From Saccharopolyspora sp. SCSIO 74807 (GTDB taxonomy: Bacteria > Actinomycetota > Actinomycetes > Mycobacteriales > Pseudonocardiaceae): 64,000 nt of DNA. Positions 1 through 64,000 of the stretch are shown here, one piece after another. The stretch spans positions 1,428,501 to 1,492,500 of the forward strand of contig NZ_CP146100.1 in NCBI RefSeq assembly GCF_037023755.1, given 5' to 3'. Within the stretch, counting starts at the first letter, position 1, and each line of letters begins with the position of its first letter. The position numbers and the translations under genes are program-made. The notes under the pieces were generated by a model. The model was not told the DNA's origin, ran no database searches, and was given only the letters and a program-made list of their open reading frames with translations.

Positions 1-1246
1 CAAGGTGTTCACCGCGGCCGCGGCGCTGGAGAAGGGGATGGGAATCCAGAACACCATCCAAGCTCCCGGCACCTACACCTCCAAGGTCTTCCGGAACGGC
101 ACCGCCCCTTACACGGTGGGCAACGCCGAAGGCGTCTCGCCCGGCCCGCGCACCTTGCAGAAGGCGCTGGCGACTTCGCCGAACACGGCGTTCGTGGCGT
201 TGGAAGAGCGCGTGGGGCTGAATCCGACGGTGGACATGGCGACCCGGCTGGGAATGCGCCAAACGCTGCAGCAGTCGAACCTCAGCGGTGATCCGCTGAC
301 GCCGAACGGCTCGAACGGGCCGTCGATGGCCGAAGTGGTCAAGCAGAAGAAGATCGGCGCGTTCACCCTCGGCTTCGGCCCGACCAGCCCGCTGGAGCTG
401 GCCAACGTCTCCGCCACGTTGATGAGCGGCGGCACCTGGTGCCCGCCGACACCGATCGCCGAGATCACCGACCGGCAGGGCAACCAGGTCAAGATCACCG
501 AAGATCCGTGCGAGCAGGCCGTGGACAAGGAACTGGCGAACGCCATGGTCGTCGGCATGAGCCAGGACGACCAGGCGGGCGGCACCGCGCACGCCGCGGC
601 GCAGGGCGCGGGCTGGAGCAGGCCGATCGCGGGCAAGACCGGCACCACCGAGGCGCACCAGTCGGCCGGCTTCCTCGGCGCCTCACCGCAATTCGCCGGT
701 GCCGTGCTGACGTTCTCCGACGGCAACCGGCCGCAGGGGATCTGCGACAGCACGCCGCCGACGCTGTGCGGGGCCAACGGCGGCAACATCTACGGCGGCA
801 AGGTGCCTGCGCGCACCTGGTTCGACGCGATGAAACCGATCCACGAGGGTCTTCCGGAGATCCCGCTGCCGCCGGTCAACGAGCGCTACAAGAACGGCGG
901 CGACGAGTTCCAGGTGCCGAACGTCGTCGGGCTCGGCGCGGACCGGGCCACGACGTCGCTGGAGAAGGCCGGCTACAAGGTGCAGAAGCGCTCGATCAAC
1001 AGCGAGCGGCGCAAGGGCTCGGTGACCAGTCAGACGCCGCGCGGTTTCGCGCTGCCCGGCGAGACGGTGACGCTGTCGGTGAGCACCGGCTACGTGCCGC
1101 CGCCGTCGACCGCACCGGCCCCGCCTCCCCCTGCTCGGCCACCGGAGGCGCCTGCTCGCCCGCCGGAACAGCCGGAAGAGCCCGCGCCGGGCGGTCCCGC
1201 GCCGAATCCTCCCGCCGCGCCGCCGCCGGGGAACTCCCCTCCGTAG
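1..1246 (+). CDS. ponA2: Class A penicillin-binding protein, C-terminal part, with PASTA domain (5' end outside window)
   Basis: Peptidoglycan transpeptidase acting outside the membrane. The frame is open from base 2; its first codon is Lys followed by VFTAAAALEKG, which fits the residues after the catalytic SxxK serine, so the window cuts the gene inside that motif. The SxN motif (SPN) lies near residue 58 of the visible part and the KTG motif (GKTGTTE) near 212. One PASTA domain (PNVVG to VTLSVSTG) spans about residues 303-361, followed by a Pro/Ala-rich tail of about 45 residues ending at TAG 1244-1246. PASTA plus a phosphoesterase two genes downstream recalls mycobacterial ponA2; that subfamily is inferred from context. 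The glycosyltransferase domain would lie upstream. Confidence 0.9.
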   Translation, partial: KVFTAAAALEKGMGIQNTIQAPGTYTSKVFRNGTAPYTVGNAEGVSPGPRTLQKALATSPNTAFVALEERVGLNPTVDMATRLGMRQTLQQSNLSGDPLTPNGSNGPSMAEVVKQKKIGAFTLGFGPTSPLELANVSATLMSGGTWCPPTPIAEITDRQGNQVKITEDPCEQAVDKELANAMVVGMSQDDQAGGTAHAAAQGAGWSRPIAGKTGTTEAHQSAGFLGASPQFAGAVLTFSDGNRPQGICDSTPPTLCGANGGNIYGGKVPARTWFDAMKPIHEGLPEIPLPPVNERYKNGGDEFQVPNVVGLGADRATTSLEKAGYKVQKRSINSERRKGSVTSQTPRGFALPGETVTLSVSTGYVPPPSTAPAPPPPARPPEAPARPPEQPEEPAPGGPAPNPPAAPPPGNSPP

Positions 1247-1263
1247 CCGACTCGGTCGCTGCC

Positions 1264-1269
1264 TAGACT
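1264..1269 (+). promoter_or_regulatory. Possible -10 box (TAGACT) for a leaderless transcript
   Basis: TAGACT ends eight bases before the GTG start at 1278, and no Shine-Dalgarno sequence precedes that GTG. This spacing suits a transcript starting at or next to the start codon, common in actinobacteria. No clear -35 box is visible. Confidence 0.4.
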
Positions 1270-1277
1270 CGGCGTTC

Positions 1278-2063
1278 GTGGTGGACACGCGGGCGAGCAT
1301 CCGGCGAGTGCGTTCCCGGTACCGGTTGGTCCAGGTCCGGTCGGTGCGGTGGCTGACGCCGCGGATGCTGCGGATGGTGCTCGGCGGCCCGGAGCTGGCG
1401 GATTTCGACAGCACCGGCAGCGACCAGCGGATCAAGCTGTGCCTGCCGCGGCCGGGGCGACCGACTCCGCTGGGCCGCGACCGCGCCGAGGTGTTCGCGC
1501 TGCCCCGCGAGCAGCAACCTAAGCAGCGGACCTACACGGTGCGCTGGTTCGACCCGGCCGCCCACGAGCTCGCGATCGACTTCGTGGTGCACGAGCACGA
1601 GGCGCCGGGCGCGTCCTGGATCTCCACCGCGGCCCCGGGCGACCAGGTGGTGGCCGTCGGGCCGAGCCCGTCCTACGCGCCGGACCCCGCGGCCGATCGG
1701 CTCGTGCTCGCCGGGGACGAGACCGCGTTGCCCGCCATGCTGGCGATGGTCGGCGAGCTGCCCCCGCAGGCCCGCGTCCAGGTGTTCGCCGAAGTCGCCG
1801 ACGCCGCCGAAGAACAGCAAGTGCGGACCGAAGCGGACGTCTCGTGGACCTGGCTGCACCGCGAAGGCGTTGCGGCCGGGCGGAGCACGCTGCTCGAAGA
1901 CGCGGTTCGCGCGGCGGACCTGGGGCCGCGCCCGGACGTGTGGGCCGGTGCCGAATCCACGGCCGTGCAGCGCATCCGCGAGCACTGCCAGGACGTGCTC
2001 GGGCTGGACCGGCGCCGGGTTTACGCGCTGGCGTACTGGCGGCTGGACGCCGCCGGGCCCTGA
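1278..2063 (+). CDS. Siderophore-interacting flavoprotein (ferric-siderophore reductase family)
   Basis: Predicted cytosolic FAD-binding reductase that releases iron from imported siderophores using NAD(P)H. The 261-residue protein has the expected length. It shows the ferredoxin-reductase-like FAD motif RTYTVRWFD near residue 82, a GD-containing loop (APGDQVVAVGPS) near 115-125, and the family's C-terminal NAD(P)-binding half ending in ALAYWR. The GTG at 1278 is chosen because a -10-like hexamer lies just upstream and no SD is present. The gene sits between the penicillin-binding protein and the phosphoesterase, which are neighbours in mycobacteria, so it may be a lineage-specific insertion. 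No siderophore biosynthesis genes are near. Confidence 0.85.
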   Translation: MVDTRASIRRVRSRYRLVQVRSVRWLTPRMLRMVLGGPELADFDSTGSDQRIKLCLPRPGRPTPLGRDRAEVFALPREQQPKQRTYTVRWFDPAAHELAIDFVVHEHEAPGASWISTAAPGDQVVAVGPSPSYAPDPAADRLVLAGDETALPAMLAMVGELPPQARVQVFAEVADAAEEQQVRTEADVSWTWLHREGVAAGRSTLLEDAVRAADLGPRPDVWAGAESTAVQRIREHCQDVLGLDRRRVYALAYWRLDAAGP

Positions 2064-2157
2064 CCCTCGACGGGACGTCGATTTACCTGGTCACAGCGCC
2101 GGAAAGGGCGGTTGGCGGCGCGGCCCATCCCGGGCGTCGCGGGCCTGCCACCGGCCG

Positions 2158-2163
2158 TAGGCT
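2158..2163 (+). promoter_or_regulatory. Possible -10 box (TAGGCT) for a leaderless transcript
   Basis: TAGGCT lies seven bases before the chosen GTG at 2171, the same arrangement as at 1264. There is no SD between. The similarity of the two sites supports separate leaderless promoters for the two genes. Confidence 0.35.
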
Positions 2164-2170
2164 GGATGGC

Positions 2171-3133
2171 GTGAACAAGTTGGGTCGGATCATGCTCGCC
2201 GGTGGCGCGGTCGGTGCCGCCACCTTCGGATACGCCGCCGGTGTGGAACGCAGCCACTGGACGCTACGGCGCGCGGAGATTCCCGTGCTGGCCGAAGGCG
2301 CCCCCGAACTACGCGTGCTGCACATCTCCGACCTGCACATGCTGCCGAACCAGCGCTCCAAGCAGCGTTGGGTGGCCGCGCTGGACGAACTCGCCCCCGA
2401 CCTGGTCGTCAACACCGGCGACAACCTGGCGCACCCGCAGGCGGTGCCCGCCGCGCTGCGCGCACTGGGCTCGCTGCTGGACCGGCCGGGCCTGTTCGTG
2501 TTCGGCAGCAACGACTACTACGGGCCGAAGCCGAAGAACCCCGCGCGCTACCTGCTGCCGTCGGCGAAGACCAAGCGCATCCACGGCGACCCGCTGCCGT
2601 GGCGGGATCTGCGCGCGGCGATGACCGAGCGCGGCTGGCTCGACGTGACGCACCGTTGGAGCGACCTGGAAGTCAACGGAGTGCGCATCCACGTCGCCGG
2701 GCTCGACGACCCGCACCTCAAGCGGGACAAGTACTCGAAGATCGCGGGCGCGCCCGCGCACGACGCCCACCTGCGGCTGGGCCTGACGCACTCGCCCGAG
2801 CCGCGGGTGCTGGACGCGTTCGCCGACGACGACTACGACCTCGTGCTGGCCGGGCACACCCACGGCGGCCAGCTGCGGCTGCCGGGCTACGGCGCGCTGG
2901 TCACCAACTGCGAGCTGGACCGCGCGCGGGCGCGCGGCGCATCGACGTGGGGCGAGCGGATGCACCTGCACGTCTCGGCCGGTCTGGGCACCTCGCCGTA
3001 CGCGCCGGTGCGCTTCGCCTGCCCGCCGGAGGCGACGCTGTTGACGCTGGTCCCGCGTTCGCGCGCCGGGTCGGCCGAGTCGGCGGCCGCGGTCGGCAGC
3101 CCCCCTTCCGGAGCGCGCACGAACATCCGCTAG
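2171..3133 (+). CDS. Membrane-anchored calcineurin-like metallophosphoesterase
   Basis: Predicted metal-dependent phosphohydrolase of 320 residues. The metal-binding signature is complete: SDLHM near 57, NTGDNL near 80, FGSNDYYG near 108 (N-D of the GNHD-type motif) and GHTHGG near 228. An N-terminal hydrophobic stretch (about residues 6-24) suggests a single membrane anchor. The frame extends upstream to 1844, but that part overlaps the preceding gene, so the GTG at 2171 is the sensible start. Substrate is unknown. Homologues follow ponA2 in mycobacteria, which suggests a cell-envelope role; that is inference. Confidence 0.88.
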   Translation: MNKLGRIMLAGGAVGAATFGYAAGVERSHWTLRRAEIPVLAEGAPELRVLHISDLHMLPNQRSKQRWVAALDELAPDLVVNTGDNLAHPQAVPAALRALGSLLDRPGLFVFGSNDYYGPKPKNPARYLLPSAKTKRIHGDPLPWRDLRAAMTERGWLDVTHRWSDLEVNGVRIHVAGLDDPHLKRDKYSKIAGAPAHDAHLRLGLTHSPEPRVLDAFADDDYDLVLAGHTHGGQLRLPGYGALVTNCELDRARARGASTWGERMHLHVSAGLGTSPYAPVRFACPPEATLLTLVPRSRAGSAESAAAVGSPPSGARTNIR

Positions 3134-3184
3134 ACTTTTTCGCGGCGGTCGGACAGGGACCCGATAAGTCCACCGCCGGAAGAT

Positions 3185-3258
3185 CGGGGTGTGGCGCAGG
3201 TTGGGAGCGCGCTTCGTTCGGGTCGAAGAGGTCGTGGGTTCAAATCCCGCCACCCCGA
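3185..3258 (+). tRNA. tRNA-Pro(CGG)
   Basis: A 74-base cloverleaf with acceptor arms CGGGGTG and CACCCCG, discriminator A, T-loop GTTCAAATC and anticodon loop TTCGGGT, giving anticodon CGG. The 3' CCA is not encoded. It stands at the border of a small low-synteny island (3380-5877). Confidence 0.95.
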
Positions 3259-3263
3259 CAAGT

Positions 3264-3309
3264 AAAGGGCCTGGTCAGGACTCCGCAAGGAGTTCCGGCC
3301 AGGCCCTTT
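3264..3309 (+). terminator. Rho-independent terminator after tRNA-Pro
   Basis: Arms AAAGGGCCTGG (3264-3274) and CCAGGCCCTTT (3299-3309) pair perfectly. An inner ACTCC/GGAGT hairpin fills the loop. The right arm ends in TTTC, so it works for the tRNA gene. Confidence 0.85.
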
Positions 3310-3379
3310 CTCATGTCCGGACCGCGTCTTGCACCGGGCGCGGCGACTCCGCCAGTACGTGGCCCTGCTCGTTCTGGCG

Positions 3380-4315
3380 CTAGCCGAGTTGGGCGCGGAT
3401 CTCGGGGAGCAGGTTCTCGCTGAACGCCTGCTTCAACCGCTGCTTCGCCTTGTCGAGCAGCAGTGCCTTGAGCGGGTCCAGGCAGTGCTGCACGACCGCC
3501 GGATGGCGGGACGGGGATTTGCACAACAGGACCGCGAGCGTCCGCAGCGCGGGCAGCAGCGTGGCGGCTTGCTCGATCCCGCCGAGGCCGAGTGCTTCGG
3601 TGAGGCGTTTCCAGAGCTGCTTCGTGCACGCGGTGACGACCTTGGTGGGAATTTTGCGCCCGCTCGCATTGACCACCTTGTCGAGCCGCTTTCCCACCAC
3701 CTGCGGAACCGCGTCCCAGGCGCGCTTCGCCTCCTCGATCACCACGACGAGCTGCACGAGCAGTTCACACCAGAAGTGATCCGCCATCGCCGTGCGAGTG
3801 TCGACGCCCAGCGGTCCGATCTCCCGCTCGACCTGGGCAAGGACCTGGCCGAGCAGCTCGCCCACTGCTTCTACCCGATCCACATCGGTGCGGGCGGTCG
3901 CGAGCTTCCGGTTGGTGTTGTCCTCTCGTTCCCGAGTCGTGGCATCGACCGTTGCATCATGCGGAGCCGAACTCGATGGAGACTCTGCGGGGGCGTGCGG
4001 AGGTTTCTCCTGCTCCCCAACGGAATTCGTGGTGGCGTGCAGTTCATCGCGGAGTGCCCGGAGCACATGATCGCGTGCGGTATCCACCGCAGCACGCTTG
4101 TGGTTGATCGTCGATCGGGAGCGGTTCTTCCCTGCAGCGGCGTGGTCTTCAGCAGCGTCCCAGCGACAGTCGGCTCGTTGCCGGAATTCGTCGAGAGCAT
4201 CGGGAGATCGGTCACGGATCAGCGAGATGGCGCCGGGCCAGCCGTGCTGGGAGCCTCCGCACTGGCACTCGCAGGTATCGCCACCGGCACGTTGACAGTT
4301 GGACGGATGCGTCAA
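3380..4315 (-). CDS. Hypothetical protein with N-terminal Cys/His motif
   Basis: Unrecognised 311-residue protein. The TTG start at 4315 is supported by GGAGG five bases upstream. Residues 7-24 contain four Cys (C7, then CECQC) followed by GGSQHGW, which looks like a small metal-binding knuckle. The middle (about 70-150) is rich in Ala, Thr, Arg and charged residues; the C-terminal half (about 185-311) is helical with WDAVPQVVGKRLDK and a run of Leu-rich helices. No catalytic motif is visible. Base composition seems lower in G+C than the neighbours, and the gene lies between tRNA-Pro and an IS element, both signs of horizontal gain. Function is unknown. Confidence 0.65.
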   Translation of the reverse strand: MTHPSNCQRAGGDTCECQCGGSQHGWPGAISLIRDRSPDALDEFRQRADCRWDAAEDHAAAGKNRSRSTINHKRAAVDTARDHVLRALRDELHATTNSVGEQEKPPHAPAESPSSSAPHDATVDATTREREDNTNRKLATARTDVDRVEAVGELLGQVLAQVEREIGPLGVDTRTAMADHFWCELLVQLVVVIEEAKRAWDAVPQVVGKRLDKVVNASGRKIPTKVVTACTKQLWKRLTEALGLGGIEQAATLLPALRTLAVLLCKSPSRHPAVVQHCLDPLKALLLDKAKQRLKQAFSENLLPEIRAQLG

Positions 4316-4754
4316 TTTTCCTCCAGGGCGCGGAAGAAGAGCCGCTGAAAACGCATGCTTCCCGGCAGCGTGGTCTTGATCTACCGCTGGTCCAGCGAAA
4401 CTCGCTGCGTCGCGATGCTGGTCTTGCGCTTGTCCGTGCGGGTCGTCCGATGCGTTCGGACGGTGGTAGGCGCTGACCCGGTGTGCCGATGCCCGCTGCC
4501 GAACGGGGGACGTGAGTTCCGGTGCGCTGCTCCGTGCCGACGAACGCGCGTCGACGGCGTGCTCAGGTTTGGAGGTTCGGCGTCAACGTTGCGTCAGGGG
4601 TTTGGCGGGTGGCGGGATTGGACTGGTGATGTCCGGTTCGCGAGCCGGAGGGCGGCGATGGTCGAGTGGTTGCGGGCGCCCGGTGCGCTTGCGGTCATGC
4701 AGGTTCGACCTTGGGAGCGTTGGGACAAAGCTCCGAGAGCAACATAAGCGCACG
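4316..4754. other. Non-coding or unassigned stretch of the island
   Basis: The 439 bases between the Cys-motif gene and the IS element hold overlapping open frames on both strands, but none has an SD, a recognisable domain or convincing codon use. It includes the upstream region of the minus-strand gene and may hold remains of older insertions. Confidence 0.4.
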
Positions 4755-4760
4755 GCTAGC
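4755..4760. repeat. Left target-site duplication GCTAGC of the IS481-family element
   Basis: GCTAGC directly adjoins the left IS end (TGTATG...) and is repeated exactly at 5872-5877. IS481 itself is known to choose NCTAGN targets. The reverse complement CTA at 4756-4758 is read as the TAG stop of the transposase. Confidence 0.85.
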
Positions 4761-5757
4761 TGTATGAGGCCATGACGTTGGTGACGCCGGTGGAGAGCCG
4801 GGATGCTGGTGGCTGATCTCCGGCGGCAGTGTGTGGCCGATGGTAGTTGTAGTGCACGTTCCAGACCGCCAGAGCCGCGGTGCGGTGGTGTTCGCTGGTC
4901 CAGACGCGGGCGTAGAGGAATTCTTCGGCCAGGATTCGGTTGTAGCGTTCGACTTTCCCGTTGTGGCGTGGGGTGTAGGGCGTGATCCGCTGGTGGCGGG
5001 CTCCGCGCAGGACGACGGCGAAGTCCTTCGCGCGGTAGCAGGCGCCGTTGTCGGTGACCAGGCGATGAATGTGGGCGATGCCGTGACGGGCGAAGAACGC
5101 GCGGGCGCGGTGGACGAATCCGATCGCGGTCCGAGCCTTCTCATCGGGGAGAGCTTCGGTGTAGGCCAGGCGGGAGTAGCCGTCGATCGCGGAGTGCAGG
5201 TAGATGTAGCGGGCCCGCTCGCCGCGGGTCTTGCCGCAGGCAACCCGTTTGTCCTGGTCGCTGCCTTTGCCGTGGACGCGCCAGCCACCACCGTCGGGGA
5301 TCTCGCCGGTCTTTTTCACGTCCAGGTGGACCATGTGCCCTGGCCAGCGAGCGAGGATCCGCCGCGGCTGGCGGTTGCCGGCGCCGGTGGGGTCGAGGAA
5401 CCTGCGCCGGTTCAGCCCGAGATGCAGCAGCTGCCGACCAACGGTCCGCACCGAGATCATCACACCCTCGGCGGAAAGTTCGGTGGCGATCCGGCGCGCT
5501 GAATACTTCCGCTGCCGGCGCAGCTGCTCGATCCGGGTGATGGCCTCGGCAGGTGTGGCGGTGGGCTGGTGGTGCGGAACGCTCGGGCGATCGAGCAGCC
5601 CTGCCTCGCCGTGGCGGCGCCAGCGGTTGACCCACTTGCTGGCGCATTGGCGGGAGAGGCCCATCTCGGCGGCGACGTGGGCGATCGGGCGGGTCTGGCA
5701 CCGCTGCACGAGCCGACGGCGGCCCTCGACAGACAGTGGGGCATTACGGTGATGCAT
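4756..5757 (-). CDS. IS481-family transposase (DDE integrase)
   Basis: Transposase of 333 residues from the ATG at 5757 (an upstream in-frame ATG at 5802 has its purine tract too close). It has an N-terminal helix-turn-helix half (LVQRCQTRPIAHVAAEMGLS then ASKWVNRW), and an rve integrase core with HLDVKKTG (first Asp), VTDNGACY (second Asp) and HNGKVERYNR (Glu), the DDE triad. The frame looks intact. The last Ser codon crosses the IS border and the stop TAG lies in the duplicated target CTAG, so the element has no stop codon of its own. Confidence 0.93.
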   Translation of the reverse strand: MHHRNAPLSVEGRRRLVQRCQTRPIAHVAAEMGLSRQCASKWVNRWRRHGEAGLLDRPSVPHHQPTATPAEAITRIEQLRRQRKYSARRIATELSAEGVMISVRTVGRQLLHLGLNRRRFLDPTGAGNRQPRRILARWPGHMVHLDVKKTGEIPDGGGWRVHGKGSDQDKRVACGKTRGERARYIYLHSAIDGYSRLAYTEALPDEKARTAIGFVHRARAFFARHGIAHIHRLVTDNGACYRAKDFAVVLRGARHQRITPYTPRHNGKVERYNRILAEEFLYARVWTSEHHRTAALAVWNVHYNYHRPHTAAGDQPPASRLSTGVTNVMASYS

Positions 5758-5871
5758 GGACGGGTCTTTCTGTCCGGCGGACGAGTTGGTCGCACTTCTC
5801 ATCCTGCCGCCGAAAGACCCGTCCCCCTCCTCAGACCCCGCCAGCCGACACCAACGTCACGACCCGCAACA
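4761..5871. mobile_element. Complete IS481-family insertion sequence, 1111 bp
   Basis: Ends were found by matching inverted repeats. The left end reads TGTATGAGGCCATGACGTTG and the right end, on the other strand, TGTTGCGGGTCGTGACGTTG; both go on with GTG and share TGACGTTGGTG. Each end starts with TGT and is flanked by GCTAGC. One transposase gene fills the element on the minus strand. Intact repeats, frame and target duplication argue for a fairly recent insertion. Confidence 0.9.
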
Positions 5872-5877
5872 GCTAGC
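5872..5877. repeat. Right target-site duplication GCTAGC
   Basis: Exact copy of 4755-4760, immediately after the terminal ACA of the IS. Confidence 0.85.
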
Positions 5878-5934
5878 AAATTCCGCGAGAAGTTCTGACC
5901 AGGCCGTCCTCTGCTCCAGGATTCCGCAGGGAGA

Positions 5935-5971
5935 AGGCGGGGAGCCGTTCTCGATGATCGGCTCCCCGCCT
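5935..5971. terminator. Hairpin terminator downstream of the secreted repeat protein gene
   Basis: Arms AGGCGGGGAGCCG (5935-5947) and CGGCTCCCCGCCT (5959-5971) pair over 13 bp with an 11-base loop. It lies 55 bases past the minus-strand stop at 6026. There is no T tract, which is usual in actinobacteria. Confidence 0.65.
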
Positions 5972-6025
5972 CGGAGACCACGGTGGAACGCGGTCGTCCG
6001 GTAACGGCCACTGCTCGGACAGCTG

Positions 6026-7042
6026 TCAGGAGCAGGTCCAGGACACCGGCTTGGACGGCCCGCGCGAGAGCAACGCGGTGCCGCCGATCACGCTGCCGTC
6101 CGGACTGATCGAGCTCGCGGAGAGATCCCAGTTGTTGATCCCCGGCAGCGGAACCTGCTGTCCATCGGCGAACAGGGTTGCCGTTGCCGCCCTGCCCTCG
6201 CTGTCCCGCCTGGCCGCGGCGACCCAGCCCTGTTCGTTGATCGCCCCCGAGTCGAAGATCGTGTTCGGGATGACCTCGGCCGTGCCGGTGTCCAGGTTCC
6301 AGCGGATCTCGCCGCTGCTGCCGGAACCGATCACCCACGGGCCGTTGATCTGGTGGGCCTCCAAGTGCTCGTTCGCGGGGATGCCTTCGGGCCGCGGCAG
6401 CGCCGCGGAGGTGCCGTCCGGCCGCCAGACGAAGCCGTTGGTCGGGGCGCCCGGAGTCTCGCCCGCGACCGTGCCGACCGCCGTGCCGTCCGCGGCGACG
6501 TCCTCGGCGACACCAGGCGGTCCGGGCAGGTCGACGGGCTGGTCGGAGCCGGGTGCCCAGCTGACCGGGACCTCGCCTGCTGCGTCGCTGCGGAACCCGA
6601 CGATCTGCCCGGTGTCGTTGATGCCGCGCGGCGTCACGTGGCCGGGCAGCACGCGGACCTCGCCGTCGCGGTAGACGTACGGACGGCGTTCGCCGTACTC
6701 GTCGAAGATCCCGCCCACCGCGACGCCGTCGGAGTTCACGTCTTCCAGCCGGTCCGGCAGGTTCCCGGGCGTTTCCAGGATCTCGCCGTCCCGCCACACG
6801 ACGTGGACCAGGTCGGACGGCGTGCCCTCGACCGTGCCGACCAGTGTTCTGCCGTCCGGGCTACCGCCGCTGACGTTTCCCTTGGTCGCGCCGGGCGGCA
6901 TCGGCAGTTCGTGGATCCGGCACTCGGTGGGCGCGGCGGCCTGCGGCTCAGCGACCGCGGGCACCGGTGCCAGCGCGACCGACCCGGCGAGCACGCCGCC
7001 CAACGCGACCAGCCTGGGCAGAGTCGTTGCTTTGGAGACCAA
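6026..7042 (-). CDS. Secreted protein with HAF-like repeats (beta-propeller type)
   Basis: Exported 338-residue protein of unknown role. TTG at 7042 is taken as the start because GAGGGAG lies upstream and the product begins with a signal peptide: basic start, hydrophobic LVALGGVLAGSVAL, then a likely cleavage after AVA. At least six short repeats of the type I(N/S)-x-D/E-G-x-(V/I)-(V/A)-G follow: SPDGRTLVGTV, VNSDGVAVGGIF, INDTGQIVGF, VAADGTAVGTV, INEQGWVAAA and SPDGSVIGGTA, interleaved with (V)W-x-DG strands, as in HAF-repeat beta-propellers. Two Cys, one near each end of the mature chain, could form a disulphide. It is next to the IS island and divergent from the S9 peptidase. Confidence 0.75.
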   Translation of the reverse strand: MVSKATTLPRLVALGGVLAGSVALAPVPAVAEPQAAAPTECRIHELPMPPGATKGNVSGGSPDGRTLVGTVEGTPSDLVHVVWRDGEILETPGNLPDRLEDVNSDGVAVGGIFDEYGERRPYVYRDGEVRVLPGHVTPRGINDTGQIVGFRSDAAGEVPVSWAPGSDQPVDLPGPPGVAEDVAADGTAVGTVAGETPGAPTNGFVWRPDGTSAALPRPEGIPANEHLEAHQINGPWVIGSGSSGEIRWNLDTGTAEVIPNTIFDSGAINEQGWVAAARRDSEGRAATATLFADGQQVPLPGINNWDLSASSISPDGSVIGGTALLSRGPSKPVSWTCS

Positions 7043-7230
7043 TGCAGCTCCCTCGTGTTGTTGCGCGGACCTGAAGTGGACGATGAGCGCCGAGCCGAAG
7101 TCGCCCGCTGCCGCGGCGCGGGCGAGCTGCGTCGGGAAACCCTTCACCGGGTACGCCGCGGATTCCGCCGACGGCGATCCGCGCCCCTGGGGGCGGCGAC
7201 CTGTCGGACGGATCGGGCAGGATCGGTGGG

Positions 7231-9075
7231 GTGAGCACCTATCCTGACGCGAAGATCCCGGAAGAGCTGTTCGACGACGCCGAGCTGGAGCGGCGCTGGC
7301 GGGCGCGGTTCAGCGCGCCGCGCGTGTCCCTGCCGGACTGGGCGCGCGACGCCCCGGCGCGCAGTCTGTACGTCTCCAACAGCAGCGGAACCTGGGAGCT
7401 CTACGCCTGGGACCGGGACTCCGGCGAACACCGGCAGGTCACCGACCGGCCGAACGGCACCTTCCACGGCACCTTGTCCTCGGACGGGACGCGGGTGTGG
7501 TGGTTCGACGACACCGACGGCGACGAGTTCGGCAAGTGGGTCAGCGAGGACTTCACCTACGGCGGCGAGAAGCCGGCCGAGGCGGTGCCGGGCACGCACG
7601 CCGGCTACCCGGCCGGGCTGGCGCTCGGGCCGACCGTGACCGGGATCGGGATGTCCACCGACGACGGCGTCACGATCTGGGTGTCGAAGCACGGCGCGAG
7701 CCCGGAAGTCGTCTACGAGCACGAGCAGGACGGCGGTCTTTCCGCGCTGTCCTGGGACGAGTCGCTGCTGGTGCTGTCGCACTCGGAACACGGCGACAGC
7801 AGGCACCCGGCGCTGCGGGTGCTGCGGGTGTCCGACGCGGCGACCGTCGCCGAGAAGTACGACGGGCCGGGCAAGGGCCTGGACGCGCTGGACTTCGCGC
7901 CGGTGAGCGGGGATCCGCGGCTGCTGGTGCTGCACGAGCGGCACGGCCGCGAAGAGCTGCTGATCTGGGACGTGCTCGCGGACACCGAGCAGGAGCTCGA
8001 CCTCGGACTGCCCGGTGAGGTCTCCGCGGACTGGTACCCGGACGGTTCGGCGCTGCTGATCGCGCACACCCATCGGGCGCGCACCACGATGCACCGCTAC
8101 GACCTGGCTTCTGGCGAGCTGACCGACCTGTCGACCCCGGCCGGGACGGTCGGCAACGCCTCGGTGCGACCGGACCGGTCGGTGGAGTACTCGTGGTCGT
8201 CGGCCGCGACGCCGGGGCTGGTGCGCACGCTGACCGCGGACGGCGAGGACCGCGTGCTGCTGACGCCTCCCGGGGAGCGGGCGCCCGGTTCGCAGCCGGT
8301 CGGCGACGTGTTCGTGGAAGTGCCGTACGGGCCGAACGAGACCGTGCACGCGCTGGTATCCCGCCCGGAAAACTCCGGGGACGAGCCGTTGCCCACGGTG
8401 TTCAACCTGCACGGTGGGCCGCACGCGGCCGACGAGGACCGGTTCTCGTCGTACCGGGCGGCGTGGCTGGACGCGGGCTTCGCCGTGGTGGAGATCAACT
8501 ACCGGGGTTCGACCGGTTACGGCTCGGCTTGGCGGGACGCCATCGAGGGGCGTCCGGGGCTGACCGAGCTGGCCGACGTCGCCAGGGTGCACGACTGGGC
8601 CGTCGCGGAAGGGCTCACCACGCCAGCGTTGAGCGTGGTCGCCGGAGCTTCGTGGGGCGGCTACCTGACGTTGCTGGCGCTGGGCACGCAACCGCAGCGG
8701 TGGGCGGGCGGCGTGGCCGGGGTGCCGGTGGCGGACTACGTCTCGGCCTACGCCGATGAGATGGAGCCGTTGCGCGCCTACGACCGCGCGTTGTTCGGCG
8801 GCTCGCCGGAGGACGTCCCCGCGGTGTACCGGGACTGCTCGCCGCTGACCTACGTCGACGAGGTCCGCGCGCCGGTGCTGGTGCTGGCCGGGGACAACGA
8901 TCCGCGCTGTCCGCTCCGGCAGATCCTGAACTACCTGGACCGGCTGTCCGCGCGGCAGGTGCCGTTCGAGTTCTACCGCTACGACGCCGGGCACGGTTCG
9001 CTGGTGGTGGCCGAGACGCTGCGCCAGGTTTCCGCGGAGATCCACTTCGCGCAGCGGGCCGTCGGGCTGGCTTGA
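7231..9075 (+). CDS. S9-family serine peptidase (prolyl oligopeptidase/acylaminoacyl peptidase type)
   Basis: Predicted cytosolic oligopeptidase of 614 residues without signal peptide. The N-terminal two thirds (about 40-360) form the beta-propeller that limits access to small peptides; the alpha/beta-hydrolase domain follows. The catalytic triad is visible: Ser474 in GASWGG, Asp557 in GDNDPRCP and His588 in AGHGS. An oxyanion-type NLHGGPHA motif and a NYRGSTGYG motif are typical of the family. The GTG start at 7231 has only a weak SD (GGTGGG). A second S9 peptidase lies at 46111; the two are clearly different subtypes. Confidence 0.9.
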   Translation: MSTYPDAKIPEELFDDAELERRWRARFSAPRVSLPDWARDAPARSLYVSNSSGTWELYAWDRDSGEHRQVTDRPNGTFHGTLSSDGTRVWWFDDTDGDEFGKWVSEDFTYGGEKPAEAVPGTHAGYPAGLALGPTVTGIGMSTDDGVTIWVSKHGASPEVVYEHEQDGGLSALSWDESLLVLSHSEHGDSRHPALRVLRVSDAATVAEKYDGPGKGLDALDFAPVSGDPRLLVLHERHGREELLIWDVLADTEQELDLGLPGEVSADWYPDGSALLIAHTHRARTTMHRYDLASGELTDLSTPAGTVGNASVRPDRSVEYSWSSAATPGLVRTLTADGEDRVLLTPPGERAPGSQPVGDVFVEVPYGPNETVHALVSRPENSGDEPLPTVFNLHGGPHAADEDRFSSYRAAWLDAGFAVVEINYRGSTGYGSAWRDAIEGRPGLTELADVARVHDWAVAEGLTTPALSVVAGASWGGYLTLLALGTQPQRWAGGVAGVPVADYVSAYADEMEPLRAYDRALFGGSPEDVPAVYRDCSPLTYVDEVRAPVLVLAGDNDPRCPLRQILNYLDRLSARQVPFEFYRYDAGHGSLVVAETLRQVSAEIHFAQRAVGLA

Positions 9076-9080
9076 TCGGA

Positions 9081-9111
9081 CCGGGGCCGCCGGTCAGCCC
9101 GGCGGCCCCGG
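9081..9111. terminator. Bidirectional hairpin terminator between convergent genes
   Basis: CCGGGGCCGCCGG (9081-9093) pairs perfectly with CCGGCGGCCCCGG (9099-9111) around TCAGC. It serves the S9 peptidase and the ABC transporter, whose stops lie on either side. Confidence 0.8.
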
Positions 9112-9116
9112 CACCT

Positions 9117-10925
9117 TCACCGGTGCCGCGCGTGCAGCGGATCGGTGAGCCCCGCAGGCCACGGCGGGCGGAGCCGGACCGTGGAGGTGTCGTCGGGACC
9201 GGCAGCCGATGCCGTCGGCTCCTGCTGAACCGGCGCGTTCCCGGCAGCGTTCGTGCCTTGCCCGCGCAGCCGCACGATCCGGTCGGCCAGTTCGGCGAGA
9301 TCAGGATCGTGGCTGATCAGCAAGGTCGTGCGGGTGCGGGCGAGCCGGCGCAGCGGGGCGAGGACGTTGCGCTTGGACTCCTGGTCCAGTCCGTTGGTCG
9401 GTTCGTCCAACACCAGCACTGGAGCACGGCGCAGCACGGCGCGGGCGATGGCGATCCGTCTGCGCTGGCCGCCGGAAAGCAGCGCTCCGCGCTCCCCGAG
9501 CACCGTGTCGTAGCCGTCCGGCAAGGCGCGGACGAACTCGTCGGCGTCGGCTTCCTGAGCCGCTGCGACGACGTCGGCCCGAGACGCCCCTGGCGCGGCG
9601 AACGCGATGTTGTCCGCGACCGTTCCGTGCAGCACGTCGGCTTCCTGCGGCACGTAGGCGATCTGGTCGCGAACCTCGTGCAGCGGGAGCCGGGGCAATT
9701 CCACGCCGTCCAGCAGCACCCGGCCCGCGCCCGGGTCGTAGAACCGCAGCAGCAGCCTCGCCAGCGTCGATTTCCCGGCTCCGCTGGGGCCGGTGACCAG
9801 CACGAACTCTCCCGGCCGAACGTGCAGCCGGAAGTCGCGAAGCGCAGCCCGGCCCGCGCCCGGGTAGCCGAAACCGACCCGGTCGAACTCGATCGCCCGC
9901 CCCGCGGGGCGCCGCGGCGGCAACGACACGCCGCTGGGCGCGTCGGCCACCGCCGGTTGCGCGTCCATGAGCTCGATCAACCGCTCCGAACCGGCGCGCG
10001 CGGCGGTCACCGCCATGGTGATCCGGCCGAGGTCCTGCAGCGGCGGGTACAGGTAGCCGATGTAGGCGGCGAACGCCATCAGGCCGCCGATGCTGATGCG
10101 CTGCGCCGAGATCTCCCACACGCCGACGCCGATCACCAGCAGCACGCACCCCGTCTCGACCATCGTGACCAGCGGCGGGTACAGCGCGGACAGCCGCGCC
10201 TCGGTGATCTTCGCGCGGAACCAGCGCATCGAGGCGGCGTGCAGCTCGGCGGATTTGCGCGGCTGCTGGTTCGCGGCCTGCACCAGCTCGATGTGCCCGA
10301 GTCCTTCTTCGACGACCGTGCTCAGCTCGCCGTTGCCCGCCCGCTCGTCCCGCGACGCCGACCTGATCCGGTTCGCGAAGCTACGCGCCACCAGCCAGAA
10401 AACCGGCGCGAGCGCGAACGAAAGCAGCGCCAGGTCCCAGCGCAGGTACAGCGCGGCGCCCGCGTAGAGGACCACGCTGAACATCGCGGTGACGGTCTCG
10501 ACCATGCCGGATGCGACGAGCCGTTCCACCGCCTCCACGTCCCCGGAGAGCCGCGAGACCAGATCGCCCAGTTTGCTGCGCGCGAAGAAATCCGGGGAAA
10601 GCCGCTGCAAATGCGCGAAGACGTGCGCGCGCAACCGCACCAGGAAACGTTCGGCCGCCCGCGCGGAAAAGTAGGAGCCGCCGAAGGAGGCCGCTGCGCC
10701 GACCGCCGCGATCGCCAGCCAGGACAGGCCCGGCGCCCAGAACTCCGCCAACCTGCCGGTCGCCAGCGCGTCGTCGGTGATCAGCATGAACATCCAGATG
10801 CCCGCGGTGTCGGCCAGCGCGGAGATCACCAGCAGCACCGCAGCGACCAGCAGGCCACCGCGCTCCGGGCGCAGGAACGGCCGGAAGCGGGCGAAAACCT
10901 CGCGAATTCCCGGCGCAGCGCTCAT
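9117..10925 (-). CDS. ABC transporter, fused membrane and ATPase half-transporter (exporter type)
   Basis: Half-size ABC exporter of 602 residues, expected to dimerise in the plasma membrane. Residues 1-320 form the type-1 exporter membrane domain with about six hydrophobic helices; the ATPase follows. Walker A is GPSGAGKST near 375, the signature LSGGQRRRIAIARAV near 480 and Walker B VLVLDEPTNGL, with a later H-loop (LLISHDPDL). The ATG at 10925 has GGAAGG upstream. Upstream on the same strand are a strong hairpin (10946-10978) and a 30-codon proline-rich ORF with a perfect SD, which suggests either a peptide substrate or a regulatory leader. Substrate is otherwise unknown. Confidence 0.92.
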   Translation of the reverse strand: MSAAPGIREVFARFRPFLRPERGGLLVAAVLLVISALADTAGIWMFMLITDDALATGRLAEFWAPGLSWLAIAAVGAAASFGGSYFSARAAERFLVRLRAHVFAHLQRLSPDFFARSKLGDLVSRLSGDVEAVERLVASGMVETVTAMFSVVLYAGAALYLRWDLALLSFALAPVFWLVARSFANRIRSASRDERAGNGELSTVVEEGLGHIELVQAANQQPRKSAELHAASMRWFRAKITEARLSALYPPLVTMVETGCVLLVIGVGVWEISAQRISIGGLMAFAAYIGYLYPPLQDLGRITMAVTAARAGSERLIELMDAQPAVADAPSGVSLPPRRPAGRAIEFDRVGFGYPGAGRAALRDFRLHVRPGEFVLVTGPSGAGKSTLARLLLRFYDPGAGRVLLDGVELPRLPLHEVRDQIAYVPQEADVLHGTVADNIAFAAPGASRADVVAAAQEADADEFVRALPDGYDTVLGERGALLSGGQRRRIAIARAVLRRAPVLVLDEPTNGLDQESKRNVLAPLRRLARTRTTLLISHDPDLAELADRIVRLRGQGTNAAGNAPVQQEPTASAAGPDDTSTVRLRPPWPAGLTDPLHARHR

Positions 10926-10945
10926 CTCGGTCCTTCCCGCTGCCC

Positions 10946-10978
10946 CGGCGGGCCGGTGCTGAACCGACCGGCCCGCCG
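10946..10978 (-). promoter_or_regulatory. 12-bp hairpin between the proline-rich ORF and the ABC exporter (possible attenuator)
   Basis: CGGCGGGCCGGT (10946-10957) pairs perfectly with ACCGGCCCGCCG (10967-10978); the loop is nine bases. On the minus strand it begins nine bases after the small ORF's stop and ends 20 bases before the exporter ATG. It lacks a U tract, so it may be an attenuator, a processing site or a partial terminator. Confidence 0.65.
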
Positions 10979-10987
10979 AGGATCAAC

Positions 10988-11080
10988 TCACTTGTGCGGC
11001 GGCCGGCCCGGCTCCGGCTTCGGGGGCTTCGGCGGCTTGGGCGGGCGCGGCTTGCCTGGGACCGGAACGGGGAAACCCAT
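10988..11080 (-). CDS. Small proline-rich peptide (30 residues), possible exporter substrate or leader peptide
   Basis: Short ORF read directly from the sequence: ATG at 11080, TGA at 10990-10988. Its SD is ideal, AGGAGG (plus-strand CCTCCT at 11087-11092) six bases before ATG. The peptide starts MGFPVPVPGKPRPP, continues with a K-P-P repeat (KPPKPPKPEPG) and ends RPPHK: 14 Pro, five Lys, two Arg and one His among 30 residues, with no Cys, Ser or Thr. It has no signal peptide and no known RiPP leader motif. Such Pro-Pro clusters are known to stall ribosomes without EF-P. The ABC exporter follows on the same strand. Real translation is likely; the role is open (secreted cationic peptide or attenuating leader). 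Confidence 0.7.
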   Translation of the reverse strand: MGFPVPVPGKPRPPKPPKPPKPEPGRPPHK

Positions 11081-11338
11081 TTGCGACCTCCTGGTCGAAT
11101 CGAATCACATTTCGCCGGGCCGTTTCGGCGCCGACTGGAATCAACCTACCGAGCATTTCGGAACGGATTCGACGGAAAATATCCGGAAATCCGCTGGGAA
11201 GCTCCTGGACGAATTCCCGCGTCCGGCCGGGCTGCCGATTTCCCAGCGGGCGCACACCGTTCTACGAGGAAGTTCCCAGCCGCTGTGAGCTGCCGTACAA
11301 CAGGAATAAACCCCTGCGCAGCCGGGTTGTTGCGAAAT

Positions 11339-12403
11339 ATGAGTCACCTGTTCGAGCCGCTGAAGCTGCGCGATGTCGCCATCCCCAACCGGGTGTGGGT
11401 CTCGCCCATGTGCCAGTACTCCGCGATCGACGGCGTGCCCGGCGATTGGCACTTCGTCCACCTCGGCCAGTTCGCCACCGGCGGTGCGGGCCTGGTCATG
11501 GCCGAGGCCAGCGCGGTCGCGCCGGAAGGCCGGATCAGCCCCGCCGACGCCGGGTTGTGGAACGACGAGCAGGCCACCGCGTGGCGGCGGATCACCGACT
11601 TCCTGCACCAGCAGGGCTCGACGGCCGCCGTCCAGCTCGCGCACGCGGGACGCAAAGCTTCCACGGAGGCTCCGTGGGACGGCGGCGCGAGCGTTCCCGA
11701 ATCAGCGGGCGGCTGGCGCACGATCAGCTCCACCGACGCCGCCTTCGGCGAGCTGGCCGCTCCGCGGGCGTTGACCGAGGCGGAGGTCGCGGCGCTGCCC
11801 GAGCAGTTCGCCGCCTCCGCCCGCCGCGCCGAAGCCGCCGGGTTCGACGCGGTGGAGCTGCACTTCGCGCACGGCTACCTGGCGCATCAGTTCTACTCAC
11901 CGCTGATCAACGACCGCACCGACCGCTACGGCGGCGACTTCGCCGGCCGGGTGCGGGCGCCGCTGGAGATCGTGGACGCGGTGCGCGCGGTGTGGCCGCA
12001 GGAGCGGCCGCTGCTGGTGCGGATCTCCGCGACCGACTGGGTGGACGGCGGCTGGACCGGCGACGATTCGGTGCGGCTGGCGAAACTGCTGGCCGAGCGG
12101 GGTGTGGACCTCGTCGACGCCTCGACCGGCGGCGCGGTGCCGGACGCCCGGATTCCCGTCGGTGCGGGTTACCAGGTCCGGTTCGCCCGCCAGGTCCGCG
12201 CGGAGGCCGGAGTGCCGACCGGCGCGGTCGGCCTGATCACCTCGCCGGAGCAGGCCGAGGAGGTCGTCTCCTCCGGCTCGGCGGACGCGGTCCTGCTGGC
12301 GCGGGAACTGCTGCGCGACCCGCACTGGCCGTTGCACGCCGCGGACCGGCTGCACGCGGACAACATCTGGCCTCGCCAGTACGGGCGCGCCCGCCGCGCC
12401 TGA
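11339..12403 (+). CDS. Old yellow enzyme family NADH:flavin oxidoreductase (YqjM-like)
   Basis: FMN-dependent ene-reductase or NADPH dehydrogenase of 354 residues, a single TIM barrel. The N-terminus LFEPLKLRDVAIPNRV and the motif SPMCQYSA (Cys typical of the YqjM class) are visible, as are QLAHAGRK, HFAHGYLAHQF and NDRTDRYGG. The frame is open back to 10994, but ATG at 11339 begins the family's standard start. No SD is obvious before it. The 258 bases between this gene and the divergent proline-rich ORF are less G+C-rich than the surroundings and should hold both promoters. Confidence 0.92.
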   Translation: MSHLFEPLKLRDVAIPNRVWVSPMCQYSAIDGVPGDWHFVHLGQFATGGAGLVMAEASAVAPEGRISPADAGLWNDEQATAWRRITDFLHQQGSTAAVQLAHAGRKASTEAPWDGGASVPESAGGWRTISSTDAAFGELAAPRALTEAEVAALPEQFAASARRAEAAGFDAVELHFAHGYLAHQFYSPLINDRTDRYGGDFAGRVRAPLEIVDAVRAVWPQERPLLVRISATDWVDGGWTGDDSVRLAKLLAERGVDLVDASTGGAVPDARIPVGAGYQVRFARQVRAEAGVPTGAVGLITSPEQAEEVVSSGSADAVLLARELLRDPHWPLHAADRLHADNIWPRQYGRARRA

Positions 12404-12464
12404 CGAACCGGGGCGCCGGACCCCTCCACCCCGATGGACGGGGTGAACGTCTCCCGGCCGCGAA

Positions 12465-12508
12465 CACGAACGTCCCGCCGGCAGTGGTGCGCCGGCGGGA
12501 CGTTCGTG
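12465..12508. terminator. Strong bidirectional terminator
   Basis: An 18-bp perfect stem: CACGAACGTCCCGCCGGC (12465-12482) with GCCGGCGGGACGTTCGTG (12491-12508), loop AGTGGTGC. It separates the convergent oxidoreductase and dps genes. Confidence 0.9.
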
Positions 12509-12516
12509 CGCGCGAG

Positions 12517-13008
12517 TCAGGCTTCGGCGAGCTGGGCCTGCCACATCCAGTGCGTCTTCTCCAGCTCCTGCGCGATGCTGATCAGCATGTCCTGGGTGAC
12601 CAGGTCCGTCTTGTCGGTCTCGTCGATCCGGCCGCGCATCCGCCGGATGATCTTCTCCAGCGACTCGACGACCGCCTCGATCACGTCGCGGTCCTGGCGC
12701 CAGCCCTTCTCGAAGGTGGGCACGCCGGAACCCTCGGCGACCGTGGAGGCGCGCCCGTCCGGCGGGACGCCGAGCGAAGCGGCCCGTTCCGCGACGTCGT
12801 CGGCGAATCCGCGCGCGGCGCTGACCAGCTCGTCCAGCTGGAGGTGCACGGTGCGGAACGACCGGCCGACGACGTTCCAGTGCGCCTGCTTGGCGACCAG
12901 GTGCAGGTCGATCATGTCGAGCAGGGTGCCTTGCAGCGCCTTGCCGGTGATGTCCTGCTCCGCATCGCCCAGCGGGCTCGTGACCGGAGCCTTCGACTTG
13001 TCGCCCAT
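12517..13008 (-). CDS. dps: Dps-family DNA-starvation/ferritin-like protein
   Basis: Ferritin-like mini-cage protein of 163 residues that would oxidise and store iron and may protect DNA. Inter-subunit ferroxidase ligands are visible in KQAHWNVVG (His) and in LDELVSAARGFADDVAERAA (Asp and Glu). The C-terminal helix carries the family's EKTHWMWQA. ATG at 13008 has AGGAGG upstream; the frame runs further upstream but without a second SD. The N-terminus has few basic residues (GDKSKAP), so DNA binding is uncertain. The FMN reductase gene is next upstream on the same strand, 103 bases away, consistent with a redox-stress grouping. Confidence 0.93.
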   Translation of the reverse strand: MGDKSKAPVTSPLGDAEQDITGKALQGTLLDMIDLHLVAKQAHWNVVGRSFRTVHLQLDELVSAARGFADDVAERAASLGVPPDGRASTVAEGSGVPTFEKGWRQDRDVIEAVVESLEKIIRRMRGRIDETDKTDLVTQDMLISIAQELEKTHWMWQAQLAEA

Positions 13009-13111
13009 GAGGTACCTCCTCGTGCTCGGGTGCGCAGTCGGTTCAGGAAACGCACCCGTGGGGTACCCGAGCGGGGCCGAAAAATCACTCGCCGGCGCGG
13101 ACGGAATCGAA

Positions 13112-13669
13112 TCAGCGGTGCCGCTGCGCGAACTCGACGACCTGTTCACCGATGGTGCGCAGGGTTTCGGCGACCTTCGCGTCGGAGCACTCGCCGTCCG
13201 GGCCGAAGCGGGTCTCGGTGGAGTTCACCGCGGCGCCCAGCGGCGTAGGCCACCCGCGCAACGCGTGCACCACCGACCGCAACGCGTGCAATGTGCTCAC
13301 GGTTGCCTGCCAGCCGTAGGCGGTTCCGACGCAGCCGACGGCCCGTCCGTCCAGGTAGGGCGGATCGTCGCCGCGCAGGTCCTCGACGTAGTCCAGCGCG
13401 TTCTTCATCAGCCCGGAGATCGTGCCGTGGTAACCGGGCGAGGCCAGCACGACGCCGTCCGCGGTGCGCAACGCCCGCACCAGCTGTCCGGCCGCGGGAA
13501 CGCGCTGCGGGTCCTCCGGGTCGTAGAACGGCAGCACCAGGTCGTCGCCGCCGATCGCCTGCACCTTCGCGCCGGCCGCCTGGGCGCCTGCGAGCACGAC
13601 GTGCATCGCCCGCTCGGACTGCGAACCCGGTCGCATCGAGCCGCCGAGGCCCACCACGGTCACCGTCAT
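13112..13669 (-). CDS. NADPH-dependent FMN reductase family flavoprotein
   Basis: Flavodoxin-fold reductase of 185 residues. The N-terminal phosphate-binding loop GSMRPGSQSE (about 10-19) and the middle motif SPGYHGTISGLMKNALDY (about 97-114), which binds the flavin, define the family. It would use NAD(P)H to reduce FMN or quinones in the cytosol. ATG at 13669. The same orientation and proximity to dps suggest co-use in iron or oxidative stress, which is inference. Confidence 0.88.
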   Translation of the reverse strand: MTVTVVGLGGSMRPGSQSERAMHVVLAGAQAAGAKVQAIGGDDLVLPFYDPEDPQRVPAAGQLVRALRTADGVVLASPGYHGTISGLMKNALDYVEDLRGDDPPYLDGRAVGCVGTAYGWQATVSTLHALRSVVHALRGWPTPLGAAVNSTETRFGPDGECSDAKVAETLRTIGEQVVEFAQRHR

Positions 13670-13827
13670 ACGTCGATCCTTCCCTCGCAGCGGCGTACCG
13701 CTGGCGGCTCGCGATTCACGCTACGACTTGCAGCCAGCTCAAGGTCAAGGTGCGAAGCGGTGTCCCCGAACACGCCTACTTGTGAGTAGCCTCGGGTTCG
13801 CGTGTTCACCGTCCGGAAGGTTCCGCC

Positions 13828-14925
13828 ATGTCGATAGCCACCGCCGCGCTCAGCTCCGCCCCGGCCACCCGCGTGCTGGGAGCCGGGTTGCACACCGTGT
13901 TCGCGCTGCCGCGCCCGATCCGCCGGGCCATCGCGGGCACGCCGCTGCGGATGGACGGGCAAGAGCTGGCGCTGGACGCGCAACTGCTGCTGAAGATGCA
14001 GAAGCTCACCGGAAGCACCCAGCTGTCCGCGCCGACCGCGCAGCTCGCACGCGCGATGATGACCAAGTCGCACGGGATCGTGGAACGCACCGAGATCAGC
14101 GGTGTCTCGGTGGGCGACCGGCGCATCCCCACGCCTTCCGGCGAACTCGCAGCCCGGCTGTACCGGCCGCAGCACGTGCACGACCCGAGCGGGCTGCTGG
14201 TGTTCTTCCACGGCGGCGGCTGGGTCGTCGGCGACCTGGACACCCACGACGACCTGTGCCGATACCTCGCCAAGAACGCCGGAACGCGGGTGCTGTCGGT
14301 GGACTACCGGCTCGCGCCCGAGCACCCGTTCCCCGCCGCGTTCGACGACGCGATGGCGTCCTGGCGGTACGCGGTGGACAAGGCGACCGAACTCGGCACC
14401 CGGCCGGAGTGGATCGCCGTCGGCGGGGACAGCGCGGGCGGGAACCTCGCCGCGTCCGTGGCCTACCAGGCCACCCGCGAAGGCGGGACGAAACCGGCAT
14501 TCCAGCTGCTGCTGTACCCGGCGGTGGACGCAACGGTCCGCAGGCGTTCCCGCGAGGTGTTCGGTGATTTGAACCTGATCCTCAGCGACGCCGACATGAC
14601 CTGGTTCCTGGACCAGTACGTGCCGGAGATGGACCGGCGCGCCGACGTGCGGCTGTCGGTGCTGCTGGCCGAAGACCTCGCCGGGCTGCCGCCCGCGCAC
14701 GTGGTCACCGCCGGGTTCGACCCGCTGCGGGACGAAGGCGAGGAGTACGCGCGGCGGCTCACCGAAGCCGGCGTCCCGGTCGTCGCGCGCCGGTTCGACG
14801 ACCTCGTGCACGGATTCGCGAACCTGCGCCAAGCCGGGACGCGGTTCAACGAGGCGTGCAGCGAGATCGCCGGGACGCTGCGAGCCGGACTCGCGCTGGG
14901 CGAGCCGGTCGACTCCGTTCCCTGA
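13828..14925 (+). CDS. Alpha/beta hydrolase, hormone-sensitive-lipase family esterase
   Basis: Carboxylesterase or lipase of 365 residues. The HSL-family oxyanion motif HGGGW lies near 131, the nucleophile elbow GDSAGGN near 211, the acid in DPLRDEG near 301 and the His in HGFA near 330. The first 60 residues form a cap region without a signal peptide. ATG at 13828 is preceded by GGAAGG. Related actinobacterial LipN/LipR-type enzymes hydrolyse short acyl esters; the natural substrate cannot be read. It converges on the regulator at 14973. Confidence 0.88.
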   Translation: MSIATAALSSAPATRVLGAGLHTVFALPRPIRRAIAGTPLRMDGQELALDAQLLLKMQKLTGSTQLSAPTAQLARAMMTKSHGIVERTEISGVSVGDRRIPTPSGELAARLYRPQHVHDPSGLLVFFHGGGWVVGDLDTHDDLCRYLAKNAGTRVLSVDYRLAPEHPFPAAFDDAMASWRYAVDKATELGTRPEWIAVGGDSAGGNLAASVAYQATREGGTKPAFQLLLYPAVDATVRRRSREVFGDLNLILSDADMTWFLDQYVPEMDRRADVRLSVLLAEDLAGLPPAHVVTAGFDPLRDEGEEYARRLTEAGVPVVARRFDDLVHGFANLRQAGTRFNEACSEIAGTLRAGLALGEPVDSVP

Positions 14926-14972
14926 GTCCGCGGCGGTCGAGCGGCACCTGAGCCGCCGCCGACTCCCGCGCA

Positions 14973-17459
14973 TCACTCGTCCAGCAGGCCGCGCAGGCGG
15001 ATCAGCAGATCTTCGCGGGTGTTCGCGCCGAGCCGTTGCTTCATCCGCCCGATGTGGTGCTCCACGGTCTTGGCGGAGATGAACAGCTTCTTGCCGACCT
15101 GCTTGTAGGTGAGCCCGGACAGCACCAGCTCGGCGACCTCGCGTTCGCGGCCGCTGAGCGCTCCGCCGTCCGGGCCGCCGACCGCGCGCGGCCGTCCGGG
15201 CTTGCCCTGCAGCGAACGGGCGCACTCCAGCAGCGCCAACATCGCGGGGCGGTCCGGCGTGTGCAGCGCCGCCTGCCCGGCCAGCCGGGCACCGTCCCAG
15301 GTCAGCCCGGCCGCGTGCAGCCCGCGAGCTGCTTGTTCGGTGGCTTCCCGATCCACCTCACCGGCCAGCACACCCAGCCACGCGCGGGCCGCCGCGGCCA
15401 TCGCCGACGCCATCGGACTGCTGGCGGCCATGGCGTCGAGTTCGGCGGCGTGCTTGCGCGCGGCCGTCGGGTCCTCGGCGACGATCGCGGCCTGCAAGCA
15501 CTTCCAGCGCAGCAGGCCCGCCCACAGCGGCGGGTCGCCGAGCTGGCGAAGCAGCGCGAACGCGGCGTCCAGGTGCGGGTCGACCCATTCCTGATCGTGC
15601 AGCCGGGCGCAGGACACGACCAGCTCGCCGAGCGGCAGCAGCCCGAACAGGTCCGCCGGGTGTTCGGCGATGGCCTGCCGCGCCCGGCCGCGCACCGCGT
15701 GCAGCGCGGCGGTGTCGTTGTCCCGGTCGGCGATGCCGGCTTCGACCGCGGTCGCCAGCAGCCGGTCGCGGGCCTGCAACGACTCCGGCGCGGGCGCGGC
15801 CTGCTCCAGCGCGGATCTTGCGCCGACGGTGTCCCCCCTGGTCATGGGGATCCACGCGGCGAGCAGCCGGTGCCGCACGGCCAGCATCGAACCGCCGCTG
15901 CCCGCTTCGATCGCGCGGTTCACGACCGAGGCCGCGACGTCCAGCTCACCGCAGTGCAGCGCCGCGAGCGTGGCGATCGCGGCCGGGGTGTCCGGCACCA
16001 GCACTCCCGGGCCGACGGGCTCGGCCAGCGAGGCCGACCGCGCCAGCATGGACAGCGCCGTGGCCGGGCTGCCGGTGATCGACTCCCGCAGGCCGTCGAC
16101 CAGCTGGTCCGAGGAACCCGACAGCGAGGTCGGCGGTGCCGCCGCGTCGGTGCTCCCGTCGAGCAGCTGCTCCGCGTCGCCGAACCGCCCGATCCCGATC
16201 AGCGAAACCGCCGCGTACGCCCGGTCTCCCGGCCAGCGCAGGTGCTCGGCCGACCAGCGGCACAACTGCGCCGAGCGGGCGGGCAGCCCGCGGTGCGCGA
16301 GGACGCCTGCGGCGACCTGCACGCCCAGCGCCCGCTCCGGGGCGGAGGAGTCCACGATGACCTCGTCGGCCAGCCGCAGCGCCTCGTCGAAATCACCGGC
16401 GACGGCCGCGGCGCGGGCGCGCCGCGCGGCCAGCGTGGGCGCGGGCGTACCCGCGGACACGGCAGCGTCGAAGAACCGGGAGGCCAGCGCCGGTGCCTGC
16501 CGGACCGCTTCCTCCGCGGCCTGCTCGAACGCGGCGGCCATCGTCGGGTCGGCGGCCAGCGCGTCGTGGGCGTCCAGGAACGGCCGCAGCAGGCCCAGCA
16601 CCGGTTTGCCGCGGTCCAGCTGCACCCGCACCAGCCTGCGCACCGCCCGCAGCCGCCATTCGATCGGCGTGAGCAGCAGTGCGGCGTTGCGCACCACCGG
16701 CAGCAGCACGTCCGAGCCGTCGACCAGCCCGCTCGCCCGCACCGCCGAGAGCGCGCGCAGCACCGCGTCCGGTTCCAGCTCGAGCAGCCACGCCAGCACG
16801 TCCGGATGGGCGGCGGCACCCACCGCGACCGCGCTCACGCAGTCCCTGGCAGGCCGGTCGAGCCGTTCGAAGTCGTGCTGGAACTGCTCCACGACGCGCT
16901 GCGGCAGCGCCTCGGGCCGGTCGTTCGGCCCGAGCCCGGCGAGCATCGCGGCGACGTAGCGCGGCACCCCGCCGGTCTGCGCGAGCACCCGCTCCAGCCA
17001 CTCGTGCTGCGGTGCCGCGCCGTACGCGCGTTCCGCGAGGTGCGCCACGTCGTGCGCGCTGAAGGCGCCCAGCAGCACCGGCGGGCCGAGGGAGTGCAGC
17101 AGCTCGGTCAGCTCGGCACCGCGTGGCCACGGCCGGTAGGCAACGACCAGCCGCGCGCCCGGCGTCTCGGCCAGTTCGCGCAGCGCGGGCAGCCGCTCGG
17201 GGTCGAGCAGGTGGGCGTCGTCGACGAGCACCGCGGTCGAGGCCGGGTCGGCCACCTCTTCCGGGCGATCGGCGACCGGCACGCCCGCGGCGCGGTAAGC
17301 GCCGGTCAGCTCGCGCAGCAGCGTCGTCTTGCCGTGCCCACCGGCTCCTTGCACGGCGGTGCGGATCGGTGCCGCGGGATCCGCGGTGATCGTTTCGCGG
17401 AGGCGGGCGGCACGCAGCTCGGTGGTCGGGTCGGGGGCGGGGACGGTCCGATGGTTCAC
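14973..17459 (-). CDS. iniR: LuxR-type regulator with AAA/STAND ATPase domain (IniR-like)
   Basis: Large transcription regulator of 828 residues. Walker A is GAGGHGKTTLLRE near residue 37, followed by the winged and TPR-like helical region to about 760, and a C-terminal LuxR HTH (LSGREREVAELVLSGLTYKQ then KTVEHHIGRM). GTG at 17459 is 41 bases after the Hsp70-like gene's stop, so the two form an operon. M. tuberculosis IniR has the same length and architecture, lies next to iniBAC and activates it; here iniB, iniA and iniC lie just across the divergent gene. The trehalose response reported for mycobacterial IniR has not been shown for this protein. Confidence 0.85.
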   Translation of the reverse strand: MNHRTVPAPDPTTELRAARLRETITADPAAPIRTAVQGAGGHGKTTLLRELTGAYRAAGVPVADRPEEVADPASTAVLVDDAHLLDPERLPALRELAETPGARLVVAYRPWPRGAELTELLHSLGPPVLLGAFSAHDVAHLAERAYGAAPQHEWLERVLAQTGGVPRYVAAMLAGLGPNDRPEALPQRVVEQFQHDFERLDRPARDCVSAVAVGAAAHPDVLAWLLELEPDAVLRALSAVRASGLVDGSDVLLPVVRNAALLLTPIEWRLRAVRRLVRVQLDRGKPVLGLLRPFLDAHDALAADPTMAAAFEQAAEEAVRQAPALASRFFDAAVSAGTPAPTLAARRARAAAVAGDFDEALRLADEVIVDSSAPERALGVQVAAGVLAHRGLPARSAQLCRWSAEHLRWPGDRAYAAVSLIGIGRFGDAEQLLDGSTDAAAPPTSLSGSSDQLVDGLRESITGSPATALSMLARSASLAEPVGPGVLVPDTPAAIATLAALHCGELDVAASVVNRAIEAGSGGSMLAVRHRLLAAWIPMTRGDTVGARSALEQAAPAPESLQARDRLLATAVEAGIADRDNDTAALHAVRGRARQAIAEHPADLFGLLPLGELVVSCARLHDQEWVDPHLDAAFALLRQLGDPPLWAGLLRWKCLQAAIVAEDPTAARKHAAELDAMAASSPMASAMAAAARAWLGVLAGEVDREATEQAARGLHAAGLTWDGARLAGQAALHTPDRPAMLALLECARSLQGKPGRPRAVGGPDGGALSGREREVAELVLSGLTYKQVGKKLFISAKTVEHHIGRMKQRLGANTREDLLIRLRGLLDE

Positions 17460-17500
17460 AGGAGTCCTCGGTTCACGGAACACCTCATAGCTGCGGCGGA

Positions 17501-18949
17501 TCAGCGCTGGGTACTGGTCGTCGGGCTGAGCGGGTGGCCTTCGACGGTCTGCACGAAGGTGAGCGCCAGCCCGGCGAGGATCAGCAGGGCGGCCAGGCTC
17601 AACTTCAAGATCTTGAGCCGGCGTTCCCGGTCTTCGTCGGGTGGTTCCACGTACATCGCTTTCACCTGCACCGGTGGCCGCGGTTCGGCTTCCCGCTGGC
17701 GCTGGGCTTCGATGATGTCGACCCGGTCCGAATCCGGGCCGCCTTCCACGCGCATCAGCACGCTCGTCTCGGCCGCCGATGCCTGCTGGTCGCTGCCCTT
17801 CGACAGCACGCCGACCGCGGAGACCGCGGCGCCGCGGGCGGCGACGAGTTCGGGGGCGGCATCCACCTGCGGCGTCGTCTCCAGGCGTTCGGCCACGATC
17901 TGCTTGGCCAGCGGGGTGCGCACCGAGCCGCCCGCGAGCACCACGGCGTCGAGGTCGTCGGCGCCGGTTCCGCCGGAGCTGACCGACGCGGTCTTGCCCG
18001 TCCGGGCCGCCCTGTCCGACTCGCTGGACTTGCCCAGTCCCGCGGACTGGATCGACTGCAGCAGCAGTTCCGGAATGCGTTCCAGGTGCCCGCGGCTGAG
18101 CTGCTCGAACCGGGAACGGGACAGCGCGAAGTCGGTGCGCACCTGCGGCAGATCCACCCGGACCGTCGCGCCCGGGTGGTACGACAGCGCCTCCTTCGCC
18201 CTGGCGCACTCGGCGCGCAGCCCGGCCAGCGCGGCCCGGTGCGTGCGGTCGGTCGGGTCCAGCTCGTCGATGTGCTCGCCGAAGGCTTCCCGCACGTGCC
18301 CGAACACCTCGTCGTCGAGGTCCTGCCCGCTGGGGTAACCCGCGTCCAGCGGCGAGCCGAGCACGTCGAACCCGGGCGCGCGGTGCTGCAGCACGGTGGC
18401 GTCGAAACCGCTGCCGCCGACGTTGGCGACCGCGACCTTGCCCTGCTCGGTGACCTGCTGCTTGCTCGCGTAGTCCATGGCCACCGCGACCGGCTCCGGC
18501 ACCATCGTCACGTCGCGCAGCCCCAGCCCGGCCAGGGCTTGGCGCACCAGGTGCGTGCGGAACGGTCCCCACAACGCGCTGTGCGCGAGGGTGATGTGCT
18601 CCGCGGGGTGCCCGAGCTGCTGGGCGACCACGTCGGCGACCCACTCGACCATCGAGGCCACCAGCGCCTGCGCGCTGACGAACTCGCTGCCGACCAGCAT
18701 CGGGGCGTCGTCGCCGACCTGGCGGGTGAAGCCCCGCACGACCCACTCGTGATGGGTCAGTTCCTGCCTGCTCGCCGGTTCACCGGCGACGAACGAGCCG
18801 TCCTGGACCCGGCAGAGCACCGTGGGGACGGTTTGCGCGGTCGAGCTCAACGGCAGCGGCTGAGCCGCGCCCCACCGGCCGCCCTCGCGCCGCGCGACGG
18901 CCGCCGAGGTGGCCGTGGCCCCCACGTGGATCCCCAGGACGTAAGGCAT
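17501..18949 (-). CDS. Hsp70-like actin-fold ATPase with C-terminal membrane helix
   Basis: DnaK-related protein of 482 residues. The N-terminus PYVLGIHVGATATSAAV is the phosphate-1 loop of Hsp70/actin ATPases, VPEPVAVAMDYA the phosphate-2 region, and VLAGGSVRTPLA the adenosine motif near 350. The usual substrate-binding domain is missing: after about 400 there is a charged linker and a single hydrophobic helix (ILKLSLAALLILAGLALTFV), leaving a short outer tail. It is thus a membrane-anchored Hsp70 ATPase rather than a chaperone of the DnaK type. ATG at 18949 has AGGGG upstream. It heads the operon with the IniR-like regulator and faces iniB. Confidence 0.88.
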   Translation of the reverse strand: MPYVLGIHVGATATSAAVARREGGRWGAAQPLPLSSTAQTVPTVLCRVQDGSFVAGEPASRQELTHHEWVVRGFTRQVGDDAPMLVGSEFVSAQALVASMVEWVADVVAQQLGHPAEHITLAHSALWGPFRTHLVRQALAGLGLRDVTMVPEPVAVAMDYASKQQVTEQGKVAVANVGGSGFDATVLQHRAPGFDVLGSPLDAGYPSGQDLDDEVFGHVREAFGEHIDELDPTDRTHRAALAGLRAECARAKEALSYHPGATVRVDLPQVRTDFALSRSRFEQLSRGHLERIPELLLQSIQSAGLGKSSESDRAARTGKTASVSSGGTGADDLDAVVLAGGSVRTPLAKQIVAERLETTPQVDAAPELVAARGAAVSAVGVLSKGSDQQASAAETSVLMRVEGGPDSDRVDIIEAQRQREAEPRPPVQVKAMYVEPPDEDRERRLKILKLSLAALLILAGLALTFVQTVEGHPLSPTTSTQR

Positions 18950-19278
18950 CGAACCCCTTCCCGTGATCACCTTTTCGGGTCGCTGACGGTACCTGGACAC
19001 GTTGGGTGCGGAGCAGGTCATCGGACCAGCACGACCGCCTCACGCGCTCAAGGCGGTGACAACTTAGCGCGTCGCCGATCACGCAACGCTGACGGATCCC
19101 CCACCAACCCCCTAATCAGGTATCAAGCCCATCCCCTAACAGTGCCCCCACTCACTAGGAGTCGTACCCGATGGCGATCGGCACGCCTCGCAGTAGCGTG
19201 CTCGCTGGGAGTGAGGGAGTCAGCACGGCCTCACCCGGTCACACGTAACCGAGTTCCGCTGAGCGAGGAGATAGCGCC
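18950..19278. promoter_or_regulatory. Divergent promoter region between hsp70-like and iniB
   Basis: These 329 bases have no gene. Two similar sites, ACCCCCTAATCAGG (19107-19120) and ATCCCCTAACAGTG (19131-19144), are spaced 24 bases start to start and share CCCCTAA; a third tract CCCCCACTCACTAGG follows. They could bind the IniR-like activator. The iniB SD is AGGAG, ending eight bases before ATG 19279. Confidence 0.45.
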
Positions 19279-20394
19279 ATGCACTCTCAGCCGGAAGATG
19301 CCCCAGGTCGCGCCGAAACCCCCGACTCCCACCCCGAGGCGGCCGCACCGGACGGACCCACGCTGTACGAGTTCCTGACCAGGATCGTCACCAGTCCGGA
19401 CGCCCGGTCGGCCTTCGACGCTGATCCGCGCGCCACGCTGGATCAGGCCGGACTCGGGGACATGAGCGCGACGGACGTGCTGCAAGCCACGTCGCTGGTG
19501 CTCGACTACGCGCCAGTCGAAGTCGCGGACGAATACGGCCGCTCACTCCAGAGCAGCGTCGAGAAGTTCGCCGCGAACACCCAGCACGTCGCGATCACGG
19601 AACTGCATCCCGCACATCCACCCGAGCAGGAAGTTACGGAACTGAGCATGCTGCACTCGGAAAACCCGCCCGCCCCCGCCCCGAACGAGGACCCGGAGTC
19701 GGAGACCAACGTCAACGTTGAGCAGACCGACTCGCACAACCTGATCAACGTGCACGACGTCCTGAGCGGCAACGACGTTGCCAACGGGAACGCCGTCGGC
19801 GACGTGACCGACGCGGTCGGCAACGTGACCAACACCGTCGACAACACCGTGAGCACCGTCGGCGGCGTCGCCGGTGGCGCGACCGGCGGCGACCTGCCGC
19901 TGGACGACCTGACCGGCGCCCTGCCCGCCGCGCTGCCGAACGCCGACGCCGGCTCCGCCGGTGGCCCGATCTCGGGCACCGTCGACGGCGCGCTGGGCAC
20001 CGTGGGCGACGTGGCCGGCGACGTGCCGGTCGCCGGTGACGTGGCCGGCCCGGCCGTCGACACCGTCGGCGGTGTCGCCGGTGGCGCCGTGGGCACCGTC
20101 GAGGGCGTTGCGGGCGGCGCCGTGGGCACCGCCGAGGGCGTCGCCGGTGGCGCGCTGGACACCGCGGGCGACGTGGCGGGCAACGTCCCGGTCGCCGGTG
20201 ACGTGGCCGGCCCGGCCGTCGACACCGTCAGTGGCGTGGCCGGTGGCGCCGTGGGCACCGCCGAGGGCGTTGCGGGCGGCGCCGTGGGCGCCGTCGGCGG
20301 CACCGCCGAGGGCGTCGTGGGCGGCGCCGGAGACGCCGTGGGCGACGTCGCGGGCGGCGCGACCGACTCGCTGCCGCTGGACGGCCTGCTCTGA
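19279..20394 (+). CDS. iniB: IniB-like protein with glycine/alanine/valine repeats
   Basis: Product of 371 residues in two parts. The N-terminal domain (about 25-90: TLYEFLTRIVTSPDARSAF, then DQAGLGD and VLQATSLVLDYA) resembles the start of mycobacterial IniB. From about 180 on, low-complexity repeats built of VGGVAGGAVGT, GDVAGDVPVAGDVAG and GTAEGVAGG reach the end, which closes with DSLPLDGLL. There is no signal peptide. Mycobacterial IniB is cell-wall-stress induced and also Gly/Ala-rich. The gene is followed by a strong hairpin and then iniA, so it may be expressed above the GTPase genes. Confidence 0.78.
   Translation: MHSQPEDAPGRAETPDSHPEAAAPDGPTLYEFLTRIVTSPDARSAFDADPRATLDQAGLGDMSATDVLQATSLVLDYAPVEVADEYGRSLQSSVEKFAANTQHVAITELHPAHPPEQEVTELSMLHSENPPAPAPNEDPESETNVNVEQTDSHNLINVHDVLSGNDVANGNAVGDVTDAVGNVTNTVDNTVSTVGGVAGGATGGDLPLDDLTGALPAALPNADAGSAGGPISGTVDGALGTVGDVAGDVPVAGDVAGPAVDTVGGVAGGAVGTVEGVAGGAVGTAEGVAGGALDTAGDVAGNVPVAGDVAGPAVDTVSGVAGGAVGTAEGVAGGAVGAVGGTAEGVVGGAGDAVGDVAGGATDSLPLDGLL
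20026..20229 (+). repeat. Perfect 42-bp direct repeat within iniB, period 162 bp
   Basis: Bases 20026-20067 and 20188-20229 are identical by eye. They encode PVAGDVAGPAVDTV in the same frame, 54 codons apart. Shorter GGTGGCGCCGTGGGCACCG-type repeats surround them (about 19990-20385). Confidence 0.8.
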
Positions 20395-20435
20395 TCCAGC
20401 CCGGCAAGGGCTGATCGAGGCGTCAGCATTCTGAT

Positions 20436-20480
20436 CACGAAGGCCGGATTCGTGCGCTTTGCACGAATCCGGCCTTCGTG
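20436..20480. terminator. 20-bp perfect hairpin between iniB and iniA
   Basis: CACGAAGGCCGGATTCGTGC (20436-20455) pairs fully with GCACGAATCCGGCCTTCGTG (20461-20480), loop GCTTT. It should stop most iniB transcripts, so iniA-iniC need read-through or a promoter at 20481-20556. Confidence 0.88.
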
Positions 20481-20556
20481 CTACCACACCACATTCGAGC
20501 TACGAGTCACCCGCTCGGGTTTCTCTTCCGAGTGAGAACGGTTCACAATCAACGCC

Positions 20557-22368
20557 GTGATCGAGACGGCAATGGTGGAACTGATCGATCGCGCGACTGC
20601 CGAATGCGCCGAGCAGCAGCGCCCCGACCTGCACAGCCGGCTGCGGCAAATCCGCACGCGCGCGCTCGATCCGGCGCAGCTGGTGCTGATCGTCGGCGAG
20701 CCGAAACAGGGCAAAAGCGAACTCGTCAACGCTCTGGTCAACGCCGCCGTCTGCGACGCGGGCGAGGACGCCACCACCGTCGTGCCCACCCTGGTGCGGC
20801 ATTCCGAACAACCCAACGCGCTGGTCATCGAACAAGAACCGGCGCAGGGCCCCGCGGCGCTGGATCGCGTTCCGGTCCCGGTCGAACAGGTCCGGGAACG
20901 CATCGAGCAGGCCATCGGCGACGGCCGACCGGTCTCCCGCGGTGAGGTCGGCCTCCCGCGCGCGGTGCTCAAGGACGGGCTGACGCTGATGGACACCCCC
21001 GGCGTCGGCACCACCTCGACCACGCTCACCGCGCGCACGCTGGCCGTGGTGGCCGAGGCGGACGCGCTGCTGATGGTCTCCGACGCCACCCAGGAACTCA
21101 CGCACAACGAGATCAGCTTCCTGAAGAAGGTCACCAAGCTGTGCCCGAACGTCGCGGTGGTGCAGCCCAAGACCGACCTGAGCCCGCACTGGCGGAAGGT
21201 CGTCGAGGTCAACCAGCGCCACCTCGCCGGGGCCGGGATCAGCGCCAAGGTCTTCCCGGTCTCGTCCACGATCCGGCTGCAGGCCATGCACGCCCGCGAC
21301 GGCAACCTGAACAACGAGTCCGGCTTCCCGCAGCTGGTCGAGCACCTGCGCTCCGAAGCGCTGGGCAAGCACGACCAGCTGACCCGGCGACTGGTCGCGC
21401 AGAACGTCGCCGACGCCGTGGACGAGCTCACCGAGACGCTCAAGGCCGAACTGTCCGCGCAGAGCCCGCGAACCGCCGCCGAGACGCTGGTCGAGCTGGA
21501 GACCGCGCAGCGCCGTTCCGAGGACCTGCGGCGGTCCACCGGGCACTGGCAGAAGACGCTCAACGACGGCATCGGTGAACTGTTCGCCGACATCGAGTTC
21601 GACTTCCGCGAACGCGCCTGGGCGATCACCACCCAGCTCAACGAGACCATGGACGAGGCCGACCCGGTGCTGGTCTGGGACGACTTCGTGGAATGGCTCG
21701 AAAACGCGCTCGCCGAGGCCATCGAGGAAACCTTCGGGTGGCTCGACAGCCGCCTCGAACGGCTCAGCGACGAGGTCGCCGACCAGTTCCTGCGGGAACA
21801 CCCGGGTGCCCGGCCCCGCATCGAGAAACTGCCCAAGCCCGAGCCGTTCGCCGAGGTGGCCGAGCTGAAGTACCCGAAGAACGGGGAGTACCGGCGGCTG
21901 GACCAGGTGCTGACCGGGTTGCGCGGGTCCTACGGGGGCGTGCTGATGTTCGGCCTGGTCACCAACATGTTGGGGCTGGGGCTGCTGAACGTCGTGACCA
22001 TCACGGCGGGCATGCTGCTGGGCACCCGCAGCCTCAGCGAGGAGAAGGACGTGCGCAAGCGGCGCCGCCAGGCCGAGGCGAAGACCTCGGCGCAGCGCTA
22101 CGTCGAGCAGGTGGCCTTCCAGGTCAACAAGGAGGCCAAGGACGCGATCCGGCGCACCCACCGCACGTTGCACACGCATTTCACGCAGCTCACCGAGGAA
22201 GCGCAGTTGGAGATCAGCACCGCCATCCAGGACATCAAGCGCAGCGCGGAGCGCAGCGCGGTGGACCGCGAGGACCGCGCCCGCGAGATCCGCCGCAAGC
22301 TGGAGGAGCTGGCGCAGCTGCGCAGGCGGGCCGGGATGCTGACCACGAACCGCATCACCGCGGCATGA
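20557..22368 (+). CDS. iniA: IniA-like dynamin-family GTPase
   Basis: Bacterial dynamin-like protein of 603 residues. G1 is GEPKQGKSE (residues 47-55), G3 DTPGVG near 145 and G4-like QPKTDLS near 205. Helical neck and trunk segments follow, then a hydrophobic paddle (about 462-490: VLMFGLVTNMLGLGLLN and following) that should insert in the membrane, and a charged C-terminal coiled coil. Mycobacterial IniA remodels membranes and is induced by isoniazid and ethambutol. The GTG at 20557 is used; an ATG six codons in is the alternative. The stop overlaps the iniC start by ATGA, so both are translated together. Confidence 0.88.
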   Translation: MIETAMVELIDRATAECAEQQRPDLHSRLRQIRTRALDPAQLVLIVGEPKQGKSELVNALVNAAVCDAGEDATTVVPTLVRHSEQPNALVIEQEPAQGPAALDRVPVPVEQVRERIEQAIGDGRPVSRGEVGLPRAVLKDGLTLMDTPGVGTTSTTLTARTLAVVAEADALLMVSDATQELTHNEISFLKKVTKLCPNVAVVQPKTDLSPHWRKVVEVNQRHLAGAGISAKVFPVSSTIRLQAMHARDGNLNNESGFPQLVEHLRSEALGKHDQLTRRLVAQNVADAVDELTETLKAELSAQSPRTAAETLVELETAQRRSEDLRRSTGHWQKTLNDGIGELFADIEFDFRERAWAITTQLNETMDEADPVLVWDDFVEWLENALAEAIEETFGWLDSRLERLSDEVADQFLREHPGARPRIEKLPKPEPFAEVAELKYPKNGEYRRLDQVLTGLRGSYGGVLMFGLVTNMLGLGLLNVVTITAGMLLGTRSLSEEKDVRKRRRQAEAKTSAQRYVEQVAFQVNKEAKDAIRRTHRTLHTHFTQLTEEAQLEISTAIQDIKRSAERSAVDREDRAREIRRKLEELAQLRRRAGMLTTNRITAA

Positions 22369-23834
22369 CCGCTCCCCCCGAAGACCCGCTGCTGGAGCGT
22401 TCGCGGTCGCTGCTGATCCGGGCGATGACGTTCTACCGGGACGACCCGCGCACCGCGAGCTGGCTGCGCGGCCGGTTGGAGCGGCTCGACCAGCCGCTGC
22501 GGATCGCGGTCAGCGGCAGGGTCAAGTCCGGCAAGTCCACGCTGATCAACGCACTGGTCGGGCAGCGGCTCGCGCCCTCCGACGCAGAGGAGAGCACCCA
22601 GGTCAGCACGCTGTACCGGTACGGGCCGGAGCCGAAGATCACCGTGCACACCCCGCACGGCACGGTGCAGAACGTGCCCGTCACGACGCTGGATCCGAGC
22701 ACGATCCGGGACCTGCAGCGGTGGCGGCCGGACGAGGTGGCGCGGCTGGTGATCGAGGCACCGGTGCCCGGCCTGCAGGCGATCTCGCTGATCGAGACCC
22801 CCGGGGTCTCGTCGTCGGCGATGCAGGAGACCGGGCGCTCGGCGCTGGCGCAGATCCTGTCCGAGGCCGACGCGGTGCTGTACCTGACGCGCTATCCGCA
22901 GCAGACCGACGTGCAGTTCCTGCAGTCGGTGCACGAGCTGCAGCTGGCGCGGCGGGCTCCGATCAACACGATCGTCGCGTTCTCCCGCGCGGACGAGACC
23001 GGCAACGGCGGCAGCGGCGCCTTGCAGGCCGCGGAGCGGATCTCGCTGCGCTATCGCGACGATCCGACGGTGCGCGCGTTCGCGCAGTACGTGATCCCCG
23101 TGGTCGGGCTGCTCGGGCAGGCGGCGGCGACGCTCACCGACGAGGACTTCGCCTCGTTGGTGGCGCTGCGGCAGCTTCCGGAGAGCTCGCTGGAAGCACT
23201 GCTGCTGTCGGCCGACCGGTTCGCCAACAACAGCACCCCGGAGTCGGTGCCCACCAGCGTGCGGCAAGGACTGCTGGAGAAGTTCGGCCGGTACGGCGTC
23301 GCGCAAGCGCTCACCGCCCTCGGCGAAGGGGTTTCCGAACCGAAGAAGCTCTCCGCGCAGCTGCTGGAGGCCAGCAGGCTCAACGATCTGCAGGAAGCGG
23401 TGTACCAGCAGTTCATCGAGCGCCAGGAGGCGCTGCGGGCGCGGTCGGCGCTGCTGGCGGTGGACATGGCGCTGCGGGCCAACCCGCGCCCGGGCGTGCA
23501 GCAGCTGCTCGGCGAGTTCGAGCGCCTGCTGGCGAACGCGCCGGAGTGGGAGGAGCTGCGGCTGCTCTCGGCACTGCAGTCGGGCCAGCTCAGCTTCCCC
23601 CGCCCGCTGCAGAACGAGGCGCGGCGGCTGCTCGGCGGGCAGGGCCAGGACGCCCCGTCCCGCCTGGGCCAGGAATCCGACACGCTGGAGTCGATCCTCG
23701 CGGAGGAGGCGAGTTCGGCGCTGGCGCGGTGGCGGGACCAGCTGGTGAACCCGATGCACGACCGCGCGCACCGGGAAGCCGTCCGGGTCGTGCTGCGCAG
23801 CTGCGAACGCATCATCGCCGCGCGGATGCGGTAG
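22365..23834 (+). CDS. iniC: IniC-like dynamin-family GTPase
   Basis: Second dynamin-like GTPase, 489 residues. G1 is GRVKSGKST (51-59), G3 ETPGV near 144 (Glu in place of the usual Asp) and a FSRADETG motif near 204 in the G4 position. Unlike IniA it has no long hydrophobic segment; the C-terminal half is helical. ATG at 22365 lies in the ATGA overlap with iniA. Paired dynamin genes usually encode partner subunits, so an IniA-IniC complex at the membrane is expected. A hairpin at 23882 closes the unit. Confidence 0.87.
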   Translation: MTAPPEDPLLERSRSLLIRAMTFYRDDPRTASWLRGRLERLDQPLRIAVSGRVKSGKSTLINALVGQRLAPSDAEESTQVSTLYRYGPEPKITVHTPHGTVQNVPVTTLDPSTIRDLQRWRPDEVARLVIEAPVPGLQAISLIETPGVSSSAMQETGRSALAQILSEADAVLYLTRYPQQTDVQFLQSVHELQLARRAPINTIVAFSRADETGNGGSGALQAAERISLRYRDDPTVRAFAQYVIPVVGLLGQAAATLTDEDFASLVALRQLPESSLEALLLSADRFANNSTPESVPTSVRQGLLEKFGRYGVAQALTALGEGVSEPKKLSAQLLEASRLNDLQEAVYQQFIERQEALRARSALLAVDMALRANPRPGVQQLLGEFERLLANAPEWEELRLLSALQSGQLSFPRPLQNEARRLLGGQGQDAPSRLGQESDTLESILAEEASSALARWRDQLVNPMHDRAHREAVRVVLRSCERIIAARMR

Positions 23835-23881
23835 CGCGGCACCGCCCGCGCATCGATTCCTCGACCCGATCCGCGAAAGAA

Positions 23882-23918
23882 GACGCCAGGCCCGGGAACT
23901 CGTCCCGGACCTGGCGTC
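23882..23918. terminator. Hairpin after iniC and the catalase gene
   Basis: GACGCCAGG.CCCGGGA with TCCCGG.ACCTGGCGTC form a bulged stem of about 15 bp around ACTCG. It sits between convergent iniC and katA. Confidence 0.7.
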
Positions 23919-24021
23919 CGTGGTGGGATTCCGCAGTCAGCGGACGGCGCGGCGGCTCCGCCGGAGCCCGCGCCGGTGCGTCAACCGGCGCCGGGGGGCC
24001 GGCGCCGTTGCCGCGAACCGA

Positions 24022-25473
24022 TCAGGCGCCCTGCACCTTCTCGGCGATCTTGTCGCCGGTCGCCTTGTCGACGCTGCGCCAGTAGTTCAGCGCCTTGTCC
24101 TGGATCGGCTTGGTCACGCCGCCGTTGATGTGCCCGGCGACGTTGTCGATGAACCGTGCCCGCTCCTCGTCGCTGAACACGTTGCGCACCATCGCGCCCG
24201 GCTGCCCGAAGTCGTCGTCCTCGGAGTGCAGCGCGTAGGCCGACCGCAGGACCTCCTGCTCCAGGTTCGCCGGAGCCTCGTCCTCACCGGAGCGCGCGCT
24301 GTCGGCGTGCGGACCGCCGTAGGAGTTCGGCGCGTACACCGGGTCGCCGTGGCCGAAGCTGTAGCGCATCTGGCCGTCCTTGGAGTAGCTGTTGACCTCC
24401 GAGACCGGGCGGTTGACCGGTAGGTCCATGTAGTTGGCGCCGATCCGGTACCGGTGCGCGTCCGGGTAGGCGAACAACCGGCCCTGCAGCATCTTGTCCG
24501 GCGAGGTGCCGATGCCCGGAACCAGGTTCGACGGCTCGAACGCGGCCTGCTCGATCTGGGCGAAGTAGTTCTCCGGGTTCCTGTTCAGCACGAACCGGCC
24601 GACCTTGATCAGCGGGTAGTCGCCGTGCGGCCAGATCTTGGTCAGGTCGAACGGGTTGAACCGGTAGTCCGCCGCGTCGGTGTAGGGCATGACCTGCACG
24701 TACAGCGTCCAGCTCGGGTACTCGCCGCCCTTGATCGAGGTCCACAGGTCGCGGATGTGGTGGTCCCCGTCGGCACCGGCGAGCCGGTCGGCCTCGGCCT
24801 GCGGCAGGAAGTCGTGGCCCTGGTCGGTCTTGAAGTGGTACTTGACCCAGAACTTCTCGCCGCCCGCGTTCTGCCACAGGTAGGTGTGCGACCCGTAGAG
24901 GTTCATGTGCCGCCAGGTCTTGGGCAGCCCGCGGTCACCCATCAGCCAGGTCACCTGGTGCGCCGACTCCGGGCACTGGGTCCAGAAGTCCCACTGCATG
25001 TCGTTGTCGCGCAGGTGGTTGTCGGCGCGGCGCTTCTGCGAGTGGATGAAGTCCGGGAACTTGATCGCGTCCCGGATGAAGAACACCGGGGTGTTGTTGC
25101 CGACGAGGTCGTAGTTGCCCTCGCTGGTGTAGAACTTGATCGCGGTGCCGCGCGGGTCGCGCCAGGTGTCGGGGGAACCGAGCTCGCCTGCGACCGAGGA
25201 GAACCGGATCAGCGTTTCGGTCTTGGCGCCGGGCTGGAACACCGCGGCCTTGGTGAACTGGCTGACGTCCTCGGTGACCTCGAAGAAGCCGAACGCGCCG
25301 CCGCCCTTGGCGTGCACCACGCGCTCCGGCACGCGCTCCCGGTTGAACTGCGCGTTCTTCTCGATCAAGTAGTGGTCCTGCAGCAGGACCGGGCCGTTCG
25401 GGCCGGCGGTGAGCGAGTGGTCGTCGCTGCCGACCGGGATCCCGGCGTTGGTCGTCGTGGGCCTTGGCGTCAC
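24022..25473 (-). CDS. katA: Monofunctional haem catalase (small-subunit type)
   Basis: Decomposes hydrogen peroxide in the cytosol. The 483-residue length fits clade 3 small-subunit catalases. The distal His is in [13 protein letters not shown] near 60, the distal Asn in the [17 protein letters not shown] region near 130, and the proximal haem Tyr in [12 protein letters not shown] near 340. GTG at 25473 has AGGAGGG six bases upstream; the frame continues upstream only because it overlaps the Fur gene out of register. It follows the Fur-family gene by 29 bases, an arrangement like catR-catA in Streptomyces, so peroxide control through that regulator is expected. Confidence 0.95.
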
Positions 25474-25502
25474 GAGCGTCCCTCCTAGTGGTGGTGGCTT
25501 CG

Positions 25503-26015
25503 TCAGTGCTGCCCGTCGGGCAGCGGTTCGGTTGCCGTGCGGCGGCAGTCCGGGCACCGGCCCCAGAACACGATCTCGGCCTCGTCCACCTCGTACCCGG
25601 CCGTGGTGGACGGGGCCAGGCACGGCGCGGCGCCGCGGACGCAGTCGACGTCCGTGGTCCGGCCGCAGCCCCGGCAGACCAGGTGGTGGTGGTTGTCGGC
25701 GGTGCGGGTCTCGAACCGGGCGGGGTGCCCGGCCGGTTCGATGCGCCGCAGCAGCCCGGCTTGGTTGCACGCGTGCAGCACGTCGTAGACGGCCTGCGTG
25801 GACACCGCACCGAGTTCGCGGCGCACCGCGCTCGCCGCCTGCTCGGCGGTCGAGTGCGGATTCCCGGTCAACCACCGCAGCACCGCCACGCGCGGTTTGG
25901 TGGCCCGCAGTCCGGCCTCGCGCAGCAGCTCGCGGATCCGGGTCACCTCGTGACCGGCCGCGTGCTCGCCGTCGTCCGGGATCAGCCTGTCGTCCGGGGT
26001 CGCGCTGGGTTCCAT
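25503..26015 (-). CDS. Fur-family peroxide/metal regulator of the catalase gene
   Basis: Metal-dependent repressor of 170 residues. The winged helix covers about 28-90 ([32 protein letters not shown]). The dimer domain carries [10 protein letters not shown] near 108-117 and CPDC near 155-158; the two CxxC pairs should hold a structural zinc. ATG at 26015 lies close to a short upstream region (26016-26055) with TTCCAATCTGG, where an operator may lie. Direct linkage to katA points to a CatR/FurA-type peroxide sensor; the sensing His/Asp set was not checked in detail. Confidence 0.9.
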
Positions 26016-26168
26016 GGCACTTCGAGTATGCCACGGCCAGATTGGAACGAGTCAAGAAAAAACGCCGCTGTCGCGCATCTCATCCGGGGGAATTCGCCTG
26101 CCGGCCCCGGTTGCGCGCGGACGGCTCCGCAGCGGCGGCTCCGGGCAGCATGGCATCTCCCGGCACGT

Positions 26169-26198
26169 TCGCCCGGTGATCTCGGCCCCGCCGGGCGA
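26169..26198. terminator. Weak hairpin after gntP
   Basis: TCGCCCGG (26169-26176) pairs with CCGGGCGA (26191-26198) across a 14-base loop, just after the gntP stop. Confidence 0.45.
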
Positions 26199-26203
26199 GC
26201 CGG

Positions 26204-27619
26204 TCACAGCACCAGCGACAGCCCCCAGGTGATGGCGAACCCGATCAGGCCGATCAGCGTCTCCAGCACCGTCCAGGTCCGCAGCGTCGTCGGCACGTCC
26301 ATCCCCAGCAGCCGCCCGATCAGCCAGAACCCGGAGTCGTTGACGTGCGAGAGCACGGTCGCCCCGGCCGCGATGGCGAGCACGATCAGGCACACGTCGG
26401 CGGGCGAGAGCCCTTGGGCGGCGTGCACCGCGGGCGCGATGAACCCGGCCGCCGTGGTCAGCGCGACCGTCGCCGAACCCTGCGCCACCCGCATCACCAT
26501 CGCGATCACGAACGCGGCCAGGATCAGCGGAATGCCCAGCGCGTTGAGCGCGCCCGCGAGTGCCTGGCCCACACCCCCGGCTTCCAGCACCGCACCGAAC
26601 ATGCCGCCCGCGCCGGTCACCAGGATCACCGCTGCGATCGGCCCGAGGCAGTCGGTGAGCTGCTGCTCGATCTCGGCCGCGCGCATCCCGCGGCGCAAGC
26701 CGAGCAGCACGCAGGCGACCAGCACCGAGATCACCAGCGCGACCGGGCTCTCCCCGATCAACGTGGCGATCTGCACCCACTGCGCCGAGTCGTCGACGAC
26801 GCCGGCTTCGGCCAGCGTGCTCAGGCCGGTGTTGAGCAGGATCAGCAACAGCGGCAGCAGCAGCATGGCGATCACCGTGAACGCGGACGGCCCGCCCGCC
26901 GGATCGTCTTCGTCCTGCTCGCCCTCGGCGGTCACGGACATCTCGGGCACCGGCAGGTAGATGCGTTCCCCCGCCCACCGGCCGAACCCGTAACCGGCGA
27001 TCAACCAGGTGGGCACCGCGACGACCAGGCCCAGCAGCACCAGCAGCCCGATGTCCGCACCGAGCAGTCCCGCCGCGGCCACCGGCCCCGGGTGCGGCGG
27101 CAGGAACACGTGCATCACGGCGAACCCGCCCGCGACCGGCAACCCGTAGCGCAGCACCGAGCCGCCGAGCCTGCGCGCCACCGAAAACACGATCGGCAAG
27201 AAGATGATCACACCGGCGTCCAGGAAGATCGGGAAGCCGAACAGCATCCCCGCCACCCCCAGCGCGAACGGCGCCCGCCGCTCGCCGAACCGCCGGACCA
27301 GCGCACGCGCCAGCACCGCGGCACCGCCGGAGATCTCCAGCATCCGGCCGAGCATCGCGCCGAGCGCCACCAGCAACGCCACTTCGGCGAGCGTTTCGCC
27401 GAGCCCGCCGAGCAAGGTGTCCATCACCTCGCCCACCGGCACCTGCAACGCGAGCGCGGAGCCCAGGCTGACCAGCAGCAGCGCGATGAGCGGCTGCATC
27501 TTCAGGGCCATGATCAGCACGAGCAGCACGGCGATCGACGCGGCCGCGATGGCCAGCGCGGGCCCGGCGCTGAGGGCCGGGACTACTGGTTCGGCGCCTT
27601 GCGCCAGCAGGTTCGGCAC
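26204..27619 (-). CDS. gntP: Gluconate:H+ symporter, GntP family
   Basis: Polytopic membrane permease of 471 residues with about 12 hydrophobic segments. Family motifs include GFPIFLDAGVIIFLPIVFS near 130, FLPPHPGPVAAA near 173, and near the C-terminus VLSHVNDSGFWLIGR. It would import gluconate or a related sugar acid. The GTG at 27619 has GAGGGG upstream. It lies 193 bases after the sugar kinase stop on the same strand; the two make a gluconate utilisation unit, possibly with an extra promoter in the gap. Confidence 0.92.
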   Translation of the reverse strand: MPNLLAQGAEPVVPALSAGPALAIAAASIAVLLVLIMALKMQPLIALLLVSLGSALALQVPVGEVMDTLLGGLGETLAEVALLVALGAMLGRMLEISGGAAVLARALVRRFGERRAPFALGVAGMLFGFPIFLDAGVIIFLPIVFSVARRLGGSVLRYGLPVAGGFAVMHVFLPPHPGPVAAAGLLGADIGLLVLLGLVVAVPTWLIAGYGFGRWAGERIYLPVPEMSVTAEGEQDEDDPAGGPSAFTVIAMLLLPLLLILLNTGLSTLAEAGVVDDSAQWVQIATLIGESPVALVISVLVACVLLGLRRGMRAAEIEQQLTDCLGPIAAVILVTGAGGMFGAVLEAGGVGQALAGALNALGIPLILAAFVIAMVMRVAQGSATVALTTAAGFIAPAVHAAQGLSPADVCLIVLAIAAGATVLSHVNDSGFWLIGRLLGMDVPTTLRTWTVLETLIGLIGFAITWGLSLVL

Positions 27620-27812
27620 GGCGGAATCCCCTCGCGGTCACGACGTTGTGCACGATCGGCAGAACCGAGGTTCGAGATCGTGACAACTCGATCCCGTCGC
27701 GGGCCAGCCCCGCGCAGCCCCGGCCGCGCAAGCGTCACGCAACCGCAACCCGGGTGCCCGAGCACGCCCCGCCGTTCGGCGCAGCCGCCCGCCCCGAACA
27801 GCGGTACCGCGG

Positions 27813-29312
27813 TCAGAGTTCGAGCGCTCGCAGGGCCCGGTGCAGCTGATCCACCAGCGGCCTGCGGCGGGTCATCAGCTCGGCGGCCGCCGGGTCCGGC
27901 GAGACCACCCGCTCCGGGTGCACGAACCCGCCCGCTTCCTCCAGCGAGTCGAACTCGCCCAACGCCCGCCAGCCCAGCAGCACCGCGCCGAGCCCGGAGC
28001 CGCCGCTGCTCTCGGCGAGCTGCAGATCGAGGTCCAGCGCTGCGGAGATCGCCTCCGCCCACACCGGACTGCGGAAACCGCCCCCGGTCGCGCGCACGGC
28101 CCGCACCTGCGCACCCGCGTCGAGCACCGCGTCCCGCACCAGCGCGAGCTGCTGCGCGACGCCCTCGACGACGGCCCGGGTCATCTCGGCCCGCCCGTGC
28201 GACTTGCGCAGGCCCACGAACGCGCCGGTCAGGTCCGCTTCCCACCAGGGCGCGCGTTCTCCCAGCAGGTACGGCAGGGCCATGAGCCCGTCCGCGCCGG
28301 GAGCCACCTCCCGCGCTTCGTCGAGCAGCTCGGCCACGTCGACGCCGAAGGCGTCGGCCGCCCACTGCCCGACGACGGCTCCGTTGCTCACCGCTCCGCC
28401 GACGACCCACAAGCCTTCGGCGAGCGCGTAGCTGAACGTCCGGCACCGGTCATCGATGCCCGGCTTCTCCCGGACCACCCGCAGTGCCCCGCTCGTGCCC
28501 AGGGACAATGCCGCCACACCCGGCCGGATCGCGCCCACGCCCAGATTGGCCAGCGGTCCGTCACCACCGCCCAGCGCGACCGGCAGCCCTTCCGGCAGCC
28601 CCGTCCTGCGCGCCATCTCGGCCCCGAGCGCCACGGTGTCCACAGGCGACTTGATCTCGGGCAGCTGCTCCGCCCGCACCCCGGCGACCTCCAGCGCGTC
28701 CGGATGCCATTGCAGGCTCTGCATGTCCTGCAAGCCGCTGCCGGACGCGAGCGAGTAGTCGGTGACGAACTCGCCTGCGAACTCCTCGAAGACGAAGTCC
28801 TTCAGCGCGCACCACCGGTCGGCCGTGCGCGCCAAGTCCGGGTACTTCCCGGTCAGCCAGGCCAGCTTCACCATCACCGACTGGGTGTGCACCGGTGTGC
28901 CGGTGGCCCGGTGCAGCTCGGCAGCGGTCTCGGAATGCCCGGTCGAGTCCGCGGTCCCGGAGGTCCGCAGCCGCCGCGCCATCTCGGACGCCTGCGTGTC
29001 GGCCCAGTTGAACGACGGCGTCACCGGTGTCCCGGCGGAGTCCAAGCCGAGGATCGTGTGCATCGCGGTGCTGAACGACAGCGCCCGCACCTCGTGGCCG
29101 TGGCTGCGGGTCCACTCGACGCACTCGATCAACGCCTCGATCGCCGCATCGCGCACCGTGGCCGGGTCCTGCGTCGCCTCCCCCGGCTGCTCGGTGCGCA
29201 ACGGGTAGCCGCGCTCGGTCTGGTGCAGCACCTTCGCTTCGCGAGTGGCGGCGACGACCTTGGTCGACGTGGTGCCGAGATCAATGCCGAGAACGACCGC
29301 TGCGGAGCTCAT
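27813..29312 (-). CDS. gntK: FGGY-family carbohydrate kinase, probable gluconokinase
   Basis: Sugar kinase of 499 residues that would phosphorylate gluconate to 6-phosphogluconate. The N-terminal phosphate loop GIDLGTTSTKVV (9-20) and C-terminal ATGGGFRSPVW near 420 define the FGGY fold; ALSLGTSGALR near 277 is the middle ATPase motif. The gluconate choice rests on the neighbouring GntP permease and on similarity to the FGGY gluconokinase type; xylulose is an alternative substrate. No GntR regulator is next to it. ATG at 29312. Confidence 0.85.
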   Translation of the reverse strand: MSSAAVVLGIDLGTTSTKVVAATREAKVLHQTERGYPLRTEQPGEATQDPATVRDAAIEALIECVEWTRSHGHEVRALSFSTAMHTILGLDSAGTPVTPSFNWADTQASEMARRLRTSGTADSTGHSETAAELHRATGTPVHTQSVMVKLAWLTGKYPDLARTADRWCALKDFVFEEFAGEFVTDYSLASGSGLQDMQSLQWHPDALEVAGVRAEQLPEIKSPVDTVALGAEMARRTGLPEGLPVALGGGDGPLANLGVGAIRPGVAALSLGTSGALRVVREKPGIDDRCRTFSYALAEGLWVVGGAVSNGAVVGQWAADAFGVDVAELLDEAREVAPGADGLMALPYLLGERAPWWEADLTGAFVGLRKSHGRAEMTRAVVEGVAQQLALVRDAVLDAGAQVRAVRATGGGFRSPVWAEAISAALDLDLQLAESSGGSGLGAVLLGWRALGEFDSLEEAGGFVHPERVVSPDPAAAELMTRRRPLVDQLHRALRALEL

Positions 29313-29390
29313 GACCCCAACCTATCCGGGCCGCCGACCGCCACCTCCGCACGGAGGAGCTACTCGCGACTTCGGAAGCGCCTGGGACGT

Positions 29391-29954
29391 TCAGCGTTCC
29401 GGCGAGCGTACGGCCAGCGCGGAAAGGTCGACTGCCAGCTCGAACGGGTCGGTCGTTTTGAACATTCCGCCACCTTCGAAGCAGCTCGCGTACGCACCGT
29501 CGTGCAGTCTGAGCGCACTGATCGTCACAGAGCTGTCGATGTCCAGGATCCAGTAGTGCTGGATACCGGCTTGCGCGTACTCGTGCACCTTCATCAACCG
29601 GTCGATCCGGCCCGAGCCGGGCGAGACGACCTCGACCGCGACTGCGACGTCGTTGGCGTACAAGCGGTTCGGGTTCGCGTCGAACGCCATGGTGGGGGCG
29701 AGGACGACGTCGGGGATGCGCAGCGTCGGCGGGAATCGCGCGTCGAGCGCGACTTCGACGTCCTGCAGCGCTTCCCACTTCGACGGAAGTTGTTCGTCCA
29801 AGCTCGAGGTGATCCGCTTGACGACGCGCTGGTGAACGGCTGCTGCCTTGGGGGACACCTGGAGAAGACCTTCCTGGAGCTCGTAGCGCCGCGAGTTGTC
29901 CTCGGGGAGGCGGTCGAACTCCTCCAGCGTCAGCAGATGATCGGGCCAACTCAT
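29391..29954 (-). CDS. Uma2-family (DUF820) PD-(D/E)XK nuclease-like protein
   Basis: Protein of 187 residues of a family common in actinobacteria and cyanobacteria but poorly understood. It has the family's LTLEEFDRLPED start, the core PDVVLAP (Asp) and VAVEVVSPGSGRID (Glu-x-x) near 105-118, then KVHEYAQAGIQHYWILD. These match the restriction-endonuclease-like fold. Two ATGs compete: at 29963 the GGAGG lies directly against the codon, so the second at 29954 with ten bases spacing is preferred. It stands alone, and no toxin, antitoxin or modification gene is near. Confidence 0.85.
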   Translation of the reverse strand: MSWPDHLLTLEEFDRLPEDNSRRYELQEGLLQVSPKAAAVHQRVVKRITSSLDEQLPSKWEALQDVEVALDARFPPTLRIPDVVLAPTMAFDANPNRLYANDVAVAVEVVSPGSGRIDRLMKVHEYAQAGIQHYWILDIDSSVTISALRLHDGAYASCFEGGGMFKTTDPFELAVDLSALAVRSPER

Positions 29955-30060
29955 CGCGGTCATACCTCCATCATCGGCGCTACCAGGCGAGCTCTTGATC
30001 GACTCTTATGATCAACACTCGGTCAGGTGACTCGCGCGATCCCTGCCGCAGACAATAGAA

Positions 30061-30094
30061 GGGCGCCTCCCTCCGCACCAGGAGGAAGGCGCCC
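30061..30094. terminator. Hairpin terminator after asd
   Basis: GGGCGCCTCCCTCC pairs with GGAGGAAGGCGCCC with one slip, around GCACCA. It lies 20 bases past the asd stop. Confidence 0.75.
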
Positions 30095-30113
30095 CACCGG
30101 ACCCGCGCCGGGA

Positions 30114-31166
30114 TCACCGCACCAGCGTCTCCGCGATCTCGTAGGTGTTCAGCGCCGCGCCCTTGCGCAGGTTGTCACCGCAGACGAAGAACTCCAGCGT
30201 GCTCGGGAAGTCCAGCGCCTGCCGCACCCGCCCGACGTAGGTCGGATCGGCGCCGACGACCCCGGCCGGAGTGGGGAAGTCCAGCTCGTCCGGGTCGTCC
30301 TGCAGCACGATCGACGGCTGCGACTCGAACACCCGGTGCGCCTCCGGCACGGTGACCTCGCGCTCGAACACCGCGTGCACCGCCAGCGCGTGCGTGGTCA
30401 CCACCGGCACCCGCACGCAGGTCGCGGAGACCTTCAGCTCCGGGATGCCGAGGATCTTGCGGGACTCGTTGCGGACCTTGAGCTCCTCGGAGGTCCACCC
30501 GTCGCCCTTGGCCGAGCCCGCCCACGGCACCACGTTCAGCGCCAGCGGAGCCTTGAACGGCGTCTCCTCCGGCAGCCCGGCCGCGATCAGCGCCTCGGCC
30601 ACGTCGCCGGCCCGCACGCCGAGCTGCTTGCCCGCGATGGCCGCGATCTCGTCGTAGAGCCGGTCGACGCCTTCCTGCCCGGCACCGGACGCCGCCTGGT
30701 ACGAGGACACGACCAGCTCGCGCAGCCCGAACTCGCGGTGCAGCGCACCGAGCGCAGCCATCATCGACAGCGTCGTGCAGTTCGGGTTGGCGATGATGCC
30801 GCGCGGGCGCTCGTGCACCTTCTCCGGGTTGACCTCGGGCACCACCAGCGGAACCTCGGGGTCCATCCGGAACGCGCCGGAGTTGTCCACCGCGATGGCA
30901 CCGCGCTCGGCCGCGATCGGCGCCCACTGCGCGGAGATCTCGTCCGGCACGTCGAACAGCACGATGTCCACGCCGTCGAACGCTTCCGGGGCGAGTTCGA
31001 CCACTGTGGTCTCCCGCCCGCGCACGGTGATCTTCTTGCCCGCGGAGCGGGCCGAGGCGATCAGCCGGACCTCGTCCCACGGCACCGACTCGCGCTGGTT
31101 GATGATGTCGATCATGACGCTGCCGACGGCGCCGGTGGCGCCGACGATCGCAACGGTGGGGGCCAT
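30114..31166 (-). CDS. asd: Aspartate-semialdehyde dehydrogenase
   Basis: Reduces aspartyl phosphate to aspartate semialdehyde, the branch point to lysine, diaminopimelate, threonine and methionine. The 350-residue protein has [10 protein letters not shown] (NADP loop, 9-18), the catalytic Cys in NPNCTT near 130, [11 protein letters not shown] near 156 and a late His in [13 protein letters not shown] near 255. ATG at 31166 overlaps the lysC stop by one base (TGATG), so translation is coupled. The frame upstream of 31166 is a shadow over lysC. Confidence 0.96.
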
Positions 31167-32431
31167 CAGCGACCACTCCCCGCGTACACGACTGCCTCTT
31201 CCTCGCCACCGAGCTCGAACGCGGCGTGCAGCGCGCTGACCGCGTCCGCCAGCTGGGTGTCCCGGACCAGCACCGAGATCCGGATCTCCGAGGTGTTGAT
31301 GATCTCGATGTTCACACCCGCGTCGGACAGCGCCTCGCAGAACGTCGCGGTGACCCCGGGGTGCGAGCGCATCCCGGCTCCCACCAGCGAGACCTTGCCG
31401 ACGTTGTCGTCGTAGACGACCTCCTCGAAGCCCACCGCGGCGGAGATCTTCTCCAGCTCGGCGACCGCCTCCGGGCCGTTGTCCCTGGACACGGTGAACG
31501 TGACGTCGGTGCGCCCGGAGCTGGTGCCGGAAACGTTCTGCAGCACCATGTCGATGTCGATCTCGGCGTCGGCGACCGCGCGGAAGATCTTGCCCGCGAC
31601 GCCCCGGTTGTCCGGTACACCGCGCACGGTGACCTTGGCCTCCGACCGGTCGTGCGCCACGCCGGTGATCATCGCCTGTTCCACGGAAAGGTCCTCCACT
31701 GAGCCGGAAACGATCGTTCCGGGCTTGGGTGAGTACGACGAGCGGACGTGCAGCGGGACGCCGTAGCGGCGGGCGTACTCGACCGCGCGCAGGTGCAGCA
31801 CCTTCGCGCCGGTCGCGGCCAGCTCCAGCATCTCCTCGTAGGTCACGCGCTCCAGCTGCTTGGCGTCGGGAGCGATCCGCGGGTCCGCGGTGTAGACGCC
31901 GTCCACGTCGGTGTAGATCTCGCAGACGTCGGCCTTCATCGCCGCGGCGACCGCGACGGCGGTGGTGTCCGAACCGCCCCGGCCGAGCGTGGTGATGTCC
32001 TTGGTGTCCTGGGCGACGCCCTGGAAACCGGCCACCAGCACCACTTGGCCCTCGGCGAGGGCTTCCTGCACGCGCCCCGGCGTGACGTCGATGATCCGCG
32101 CGTTCTGGTGCGCCGCGGTGGTGATCACCCCGGCCTGCGAGCCGGAGAACGAGCGCGCCTCGACGCCGAGCGCCTCGACGGCCATCGCCACGAGCGCGTT
32201 GGAGATCCGCTCCCCCGCGGTGAGCAGCATGTCCAGCTCCCGCTCCGGCGGGGCGGGGTTGACCTGCTGAGCCAGGTCCAGCATTTCGTCGGTGGTGTCG
32301 CCCATCGCCGAGCACACGACGACCACGTCGTTGCCCGCTTTGCGGGTCTCCACGATGCGTTCGGCGACCCGTTTGATCCGGTCGGCACTTTCCAGCGAGG
32401 AACCGCCGTACTTCTGGACGACGAGCGCCAC
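31166..32431 (-). CDS. lysC: Aspartokinase
   Basis: Phosphorylates aspartate, the first and feedback-controlled step of the pathway. The 421 residues match the actinobacterial alpha subunit. The catalytic domain starts [10 protein letters not shown] and includes [18 protein letters not shown] near 150; two ACT domains follow (about 265-340 and 347-415), the site of Lys/Thr feedback. GTG at 32431 has AGGAGG ten bases upstream; the frame continues up to 32629 without an SD. In corynebacteria the ACT part is also made as a separate beta subunit from an internal start; here such a start would lie near [10 protein letters not shown], but no clear SD was confirmed. Confidence 0.95.
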
Positions 32432-32739
32432 GTGAAACAAACCTCCTCGCGCCGTTCCTCGGGTGTGGGTGCCCGCAGGAAGCGGTCGTCCCGGGCACGG
32501 GGTGGCCCCCCGCACTGACGCCGGTGGACGAAGAGCACCAGCGCGGTGCCGCCGCCGACGGCGACGTACCGGGGAGCCCCGCGACCAGCGAGAAGCAGCT
32601 TCGACCGGTCCGGTCGGGCGGCCGCTCACGGGTCGCTCCGCTGCTGCACCAGCCTACCGAACCAGCACCGTCCGGCCCCACCTCCCGGACCGGCTACTAG
32701 CCTGGCGAACCGGTTTGTCGACAAGGGCGGAGGAGCGGG
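32432..32739. promoter_or_regulatory. Divergent intergenic region lysC / PIG-V-like gene
   Basis: 308 bases without a convincing gene. It holds the lysC SD (AGGAGG near 32442-32447 on the minus strand), and the plus-strand SD GGAGGAG about four bases before TTG 32740. The sequence CTACTAGCCT (32694-32703) could be a -10 region for the plus gene. No riboswitch-like conserved core was recognised. Confidence 0.4.
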
Positions 32740-33981
32740 TTGTCCACCACTCCCGAAGCGGTCGGGCCGGATCCCTCGCCGACCGGGGAAGCGGCACGTA
32801 CCCAGCGGCAACAGCGGGTATCGGGCCGGTGGGCGCAGGCTCTGGAGAAGCTGTCGCACCCCGGCGGCCGCTGGTCCTTCCTGGCACCCGGTGTGGTTTA
32901 CCTCGCAATCCGCCTGTTCGGGCTGCTGGTGCTCGCGCTGATGTCCGCGGCCAACAGCGAGTCGCTGCTGGACAACCTCTCGTCCTGGGACGGCGAGTGG
33001 TACCTGGAGATCGCCGCGCACGGCTACGGCGGCGTCGACCCGGGCATGGTCGACGGTTACGGGCACCGCTCCCCCGAGACGCCGCTGGCGTTCTTCCCCG
33101 GCTACCCGGTGCTGGTGCAGCTGCTCGACCTGCTGCCCGGCGTGGGCGTGCAGGGCGCGGCCATCGCGGTGAGCTTGTTGACCGGCATCGCCGCCGCTTA
33201 CGGACTGGTCCGGATCGGGCGCCTGGTGAGCGGCTCGCACGGCGTGGGGTTGCTGCTGGTGGTGCTGTTCGCCGCGTCGCCGATGGCGGTGACCCTGTCG
33301 ATGGCCTACTCGGAGGCGCTGTTCTGCGCGCTTTCGGTGTGGGCGCTGGTCGGCGTGCTGGAGCGGAACTGGACGCTGGCCGGGTTGTGCTGCGCGGCGT
33401 CCGGGCTGGTGCGGCCTACCGCTGCCGCGCTGATCGGCGTGGTCGGGCTGGCCGCGCTGGTGGCGATCTTCCAGCGCCGGGACTCGTGGCGGCCGTGGCT
33501 GGCGGTGCTGCTCGCGCCGGCCGGGCTGGCGGCTTACGTGGGCTGGGTGGCGTTGCAGACCGGCTCGCTGGACGGCTACTTCAAGCTGCAGCAGCGCGGC
33601 TGGTCGTCGGCGTTCGACGGCGGCTGGGCGACCGGCAAGTTCGCCCTGGAAGCGTTGTCGCAGGACAAGTCGGTGCTGGAGACGTTCACCGTCTGGATCG
33701 TGCTGGCCGCGCTGGTGCTGATGGTGCTGTGCGTGCGGAACCGGTTGCCGTGGCCGCTGGTGCTGTTCGCGTTCGCGGTGCTGGCGATGGACTTGGGCTC
33801 GGACGGCCTGATGTACTCCAAGGTCCGGTTGATGCTTCCCGCGTTCCCGCTGCTGATCCCGGTCGCGATGGGCTTGGCGCACCGCCGCCGCACGACCGCG
33901 GTGTGCTCGGCCGCGCTGATCGTGTGCTTCGGTGCGTGGTTCGGCGCTTACTCACTCACGGCGTGGCCGTACGCGATCTGA
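32740..33981 (+). CDS. Membrane mannosyltransferase-like protein (PIG-V/GT-C type)
   Basis: Multi-pass protein of 413 residues with about nine or ten hydrophobic helices after a 45-residue cytosolic start. Motifs typical of PIG-V-like lipid-linked glycosyltransferases are visible: WDGEWYLEIAAHGY near 87, FFPGYP near 121 and MAYSEALFCAL near 188. Such enzymes use polyprenyl-phosphate sugars outside the membrane. The TTG at 32740 is chosen for the GGAGGAG in front. Acceptor and sugar cannot be told. The nitroreductase gene follows after 16 bases, so they are probably co-transcribed. Confidence 0.8.
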   Translation: MSTTPEAVGPDPSPTGEAARTQRQQRVSGRWAQALEKLSHPGGRWSFLAPGVVYLAIRLFGLLVLALMSAANSESLLDNLSSWDGEWYLEIAAHGYGGVDPGMVDGYGHRSPETPLAFFPGYPVLVQLLDLLPGVGVQGAAIAVSLLTGIAAAYGLVRIGRLVSGSHGVGLLLVVLFAASPMAVTLSMAYSEALFCALSVWALVGVLERNWTLAGLCCAASGLVRPTAAALIGVVGLAALVAIFQRRDSWRPWLAVLLAPAGLAAYVGWVALQTGSLDGYFKLQQRGWSSAFDGGWATGKFALEALSQDKSVLETFTVWIVLAALVLMVLCVRNRLPWPLVLFAFAVLAMDLGSDGLMYSKVRLMLPAFPLLIPVAMGLAHRRRTTAVCSAALIVCFGAWFGAYSLTAWPYAI

Positions 33982-33997
33982 CCGCAGGAGGATTCCG

Positions 33998-34591
33998 ATG
34001 GGCGAGAAGGACGCGGTGACCTCGGTTCCGCTGCACCCGTTGCTGGCCTCCCGGTGGAGCCCGCGAGCGCTGGATCCGGCTTTCCAGCTGGCCGAAGCGC
34101 AGTTCACCGCGCTGTTCGAAGCCGCGCGCTGGGCGCCGTCCTGGGGCAACACCCAACCGGCCCGCTACCTGGCCGGACGCCGGGGCGAGCCGACGTTCGA
34201 CCGGATCCACGGCACCCTCTCGCGCGGTAACCGGGGCTGGGCGGCTTCGGCCGCAGCGCTGGCGATCGGTCTCGCGCAGACCGTCGCCGACGACGGCGAG
34301 CCGCTGCCGTACGCCGCGTACGGCTTGGGTCTGGCCAGCGAGAACCTGGTGCTGCAAGCGGTCGCGGAAGGCTTGGTGGCGCACCAGATGGCCGGTTTCG
34401 ACCGCGAAGCCGCGCGGGCCGAGTTCGCGGTACCCGGCGATTTCGAGCCGATGGTCGCGATCGCGGTGGGCGCGCCGGGCAACGCGGACGAGCTGCCGGA
34501 CCGGCTGCAGCAGAAGGAGCAGGCGCCGCGCACCCGGAAACCCTTGGCAGAGCTGGTTTTCACGGACGGTTGGGGAAGCCCCCGGTACTGA
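33998..34591 (+). CDS. Nitroreductase-family flavoprotein
   Basis: FMN-dependent reductase of 197 residues. The N-terminal SRWSPRALDP and AARWAPSWGNTQPARY (about 38-53) form the FMN site and dimer contact; AYGLGLASENLVLQA (about 107-121) is the central helix. ATG at 33998 follows AGGAGG. It comes 16 bases after the membrane glycosyltransferase stop and 41 before the kynureninase-like gene. The substrate is unknown. Confidence 0.88.
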   Translation: MGEKDAVTSVPLHPLLASRWSPRALDPAFQLAEAQFTALFEAARWAPSWGNTQPARYLAGRRGEPTFDRIHGTLSRGNRGWAASAAALAIGLAQTVADDGEPLPYAAYGLGLASENLVLQAVAEGLVAHQMAGFDREAARAEFAVPGDFEPMVAIAVGAPGNADELPDRLQQKEQAPRTRKPLAELVFTDGWGSPRY

Positions 34592-34632
34592 AATCCGCGC
34601 CGAAGCGGTGACGCAGCGTCGATCAATGCGGT

Positions 34633-35754
34633 ATGACTTCACTCGTGTGGACGAGCACGAGAGCTGCCGCCGAGGCGCTCGACCGCGCCGACGAGCTGGC
34701 CCCGCTGCGCTCCCGCTACGGCTTGCCCGCCACGAGGATCCGATTGGACGGCAGCAGCGGCCCGCGCACCCGGTCCACTCCGGCGAAGCTGCGCGAGTTC
34801 GTCGAGCACCGCTGGGATCACCGCGCGGGAACCGACGGCGGCCGCCGCAAGCAGGCCCGGCTGGCCGCCGCGAGCATCGCACCGCTGATCGGCGCGCTGC
34901 CATCGGAGGTGGCCGTCGCCGAATCCGCCTCGATGAACCTGTTCAGCGCACTGCTGCGGGCTGCCGGGATGCGGCCGGGCAGACCGGTGCTGGCAGTCGG
35001 CAAGTTCTGCTTCGCCACCGACCACTACTTGGCCCGTTCGGCCGCCGACATCGCCGGCTGCGAGCTGCGGCTGTTCGACGAGCTGCACGACCTGCCGGAG
35101 CTGCTCGACGAACGGGTGGCGGTGCTGGCGCTGTCGCACGTCGACCCGGAATCGGGGGCGGTCCGGGACGCGACCGCGATCACCGAGCTGGCGCACCGGC
35201 ACGGCGCGCTGACGCTGTGGGACCTGAGCCATTCGGCGGGCGCGATGCTGATCGACCTGGGCTCGTGGGGCGCCGACTTCGCGATCGGCTGCGGCCACCG
35301 CTACCTCGGCGGCGGCTCCGGCGCGCCGGGGTTCTCGTACCTCGCGCGGGACAGGCACGAAGAGGCGGCAGGCGCTGACGCGTTCCCCGGCGCACCGTCG
35401 ACGCTGGCGCTCTCGGAGCTGCGTTCCGGTCTTTCCGCGCTCACCGGTGCCGCACCCGCCGCGTTGGAGGCGAAAGCGGCCGGATTGGCCGAGTTCTTCC
35501 TGCGCTGCCTGGCCGATGCGCCCGGTGCGGATCCGGTGCCGATCCCGGAAGGGCTCCGCCGCGGACCGCACGTCTGCGTGCGGCACCGGCACGCGCACCA
35601 GGTGGCGCAGGCGCTGCTCGGCCGGGGCGTGGTCGTCGACGTCCCGGAACCGGGCACGCTGCGGTTCGGCTTCGCCCCGCTGTGGTTGCGCTACGTCGAC
35701 GTCCGCGAGGCCGCCGCCCGCTTCCGCGACGTCCTGCAGGATCTGTCCACTTAG
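34633..35754 (+). CDS. Kynureninase-like fold-type I PLP protein lacking the PLP lysine
   Basis: Protein of 373 residues clearly related to kynureninases and class V aminotransferases. Conserved parts are LDGSSGPRT near 38 (kynureninases have LDGNSLG), VLALSHVDPESG near 160, LWDLSHSAGAMLIDLG near 196 and ADFAIGCGHRYLGGGSGAPGF near 215. In kynureninases the last motif is GCxYKYLNGG with the Lys binding PLP; here it is Arg223 (codon CGC at 35299-35301). Without that Lys the usual Schiff base cannot form. The frame is otherwise intact and codon use normal. It may bind PLP differently, act as a regulator, or be losing function. Confidence 0.8.
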   Translation: MTSLVWTSTRAAAEALDRADELAPLRSRYGLPATRIRLDGSSGPRTRSTPAKLREFVEHRWDHRAGTDGGRRKQARLAAASIAPLIGALPSEVAVAESASMNLFSALLRAAGMRPGRPVLAVGKFCFATDHYLARSAADIAGCELRLFDELHDLPELLDERVAVLALSHVDPESGAVRDATAITELAHRHGALTLWDLSHSAGAMLIDLGSWGADFAIGCGHRYLGGGSGAPGFSYLARDRHEEAAGADAFPGAPSTLALSELRSGLSALTGAAPAALEAKAAGLAEFFLRCLADAPGADPVPIPEGLRRGPHVCVRHRHAHQVAQALLGRGVVVDVPEPGTLRFGFAPLWLRYVDVREAAARFRDVLQDLST

Positions 35755-35797
35755 GAGCCACGAACCCGGCTGCCGCGCGCGGTCCGGTGCCGCCGGT

Positions 35798-37687
35798 TCA
35801 GGACACCACCTCGGTGTAAACGTCCGTGAGCCGGTTGCGCAGCACGTGCGCCGGCGCATCCGGCTGGATCCGCAGCTGCCGGGCGGCGGTGCGCATCGTG
35901 GACACGATCCGCTGGGTGTGGTCGAGCCGCAGGTCGTCGCCGCCGCGCTCGATCAGCAGTGCGCGCCCGGTAGCGGCGTCCACCAGCCGTTCCAGCAGGA
36001 TGATCGACGGCCACCACACTTCCGCGTTGCGCCCGATGGAAGCCGGTTCCATGAGTTGCTGCTGCAGCGTCGCGCGCAGGTCCGACAGTTCGCGGTAGGT
36101 GCGCCGCCGCAGCGTCGAGCGGCCCTGCTCGCGGCCGGCGAGCGACCGCGACACGTACTCCGAGACCGTCTCCACCGCCCCCGCGAGCTTGCCGGTCAGG
36201 TCCGGGCTGCGCCCCGGCGGCCACATGAGGTAGCCGATGAGCAGCACGATCCCGCAGCCGAGCAGCGAGTCCACCAGCCGCACGACCGGCAGCTGGTCCA
36301 TGAACAGCTCGCTCTGGTGCATCTGCACCAGCACCACGATCGTCACGACCATGGTGAACATCCCGTAGTGCCTGCTGAGCGCTTCCGGCACGAACGCAGC
36401 GAGCAGCACCGTGATCACCGCCAGCGGCCACCCGGCGGGTATGACGGCCAGCAGCACGCTGGCGATCAGAACTCCCACCACGGTGCCGAATCCGCGCAGC
36501 ACGGTGCGGGCGAACACCGAGCCGGAGTTCGGTTTGAGCACCAGCGCGACGGTCATCGCGATCCAGTAGGACTGCTCGAAGTTCAGCGCCAGCCCGACGC
36601 CTTCGGCGACGGCCAGGCACAGCACCATCCGCACCGCCAGCAGCCACCCGGTGCGCCCGATGCTGATGTTGCTGCGCCAGAGCCGGAAGTGTTCACGCGG
36701 GCCGAGCCGTTCCTGGAACACCGGCTCGTCGGCGCTCTTCACGCGCAGCCACGCATCGATGAGGTCGGCGATGCCCTGGTCCAGCGCGTGTTCCACCACC
36801 GAACCACTCGGCGCCGGGCGGTACCGCGGCAACGCTTGTCCACTTCGGACGCACGAGGCGATGCTGCGCAGCGCCGCGAGCGCCTCGCCGGACGGCCTGC
36901 TCCCCGAGTGCGCCAGCGCGACCGACGCCTCGACCACCGGCGTCGCCCGGGCCAGGATCACGTACAGCCGGTCGTGCACCCGGCTGCGGGAAACCGATGC
37001 GCCGCCGAGCAGGATGTCGTGCGCTCCGTTGAGCGCTTTCGTGAGGTTCTGCCGCGCGCCGATCGCGGCGCCGGTGCCCGCCGCGTCGAACAACCGCAGC
37101 AGCGCGTCGAAGACCCGCGCGACCGCGGCGCGCGCGGGCGCGGTGCGCCGGAACGGCCAGGTGGCCGCGACCATCGCCAGCAGCAGCAACTCACCGGTGA
37201 CGAACCAGGCGATCTGCTCGTTCGGGGGCATCCCCGTCGAGACGTGGCCGGTCGCCACCACGCAGAACGTCAGCATCTGCGCGCCCGCCGCCGCGCACAG
37301 GTCGTTGACCCGGCTGGAGAGCACCGACGGGATCGACACCGCGACCACCACGACCGCCGACCACACCGGCCCCGGCGCGAGCACCCCCGCTGCGAACCCG
37401 AAACCGCCGGTGAGCACGGTCAGCCCGACCCGCTTCGTGCGATATCGGTAGGAACCGGTGAGGTCCGAGAAGCTGACGCACAACGCCCCGACCGACACCA
37501 GCACGGCCGGCTCCATCCGCTGCACCGCGATGCCGACCACCGCGGGCCCGCCGATGCCGACGGCGGCCGCGACGATCCGGGTCCAGTCCAGCGGCAGCGG
37601 CGCGGGACGCAGCATCCGGATCAGCCACGCGGGCAGCGGCGCGCGGGAATTCCGGGTCGCGGTGGGAATCGCATCGCTCTGTGTCAC
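35798..37687 (-). CDS. FUSC-family membrane protein (aromatic acid/efflux exporter-like)
   Basis: Protein of about 629 residues with the FUSC layout: a first bundle of about six helices (to about 165), a cytosolic helical stretch (about 170-330), a second bundle (WLLAVRMVLCLAVAEGVGLALNF to about 500, including SYWIAMTVALVLKPN near 368) and a helical C-terminus. Such proteins are linked to efflux of aromatic acids and other organic anions. The start is uncertain: GTG at 37687 has GGAAGGG at good spacing, while ATG at 37693 has it almost touching. It is convergent with the kynureninase-like gene. Confidence 0.82.
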   Translation of the reverse strand: MTQSDAIPTATRNSRAPLPAWLIRMLRPAPLPLDWTRIVAAAVGIGGPAVVGIAVQRMEPAVLVSVGALCVSFSDLTGSYRYRTKRVGLTVLTGGFGFAAGVLAPGPVWSAVVVVAVSIPSVLSSRVNDLCAAAGAQMLTFCVVATGHVSTGMPPNEQIAWFVTGELLLLAMVAATWPFRRTAPARAAVARVFDALLRLFDAAGTGAAIGARQNLTKALNGAHDILLGGASVSRSRVHDRLYVILARATPVVEASVALAHSGSRPSGEALAALRSIASCVRSGQALPRYRPAPSGSVVEHALDQGIADLIDAWLRVKSADEPVFQERLGPREHFRLWRSNISIGRTGWLLAVRMVLCLAVAEGVGLALNFEQSYWIAMTVALVLKPNSGSVFARTVLRGFGTVVGVLIASVLLAVIPAGWPLAVITVLLAAFVPEALSRHYGMFTMVVTIVVLVQMHQSELFMDQLPVVRLVDSLLGCGIVLLIGYLMWPPGRSPDLTGKLAGAVETVSEYVSRSLAGREQGRSTLRRRTYRELSDLRATLQQQLMEPASIGRNAEVWWPSIILLERLVDAATGRALLIERGGDDLRLDHTQRIVSTMRTAARQLRIQPDAPAHVLRNRLTDVYTEVVS

Positions 37688-37824
37688 GCACATCCCTTCC
37701 CTGGTGGGACTGGCGCGCTCCACGCCGAGCGGCTGGGTTCGTGCATTGTCACGCCGCTGCGTGGCAAGCAGAACTGCGATGTGCAAGCGTCACACGTTGC
37801 GGTGCGTCACATCACCGGTTGGGG

Positions 37825-38211
37825 TCAAGCGAAGGCGTTGATGATCCGCACCGCGATGGACGTGATGAACAGCCAGAACAGCGCGGCGATCCCGTAGTTC
37901 ACCAATACCGCGAGCTGCGGATCGGCCGGCGTGAACAGGTCGGAGAATCCGAGCGCGAGCGGATCGGACCATTCCGTGATGAACCGCGTGATGCCGTTGT
38001 CCGGGTTGGCACCACCGAGGGTGAACACGACTCGCAGCACCAGCAGCAGCGCGATCAGCGTCCCGACCCAGCGGGCCACTGCGGACAGCACACCGACGAC
38101 GCGCGCCCGAGCCTTCGCCCAGTCGTACGACTGCCGCAGCCGTCGTCGCCCTCCGTTGGGCCGGTCGCCGTCCTGATCACCGGTGGTCACTCCACCGACG
38201 TTCTCCGACAT
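37825..38211 (-). CDS. Small membrane protein, paralogue of the next gene upstream
   Basis: Unrecognised 128-residue protein. A charged N-terminal half (about 1-50, Gly/Arg-rich, then SYDWAKARAR) precedes two hydrophobic helices (about 52-70 and 100-122). The C-terminal LAVLVNYGIAALFWLFITSI matches the neighbour's LQVLVDYGLAAGFWVLVTSL, so the two arose by duplication. ATG at 38211 has no clear SD. Function unknown. Confidence 0.7.
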   Translation of the reverse strand: MSENVGGVTTGDQDGDRPNGGRRRLRQSYDWAKARARVVGVLSAVARWVGTLIALLLVLRVVFTLGGANPDNGITRFITEWSDPLALGFSDLFTPADPQLAVLVNYGIAALFWLFITSIAVRIINAFA

Positions 38212-38261
38212 GCCGGAAGTGTGGCACGCGGCCACACAGAAAGCTACCAACCGGTAGGCGG

Positions 38262-38286
38262 CCGGGCCCGCAGCACGCGGGCCCGG
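38262..38286 (-). terminator. GC-rich hairpin between the two membrane-protein genes
   Basis: CCGGGCCCGC (38262-38271) pairs with GCGGGCCCGG (38277-38286) around five bases. It lies past the stop of the 93-residue gene. Confidence 0.65.
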
Positions 38287-38385
38287 ACCCAGTCGCTCGG
38301 GAAGCCTCGAGGTTGCCCCGCGCAGGGAAGCTCTGCGCCCCATCGGCCGAATCGTTCGTGAAGCATCGTCGGCCGCATTCGGCGC

Positions 38386-38667
38386 TCAGCCGAAAGCGCG
38401 GGCCAGCAGGCTGGTCACGAGGACCCAGAACCCGGCGGCGAGGCCGTAGTCGACCAGCACCTGCAGCTGCGAGTTCCCGGTTTGCACCAGCCCCGGGAAG
38501 AACAGCGCGAGCGGCTCGGCGGCTTGGTGCACCGAGTCGATGAACCCGTTCTCGGCGGGGATCTTGAACAGCACCGAGATGATGTGCAGCACCAAGATCA
38601 CGGCGAACACGAATCCCACACCGGTGATCAGCGTGCCGATCCCGGATCCCTTCTTCTTCGCAGCCAT
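38386..38667 (-). CDS. Small membrane protein (93 residues)
   Basis: Unrecognised. A lysine-rich start (AAKKKGSG), a first hydrophobic helix (about 12-34), a loop with HQAAEPLALFFPGL and a second helix (VDYGLAAGFWVLVTSLLARAF). The second half is closely similar to that of the 128-residue neighbour. Basic N-termini suggest both ends face the cytosol. The gene is divergent from leuA. Confidence 0.72.
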   Translation of the reverse strand: MAAKKKGSGIGTLITGVGFVFAVILVLHIISVLFKIPAENGFIDSVHQAAEPLALFFPGLVQTGNSQLQVLVDYGLAAGFWVLVTSLLARAFG

Positions 38668-38762
38668 GATCTTCAGTCTGCCCGCCGCCGCCAGGCCCCC
38701 GATCCCCCGATCGCCGCAGCGCCGCGCTGCGCAGCGGTTCGCTCAACATGTGGGATACCTGG

Positions 38763-38792
38763 TTGCATCGCGGGCGGACCTCGCGGTTAACC
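38763..38792 (+). promoter_or_regulatory. Candidate leuA promoter, TTGCAT-18-TTAACC
   Basis: TTGCAT at 38763-38768 and TTAACC at 38787-38792 have 18-base spacing. Transcription would start about 38799-38801, at the GTG of the leader peptide, giving a leaderless leader ORF. Confidence 0.5.
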
Positions 38793-38800
38793 TGGCCGTC

Positions 38801-38842
38801 GTGGCTCGCGTTCTCCTGCTTCGCCGCCGCGACGGGGTCTGA
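38801..38842 (+). CDS. Probable leuA leader peptide (attenuator)
   Basis: A 13-codon ORF from GTG 38801 to TGA 38840-38842 with product MARVLLLRRRDGV. Three consecutive Leu codons (CTC CTG CTT) sit in the middle, then three Arg. Just over them a hairpin can form (38828-38837 with 38851-38862, ten pairs and a two-base bulge) that a ribosome stalled at the Leu codons would disturb. leuA starts 75 bases further. This is the classic layout for Leu-tRNA-dependent attenuation; it is inferred from the sequence and needs expression data. Confidence 0.7.
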   Translation: MARVLLLRRRDGV

Positions 38843-40705
<1,863 letters not shown>

Positions 40706-40719
40706 CCGTCCAGCGGAGT

Positions 40720-40749
40720 TCGCGCCCGCGTTCCCCTGCGCGGGCGCGA
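40720..40749 (+). terminator. Terminator after leuA
   Basis: TCGCGCCCGCG (40720-40730) pairs with CGCGGGCGCGA (40739-40749). It stands between convergent leuA and the DUF397 gene. Confidence 0.75.
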
Positions 40750-40773
40750 CTCCCGCCGGTCCGGCTGGGCCGG

Positions 40774-40977
40774 TCAGCGGTCGAAGTCGCCGCGCTTGAT
40801 CGCCCCGAGGAAATCGGACCACTGTGGACGGTCGACGGCAAAGTGGCCCGAGGCCGGGAACTTCGAGTCGCGGACCGCGGTCCCCGTGGCGGTGGGCGCG
40901 ACTTCGACGCAGGCGGTGTGCGGTCCCGAGTGGCTGGACTTCCTCCAGCCGGATGTCAGTGCATCTAACGCAGTCAT
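40774..40977 (-). CDS. DUF397-domain protein
   Basis: Small protein of 67 residues with the full DUF397 pattern: GWRKSSHSG (10-18), ACVEVA (22-27), VRDSKFP near 35 and FAVDRPQWSDFLGAI near 46. It overlaps the stop of the DUF5753 regulator by ATGA. In Streptomyces such pairs (for example near whiJ or bld-type loci) act together in development and resemble toxin-antitoxin pairs; the exact role here is unknown. Confidence 0.93.
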   Translation of the reverse strand: MTALDALTSGWRKSSHSGPHTACVEVAPTATGTAVRDSKFPASGHFAVDRPQWSDFLGAIKRGDFDR

Positions 40978-41837
40978 CTCAACGACCCCGATTCGTTGTG
41001 CAGTGCCTTGATGAACTGTACTGACTCATCACGGCCCAGAGCCCTGTTCAGCAGGTCGTCAACAGCGCCCTGGTAGGTCGCGATGACCTTCGCGTTGCTG
41101 GTCGAAGACGCAGTGAAGTAGCCCTCGACATGCACCAACGGCCGAGCCTTGTCGTCGTAGTCGAACAACATGAACTCGCCGAGATGCCCCGCGTGCAAGA
41201 CCTCGGAGCCGGACTCGAGTACCCGGACCGAGATGCGTTCGCGCTCCGCGGCACTGATCAGCTGGTCCAGCTGGGCGCGAAGAACCTCGACGCCGCCGAT
41301 CGGCTCGCGCAGCGCGAACTCACCGACGATGACCGTCAGCTGAGGTGGCCGGGACCGGTTCAGGATTTCCTGTCGCTGCAACCGAACCGCGAGCTTGTTC
41401 TCCTTCTCCTCCTCGCCCTGACCGTCCAGCACCGCGTTCGCGTATTCGCGGGTCTGCAACAGGCCGGGGATCACCAGCGGGGCGACTTCGACGATGTTGG
41501 CGGCAGTGCTCTCGAACTCGGCCAGCGTGGCGAGTTCTTGGTGGATACCCCTGCCGTAGGTGCTCAGCGTGCTGTCGTCGGCGGCGCTGTGCGCTTCGCG
41601 AGCTTGTTCCAGGATGCGTTCGGTCTCGCTGCGGGAGACGGAGAGCTTGCCGAGGTAGCGCGCGATCTCTTCCAACGACGGCAGAATCTCGCCGCTTTCG
41701 TAGCGCAGCAGTCGTGTTTTGGCGATCTCCAGGCGTGCCGCCAGCGCCCTGGTCGTGACTCGATCTTGTTCGCGCTTCTTGCGCAGCTCGTAGCCGACCG
41801 CGCGGGCTCGCGGGCCGCCACCGGGGATCTTGGCCAT
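40974..41837 (-). CDS. XRE-type HTH regulator with DUF5753 domain
   Basis: Transcription regulator of 287 residues. The HTH is at about 12-66 (LRKKREQDRVTTRALAARLE and ETLP-like SGEILPSLEEIARYL). The DUF5753 sensor part follows (about 100-275), with VAPLVIPGLLQTREYA near 117, QRQEILNRSRPPQ near 152 and AFL-type GHLGEFMLFDYDD near 213. ATG at 41837. It precedes the DUF397 gene with an ATGA overlap. The upstream region carries tandem GGTCC palindromes that could be its operators and would also control the divergent zinc-motif genes. Confidence 0.93.
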   Translation of the reverse strand: MAKIPGGGPRARAVGYELRKKREQDRVTTRALAARLEIAKTRLLRYESGEILPSLEEIARYLGKLSVSRSETERILEQAREAHSAADDSTLSTYGRGIHQELATLAEFESTAANIVEVAPLVIPGLLQTREYANAVLDGQGEEEKENKLAVRLQRQEILNRSRPPQLTVIVGEFALREPIGGVEVLRAQLDQLISAAERERISVRVLESGSEVLHAGHLGEFMLFDYDDKARPLVHVEGYFTASSTSNAKVIATYQGAVDDLLNRALGRDESVQFIKALHNESGSLR

Positions 41838-41943
41838 GCACGAATCTTAAGAGTCGAGACGGCTTCACCTTTGCGACCCCATGACCAGGATTGATCCACT
41901 CGATCAGGGCATTGCGGCTAGATCGGCAACACTGGCTTAATTT

Positions 41944-41971
41944 GGTCCACGGACCGAACGGTCCATGGACC
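41944..41971. promoter_or_regulatory. Tandem palindromes GGTCCACGGACC-GAAC-GGTCCATGGACC
   Basis: Two 12-base dyads (41944-41955 and 41960-41971) are separated by GAAC; their centres are 16 bases apart. The second is a perfect palindrome, the first has GGTCC/GGACC arms. They lie between the divergent DUF5753 regulator (107 bases away) and the small Cys-rich genes (124 bases away), a typical operator position. Confidence 0.6.
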
Positions 41972-42094
41972 AGAAAACGACCGCTTGCGGCGACGGCCTT
42001 TCCCTCCCCGGCCTGGCGCGCAGCGGTTCGCGGGGTCGGTGAGCATCCCCCGGCATCGGCTCACCGGCCCCGCACTTTCCGAAAGGCGGTTTCG

Positions 42095-42328
42095 ATGCCG
42101 TATCCGTTTCACTGGGTTCCGGCCGCTGGGCAGCGGCACGCCACACTCGATGCGCGACCGGGTGGCGGGTATCCGACCGGGATTTCCGTGGAAACTTTAT
42201 GCGGGGTGCAAATTTGCGCGGATAACTCGGAGTTCGGATGGCTATGGCCTACCTACCCAGAATGCGCGCCGGAAACGCGGCGGCTCGCCGAGGAATACGC
42301 GGCCGCGCCGAAACCGCTGTTCGGATGA
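42095..42328 (+). CDS. Small zinc-finger-like protein 1
   Basis: Protein of 77 residues starting at ATG 42095. The pattern FHWVPAAGQRHA, then TLCGVQICADN and WLWPTYPECAPETRRLAEEY resembles a family of small actinobacterial zinc-finger proteins found beside DUF397/DUF5753 genes. Three Cys and two His could bind one metal ion. Its stop overlaps the next start by ATGA, so the pair is translated together. Function unknown. Confidence 0.7.
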   Translation: MPYPFHWVPAAGQRHATLDARPGGGYPTGISVETLCGVQICADNSEFGWLWPTYPECAPETRRLAEEYAAAPKPLFG

Positions 42329-42558
42329 CCGCGCAGGGCTGGATGAGCAGCGTCTACAGCGCGACCTGGCACCGGATCACATCCGGCGGCGGGGCGCCGG
42401 TCGCGGCGTGCGGCCATCGGCTCTACGGGCCGGTGCATCGCAGGCTCGACGCCCCGGCGGACGACGTCGCGCGGCGCATTTGCTCCGACTGCCGAAAAAG
42501 CGAGGGCCGATCGGGCCTTGCAGCGCATCCGGAAGGAAGGCGCAGCACAGGCGAATAG
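42325..42558 (+). CDS. Small zinc-finger-like protein 2
   Basis: Protein of 77 residues from the ATG in the ATGA overlap at 42325. It has WHRI, ACGHRLYGPVHRRLDAPADD and RRICSDCRKSEGR: CGH plus CxxC would make a zinc ribbon. It differs from protein 1 in sequence but has the same length and the same kind of metal motif. Unknown role; probably a partner of protein 1. Confidence 0.68.
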   Translation: MTAQGWMSSVYSATWHRITSGGGAPVAACGHRLYGPVHRRLDAPADDVARRICSDCRKSEGRSGLAAHPEGRRSTGE

Positions 42559-42938
42559 GTGCACTCGCAACCGTTTCTTCAGAAAACAAATCGTCACCTG
42601 CGGTGAGCGGGTCGCGACGATCTGATCCGGCGGCGGAGTCGGCGTTATCACGTTCGGCGCAACGACTCGACTAAAGGAGGTAGTGAAAGCTAGTCCAGCG
42701 CCCCCAAAATAGTGAGAGCCGCTGAAGGTTGCGGTGATCTGGCTTACCCCTGGGGATGATCGGGAGGGCGGCCGGTGGGTCAGCGGACTCGTCGGGGCCG
42801 GCCGCTTTCCCCGCTCACGGGAAGCTCCCGAGCGAAGTTGATCACGATTCACCACTCGATCGGTCGACGCCACTTGAAGCCGGGCGGTACACGCGGTTCA
42901 GTCATCCAGACCGCACAGCCCGAAGTGGACAGGACGAC
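42559..42938. other. Intergenic stretch with an isolated strong SD
   Basis: 380 bases without a convincing gene. At 42673-42681 a perfect AAAGGAGGT stands two bases before a nine-codon ORF (GTG 42683 to TAG 42712, product MKASPAPPK); the spacing is too short for normal initiation. Longer open frames on both strands lack SD and domains. The frame of the next gene is open back to 42756, but that part looks non-coding. Confidence 0.4.
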
Positions 42939-43151
42939 ATGTGGCCGAACGGCGAACCGACCGATGACCTCCGATGGCGGATTCCCTGCCGCGACTCCGG
43001 CGGCGAGAATCGCACCGTATCGGTGCTGGTCATGGGCGATCGAGTGGCCGTCGTGCTGCCGCCGGGAGACACGGTGATCTTCGACGCGGACGAGGCCGAC
43101 GACTTCGCCGCCCTGCTGGACGAGGCCACCGGGCACACCGACACCACCTGA
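42939..43151 (+). CDS. Hypothetical acidic protein (70 residues)
   Basis: Start ATG 42939 is preceded by AGGA at good spacing. The product MWPNGEPTDDLRWRIPCRDS... is acidic with a compact beta-strand pattern (VSVLVMGDRVAVVLPPGDTV) and an acidic C-terminal helix (DADEADDFAALLDEA). It resembles small actinobacterial proteins found near HTH/DUF397 genes, but no family is certain. It ends 13 bases before the glycosidase-like gene, so the two are probably co-transcribed. Confidence 0.6.
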   Translation: MWPNGEPTDDLRWRIPCRDSGGENRTVSVLVMGDRVAVVLPPGDTVIFDADEADDFAALLDEATGHTDTT

Positions 43152-43164
43152 TCCAGGAGGGCTC

Positions 43165-44787
43165 GTGGCGCTGATCGACTCGGACCTGAGCTTCGACCCC
43201 CGCGACCCCTACTTCCCAGTGCCCGGCACCGACCTGCGCTGGGCGGTGCAGATCTTCACCACCGGCAACGGTTACGGCCTCGACGCCGCGAGCGCGCAGC
43301 CGCACGACAACGGCCCGCACGACAACGACGGAGTGCGTTGCGACCGGCTCGCGCTGCTCGGGCAGCAGCGGACCAGCGAAGGTGGCGCGGACATCGAACT
43401 CCGCCGCACCGGCGACCACCTGGAGTGGTCGATCAACGTGCGCCATCCGGAACCGGTGAAGGCGGTCAAGCTCCTGCTGACCGGGCTGCCCGCGAGCACG
43501 CGCGGCGGCTGGTGGGCGGCGAACACCCCGCGCGGGCACGCGCACGGGGTCGACGGGCAGCGGTTCCAGCTCGAATATCCCGGGCCGGAGTGGGCGACAC
43601 CTTGGGTGGCCGCCGGAGATCTGACGATCAGCGTGCGGGATCCGTTGGTGCGGCGGCAGATCCTGCACGTCCACCAGCCCGCCTACGCTTCGGCGCCGAT
43701 CGCCGAGCTGGTGCACGCCGCACCAGCCTCGAACCGCACGACGACCTACCAGGTTCCGCCGATCCTGTTGCGCCACAACGTTTCCGCGCCAGAAGCCGAC
43801 CTGGCGGATCACATGTCCTTTGTGGACCGAGCGCATCGGCTGGTGCCGTGGGAAAAACGAACCGACGTGCCGGAGTGGCTGCGCGACATCGCACTCGTGG
43901 TCACGCTGCACGGCCAGCACTGGACCGGGTACGTGCTCAACACCTTCCCCGCGATGGCCGAAGCGCTGCGGTTCATCACCCGGCACATCGACGGACACCG
44001 AGTGCTCGCCTACCTGCCCGGATGGGAAGGCCGGTACTACCACGACTACCCGAGCTACCGGCCGGGCGAAGACCTCGGCGGCGCGGCCGGCCTGCACGCG
44101 TTAGCGGGCACGGCGCGCGAACTCGGAGTCCGGCTGATGCCGATGTTCGGCGGGCACGGCGCGAACGTCGCGCAATACCCGGACTGGGAGCGCGCGGTGT
44201 TCCGCAACGACACCGATCGCTACGTGGAACTGCTGAACCGGCCGGACTGGGACTCCGACCGCAGCGGCGAAGGTGATCAGGTGTTCCTCAACCCCGGCGA
44301 ACCGGGATTCCGGGAGCACCTGGTGGAATCCGTCTCCGCCGTCGTGTCCGAGTTCGGCGTGGACGCGGCGTTCTTCGACACCGTCGGCTACTGGTTCAAC
44401 GACCCGCGGCACGAACTCGTGGACGGCTACCGGCGCCTCGCCGACGAGCTGCGGCGCAGGCACCCGGGCCTGCTGCTGGCCGCGGAAGGCTGGTGGGACG
44501 CGCTGTCCGGGATCTTCCCGCTCAGCCAGCAGTGGTTCGGAGTCGACCGCGACCTGCGACTGCCGCAGGTGCTCACCCGCTACGCGCGCACCACCGGGCA
44601 CCTCGCGGAAGGCACCCCGGGCCGCGGAAGCACCGGGGTGCACGAGAAAGGTTTCGTGCCGCGCCCGCCCGACGTCGAACGCGCCGGGCACATCCCGGTC
44701 GTGGGCATCGCCGACGACACGCTGCCCGCGCACGCCGACGAAGTCGCCGCCATCGCCCGCTGGGCGCAGCAGCACGCACCGCGCTGA
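43165..44787 (+). CDS. Glycoside-hydrolase-like protein with TIM-barrel domain
   Basis: Protein of 540 residues, no signal peptide. The first 200 residues are beta-rich; then an (alpha/beta)8-type part begins near 235 (VVTLHGQHWTGYVLN) and includes VLAYLPGWEGRYYHDYPSYRPGEDLG near 273, RLMPMFGGHGANV near 325, FLNPGEPGFREHL near 374, VDAAFFDTVGYWFND near 397 (Asp at a barrel strand end) and LLAAEGWWDAL near 437 (Glu). Such Asp/Glu pairs suit a retaining glycosidase, and the layout recalls the DUF6259-type hydrolases. GTG at 43165 has GGAGGG. The substrate is unknown, and no transporter or sugar gene is adjacent. Confidence 0.6.
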   Translation: MALIDSDLSFDPRDPYFPVPGTDLRWAVQIFTTGNGYGLDAASAQPHDNGPHDNDGVRCDRLALLGQQRTSEGGADIELRRTGDHLEWSINVRHPEPVKAVKLLLTGLPASTRGGWWAANTPRGHAHGVDGQRFQLEYPGPEWATPWVAAGDLTISVRDPLVRRQILHVHQPAYASAPIAELVHAAPASNRTTTYQVPPILLRHNVSAPEADLADHMSFVDRAHRLVPWEKRTDVPEWLRDIALVVTLHGQHWTGYVLNTFPAMAEALRFITRHIDGHRVLAYLPGWEGRYYHDYPSYRPGEDLGGAAGLHALAGTARELGVRLMPMFGGHGANVAQYPDWERAVFRNDTDRYVELLNRPDWDSDRSGEGDQVFLNPGEPGFREHLVESVSAVVSEFGVDAAFFDTVGYWFNDPRHELVDGYRRLADELRRRHPGLLLAAEGWWDALSGIFPLSQQWFGVDRDLRLPQVLTRYARTTGHLAEGTPGRGSTGVHEKGFVPRPPDVERAGHIPVVGIADDTLPAHADEVAAIARWAQQHAPR

Positions 44788-44884
44788 ACTGGTTCTGCAC
44801 GGCCGCGGGTCAGCGAGAACCAACGCACTGCTGCGGCCCGGTGAACGGCGGGCCACCGCGCACGATGGCCCGTCCGCGCGAGCC

Positions 44885-45481
44885 TCACATCGAACGCCGG
44901 CCGGACAGTGCGCGGCCGAGCGTCAGTTCGTCGGCGAATTCCAGGTCGCCGCCCATCGGCAGGCCGGAAGCCAGCCGCGTCACGTTCAGCCCGGGGAAGT
45001 CCCGCAGCATCCGCACCAGGTACGTCGCCGTGGCCTCCCCCTCGGTGTTCGGGTCCGTCGCGATGATCACCTCGGTGATCTCGTCCTGCCCGATGCGGGC
45101 CAGCAGCTGGCGCACCCGCAACTGGTCCGGGCCGACCCCGGACAACGGGTCCAGCGCGCCGCCCAGCACGTGGTAGCGGCCCTTGAACTCGCGGGTGCGT
45201 TCCACCGCGAGCACGTCCTTGGGTTCCTCCACCACGCACACCAAGGTCGGATCACGCCGGGCGTCCTGGCAGATCCGGCAGCGCTCCTGCTCGGCGACGT
45301 TGCCGCAGACCTCGCAGAAGACCACGCCCTCCTTGACCTTCTGCAGGGCCTCCTCCAGCCGCGTCACGTCCGCAGGTTCCGCCGCGAGCAAGTGGAAGGC
45401 GATGCGCTGCGCGCTTTTCGGACCGACGCCCGGCAGCCTGCCGAGCTCGTCGATCAAGTCCTGGACCGGACCCTCGTACAC
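44885..45481 (-). CDS. recR: Recombination protein RecR
   Basis: DNA repair mediator acting with RecF and RecO. All parts of the 198-residue family are visible: an N-terminal HhH ([20 protein letters not shown]), a four-Cys zinc finger ([16 protein letters not shown], 56-71) and a Toprim domain (about 80-175) with [12 protein letters not shown] and [15 protein letters not shown] at 45481 lies 12 bases after the YbaB stop; the ybaB-recR pair is a conserved operon. Confidence 0.97.
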
Positions 45482-45493
45482 CGCGCTCCCTCG

Positions 45494-45838
45494 TCACATG
45501 CCGGGCAGGCCGAGCCCGCCCTGGCCGCCCAGCGCGCCGGTGACCGGCCCCATCTTGTCCGCCTGCAGCTGCTGCGCGGCGTTGTTCGCGTCCCGCACCG
45601 CCGCGACCACCAGGTCCGCGAGCGTTTCGGTGTCCTCGGGGTCGGCGGCCTTCGGGTCGATGGTCATCGACTTGAGCTCGCCGGTACCGCTGACCACCGC
45701 CGAGACCAGGCCGCCGCCCGCGGTGCCGGTGGCTTCCGCGTCGGCGAGTTCCTGCTGCGCGGTCATCAGCTGCTGCTGCATCTGCTGCGCCTGTTCCATG
45801 ATCTGCTGCATGTTCGGCTGCTCGCCACCCGGTTGCAC
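45494..45838 (-). CDS. YbaB/EbfC-family nucleoid-associated protein
   Basis: Small DNA-binding protein of 114 residues with a helix of Gln/Met repeats ([20 protein letters not shown]), the core [17 protein letters not shown] and [20 protein letters not shown], then a Gly-rich tail. GTG at 45838 follows GGAGG; the frame is open further up without an SD. Homologues bind DNA as dimers and lie before recR. The usual upstream dnaX is here on the same strand but separated by an S9 peptidase gene on the other strand. Confidence 0.93.
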
Positions 45839-46110
45839 TGTGGTCCTCCCAGAGCTGTTCTCGTCTCGCCGCTGGGTCCGCCGGTCGAGCCGACCCCAAC
45901 GCGGGCGCGCGCCCTTGCCGGGCACATCCGCAAGGGTAGTCGTGACCCGCGCGGAGGCCGCGCAACCACTCCCGCAGATCCGCCGCCGCGATCACCCGGC
46001 CGCTGGCGGGCCGCTCCAGGCGCATCGGACGAACCCAGCATTCGCGGCACTTCGATCAGCAGCGGAACCGGTGCGCCACAGCACGCATAGTGCGTGACAA
46101 GGTGAGCGGC

Positions 46111-47922
46111 ATGGCGGTGGACTTGGCAAGGTTGCTGGGACTGACGAGCTGGCGGGCGTTCGACGTGGACGACGCGGGCCGGGTGCTCGCCGGATCCGAC
46201 GAATCCGGCTCGACCCAGCTCGTCGAGCTGTCCCCGCTCGGCAAGAACGTCCCGATCACCGCCCTTTCCGGCGCCGTCAGCGGCCGCTACCTGCCCGGTG
46301 AGCGGGCCGCGGTGATCCAGCACGACACCGGCGGCAACGAACGCGGCCAGCTGTCGCTGCTGCGGCTGGACCGGCGCCGCACCAAGCCGGCCGAACTCGG
46401 CGAACTGCAGCCGCTGGTGCGCGACTCGCGGTACGTGCACCGGCTGCTCGACGTGCTGCCCGGCCGGCTCGTGTACTCCACCAACCGCCGCAACGGCGTC
46501 GACTTCGACGTGGTGATCCGCAGCGCGCTCACCGGCGCGGAGCAGGTCGTCTACGACCGCGGCGGCATGGTGCAGGAAGTCGTCGCCACCCCGGACAGCC
46601 AGTACCTGGCCTTGACGCTGCCCGGCAACAGGCCGATGTCCGACCAGATCGTGCGGGTCAACACCATGCCCGCCACCGAAGGCGACCAGGTCCGCGCGGT
46701 CACCGGTGCCGACCGGCACGCCCGCTGCACCCACCTGCGGTGGATGCCCGACGACTCCGGCCTGGTCGTGAGCACGAACGCGGACCGGGACCACACCGGC
46801 GTCGCCCGGATCCACCCGCGCACCGGGAAGCTGACGTGGCTGGTCACCTCCGACGAGCACGACCTGATCGGCTGGCTCTCGCCGGACGGTCGGACGCTGC
46901 TGGTGCACACCAACGACGACGGGACGTCCCGGCTCAGCCTGCACGACGCCGCGACCGGCGAGCTGCGCCAACAGCTGCGGCTGCCCTCCGACGGGTGGTG
47001 CACCTTCCCGCTGCCGTCGCCGGTGTGGTCGCCGAACTCGCGGCTGGCGGTCCTCTCGTTCAGCGCCCCGGACCTGCCCGGCGACGTGCTGATGATCGAC
47101 ATCGCCGAAGGCACCGTGCACAAGCTGACCGAATCGGCCGGTCCGCTGGCGGGCGAACGGCTGGTCACGCCCACCGCGCACCGGGTGCCGACACCGGACG
47201 ACGAGCGGGTGCCGTGCTTCGCCTACTCGCCGCCGGAGCCCACCGGTTCCTCGGTGCTGATCATCCACGGCGGGCCGGAAGGCCAGTCGGTGCGCACGTT
47301 CAGCCCGATCGCGCAGGCGCTGGCCGCGCAGGGCCACACCGTGCTGGTGCCGAACGTGCGCGGCTCCACCGGCTACGGGAAGCGCTGGTACAGCGCCGAC
47401 GACGCGCGGGAACGGCTGGTTTCGGTGCGCGACCTGGCCGCCGTGCACGACTGGCTGGGCACGCTCGGGCTGGACCCGGCGCGGGCCGCGCTGTGGGGCG
47501 GTTCCTACGGCGGGTACATGGTGCTGGCCGGGCTGGCGTTCCAGCCGCAGCGGTGGGCCGCCGGAGTGGACATCGTCGGGATCTCCTCGCTGCTGACGTT
47601 CCTGGAGAACACCTCGCCGTACCGGCGGGCGCACCGGGAGCGCGAGTACGGTTCGCTGGCCGCGGACGCGGACTTCCTGCGCGAGGCCTCACCGTTGACG
47701 CACGTCGACGAGATCTCGGCGCCGCTGTTCGTGATCCACGGGGCGAACGATCCGCGGGTGCCGCTGTCGGAAGCCGAGCAGGTCGCGGCCGCGGTGCGCG
47801 ACAAGGGACTGGAGTGCGATCTGCTCGTCTACGACGACGAAGGGCACGGGCTCGCCAAGCGCGGCAACCGGCTGGACGCCTACCCGCGGGCGATGGAGTT
47901 CCTGCGCAGGCACCTGGGCTGA
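46111..47922 (+). CDS. S9-family serine peptidase with propeller domain (second copy)
   Basis: Predicted cytosolic oligopeptidase of 603 residues. The first 380 form a propeller (repeats such as VVATPDSQYLALTLPGN, LRWMPDDSGLVVSTN and SPDGRTLLVHT). The hydrolase domain has the IIHGGPEGQS oxyanion motif, NVRGSTGYGK, Ser465 in GGSYGG, an Asp in HGANDPRVP and a His in DEGHGLAKR. ATG at 46111 with AAGGTGAG is preferred to a GTG at 46090 without SD. It is inserted between ybaB and dnaX on the opposite strand, breaking a common operon. Confidence 0.88.
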   Translation: MAVDLARLLGLTSWRAFDVDDAGRVLAGSDESGSTQLVELSPLGKNVPITALSGAVSGRYLPGERAAVIQHDTGGNERGQLSLLRLDRRRTKPAELGELQPLVRDSRYVHRLLDVLPGRLVYSTNRRNGVDFDVVIRSALTGAEQVVYDRGGMVQEVVATPDSQYLALTLPGNRPMSDQIVRVNTMPATEGDQVRAVTGADRHARCTHLRWMPDDSGLVVSTNADRDHTGVARIHPRTGKLTWLVTSDEHDLIGWLSPDGRTLLVHTNDDGTSRLSLHDAATGELRQQLRLPSDGWCTFPLPSPVWSPNSRLAVLSFSAPDLPGDVLMIDIAEGTVHKLTESAGPLAGERLVTPTAHRVPTPDDERVPCFAYSPPEPTGSSVLIIHGGPEGQSVRTFSPIAQALAAQGHTVLVPNVRGSTGYGKRWYSADDARERLVSVRDLAAVHDWLGTLGLDPARAALWGGSYGGYMVLAGLAFQPQRWAAGVDIVGISSLLTFLENTSPYRRAHREREYGSLAADADFLREASPLTHVDEISAPLFVIHGANDPRVPLSEAEQVAAAVRDKGLECDLLVYDDEGHGLAKRGNRLDAYPRAMEFLRRHLG

Positions 47923-47934
47923 GCCCCGGCGGCC

Positions 47935-50169
47935 TCAGTCGTCGATGCGGCGCGCGCCGAGTTCGGCGGTGAACAGCTCGACGGCTTCCGCCTCCCGGTT
48001 CCGCTTCGGCGCGGCATCGGCCGCCGAGGCGGGCGACGAGCCGGCGATCATGGATTCTTCGTCCTCCTCTTCCGGCGGCTGCGGAGGAGGCGGCGGTGCG
48101 GGCTCTTCCGGAGGGGGCTCGTCGTCCGGCGGCGGTTCCGGCGGCGGCGGGATGTCGTCCGAGGACGACCTGGCGCGTCCGCCGTTGCGCTGCCCGCTCG
48201 CCTGCGCGGTCCCGCCGCGCTGGTCCTGCTTGCCCTGGTCCGGGTTCGGGCCGCGCCGGCCGTTCTGGCCCTCGCTCGGCGGCTGACCACCGCTGCGCTG
48301 CTGCTCGGGGCGCTGCTGCTCGGGACGCTGGGTCTGCTGCCGCTGCGGAGCCGGTCGCTGCTGCGACTGCCGCTGCTGCGCGGATGCCTGCTGACCGGCT
48401 TCACCGGCCTCCACGCACTGCACCTCGTACTCGCCGTCGGGACCGAGCACCTCGCGCATCGCGTCCCGCACGAACTCGATCCGGTGCTGCTGGGCGAACT
48501 GCTTGACCAGGCCGGACGTGGGCATCGACAGCACCAGCGTGCCGTCGGAGAAGTCCTGCACGATGGCGTTGAGCAGCAACGCCTGCGTCGGCCGGTTGCG
48601 CTTGGCCACGGCCTGCAGCAGCGCCGTCCACACCTGGCGGACCTTGACCGCGTCGAACCCGCTCGACTGGGGCTGGCTCGGCTGAGACTGGCTCGGCTGG
48701 TCCTGAGTCGGCTGGGCCTGGTTCGCCTGCGCCTGCTCCGGCTGAGCCACCGCGGCCTCCGGCGGATCGGAGTGCACCGGCTCTTCCGGCGGCGGAGCCG
48801 CCCTGGGCACCGAACTCTCCTGCGGCCGCTTGCCCGCGGAATCCGGCGTCCCCGCGGGCGCTGCCGGAGCAGCAGCTTGCGCGGCCTGCTTCTCCGGCCC
48901 GCTCCCGGCCTGCTCGGAACCCGCTTCCTGCGCGCTGTCCTGCCGCTCGCTGGGCCGCTGGTAAACCCGCCGCGAATCCTCCGCGGCAGCGCCCTCCGCG
49001 GGCGGCCCCAGCGTCATCCGCCGCTCGACCTGCTCGATCCGTTGCAGCAGCGCGCCTTCCGACTCGGACACGGTCGGCAGCATCATCCGCGCGCAGAGCA
49101 GCTCCAGCAGCAGCCGCGGCGCGGTGGCACCGCGCATGTCCTGCAGCCCGGTGTGCACGATCTCCGCGAACCGGGACAGCGTGGCCGCGCCGAGCTGCTC
49201 GGCCTGGCTCTGCATCTTGGTGAGCTCGTCGCCCGCGGTGTCCAGCAGCCCCCGCTGCGCCGCGTCCGGCACCGCGTGCAGCAGCACCAGATCGCGCAGC
49301 CGGTCCAGCAGGTCGGAGGCGAACCGCCGCGGATCGTGCCCGGCCTCCACCAGCCGGTCCACCGTGCCGTAAACGGCCGCACCGTCCTCGGCCGCGAGCG
49401 CGTCGACCATGTCGTCGATCAGCGCCACGTCGGTGACGCCGAGCAGCGCGACCGCGCGGTCGTAGGTGACGCCCTCGTCGCCCGCCCCGGCCAGCAGCTG
49501 GTCCAGCACGCTGAGGGTGTCCCGCGCGGAACCCCCACCGGCCCGGATCACCAGCGGATACACCGCGGGCTCGACCCGCACGCCCTCGTCGCCGCAGATC
49601 GTCTCCAGCAGCTCCCGCATCACCCCGGGCGGCATCAGCCGGAACGGGTAGTGGTGCGTTCGGGAGCGGATGGTGGTCAGCACCTTGTCCGGTTCGGTCG
49701 TGGCGAACACGAAGATGAGGTGCTCCGGCGGCTCCTCCACGATCTTGAGCAGGGCGTTGAAGCCCTGCGTGGTGACCATGTGGGCCTCGTCGATGACGAA
49801 GATGCGGTAACGGGACTGCGCGGGCGCGAAGAACGCGCGGTCCCGCAGCTCGCGGGTGTCGTCGACGCCGCCGTGGCTGGCCGCGTCGAGCTCGATCACG
49901 TCGACGCTGCCGCCGCCCTCCGGGGCCAGCGCCACGCACGAGTCGCACTCGCCGCACGGGTCCGGCGTCGGGCCCTGCGCGCAGTTCAGCGAGCGCGCCA
50001 GGATCCGGGCGCTGGAGGTCTTGCCGCAGCCGCGCGGCCCGGAGAACAGGTAGGCGTGGTTGATCCGCTGCGCGCCCAGCGCGGTCCGCAGCGGCTCGGT
50101 GACGTGCTCCTGCCCGACGACCTCAGCGAAGGTCGCCGGACGGTACTTGCGGTAAAGGGCGAGCGCCAC
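47935..50169 (-). CDS. dnaX: DNA polymerase III subunit gamma/tau
   Basis: Clamp-loader ATPase of 744 residues. It begins VALALYRKYRPATFAEVVGQ; Walker A is GPRGCGKTSSARI near 44, the zinc module has C..CGECDSC near 65-79, Walker B is FVIDEAHM near 120, and the sensor-1 FATTEPDK near 157. After about 390 comes a long Gln/Pro-rich linker, with a short DNA/polymerase-binding-like domain (about 505-590) and another low-complexity Pro/Glu end. Whether a shorter gamma form is made by frameshifting is not apparent. GTG at 50169 starts the conserved sequence. SRP RNA lies just upstream. Confidence 0.96.
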   Translation of the reverse strand: MALALYRKYRPATFAEVVGQEHVTEPLRTALGAQRINHAYLFSGPRGCGKTSSARILARSLNCAQGPTPDPCGECDSCVALAPEGGGSVDVIELDAASHGGVDDTRELRDRAFFAPAQSRYRIFVIDEAHMVTTQGFNALLKIVEEPPEHLIFVFATTEPDKVLTTIRSRTHHYPFRLMPPGVMRELLETICGDEGVRVEPAVYPLVIRAGGGSARDTLSVLDQLLAGAGDEGVTYDRAVALLGVTDVALIDDMVDALAAEDGAAVYGTVDRLVEAGHDPRRFASDLLDRLRDLVLLHAVPDAAQRGLLDTAGDELTKMQSQAEQLGAATLSRFAEIVHTGLQDMRGATAPRLLLELLCARMMLPTVSESEGALLQRIEQVERRMTLGPPAEGAAAEDSRRVYQRPSERQDSAQEAGSEQAGSGPEKQAAQAAAPAAPAGTPDSAGKRPQESSVPRAAPPPEEPVHSDPPEAAVAQPEQAQANQAQPTQDQPSQSQPSQPQSSGFDAVKVRQVWTALLQAVAKRNRPTQALLLNAIVQDFSDGTLVLSMPTSGLVKQFAQQHRIEFVRDAMREVLGPDGEYEVQCVEAGEAGQQASAQQRQSQQRPAPQRQQTQRPEQQRPEQQRSGGQPPSEGQNGRRGPNPDQGKQDQRGGTAQASGQRNGGRARSSSDDIPPPPEPPPDDEPPPEEPAPPPPPQPPEEEDEESMIAGSSPASAADAAPKRNREAEAVELFTAELGARRIDD

Positions 50170-50240
50170 GGTCGAGACCCTACGCGGTGCCACTGACGAT
50201 CCGGATCCGGGCGAGGTCCGCCGCGGCCGGGGAGAAAGTA

Positions 50241-50319
50241 GGCGGGACCCCGTGCACCCGCCAGAGCCCGCTTACCCTTGCTGCCTCTCGGCCCTGGGGG
50301 AGTTCACAGGATGGACGCC
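50241..50319 (-). ncRNA. ffs: Signal recognition particle 4.5S-type RNA
   Basis: On the minus strand the sequence GGCCGAGAGGCAGCAAGG followed by GTAAGC matches the conserved SRP domain IV core (GNAR-type loop and AGCAAGG side), flanked by pairing arms (CCCCCAGGG side with the GGGCTCTGG side). Its place just upstream of dnaX is usual in actinobacteria. The ends are approximate. Confidence 0.85.
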
Positions 50320-50436
50320 GCACGGAGTCCCGCAGATAGTGTAACCCCCGCCGCGCGGCATCCGAACCCCACCCGTCCGGATCATCGAGCGTGCCGGTTA
50401 TCGCCGGATAAGTCGTTTTCGGGCATCATCATCGCC

Positions 50437-51096
50437 ATGACTCCGCGGATCTCATCGCGCCTCGGCCGCCGCCTGCTGGTGACCGGCGGCGCCGCCGTCG
50501 CGCTCGCCCTGACCGCCTGCACCCCGCCCGGGCAGCCTTCGCAGCAGCCGCCGGGCCCCGGCACTCCCCCGCCTCCGCAGCCCGAGACCCCGGGCGCGCA
50601 CGCGCAGTCCGGCTCGTTCAGCGGGACGCTGGCCGAACCCGGCGGGCAGGGCAACGCGTTCACCTACGACCCGGCGGCCGCTCCGGTCGGCGCGCACGTC
50701 GAGACGCAGGTCCACGGCTCGCCGGAAGCCACGACCGTGAACTTCAAGGTGGACGGTTTCCAGCCGAACCGCGGTTACGCGGTGCACGCGCACGTCAACC
50801 CGTGCGGGCCGACCGGCGACGCGGCGGGGCCGCACTTCCAGAACCGGCAGGACCCGGCGGCCTCGCCGCAGAAACCGTCGACCGACCCGGCCTTCGCCAA
50901 CCCGCAGAACGAGATCTGGCTCGACCTGGGCACCGACGCGCAAGGATCCGGCGAGGCGACCACGCAGGTCCCGTTCGGCTTCACCGAACGCGCCCCGAAG
51001 TCGATCATCGTGCACGAGGCGCAGCAGACCTCCACCGGGCCCGGCGAGGCCGGCAAGGCCGGTGGAAGGTCGGCCTGCCTGAACATCGAGTCCTGA
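50437..51096 (+). CDS. sodC: Superoxide dismutase (Cu-type SodC) lipoprotein
   Basis: Extracellular superoxide dismutase of 219 residues. A twin-Arg-like start and hydrophobic stretch lead to a lipobox LTAC (Cys after VALALTA), so it is lipid-anchored. Copper ligands are in VHAH near 110, GPHF near 125 and IVHE near 190; the disulphide Cys pair is in NPCG and RSACL. The two zinc His of ordinary Cu,Zn enzymes (HGG...RHVGD region) are missing, with only the Asp of WLDLG left, as in M. tuberculosis SodC, which works with copper alone. The frame upstream to 50278 covers the SRP gene and is not used. Confidence 0.85.
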   Translation: MTPRISSRLGRRLLVTGGAAVALALTACTPPGQPSQQPPGPGTPPPPQPETPGAHAQSGSFSGTLAEPGGQGNAFTYDPAAAPVGAHVETQVHGSPEATTVNFKVDGFQPNRGYAVHAHVNPCGPTGDAAGPHFQNRQDPAASPQKPSTDPAFANPQNEIWLDLGTDAQGSGEATTQVPFGFTERAPKSIIVHEAQQTSTGPGEAGKAGGRSACLNIES

Positions 51097-51233
51097 GCCG
51101 GCGGGCCGGTCGGTCGCGAACCGGCCGGCCTTGCAGGAGCCCCGTTTGCCGCGTGACCGGTTGCGATCCGTTCCGCCGGTGCCGCCGAGCCCCCAGCGCC
51201 GAACGACGCGACCGCTCACGTACACTTCTGTGC

Positions 51234-51319
51234 GGAGGATTGGCCGAGCGGCCTAAGGCGCACGATTGGAAATCGTGTTGGGTTAACAGCCCTCACGGGT
51301 TCGAATCCCGTATCCTCCG
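51234..51319 (+). tRNA. tRNA-Ser(GGA)
   Basis: An 86-base tRNA with acceptor arms GGAGGAT/ATCCTCC, a long variable arm (TTGGGTTAACAGCCCTCA), T-loop GTTCGAATC and anticodon loop TTGGAAA, so anticodon GGA. No encoded CCA. Confidence 0.96.
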
Positions 51320-51328
51320 CAGGTCGAA

Positions 51329-51363
51329 AGGGCCGGGCACAGTACAGGTGCCCGGCCCTCTTT
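51329..51363 (+). terminator. Terminator after tRNA-Ser(GGA)
   Basis: AGGGCCGGGCAC (51329-51340) pairs with GTGCCCGGCCCT (51348-51359), followed by CTTT. Confidence 0.88.
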
Positions 51364-51449
51364 CGTTGCGGGTCTCAGTTCGGGGCCCAGTTGATCCCTC
51401 TACGCGAACGTCGGCGTTCCTGACCGGTCCCGCCGGTGCCGAGCGGTGC

Positions 51450-51635
51450 CTAGTCCGGTCCGCGCAAGCCGAGTCCGGCCAAGTATTCCTCGACCTCGGC
51501 ACGCACCCGCGAGACGCACTCGTCGTACGCGGCGGCCGCGGCCGCCACTCCCGGCAGTCCCGCCACCCGCGCGTTGAAACCGTCCTGATCGTCCCGTTCG
51601 ACGATCACGAGGTACTCCCGCCCAGCGATCCGCAT
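51450..51635 (-). CDS. HicB-like antitoxin-fold protein, orphan
   Basis: Protein of 61 residues with YLVIVERDDQDGFNARVAGLPG (strand, strand, then Pro-Gly before a helix) and AYDECVSRVRAEVEEYLAGLG. This is the HicB/UPF0150 pattern: beta strands forming an RNase-H-like fold and an amphipathic helix. No HicA double-stranded-RNA-binding toxin lies beside it and no C-terminal HTH is present, so it is a short orphan. ATG at 51635. Confidence 0.7.
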   Translation of the reverse strand: MRIAGREYLVIVERDDQDGFNARVAGLPGVAAAAAAYDECVSRVRAEVEEYLAGLGLRGPD

Positions 51636-51712
51636 GTCCCCACCTTCGACCCGGCGACCCCGGTCCCTGAACCCCCGCCACTCGTTCGGCGGCCACCTTT
51701 CGACGGAGCCCG

Positions 51713-52291
51713 TCAGGAGGCCGATCGGACGCAGAGCCCGTCGAGGATCGCGGGCAGCAGCCGTTCGGCGGCCGCACCCCGGTCCGCCTCAGAGAACGGC
51801 GAGGTCAGCGCGGCTTCGACCATTTCGAAGACCAGCACCAGATCGGCCGGTTCGAGGTCGGCGCGGATCTGACCGTCCGCCTGCGCCCGCCGGAACGCCG
51901 GAGTGAGCGCGCCGATCAGCGAGTCGACGTAGCGGCGCTGATCACGGGAGGACAGCTCGCGGAACAGCTGCACCAGCGGGCGGCGCGCGATCTGGTCGGC
52001 CAGCACCAGGTGCATCAAGCAGCGGAAGTCGACCTCTTCGCCGTCCGCGTCGGCGACCCTGCGCAACATCCCGATCTGCTGCGCTGCGACGGCCGCGCCG
52101 AGCGCTTGCCGGTCGGGGAAGTGCCGGTAGACGGTGGCCCGCCCGAGACCGGCGCGGCGCGCGATCTCCGCGAGCGGAACCACCTCGGTGCCCTGCGCGA
52201 ACGCCGCGTCGGCGACCCGCAGGATGGCCTGCCGGTTGCGGCGGGCATCGGTGCGCCGGGACCTCACAGCCGGCGACCTCGCTGTTGCCAC
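51713..52291 (-). CDS. TetR-family regulator
   Basis: Transcription repressor of 192 residues. The N-terminal HTH is clear: RQAILRVADAAFAQGTEV (about 20-37) and LAEIARRAGLGRATVYRHFP (about 40-59). The C-terminal half forms ligand-binding helices with no readable specificity. GTG at 52291. It is divergent from the cholesterol oxidase gene, 177 bases apart, and is therefore the likely regulator of the oxidase-lipase pair; this is inference. Confidence 0.9.
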   Translation of the reverse strand: MATARSPAVRSRRTDARRNRQAILRVADAAFAQGTEVVPLAEIARRAGLGRATVYRHFPDRQALGAAVAAQQIGMLRRVADADGEEVDFRCLMHLVLADQIARRPLVQLFRELSSRDQRRYVDSLIGALTPAFRRAQADGQIRADLEPADLVLVFEMVEAALTSPFSEADRGAAAERLLPAILDGLCVRSAS

Positions 52292-52468
52292 ACGAAGCCC
52301 GATGTTACTCGCGCGTAGTGAGATCAGCGACCCGTTCTTTCTCTCGGTTCAGCTCCATACACTCCCGCCCCGACAGTGATCAGCCGGCGTCCCGCAGTGA
52401 TCAGGAGCAGCAGAGTTCTCCCGCCGATCCTCACGTGCGGCGGCCGGCTCACCGCGCGAGGAGCGACT

Positions 52469-54049
52469 ATGCCTGCACTGAGCCGACGTTCCGTGCTCGC
52501 CGGCGCTGCGGCCGCCACCGGGCTGTCCGTCGTCGGTGGTCCGACGGCGCTGGCCGGGCCCGCCCGCCGGATCCCGGTGACGCGCGAGGAGCAACGCGTC
52601 GTGGTCATCGGATCCGGTTTCGGCGGCGGCGTGACAGCGCTGCGCTTCGCCCAGGCCGGGGTGCCGGTGCTGGTGCTGGAGCGCGGGATCCGCTGGCCGA
52701 GCGGGCCGAACGCGGAGACGTTCCCGCGCCCGACCTCGCCGGACGAGCGGATGTCCTGGCTCGGTTCGACGCCGTCGCTGTTCGGGGTTCCGGTGCTGCC
52801 GCTCAAGCCCTACACCGGGCTGCTGGAGCAGGTGCCCGGCAACGGGATGGACATCATGTGCGCCGCGGGCGTCGGTGGCGGTTCGCTGGTGTACCAGGGG
52901 ATGACGCTGCAGCCCACCGCGGAGGTGTTCAACGCCAACTTCCCCGAACAGCTCGATTACGCCCGCATGGACCGGATCCACTACCCGCGGGTGGCCAAGA
53001 TGCTGCGGCTGCGGACGGCGCCGGACGAGCTGATCAACAGCAAGACCTACAAGGCATCGCGGGTGTTCGCCCGCAACGTCGAGCAGGCCGGCTATCCGCT
53101 CTCGAAGATCCCGATGCCGATCGACTGGGACTACGCGCTGCGCGAGCTGCGCGGCGAGATGAAGCCGTCCTACACCAATGGCGACTGCGCGTTCGGCGTG
53201 AACAACGGCGGGAAGAACTCGATCGACGTCACCTACCTCGCCGAGGCGGAAGCGACCGGCCGGGTCACCGTCGCGACGCAGCACAACGTCACCGACGTGG
53301 CGATGCGCTCCGACGGCGGCTGGGAGGTTCACGTCGACCGGATCCACACCGACGGAACCGTGCTGGAAAAGAAGATCATCACGACGAAGGCGCTGGTCAT
53401 GGCGGCCGGAACGGCCGGGACGACCAGGTTGCTGATGCGCTCGGCGGCGAAGGACCAGATCCCGGACATGCCGGACGGCCTGGGCACCAACTGGGGTTCC
53501 AACGGCGACCGCATCTACACCTGGACGAGCTTCGCGGACGATTTCGACGCGCCCCAAGGCGGTCCGGTCGTCTACGGCAGCTTGGAGTGGGACGACCCCG
53601 CGCGGGCGAACACGGTCATCCAGGCTTCGCTGCCGCCGCTGCCGGACCTGCGCACCACGATGCTCGTCGGCTACGGCGTGAGCCAGGGACGCGGCGAGTT
53701 CGTCTACGACTCCGCCAAGGACGACGCGGTGCTGCAGTGGCCCGGCAACCCCGACGCCGAGCTGGCGAAGCACATCGACGAGCGGGTTTCCCGAGTCGCG
53801 GGTCGAGGCGCCGTCCGGCTCGACACGACCTCGCTGGTGCCCAACACCTGGCACCCGCTGGGCGGGGCATCGATGGGCACGGTCTGCGACCTCGTCGGCC
53901 GCGTTCGGGGCCACCGCGGGCTCTACGTGCTGGACGGCGCGCTGATGCCGGGCAACAGCGCGGCGTGCAACCCCTCGATGACCATCGCCGCGCTCGCCGA
54001 GCGCGCCACGGACGAACTGATCGCCAACGACGTGGACGTGGTGTTCTGA
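52469..54049 (+). CDS. choD: Secreted cholesterol oxidase (GMC-type flavoenzyme)
   Basis: Oxidises 3-beta-hydroxysterols to 3-keto-4-ene sterols with oxygen. The 526-residue product begins with a twin-arginine signal (LSRRSVLAGAAAATGLS). The FAD loop VVVIGSGFGGGVTALRFAQA is near 44; further family marks are CAAGVGGGSLVYQGM near 130, FGVNNGGKNSIDVTYL near 247, TWHPLGGASMGTV near 461 (catalytic His and acid) and VLDGALMPGNSA. ATG at 52469 follows GAGGAG. A secreted lipase follows after 66 bases, which fits release and use of sterol esters. Confidence 0.93.
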   Translation: MPALSRRSVLAGAAAATGLSVVGGPTALAGPARRIPVTREEQRVVVIGSGFGGGVTALRFAQAGVPVLVLERGIRWPSGPNAETFPRPTSPDERMSWLGSTPSLFGVPVLPLKPYTGLLEQVPGNGMDIMCAAGVGGGSLVYQGMTLQPTAEVFNANFPEQLDYARMDRIHYPRVAKMLRLRTAPDELINSKTYKASRVFARNVEQAGYPLSKIPMPIDWDYALRELRGEMKPSYTNGDCAFGVNNGGKNSIDVTYLAEAEATGRVTVATQHNVTDVAMRSDGGWEVHVDRIHTDGTVLEKKIITTKALVMAAGTAGTTRLLMRSAAKDQIPDMPDGLGTNWGSNGDRIYTWTSFADDFDAPQGGPVVYGSLEWDDPARANTVIQASLPPLPDLRTTMLVGYGVSQGRGEFVYDSAKDDAVLQWPGNPDAELAKHIDERVSRVAGRGAVRLDTTSLVPNTWHPLGGASMGTVCDLVGRVRGHRGLYVLDGALMPGNSAACNPSMTIAALAERATDELIANDVDVVF

Positions 54050-54115
54050 CGCCCCGGAAACGCTGATTCGAATTGGTCGCGCACGACGGCGTGCGCAGCT
54101 CAACGAGGAGTTCCA

Positions 54116-55309
54116 ATGCAGCGCAACCTCCGCCCATTGCGCGCCTGGCGCGTGCTCATCGCAGCCGTCGCACTGCTGTTGTCAGCGCCTTCCGCGACAG
54201 CGATCGCCGCACCGGAACAGCGCCCGCCGGGCAAGCCGGACGACACCTTCTACACACCACCGAATCCGCTACCGGAAGGCGTCAGCGGCGATGTGATCCG
54301 CTGGCAGGAACTGCCCCGGCAATTCAACGTCCGGACCTACCTGGTGCTGTACCGCTCGGAGTCCGCCACCGGCGAGCCGATAGCCGTGTCCGGGAGAATT
54401 CTTGTACCGGATGTTCCGCAGAATCCGGACGAACCGCGGCCGATCGTGTCGCTGGCGAGCGGGACGCGCGGCGTCGGCGACAGTTGCGCCCCGTCGAAGT
54501 TCCAACCGGACTACGAGCGGCCGCTGGTCGAACCGATGCTGCAACGCGGCTGGGCGGTGGCGATCACCGACTACGAAGGGCTCGGAACTCCCGGCGGGCA
54601 CACCTACGTCGTCGGCCGGTCCGAAGGCCGCACCGTGATCGACGCCGCGCGCGCCGCCACCCGCCTGCCCGCGACCGGACTGAGCTCCGACTCGCCGGTG
54701 GCGTTCTCCGGCTACTCGCAGGGCGGCGGCGGTGCGGCATGGGCGGGTGAGCTCGCACCGGAGTACGCACCCGAGATGAACGTCGTCGGCGTCACCGGCG
54801 GCGGCGTGCCCGCCGACCTCCAAGCGGTGTCCCGGCAGCTCGACGGCAACGTCGGCTTCGGTTTCCTGCTGATGTCCGCCTTCGGCCTGGACAGCGCCTA
54901 CCCCGAACTCGATCTCCAGTCGTTCCTCAACGACAAGGGCCGCGAGACGTACGAGTCCGAGCAGGGCGCCTGCGTGGATGCGGTGTTCGGCCACGCCTTC
55001 CAGCGCATCAGTGACTTCACGACCAGCAACCCGCTGGCGGATCCCCGCTGGCAGGCTCGGCTGGAGCAGAACAAGCTCGGCTCCGCCCGGCCGCAAGCGC
55101 CGGTCTACCTGTTCCACGGCAACGCCGACGAACTCATCCCGCTGGACCAGGCGGCGGATTTGCGCGACCAGTACTGCCGGGCGGGCTCCGAGGTCTCCTG
55201 GAAGACGTTCCCGGGCGAGCACGTCAGCACGATGATCACCGCAGCGGGCAGCGTGGTCGACTACCTCGCCGACCGCTTCGAGGGCGAACCCGCACCCAAC
55301 GACTGCTGA
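54116..55309 (+). CDS. Secreted lipase (LIP-type)
   Basis: Extracellular esterase of 397 residues. A signal peptide (RNLRPLRAWRVLIAAVALLLSA, cleavage after AIA) is followed by the LIP-family fold: SLASGTRGVGDSCAPS near 116, VAITDYEGLGTPGGHTY near 145, nucleophile GYSQGGGGA near 200, and PVYLFHGNADELIPLDQ near 330 (Asp) with a late His in FPGEHVST. Cys pairs suggest disulphides. ATG at 54116 follows GAGG. Placed after cholesterol oxidase, it may free sterol from esters. A hairpin at 55324 ends the unit. Confidence 0.88.
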   Translation: MQRNLRPLRAWRVLIAAVALLLSAPSATAIAAPEQRPPGKPDDTFYTPPNPLPEGVSGDVIRWQELPRQFNVRTYLVLYRSESATGEPIAVSGRILVPDVPQNPDEPRPIVSLASGTRGVGDSCAPSKFQPDYERPLVEPMLQRGWAVAITDYEGLGTPGGHTYVVGRSEGRTVIDAARAATRLPATGLSSDSPVAFSGYSQGGGGAAWAGELAPEYAPEMNVVGVTGGGVPADLQAVSRQLDGNVGFGFLLMSAFGLDSAYPELDLQSFLNDKGRETYESEQGACVDAVFGHAFQRISDFTTSNPLADPRWQARLEQNKLGSARPQAPVYLFHGNADELIPLDQAADLRDQYCRAGSEVSWKTFPGEHVSTMITAAGSVVDYLADRFEGEPAPNDC

Positions 55310-55323
55310 CCCCTGCATACCGA

Positions 55324-55354
55324 AGCCGGTCCCCACGCACTGCGGGGACCGGCT
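55324..55354. terminator. Terminator after the lipase gene
   Basis: AGCCGGTCCCC (55324-55334) pairs with GGGGACCGGCT (55344-55354). The same arms recur at 55698-55730. Confidence 0.8.
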
Positions 55355-55441
55355 CGTGCGCTGCACTGCCTGCGACATCCCTTCGGCACCATCATCGCTG
55401 TGGCACCGTGCGTGCTGACCTATGCGAGAGGGATACCCGCC

Positions 55442-55612
55442 ATGCTGTACGTCACCGCAGGACTCGCAGTGCTGCTACTGGTGCTCAGCCTCGCTGCCCG
55501 AACCGGCACACGCCGTGCTGATCCAGCCGCACAGCGAAGCTGGTACCTGGCCGCCTCAGCAGTCGGCGTACTCACGGCCTTTTCCGCACTTCTTGCTGTT
55601 TTCACCGAGTAG
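55442..55612 (+). CDS. Small two-helix membrane protein (56 residues)
   Basis: ATG 55442 is preceded by GAGAGGG at good spacing (a GTG at 55400 has none). The product has a helix LYVTAGLAVLLLVLSLAAR, a basic loop (TGTRRADPAAQRS) and a second helix YLAASAVGVLTAFSALLAVF. No family is recognised. It stands alone between two hairpins with the same arms. Confidence 0.6.
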   Translation: MLYVTAGLAVLLLVLSLAARTGTRRADPAAQRSWYLAASAVGVLTAFSALLAVFTE

Positions 55613-55697
55613 CACGGCCCTGGCACCAGCGACGACGTGTCAGTGGCGAGCGCCCGCTCGAGGGCCGGACGAGACCAATACTGAGACCAACGACGAA

Positions 55698-55730
55698 GAG
55701 CCGGTCCCCGAACTCGACGGGGACCGGCTC
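55698..55730 (-). terminator. Terminator after tRNA-Ser(CGA)
   Basis: GAGCCGGTCCCCG (55698-55710) pairs with CGGGGACCGGCTC (55718-55730). On the minus strand it begins eight bases after the tRNA end. Confidence 0.85.
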
Positions 55731-55737
55731 TGATCGG

Positions 55738-55822
55738 CGGTAGCGGTGGGATTCGAACCCACGGAGGCTCTCACCTCACGCGATTTCGAGTCGCGCTCCT
55801 TAGGCCGCTCGGACACGCTACC
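55738..55822 (-). tRNA. tRNA-Ser(CGA)
   Basis: An 85-base tRNA on the minus strand: acceptor GGTAGCG/CGCTACC, discriminator G, long variable arm, T-loop GTTCGAATC and anticodon loop CTCGAAA, so anticodon CGA. Confidence 0.95.
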
Positions 55823-55873
55823 GCCGACTAGGCTACTGGACGCCGCAGCGATCTCCGCAGACGGGGTCGATGA

Positions 55874-56095
55874 TCACTCACCCTTGCCCGAACCGCGGAA
55901 CTTGTCCTGCACGTCCTCCGCGGCACCTGCGGCCTTGTCCTTGATGTCCTGGCCGGTTTCCTTCACCTTGCCTTCGGCCTGGTCGCGTTTGCCCGCGTCG
56001 CGGAGCTCGTCGTTGCCGCTCGCGCTGCCGGTGGCCTCCTTGGCCCGGCCTGCGAGCTGCTGGGCCTGGTGCTTGACCTTGTCGAACACGCCCAT
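55874..56095 (-). CDS. CsbD-family stress protein
   Basis: Hydrophilic protein of 73 residues: MGVFDKVKHQAQQLAGRAKE, then DQAEGKVKETGQDIKDKAAG and AEDVQDKFRGSGKGE. These match the CsbD fold of repeated amphipathic helices. ATG at 56095 has AAGGAG upstream. Members are induced by general stress; the biochemical role is unknown. Confidence 0.88.
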   Translation of the reverse strand: MGVFDKVKHQAQQLAGRAKEATGSASGNDELRDAGKRDQAEGKVKETGQDIKDKAAGAAEDVQDKFRGSGKGE

Positions 56096-56158
56096 CGGTC
56101 ACTCCTTCCACTGGGTCCGTGCATCCCCCGGGTACCCAGCATGATCCGGCGGCACGCA

Positions 56159-56617
56159 TCACCGCTGCCGGTCGAAGAAGCCTTCCAGCAGCGCCGCGCA
56201 CTCGTCGGCGAGCACGCCGCCGACGACCTCCGGGCGATGGTTGGTTCGCCGGTCGCGGACCACGTCCCACAGCGACCCGACCGCGCCGGTGCGCGGCTCC
56301 CACACCCCGAACACCACGCGGCTCACCCGCGCGAGCACGAGCGCGCCCGCGCACATCGTGCACGGTTCGACCGTGACGGCGAGGGTGCAGCCGGCGAGCC
56401 GCCAGCCGTCGCCGAACGCGGCCGCCGCCTCGCGCAGCGCCAGGATCTCCGCGTGCGCGGTCGGGTCCGCCAGCAGTTCGCGACGGTTGTGCGTGCGGGC
56501 CAGGATCGACCCGTCGGGAGCCGCGACGACCGCGCCGATCGGCACGTCTGCGCTGGGCAACGCGCCGGGAGCGATGTCGAGGGCCGCGCGCACCAGCTCG
56601 GTGTCGCGGTCGTTCAC
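56159..56617 (-). CDS. tadA: tRNA-specific adenosine deaminase
   Basis: Deaminates the wobble A of tRNA-Arg(ACG) to inosine; that tRNA is encoded at 62550. The 152-residue enzyme has the zinc motif HAEILAL near 53 (His and the proton-shuttling Glu) and PCTMCAGALVLARVSRVVFG near 85 (two Cys ligands). The GTG at 56617 overlaps the partner gene's TGA as GTGA, so both are translated together. The frame upstream is not coding. Confidence 0.93.
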   Translation of the reverse strand: MNDRDTELVRAALDIAPGALPSADVPIGAVVAAPDGSILARTHNRRELLADPTAHAEILALREAAAAFGDGWRLAGCTLAVTVEPCTMCAGALVLARVSRVVFGVWEPRTGAVGSLWDVVRDRRTNHRPEVVGGVLADECAALLEGFFDRQR

Positions 56618-57102
56618 TGGTCCAGCTTCTCCAGCAGCCCGGCGAACTGTTCGCCGAACCCGCAGCGCTGGGCGATCATCTCCAGCTGCTCGTCCGGGTA
56701 CAGGTCGACCTCTTCGATGATCACCAGCAGTTCGCCCTCGGGCAGGCCGATGTCCGAGAGCAGCGCCAGGTTGCCCTCCGGCCACACCTCGTCGTCGTCC
56801 TCGTCCGGGGTGTCCGCGCGCAGCAGGTCCAGCACGTCGGCGGCGATGTCGTAGTCGAGCGCCGCCGCGGCGTCCGACAGCAGCAGGTCCACGCCGCCCG
56901 GCACCGGCCGGATCAGCACGAAGAACTCGTCGTCCACGTTGCACATGCCGAACACCGCGCCGGTGGAGCGCAGATCGCGCAACGCCGTGATGGTGGCGTC
57001 CAACCCGCTCAGCACCGAGCTGTCCAAGGCGCTGCACCGCCACCGGCCGTCCTCTCGCACGACGGCAACGGCGAAGCCCGCGACCGGCTCCTGCCCTGTC
57101 AT
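56614..57102 (-). CDS. tRNA adenosine deaminase-associated protein
   Basis: Acidic protein of 162 residues always found upstream of tadA in actinobacteria. Conserved elements are GFAVAVVREDGRWRCSALD (about 8-26), VFGMCNVDDEFFVLIRPVPG near 50 and LPEGELLVIIEEVDLYPDEQLEMIAQRCGFGEQF near 120. The role is unknown; coupling with tadA suggests that it assists or stabilises it. ATG at 57102 is chosen over an upstream start at 57141 as it begins the conserved part. Confidence 0.9.
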   Translation of the reverse strand: MTGQEPVAGFAVAVVREDGRWRCSALDSSVLSGLDATITALRDLRSTGAVFGMCNVDDEFFVLIRPVPGGVDLLLSDAAAALDYDIAADVLDLLRADTPDEDDDEVWPEGNLALLSDIGLPEGELLVIIEEVDLYPDEQLEMIAQRCGFGEQFAGLLEKLDQ

Positions 57103-57236
57103 GTGCACACCGTAAATCGTGCGGGTGCCCCCCGAAAGCACTATTGCGCGCTCGTGACCTTCCGCACCGCGATCGAGTCCGAACGACCCTCGACCGGGTG
57201 GGGCGCCGGGGTGCGGCGGTCCGGCAGGATGTGACC

Positions 57237-58208
57237 ATGCGTGCCGTTTGCGTGATCGGACTGGGATTGATCGGCGGCTCCGTGCTGCGGGCCGCGGCCG
57301 CCGCCGGGCGAACCGGATGGGGCTCGACGAACTCCGATGCGGACGCCGAAGCGGCGCGCGCCGAGGGCCACGACGTTCTCGGCACCGAGGACGCGCTGCG
57401 GCGAGCCGCCGAGCAGGACGCGCTGGTCGTCGTCGCCACCCCGCTCACCGCGGTGCGGTCGGTGCTGCGCAAGATCGCCTGGCACGCGCCGGAGGCCCGG
57501 CTCACCGACGTGGTCAGCGTGAAGGACCCGGTCGACGCCGAGGTCCGCAGCCTGCTGCCCGCCGCCCGCTACGCAGGCGGGCACCCGATGGCCGGGGTCA
57601 CCGCCTCCGGCTGGGCGGCCGGTTCGGCCGAGTTGTTCCAGGGCGCGGCCTGGGCCGTGGCCGTCGAGGACGGCACCACGTTGCAGGCTTGGCGGGACGC
57701 GGCGGAACTCGCGCTGGACTGCGGCGCCCACGTGGTCGCGACCTCTGCCGCCGAGCACGACTCCGCGGTGGCCCGGATCTCGCACCTGCCGCACGTGTTC
57801 GCGGAGATCTTGGCGGCGGTCGGCGCGGACGGCGGCCCGCTTGCGCTGTCGCTGGCGGCCGGTTCGTTCCGGGACACCACTCGCGTCGCCGGCAGTGATC
57901 CGGAGCTGGTGCGGGCGATGACCGAAGGCAACCGGGTCGCGCTGCTGGACGCGGTGGACGATGCGCTGGGCAGGCTCGGCGCCGCGCGGGGTTCGCTGGC
58001 CTCCACCGGCGCGCTGCAGACCACCGTGGACGCGGGTTTCCGAGCCAGGACCGAACTCGAAGAACTCGGCGCGAGCGCGCGCACCCGGACCAACGTGGCC
58101 CTGCGCGGCGACGACGACCTGCGCAAGCTGCGCGAACTCGGCGACCGCGGCGGCCGGGTGGTCTCGCTGGAGTCCGGTGGCGCGACGGTCGAACTGCCGA
58201 CCCCTTGA
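57237..58208 (+). CDS. tyrA: Prephenate dehydrogenase
   Basis: Converts prephenate to 4-hydroxyphenylpyruvate for tyrosine synthesis. The 323-residue protein has the NAD loop GLGLIGGSVLRAA (8-20), VVVATPLTAV near 63, DVVSVKDPV near 89 and YAGGHPMAG near 109 with the catalytic His. ATG at 57237 with AGGA upstream is used; a GTG two codons earlier is possible. It is divergent from the tadA unit, as in M. tuberculosis (from memory). Confidence 0.9.
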   Translation: MRAVCVIGLGLIGGSVLRAAAAAGRTGWGSTNSDADAEAARAEGHDVLGTEDALRRAAEQDALVVVATPLTAVRSVLRKIAWHAPEARLTDVVSVKDPVDAEVRSLLPAARYAGGHPMAGVTASGWAAGSAELFQGAAWAVAVEDGTTLQAWRDAAELALDCGAHVVATSAAEHDSAVARISHLPHVFAEILAAVGADGGPLALSLAAGSFRDTTRVAGSDPELVRAMTEGNRVALLDAVDDALGRLGAARGSLASTGALQTTVDAGFRARTELEELGASARTRTNVALRGDDDLRKLRELGDRGGRVVSLESGGATVELPTP

Positions 58209-58253
58209 GCTCGCGGCCTTTGCCCCGGCCAGCCGTTCGGTCAGCATTGGGGC

Positions 58254-59453
58254 ATGGCCCGCGCCTTCGTGATCGACGCCGCTCGCACTCCGTTCGGCCG
58301 GTACCGGGGCGCCCTGTCCGGTCTCCGCACCGACGACCTCGCGGCGCTGCCGATCACCGAGCTGCTGCGGCGGCACGGGCCGGAAGGCAGTGACCTGCTC
58401 GACCCGGCGCAGGTCGACGACGTGCTCTACGGCAACACCAACGGAGCCGGTGAGGACAACCGCGACGTGGCACGGATGGCCGCGCTGCTGGCGGGCCTGC
58501 CCGCCACGGTCCCCGGCGTCACGTTGAACCGGCTGTGCGCCTCGGGCGGCGAATCGCTGGTGCAGGCCGCCCGGGCGGTCAAGGCCGACGAGGCGCAGCT
58601 GCTGATCGCAGGCGGCGTCGAAGGCATGAGCCGCGCGCCGTTCGTCATGCCGCGGCCCGAGCAGGCCATGCCGGACCGGATGGAGGTCGTGTCCACTGCC
58701 GCGGGCTGGCGGCTGGTGAACCCGAAGCTCCCGGCGGCGTGGACGGTCCCGCTCGGGCACGCCGCCGAACGCAGCGCGCTCGACCTCGGCATCACCCGCG
58801 AACGCATGGACAACTACGCGCTGCGCTCGCACCGCCGCGCCTCGGCGGCGTGGGACGCCGGGGCGCACGACGGATTCGCGTTCCCGGTCAGCACGCCGGG
58901 CGGTGTTCTCGTGCGGCGCGACGAGTCGGTCCGCCCGGACACGAGCGAACGCAAACTCGCCAAGCTGGAGCCGGCGTTCTCCCCGGACGGTCCGGTCACG
59001 GTGGGCAACTCGGCTCCGCTGTCGGACGGCGCGCTGGCCGCGCTGATCGGCACGCAGGAGCGGGCAGAGCGGCTCGGCGTGCGCACGTGGGGCGAGCTGC
59101 TGGGCTCGGCGACCACCGGGACCGAACCGCACCACTTCGCGCTGGCCGCGGTGCCCGCGATCCGCAAGCTGCTGCGGCACCTGGGCATCGGCGCTGCGGA
59201 CGTGGACCTGTGGGAGATCAACGAGACGTTCTCCGCGGTGGTGCTCGCCGTCCTGGAGCACCTGCCGGACGTCGACCGCGAGCGGGTCAACGTGCACGGC
59301 GGCGCGCTCGCCTACGGGCACCCGCTGGGCGCTTCGATGCCGCGTGTGGTGATCGACTTGTGCCGGCACCTGCGGCACCGCGGCGGCGGTCTCGGAATCG
59401 CGGCCGCTTCGGTGGGAGTCGGGCAGGGCATGGCGCTGGCCGTGCGCGCGTGA
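58254..59453 (+). CDS. Thiolase-family acyltransferase with Ser in place of the second catalytic Cys
   Basis: Acetyl-CoA acyltransferase-like protein of 399 residues. The nucleophile Cys95 is in NRLCASGGES; EGMSRAPFVMP near 125, NETFSAVVLA near 323 and GHPLGAS near 353 follow. In active thiolases the C-terminal motif is CxGxGxGxA with the acid/base Cys; here it is ASVGVGQGMAL with Ser386 (TCG). GHPLGAS is also followed by MPR rather than GAR. It could be a non-catalytic or specialised thiolase (SCP2-like or a condensing variant). The context, next to tyrA, gives no pathway. Confidence 0.85.
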   Translation: MARAFVIDAARTPFGRYRGALSGLRTDDLAALPITELLRRHGPEGSDLLDPAQVDDVLYGNTNGAGEDNRDVARMAALLAGLPATVPGVTLNRLCASGGESLVQAARAVKADEAQLLIAGGVEGMSRAPFVMPRPEQAMPDRMEVVSTAAGWRLVNPKLPAAWTVPLGHAAERSALDLGITRERMDNYALRSHRRASAAWDAGAHDGFAFPVSTPGGVLVRRDESVRPDTSERKLAKLEPAFSPDGPVTVGNSAPLSDGALAALIGTQERAERLGVRTWGELLGSATTGTEPHHFALAAVPAIRKLLRHLGIGAADVDLWEINETFSAVVLAVLEHLPDVDRERVNVHGGALAYGHPLGASMPRVVIDLCRHLRHRGGGLGIAAASVGVGQGMALAVRA

Positions 59454-59457
59454 CGTG

Positions 59458-59495
59458 GGAACGGGGCCGCCCCGCGTAGTGGACGACCCCGTTCC
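59458..59495. terminator. Hairpin after the thiolase gene
   Basis: GGAACGGGG (59458-59466) pairs with CCCCGTTCC (59487-59495) across a 20-base loop that can fold further. It is followed by about 210 bases with no recognised feature. Confidence 0.65.
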
Positions 59496-59706
59496 ATGTC
59501 GCCGCCGGCCACTGCGGTCAAGACCACCCTCGCCAGGCCTCTCCGGTCAGCTTCGGCCGAGCAGCGGAGCAGGTGCTTACGAAGCTAGTGCCGCCGCGAG
59601 CCCCGCGCGCGCTGGAACCCTGTTCTGCCAACACGTGCTGAGCTGCACGAAGGCCCCGGCTTGACCGACGCGGTCGATCGGCACAACCCGCCGCGGCTGT
59701 CTCGAG

Positions 59707-60483
59707 TCAGCCCAACGGTTCAGCGGGCACCGCAGCCCACGCCGAACTGAGCGGATCCGCGTCCCCGGTCTCCCGGAACGCCACGTCATCGATTGAGCCG
59801 ATGGGCTGCGCCGGACAGACCGAGTTCGTCGCGAACGCAGCCCGCAGCGCGGGCAGTTCGTCCAGCAGCACCGGGCGCTGCACCTGCGGCACGCCGATCC
59901 GGTCGAGGCCTTCGGCGAGCACCTGCATGGTGATCCCGCACAGCATGTCGGCTTCCGGCCACACGACGCGCTCGCCGTCCCAGAAGGCGATGTTCCAGAT
60001 CGAACCTTCGCTGATCCGGCCGCGACGGTCCACGAACAGCACGTCGTCGAAGCCTGCCGCCTGCGCCTGCCGACGCCGGTGCAGCACGCCGAGGAAGTCG
60101 TAGTGCTTCAGATGTGCCAAGTCCCGCTCGTACCCGATGCTCCGCACTCGCATCGGCGGGCCCGGCTCGCTGGTTTCCGGCCCGGCCACGATCACCAGCA
60201 GGTCGGGATCGACCGGCTGCACCGGCACTCCGGACCTGGCGAACACGTTGACCCGCACGGATACCGCCGCAGGCATGTCCCGCAACGCCGAACGGACCAG
60301 CTCGGCCACTCGTCCCGGCTCCAACGGGCGCCCGAACAGCTCCTGCGAGGAGTCCGCGAGCCTGCGCAGGTGATGCCGCCAGCCCGCGACCGCCCCGTCG
60401 CGAACCTGCATCGACGTGAAGTGCCCGTAGGTCTGCGCCGACCGCACCTGTTCGGGCGTCGCCGGCTCGCCGTTGATCTCCAT
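59707..60483 (-). CDS. Class IV aminotransferase family protein (aminodeoxychorismate lyase/BCAT fold)
   Basis: PLP enzyme of 258 residues. It starts MEINGEPATPEQV; the PLP Lys is in DLAHLKHYDFL near 125, GFDDVLFVDRRGRISEGSIWNIAFW near 143 is the family core (Glu and Asn), and GITMQVLAEGL near 180 the phosphate-binding loop. Substrate is uncertain (4-amino-4-deoxychorismate, D-amino acid or branched chain). ATG at 60483 has GGGAG at good spacing. It is divergent from the haemoglobin gene. Confidence 0.82.
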   Translation of the reverse strand: MEINGEPATPEQVRSAQTYGHFTSMQVRDGAVAGWRHHLRRLADSSQELFGRPLEPGRVAELVRSALRDMPAAVSVRVNVFARSGVPVQPVDPDLLVIVAGPETSEPGPPMRVRSIGYERDLAHLKHYDFLGVLHRRRQAQAAGFDDVLFVDRRGRISEGSIWNIAFWDGERVVWPEADMLCGITMQVLAEGLDRIGVPQVQRPVLLDELPALRAAFATNSVCPAQPIGSIDDVAFRETGDADPLSSAWAAVPAEPLG

Positions 60484-60612
60484 GCGCAGGACTCCCACGG
60501 CAGGCAAGGGTAGCCGCCGATGTGCGGTGCGTAGCGACGTCTTCACCCGTAGATCATGGCGCTGAAAAACAGCCGTGGTGTCGTTTGCGCATTCCCCGCG
60601 AACGGAGGACAG

Positions 60613-60975
60613 ATGAGCATCTACGACGAAATCGGCGGCGCGCCCGCGCTGGAAGTGGTGGTTTCGGAGTTCTACCGGAAAGTCCTGGCCGACCCGGCGC
60701 TGACCGAATTCTTCAGCGGTGTGAACATGTCCCGGCTGCAGGGCAAGCAGGTCGAATTCTTCGCCGCCGCGCTCGGCGGCCCGGAACCGTATCGGGGTGC
60801 GTCGATGCGGCAGGTGCACCAGGGCCGCGGCATCGAGCAGCAGCACTTCGACCTGGTGGCGCAGCACCTGGCTGCGTCGTTGAACGAAGCGGGCGTACCG
60901 GCGGACACGGTGCAGCGCATCTTGACCACCATCTCGCCGCTGTCCGCCGACATCGTCACTGCCTACGACTCGTAG
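60613..60975 (+). CDS. glbN: Truncated haemoglobin, group I
   Basis: Small haem protein of 120 residues. B10 Tyr is in SEFYRKVL near 20, the E helix carries [14 protein letters not shown] near 45, and the proximal His is in [10 protein letters not shown] near 70. It binds oxygen and can detoxify nitric oxide, as M. tuberculosis GlbN does. ATG at 60613 follows GGAGG. It stands alone between the aminotransferase and the zinc dehydrogenase. Confidence 0.92.
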
Positions 60976-61173
60976 GTGACCGAGCGGATTCCACTGCCGC
61001 GGCGGGGCTCGACGCCCCGCCGCGACGCAGGTCCTGTTTCCGCGACCCGCTGCTGCGGGTAAGCCTGGACAAGCGGTTGATCACCGCACAGCTGCGGGAC
61101 CTGCGCCGGGCGGCCGGTTCGCAAGAGCGCCTCGGTGACCCGCAGGTCCGCACCCGCGCGAAGGAGGTCCCTG

Positions 61174-62325
61174 ATGAAGGCAGTGGTGTACCAAGGGCCG
61201 CGGCAGGTCGACGTCCAAGAGGTCCCGGACGCGCGCCTCGAGAAACCCACCGACGTGCTGGTCAAAGTCACCTCGACCAACGTGTGCGGCTCGGACCTGC
61301 ACATGTACGAAGGCCGCACGGACTTCGAGCCCGGCCGCATCTTCGGGCACGAGAACGTCGGCGAGGTCGTCGAAGTCGGTTCCGGTGTGGACAAGGTCCG
61401 GGTCGGCGACATGATCTCGGCGCCGTTCAACGTCAGTTGCGGGCACTGCGAGAACTGCGAGCACGGCCTGACGAATTACTGCCTGCAAGCCAACGATCAG
61501 GAAGGCATGGCCGGGGCGGCGTACGGCTTCGCCGACATGGGCCCGTGGCCCGGCGGTCAGGCGGAGTTGCTGCGCGTGCCGTGGGGCGATTTCCAGTGCC
61601 TGCGGCTTCCGGAGGACGCGGCGGAGAAGGAGAACGACTACGCCATGCTCTCGGACATCTTCCCCACCGGCTGGCACGCCGTGGAGATGTCCGGGATGCG
61701 CCCCGGCGAAACGATCGTGATCTTCGGCGGCGGCCCTGTCGGGCTGATGGCCGCGCTCTCGGCCGGGATCAAGGGCGCGGCGAAGGTGCTGGTCGTCGAT
61801 CGGCACCCGGACCGGCTCCGGCTCGCCGAGCAGATCGGCGCAATCCCGATCGACGACTCGAAGGCCCCCGCGGTCGATCAGGTGCTGGAGCGGACCGGCG
61901 GGCGCGGCGCCGACCGGGGCTGCGAGTGCGTCGGCTACCAGGCCCACGATCCGCAAGGCCGCGAGGACAACGCGACCACGCTGAACGACCTGGTCTCCTC
62001 GGTGCGGTTCACCGGCGGCATCGGCACGGTCGGCGTGTTCGTCCCGCAGGATCCGGGCGGCCCGGACGAGCTGGCCCGCAACGGGAAGGCCCGGTTCGAC
62101 TTCGGCGACTTCTGGTTCAAGGGCCAGCAGATGGGGTGCGGCCAAGCCCCGGTCAAGCGCTACAACCGGCATCTGCGCAACCTGATCCACGAGGGCAAGG
62201 CCACCCCGTCCTGGATCGTCTCGCACGACCTGCCGCTGGATGAGGCGCCGAACGCCTACAAGCGCTTCGACGCCCGTGAAGACGGTTGGACGAAGGTGGT
62301 CCTGCATCCCGGCCGAACTTCGTGA
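61174..62325 (+). CDS. Zinc-dependent dehydrogenase (glutathione-independent formaldehyde dehydrogenase-like)
   Basis: Medium-chain dehydrogenase of 383 residues. Catalytic zinc ligands are in VCGSDLHMYEG near 37 and FGHENVGEV near 63; the structural zinc has CGHCENCEHGLTNYC (97-111). The NAD(P) loop is FGGGPVGLMAALSA near 190. The insert QEGMAGAAYGFADMGPWPGGQAE is typical of the glutathione-independent formaldehyde dehydrogenase branch. ATG at 61174 follows AGGAGG. Actual substrates of this branch vary widely. Confidence 0.9.
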   Translation: MKAVVYQGPRQVDVQEVPDARLEKPTDVLVKVTSTNVCGSDLHMYEGRTDFEPGRIFGHENVGEVVEVGSGVDKVRVGDMISAPFNVSCGHCENCEHGLTNYCLQANDQEGMAGAAYGFADMGPWPGGQAELLRVPWGDFQCLRLPEDAAEKENDYAMLSDIFPTGWHAVEMSGMRPGETIVIFGGGPVGLMAALSAGIKGAAKVLVVDRHPDRLRLAEQIGAIPIDDSKAPAVDQVLERTGGRGADRGCECVGYQAHDPQGREDNATTLNDLVSSVRFTGGIGTVGVFVPQDPGGPDELARNGKARFDFGDFWFKGQQMGCGQAPVKRYNRHLRNLIHEGKATPSWIVSHDLPLDEAPNAYKRFDAREDGWTKVVLHPGRTS

Positions 62326-62334
62326 AGCACCGAC

Positions 62335-62368
62335 CGCTGCCCGGGGATCGGCGGATTTCCGGGCAGCG
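62335..62368 (+). terminator. Terminator after the dehydrogenase gene
   Basis: CGCTGCCCGG (62335-62344) pairs with CCGGGCAGCG (62359-62368). The region 62369-62503 that follows has no recognised gene. Confidence 0.75.
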
Positions 62369-62503
62369 AACGACGTTCGGTCGCTTCTTTGACGGAGCAG
62401 GGCTTCCGTCTCGCTGACCCGCGAACGTCGCCGCGGCGGCACGCGGCCTGGCGCTGGGCGCCGAGTTCGCGGCGGGAGTTCGGCGATTCGATCCCCACAA
62501 GCA

Positions 62504-62532
62504 AAAAACCCCCTGCTGCACAGGGGGTTTTT
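62504..62532 (-). terminator. Rho-independent terminator after tRNA-Arg
   Basis: AAAAACCCCCTG pairs with CAGGGGGTTTTT with a short loop. With A and T tracts on both sides it works in both directions; on the minus strand it ends the tRNA transcript. Confidence 0.92.
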
Positions 62533-62549
62533 GCTGTCTCGACCAGACG

Positions 62550-62622
62550 CGCGCCCGTAGGGATTCGAACCCCAAACCTTCTGATCCGTAGTCAGATGCT
62601 CTATCCGTTGAGCTACGGGCGC
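62550..62622 (-). tRNA. tRNA-Arg(ACG)
   Basis: A 73-base tRNA on the minus strand: acceptor GCGCCCG/CGGGCGC, discriminator G, T-loop GTTCGAATC, anticodon loop CTACGGA, anticodon ACG. This is the substrate of TadA, encoded at 56159-56617. Confidence 0.96.
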
Positions 62623-62659
62623 TTGTTCAGTTGTGGATCCCCGCCGGGCGGGAACCCCG

Positions 62660-62749
62660 CGGAGGCTCCGGGATTTGAACCCGGGAGGGGGCGTGACCCC
62701 CAACCGCATTAGCAGTGCGGCGCCATAGACCAGACTAGGCGAAGCCTCC
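62660..62749 (-). tRNA. tRNA-Ser(GCT)
   Basis: A 90-base tRNA on the minus strand: acceptor GGAGGCT/AGCCTCC, long GC-rich variable arm, T-loop GTTCAAATC, anticodon loop CTGCTAA, anticodon GCT. Probably co-transcribed with tRNA-Arg. Confidence 0.95.
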
Positions 62750-62827
62750 CGGTGTCCTCTCGGCCACTGCGGAAAGCCTACACAACCTGCCATCGCGGCG
62801 ACAAAGGGGGGTCCGCCCGGCCGGAGC

Positions 62828-64000
62828 TCAGCTCCCGGCGTCCTTCCCGAGCTGCACGAACGGGTTCAGCGCGGCCGGATTGCGCAGGGCGTCGCGGCTC
62901 ACGGCCCGCTCCGGGTCGGCGCCTGCGAGGATCTTCTTCACCGGCACCTCCAGCTTCTTGCCGTTCAGCGTCTGCGGGACCTCGTCGACGACGATGAACC
63001 GGTTCGGCACGTGCCGCGGCGAGAGCTGGGACCGCAGCTGCCGCTTGAGCTCCGGCTCGACGTCCGCCAGCTCCGCGCCTTCGGCCAGGACCAGGAAGCA
63101 CAGCAATTCGCCCTCGCCGCCCGCCGCGCCGGAGGTGTCGATCACGAGCGAGTCGGTCACCTCGTCGAATCCCTCGACCACCCGGTAGAACTCGGCGGTT
63201 CCCATCCGGATGCCGCCACGGTTCAACGTCGAGTCGCTGCGGCCGTGGATCACCAAGGTCTCCCGCTCGGTGACCTCCACCCAGTCGCCGTGCCGCCACA
63301 CGCCCGGATACGTGTCGAAGTACGCCTCGTGCAGGCGGGAACCGTCCGGGTCGTTCCAGAAGAACACCGGCATCGACGGCATCGGCTTGGTGATCACCAG
63401 CTCGCCGACCTCGCCGTGCAGTTCCCGGCCGTCCTCGGAGTAGGACCGCACCGCCGCCCCCAGCAGCGGGCAGGAGATCTCGCCGAGCCACACCGGAACG
63501 TCCGGTGCCGCGCCGACGACCGCGGTGCACAGGTCCGTCCCGCCGGAGACGCTGGCGATCTGCACGCGCTCGCCCACCGCGTCGGCGACCCAGCGGAAGC
63601 CGTCGGTGCTCAGCGGCGAACCGGTCGAGCCGACCGCGCGCAGCGCCGAGAGGTCGTAGTCGGCCTTCGGCCGCAGCTCGCTTTTCAGGCAGCTCTGGAT
63701 GAACGGCGCTGAGGTGCCGAAGTAGCTCACCCGGTGGCGCTGCGCGAGCTCCCACAACGCGTTCAGCGAAGGATGCCCGGGGCTGCCGTCGAACAGCAGC
63801 AGCCGGGCGCCGGTGAGCAACCCGCCGAGCAGGAAGTTCCACATCATCCAGCCGGTCGTGGTGAACCAGAAGAACGTGTCGCCCGGACCGAGGTCGCAGT
63901 GCAGCCCGACCGACTTGAGCTGTTCGACGACCATGCCGCCGTGGCCGTGCACGATGCCCTTCGGCAAACCGGTGGTGCCGGACGAGTAGAGCACCCACAG
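62828..64000 (-). CDS. Acetoacetyl-CoA synthetase, C-terminal part (5' end outside window)
   Basis: Acyl-CoA synthetase joining acetoacetate to CoA with ATP. The 391 visible residues start LWVLYSSGTTGLPKG (P-loop) and include FFWFTTTGWMMWN near 45, TGGT-type SVSGGTDLC near 152, HGRSDSTLNRGGIRMG near 252 (Asp and Arg of the hinge) and the catalytic Lys in LNGKKLEVPVKKIL near 350. Family length is about 650, so the first 40 % lies beyond 64000. The stop is TGA at 62828-62830. Confidence 0.93.
   Translation of the reverse strand: MWVLYSSGTTGLPKGIVHGHGGMVVEQLKSVGLHCDLGPGDTFFWFTTTGWMMWNFLLGGLLTGARLLLFDGSPGHPSLNALWELAQRHRVSYFGTSAPFIQSCLKSELRPKADYDLSALRAVGSTGSPLSTDGFRWVADAVGERVQIASVSGGTDLCTAVVGAAPDVPVWLGEISCPLLGAAVRSYSEDGRELHGEVGELVITKPMPSMPVFFWNDPDGSRLHEAYFDTYPGVWRHGDWVEVTERETLVIHGRSDSTLNRGGIRMGTAEFYRVVEGFDEVTDSLVIDTSGAAGGEGELLCFLVLAEGAELADVEPELKRQLRSQLSPRHVPNRFIVVDEVPQTLNGKKLEVPVKKILAGADPERAVSRDALRNPAALNPFVQLGKDAGS

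Follow-up and report, generated by a model that had tools for sequence, protein, structure and literature searches.

A selected proline-rich peptide gene, a hairpin and a half-size ABC exporter in Saccharopolyspora: apparently one branch of a widespread family of putative secreted peptides

The peptide gene, hairpin and exporter in the window

In this work, a stretch of 64,000 nucleotides from Saccharopolyspora sp. SCSIO 74807 (the window) was analysed around a short open reading frame (ORF) on the minus strand. The Shine-Dalgarno sequence AGGAGG (11087..11092) is followed after six bases by the ATG at 11080, and the 30 codons end with the TGA at 10990-10988. The ORF (10988..11080) encodes the 30-residue peptide MGFPVPVPGKPRPPKPPKPPKPEPGRPPHK and was assigned from the ORF listing, homologues in the genus and selection. 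A preliminary description of this DNA had already given the ORF with its ideal Shine-Dalgarno sequence, and its coordinates and details were correct. The composition of the peptide fits that of a Pro-rich cationic linear peptide. No Pfam or NCBIfam match to it was found, and its two further matches in its own genome are both weak (E 0.05 and 0.24). An Rfam scan of the window returned five tRNAs and the SRP RNA only, leaving the leader without a match. A weak putative promoter block, GTCGAAT ... TAGGTT (11143..11173, minus strand), was noticed by eye in the alignment of four same-genus genomes; a sigma-70 scan gave no promoter at the leader, and a terminator scan likewise gave nothing there. 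Inverted copies CTGGGAA/TTCCCAG lie 5' of the peptide gene (11194-11246) and occur in genus relatives as well, and they are possibly a regulator site.

A GC-rich hairpin (10943..10981, minus strand) lies between the peptide stop and the exporter. Its perfect 12-bp core stem, CGGCGGGCCGGT/ACCGGCCCGCCG, which was among the features described earlier, begins nine bases past the stop; with flanking and G-U pairs the stem has 15 pairs around a loop of 9 and covers 10981-10943. The 90 nt past the stop are unusually structured (z -2.3, 60 shuffles), whereas the leader as a whole is not (z -0.56). No intrinsic-terminator T-tract follows the stem. The hairpin lies wholly past the stop and ends 17 nt before the exporter ATG, and it leaves the exporter Shine-Dalgarno sequence uncovered. 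The exporter itself (9117..10925, minus strand, 602 aa) starts at 10925 and, as had been proposed, is a half-size ABCB-like protein with one membrane domain fused to one nucleotide-binding domain. Its two defining matches, ABC_membrane (PF00664) and ABC_tran (PF00005), are above the Pfam cut-off, and the exporter alignment holds the Walker A (GPSGAGKS), signature (LSGGQ) and Walker B (LDEPT) motifs. The nearest solved half-size chains are Sav1866 and MsbA. In NCBIfam, the protein fell under the cut-off of each of the best 25 of 196 families. Pfam gave no C39 peptidase match in it, which rules out a peptidase-containing bacteriocin exporter (PCAT).

The ORF and the hairpin were found before the exporter in all four other genomes of the genus that were compared. 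Each of these relatives has, in that order, AGGAGGT (present in 5/5 members with the window species), a peptide of 28-30 aa beginning MGFP(I/V)PVPGK, a post-stop hairpin in equal position and of different sequence, and an exporter 78-81% identical to that of the window. The N-terminus MGFP(I/V)PVPGK is the conserved part of the peptide in the five genomes. The K-P-P repeat emphasised in the preliminary description is present in the window species but private to it among these genomes. The synonymous and non-synonymous changes in the five-genome group (pS 0.32, pN 0.15, omega 0.38) indicate purifying selection on the ORF, and in the first 12 codons pN is 0.03 against a pS of 0.35. At the level of sequence, this comparison shows the window ORF to be a selected gene.

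The gene order of the window cassette is common to a second genus. A gene for an S9 peptidase (7231-9075) is convergent with the cassette, and most loci of the MGFP type have such a gene of the prolyl-oligopeptidase family within 400 nt of the exporter. As a maturation enzyme of the proline-rich branch it was rejected, because an orthologue is present in 22/22 genomes with or without this cassette type; the gene order around it is common to the two genera, and its adjacency is probably housekeeping synteny. The window genome holds a second cassette (G000:C1:5652757-5654400; L031, L299) with a paralogous exporter (45% identical), a Trp-rich peptide of GWGWG repeats (MSNVKSVFVYINNRRR...), a 16-pair hairpin and, downstream of the exporter, a gene for a flavin oxidoreductase.

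The peptide family and its exporter clade

On the exporter tree, the exporters form one clade of 155 members (support 0.97) with 0/21 outgroup half-exporters inside; L238 was left out because of its interrupted frame. Exporters of this clade (E 1e-90) occur in 78/390 genomes of the taxonomic family of the window species, and in 17/397, 26/394 and 20/396 genomes from overlapping draws at the order, class and phylum level, respectively. A scan of genome contigs gave at least 80 loci among the matches listed, mostly unrelated exporters; five of them were inspected upstream, and a cassette was present at three (L144 in Nonomuraea, L145 in Pseudonocardia and L150 in Streptomyces).

A short, compositionally biased ORF lies upstream of 149/156 clade exporters. 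This number includes 143 found at the first pass and six recognised on a second look as in-frame segments, three of which are cut by contig ends. No peptide was found at the other seven (L089, with 211 nt available, L097, L131, L229, L231, L250 and L257). About 12 listed clade matches stand outside the 156, ten from the family-level search and two from the wider draws, as does L135, the second exporter of a tandem pair, which lacks its own peptide; L039 stands in for L003, and the repeats L226 and L233-L235 were not recounted. Peptides were chosen by eye from the listed ORFs, except in tests by a fixed rule (ATG, Shine-Dalgarno match of at least 5 bases, 22-80 aa, within 450 nt). The rule found an ORF upstream of 91/150 clade exporters in the sense direction against 5/150 in the antisense direction, and upstream of 0/21 outgroup half-exporters. 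At fourteen loci fetched later from other families of the phylum it found 7/14 and 0/14, respectively. By eye, a peptide was seen at 11 of these fourteen, typically of the type MAxFSxxxPA, Ser/Thr, poly-Arg, and two of the three loci where none was found are partial exporter matches. The draft contigs of L067, L073, L093, L090, L113 and L130 end near the cassette; perhaps the peptide repeats break assemblies, and the family may be under-counted.

The 150 unique peptides have 25-74 residues (median 44) and a median net charge of +6. Net positive charge is present in 130 of them and absent in 20, so one cationic role cannot cover all. The commonest residue pairs in the tails are Gly/Trp (26), Pro/Arg (15), Asp/Arg (15) and Lys/Pro (12), followed by Gly/Arg (9), His/Arg (9), Gly/Tyr (7) and Arg/Ser (7). 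His/Cys-rich peptides (MGFFLLDGCAPPKHKHHHHKSCHCHECKP...CCDD) with the look of metal binders occur at L092, L096, L108, L114, L080 and L101. A strongly hydrophobic stretch of 12 residues was found in only 1/150, and therefore no Sec signal or anchor is evident. Phe occurs at positions 3-8 in 107/150 peptides against a mean of 29 in shuffles, a post hoc count like the other N-terminal motif counts. Omega was below 1 in 14/15 peptide groups tested, with weak or no purifying selection in three (0.76, 0.76 and 1.0), and in 13/15 the first 12 codons had a lower pN than the remainder, the N-terminus being no more conserved in the other two. The double-glycine (GG) motif is absent from the window peptide, which excludes it as a GG-leader bacteriocin precursor, and a regular expression for this leader matched 3/150 unique peptides; neither a protease domain nor a GG leader was found that would account for maturation. 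None of 8 family peptides scanned matched Pfam, and none of 11, including that of the window, matched NCBIfam. Peptides of one type cluster together on the exporter tree, and comparison of the sequences shows that the peptide class tracks the exporter subclade.

The hairpin recurs widely in the family, in a comparison that is partly selected, since the visual choice of a peptide was sometimes made with its hairpin also visible. In 119/143 cassettes, the 90 nt that follow the stop codon of the peptide gene gave z below -2 (median z -3.3), against 14/142 equal upstream stretches used as control. Stems with 7 or more pairs occur in 121/143 cassettes (median 15 pairs, median start 18 nt past the stop). 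Four or more T residues within 8 nt after the stem were seen in 11/121, so most of these hairpins are not classical intrinsic terminators. As far as such comparison goes, the order of peptide gene, hairpin and exporter is shown to be conserved across the family.

Tail composition and neighbouring enzyme genes

In 136 cassettes at least 1 kb is known behind the exporter. A co-directional protein-kinase gene was found in 27 of them and a flavin-oxidoreductase gene in 29 (15 convergent, 14 co-directional), while 80 have neither and none has both. In 26 loci the kinase match starts 45-387 nt past the exporter match, and in two it starts 755-836 nt past it, the total of 28 including L261, whose 42-bit match was counted as kinase-bearing here and not in the composition tests (27). 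The flavin match starts 116-375 nt past the exporter match, except at one locus (1703). Three kinases scanned belong to PF00069 and three flavin proteins to FAD_binding_3. By eye, the catalytic Lys, Asp and Asn are kept in most kinases, with L227 as an exception. A second kinase-like gene lies upstream on the opposite strand at L103, L112, L117, L120 and L121.

The tail, taken as residue 13 onward, differs in composition with these genes. Median Ser+Thr is 0.21 with the kinase and 0.03 without it, and median Trp is 0.28 (range 0.17-0.42) with the flavin gene and 0.00 without it. In regressions on the exporter tree, the slope of Ser+Thr on the kinase was 0.21 (p 9e-13), that of Trp on the flavin gene 0.21 (p 3e-20, or 2.5e-12 with full phylogenetic weight), and that of Asp+Glu on the kinase -0.15 (p 2e-5). 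The kinase state changes at least six times on the tree, and its link to composition is retained in comparisons between exporter clusters (34-77 clusters, p 4e-5 or less). Most Trp/Gly tails belong to a single part of the tree, and therefore the independent events behind the flavin link are fewer than 29. There are exceptions: the kinase-free L224, L225 and L065 have tail Ser+Thr of 0.20-0.32, and tail Trp is 0.15-0.22 at L117, L237 and L242, where there is no flavin gene and the tails are Arg-rich and not Trp/Gly repeats. Of the later-fetched loci, 13 have sequence available behind the exporter, and a kinase gene is present there in 12. Ten of the eleven later peptides have a kinase and Ser+Thr of 0.17-0.25; the kinase-less L293 has 0.03 and is the least typical peptide call, from a genome that is 77% complete. 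The downstream sequence of six Trp-rich cassettes, including the second cassette of the window genome (G000:C1:5652757) and its four genus counterparts, was fetched after the flavin link had been seen, and a co-directional flavin gene was present in 6/6. Comparison shows that tail composition, as predicted from the genes, matches the neighbouring enzyme gene in two other branches.

Behind the exporter of the window cassette there is neither a kinase nor a flavin gene; the RiPP-like arrangement of a precursor adjoining a modifying enzyme is found in those other branches. Among the 80 cassettes that lack both genes, the downstream stretch offers no additional recurrent tailoring candidate, and what recurs is mostly local synteny. 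A first clustering of neighbours covered 76 long loci and gave 11 clusters, ten representatives of which were scanned with Pfam; besides the kinase and flavin genes, none of the recurrent neighbours viewed resembles a classical RiPP enzyme. A protein at L129 (1096-2508, plus strand), with homologues at L103, L112, L120 and L135, lies near several cassettes of the FTGLAPAWGG type and gave a WXG100-like match under the threshold (26.1 bits, cut-off 27).

Interpretation and comparison with known systems

We consider it likely that the window cassette encodes a small Pro-rich peptide exported by the ABC exporter just behind it. This is the simplest reading because selection acts on the tiny ORF, all the exporters come from a single clade, the peptide type follows the exporter tree and the tails fit a neighbouring enzyme in two branches. 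One transcript would cover the peptide gene and the exporter, and the ORF would be translated into a cationic, probably disordered peptide. The window hairpin may act as a partial terminator or 3'-end stabiliser, ending or stabilising many transcripts so that peptide output would exceed exporter output. Recognition probably depends on the short, conserved N-terminus, and the tail, which changes fast, would be the effector part and, in other branches, the substrate modified by the adjoining tailoring enzyme.

The preliminary description offered two readings, and it is this one, in which the hairpin sets the ratio of peptide to exporter, that the comparison supports. Its other reading was a sensing leader, in which ribosomes stalled by Pro clusters would alter hairpin folding and exporter expression. 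In the form considered here, Pro clusters or an antibiotic would cause the stall and the refolded hairpin would turn exporter expression on, which is the way bmrB controls bmrCD. The order of short ORF, hairpin and ABC exporter is indeed identical, and bmrB, with about 53 codons, is likewise an ORF before an exporter, but its terminator lies inside bmrB (PMC4191407), while the window hairpin lies past the stop and off the exporter Shine-Dalgarno sequence. The Pro-Pro motif is not conserved in the genus (counts of 4, 1, 1, 1 and 0 in the five genomes) and occurs in 31/150 unique family peptides; seven loci carry two diverged peptides, the tails of other branches are unrelated in composition, and tail composition tracks the tailoring enzymes. 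Pairing of the ORF with the left arm of the hairpin, the region covered by the antiterminator search, was no better than when the codons were permuted (mean z 0.02, n=121; 7% below -1.64), which speaks against a leader attenuator of the bmrB type. Export is favoured because Pro-Pro is unconserved in the genus and no antiterminator pairing was found, and we regard the sensing leader as very improbable. Hardly more probable is a peptide that is not exported but serves, within the cell or its membrane, as a small exporter partner or inhibitor. Its tight linkage to the exporter, their parallel divergence and the lack of an evident signal peptide would suit such a role, but the tails alter beyond recognition between subclades and their composition tracks an enzyme gene, and the strong Shine-Dalgarno sequence and hairpin suggest a mass product. 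Many ORFs are expected by chance at high GC; nevertheless, conservation refutes a chance ORF, selection, the hairpin test, the rule-based tests and the later loci are all against it, and its probability is negligible.

If the peptide is exported, its role is less certain. As a first guess, we give an antagonistic, bacteriocin- or PrAMP-like peptide somewhat less than an even chance, as against surface or matrix roles. A structural sub-case, in which sticky disordered peptides form an extracellular coat or coacervate and are not weapons, is possible but rather unlikely. Trp/Gly, Tyr/Gly, Arg/Asp and Arg/Ser compositions are like those of phase-separating sequences, and these are among the tail classes; moreover, acidic residues fall where a kinase and Ser/Thr are present, as if charge were balanced. 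On the other hand, the patchy distribution in the taxonomic family and the Pro/Lys and poly-Arg tails are more weapon-like.

The window cassette seems to belong, as one branch, to a widespread and apparently undescribed peptide family whose members would be secreted. We hypothesize, at even odds for the proposal as a whole, a large, undescribed class of actinobacterial ribosomal peptides that carry low-complexity tails on a short conserved N-terminus and are secreted by a single exporter clade. The residue repeated in the tail would be what the adjacent enzyme acts on, namely Ser/Thr in the case of a soluble protein kinase (mass phosphorylation) and Trp in that of a flavin oxidoreductase; the proline-rich branch that includes the window would have no such enzyme. 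A partial literature search, with the flavin link outside its scope, returned nothing recognised as the peptide family, its tail diversity or the enzyme links, and the absence of the family from print is weakly supported. If the proposal is right, the small size of the peptides, their repeats and their lack of mutual likeness have kept a reservoir of secreted peptides across actinobacteria from notice. The N-terminus, hairpin and exporter clade would find members whatever the tail, and the matches of composition and enzyme give sharp predictions for mass spectrometry, one of them in the second cassette of the window genome.

Proline-rich antimicrobial peptides such as Bac7, apidaecin and drosocin are of animal origin and have a ribosomal target; the likeness to these short cationic, Pro/Arg/Lys-rich linear peptides is one of composition alone. 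Flavin-dependent tailoring of tryptophan is known in RiPPs, for example by tryptophan halogenases, and a flavin enzyme beside a Trp-containing precursor is common to both systems. However, the genes here are FAD_binding_3, and Trp_halogenase matches one of three, under the cut-off. In phosphorylated lasso peptides, the kinases PadeK and PsmK act on Ser of the precursor (PMC9266682). A tailoring-kinase gene, a predicted role in this family, together with Ser in the precursor is shared with them, while three kinases scanned here match PF00069, the tails have many Ser/Thr, no lasso genes recur and the window cassette is kinase-free. In Bacillus subtilis, the terminator inside bmrB is accompanied by an antiterminator and two exporter genes, bmrC and bmrD, follow (PMC4191407). 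A short ORF and a terminator-like hairpin before ABC exporter genes are common to both, and the window differs by a hairpin past the stop, by the lack of an alternative pairing in the search made and by an ORF selected as protein.

Precursors of bacteriocins and RiPPs that have an ABC exporter of their own are tiny, with a conserved N-terminus, a variable tail and sometimes a tailoring enzyme. The family is like them in anatomy, in patchy distribution and in the several copies of some genomes, and it differs in that most of its peptides are without a GG leader and the window exporter is without C39. A precursor peptide with an ABC exporter, sometimes with a tailoring enzyme, is an arrangement already known.
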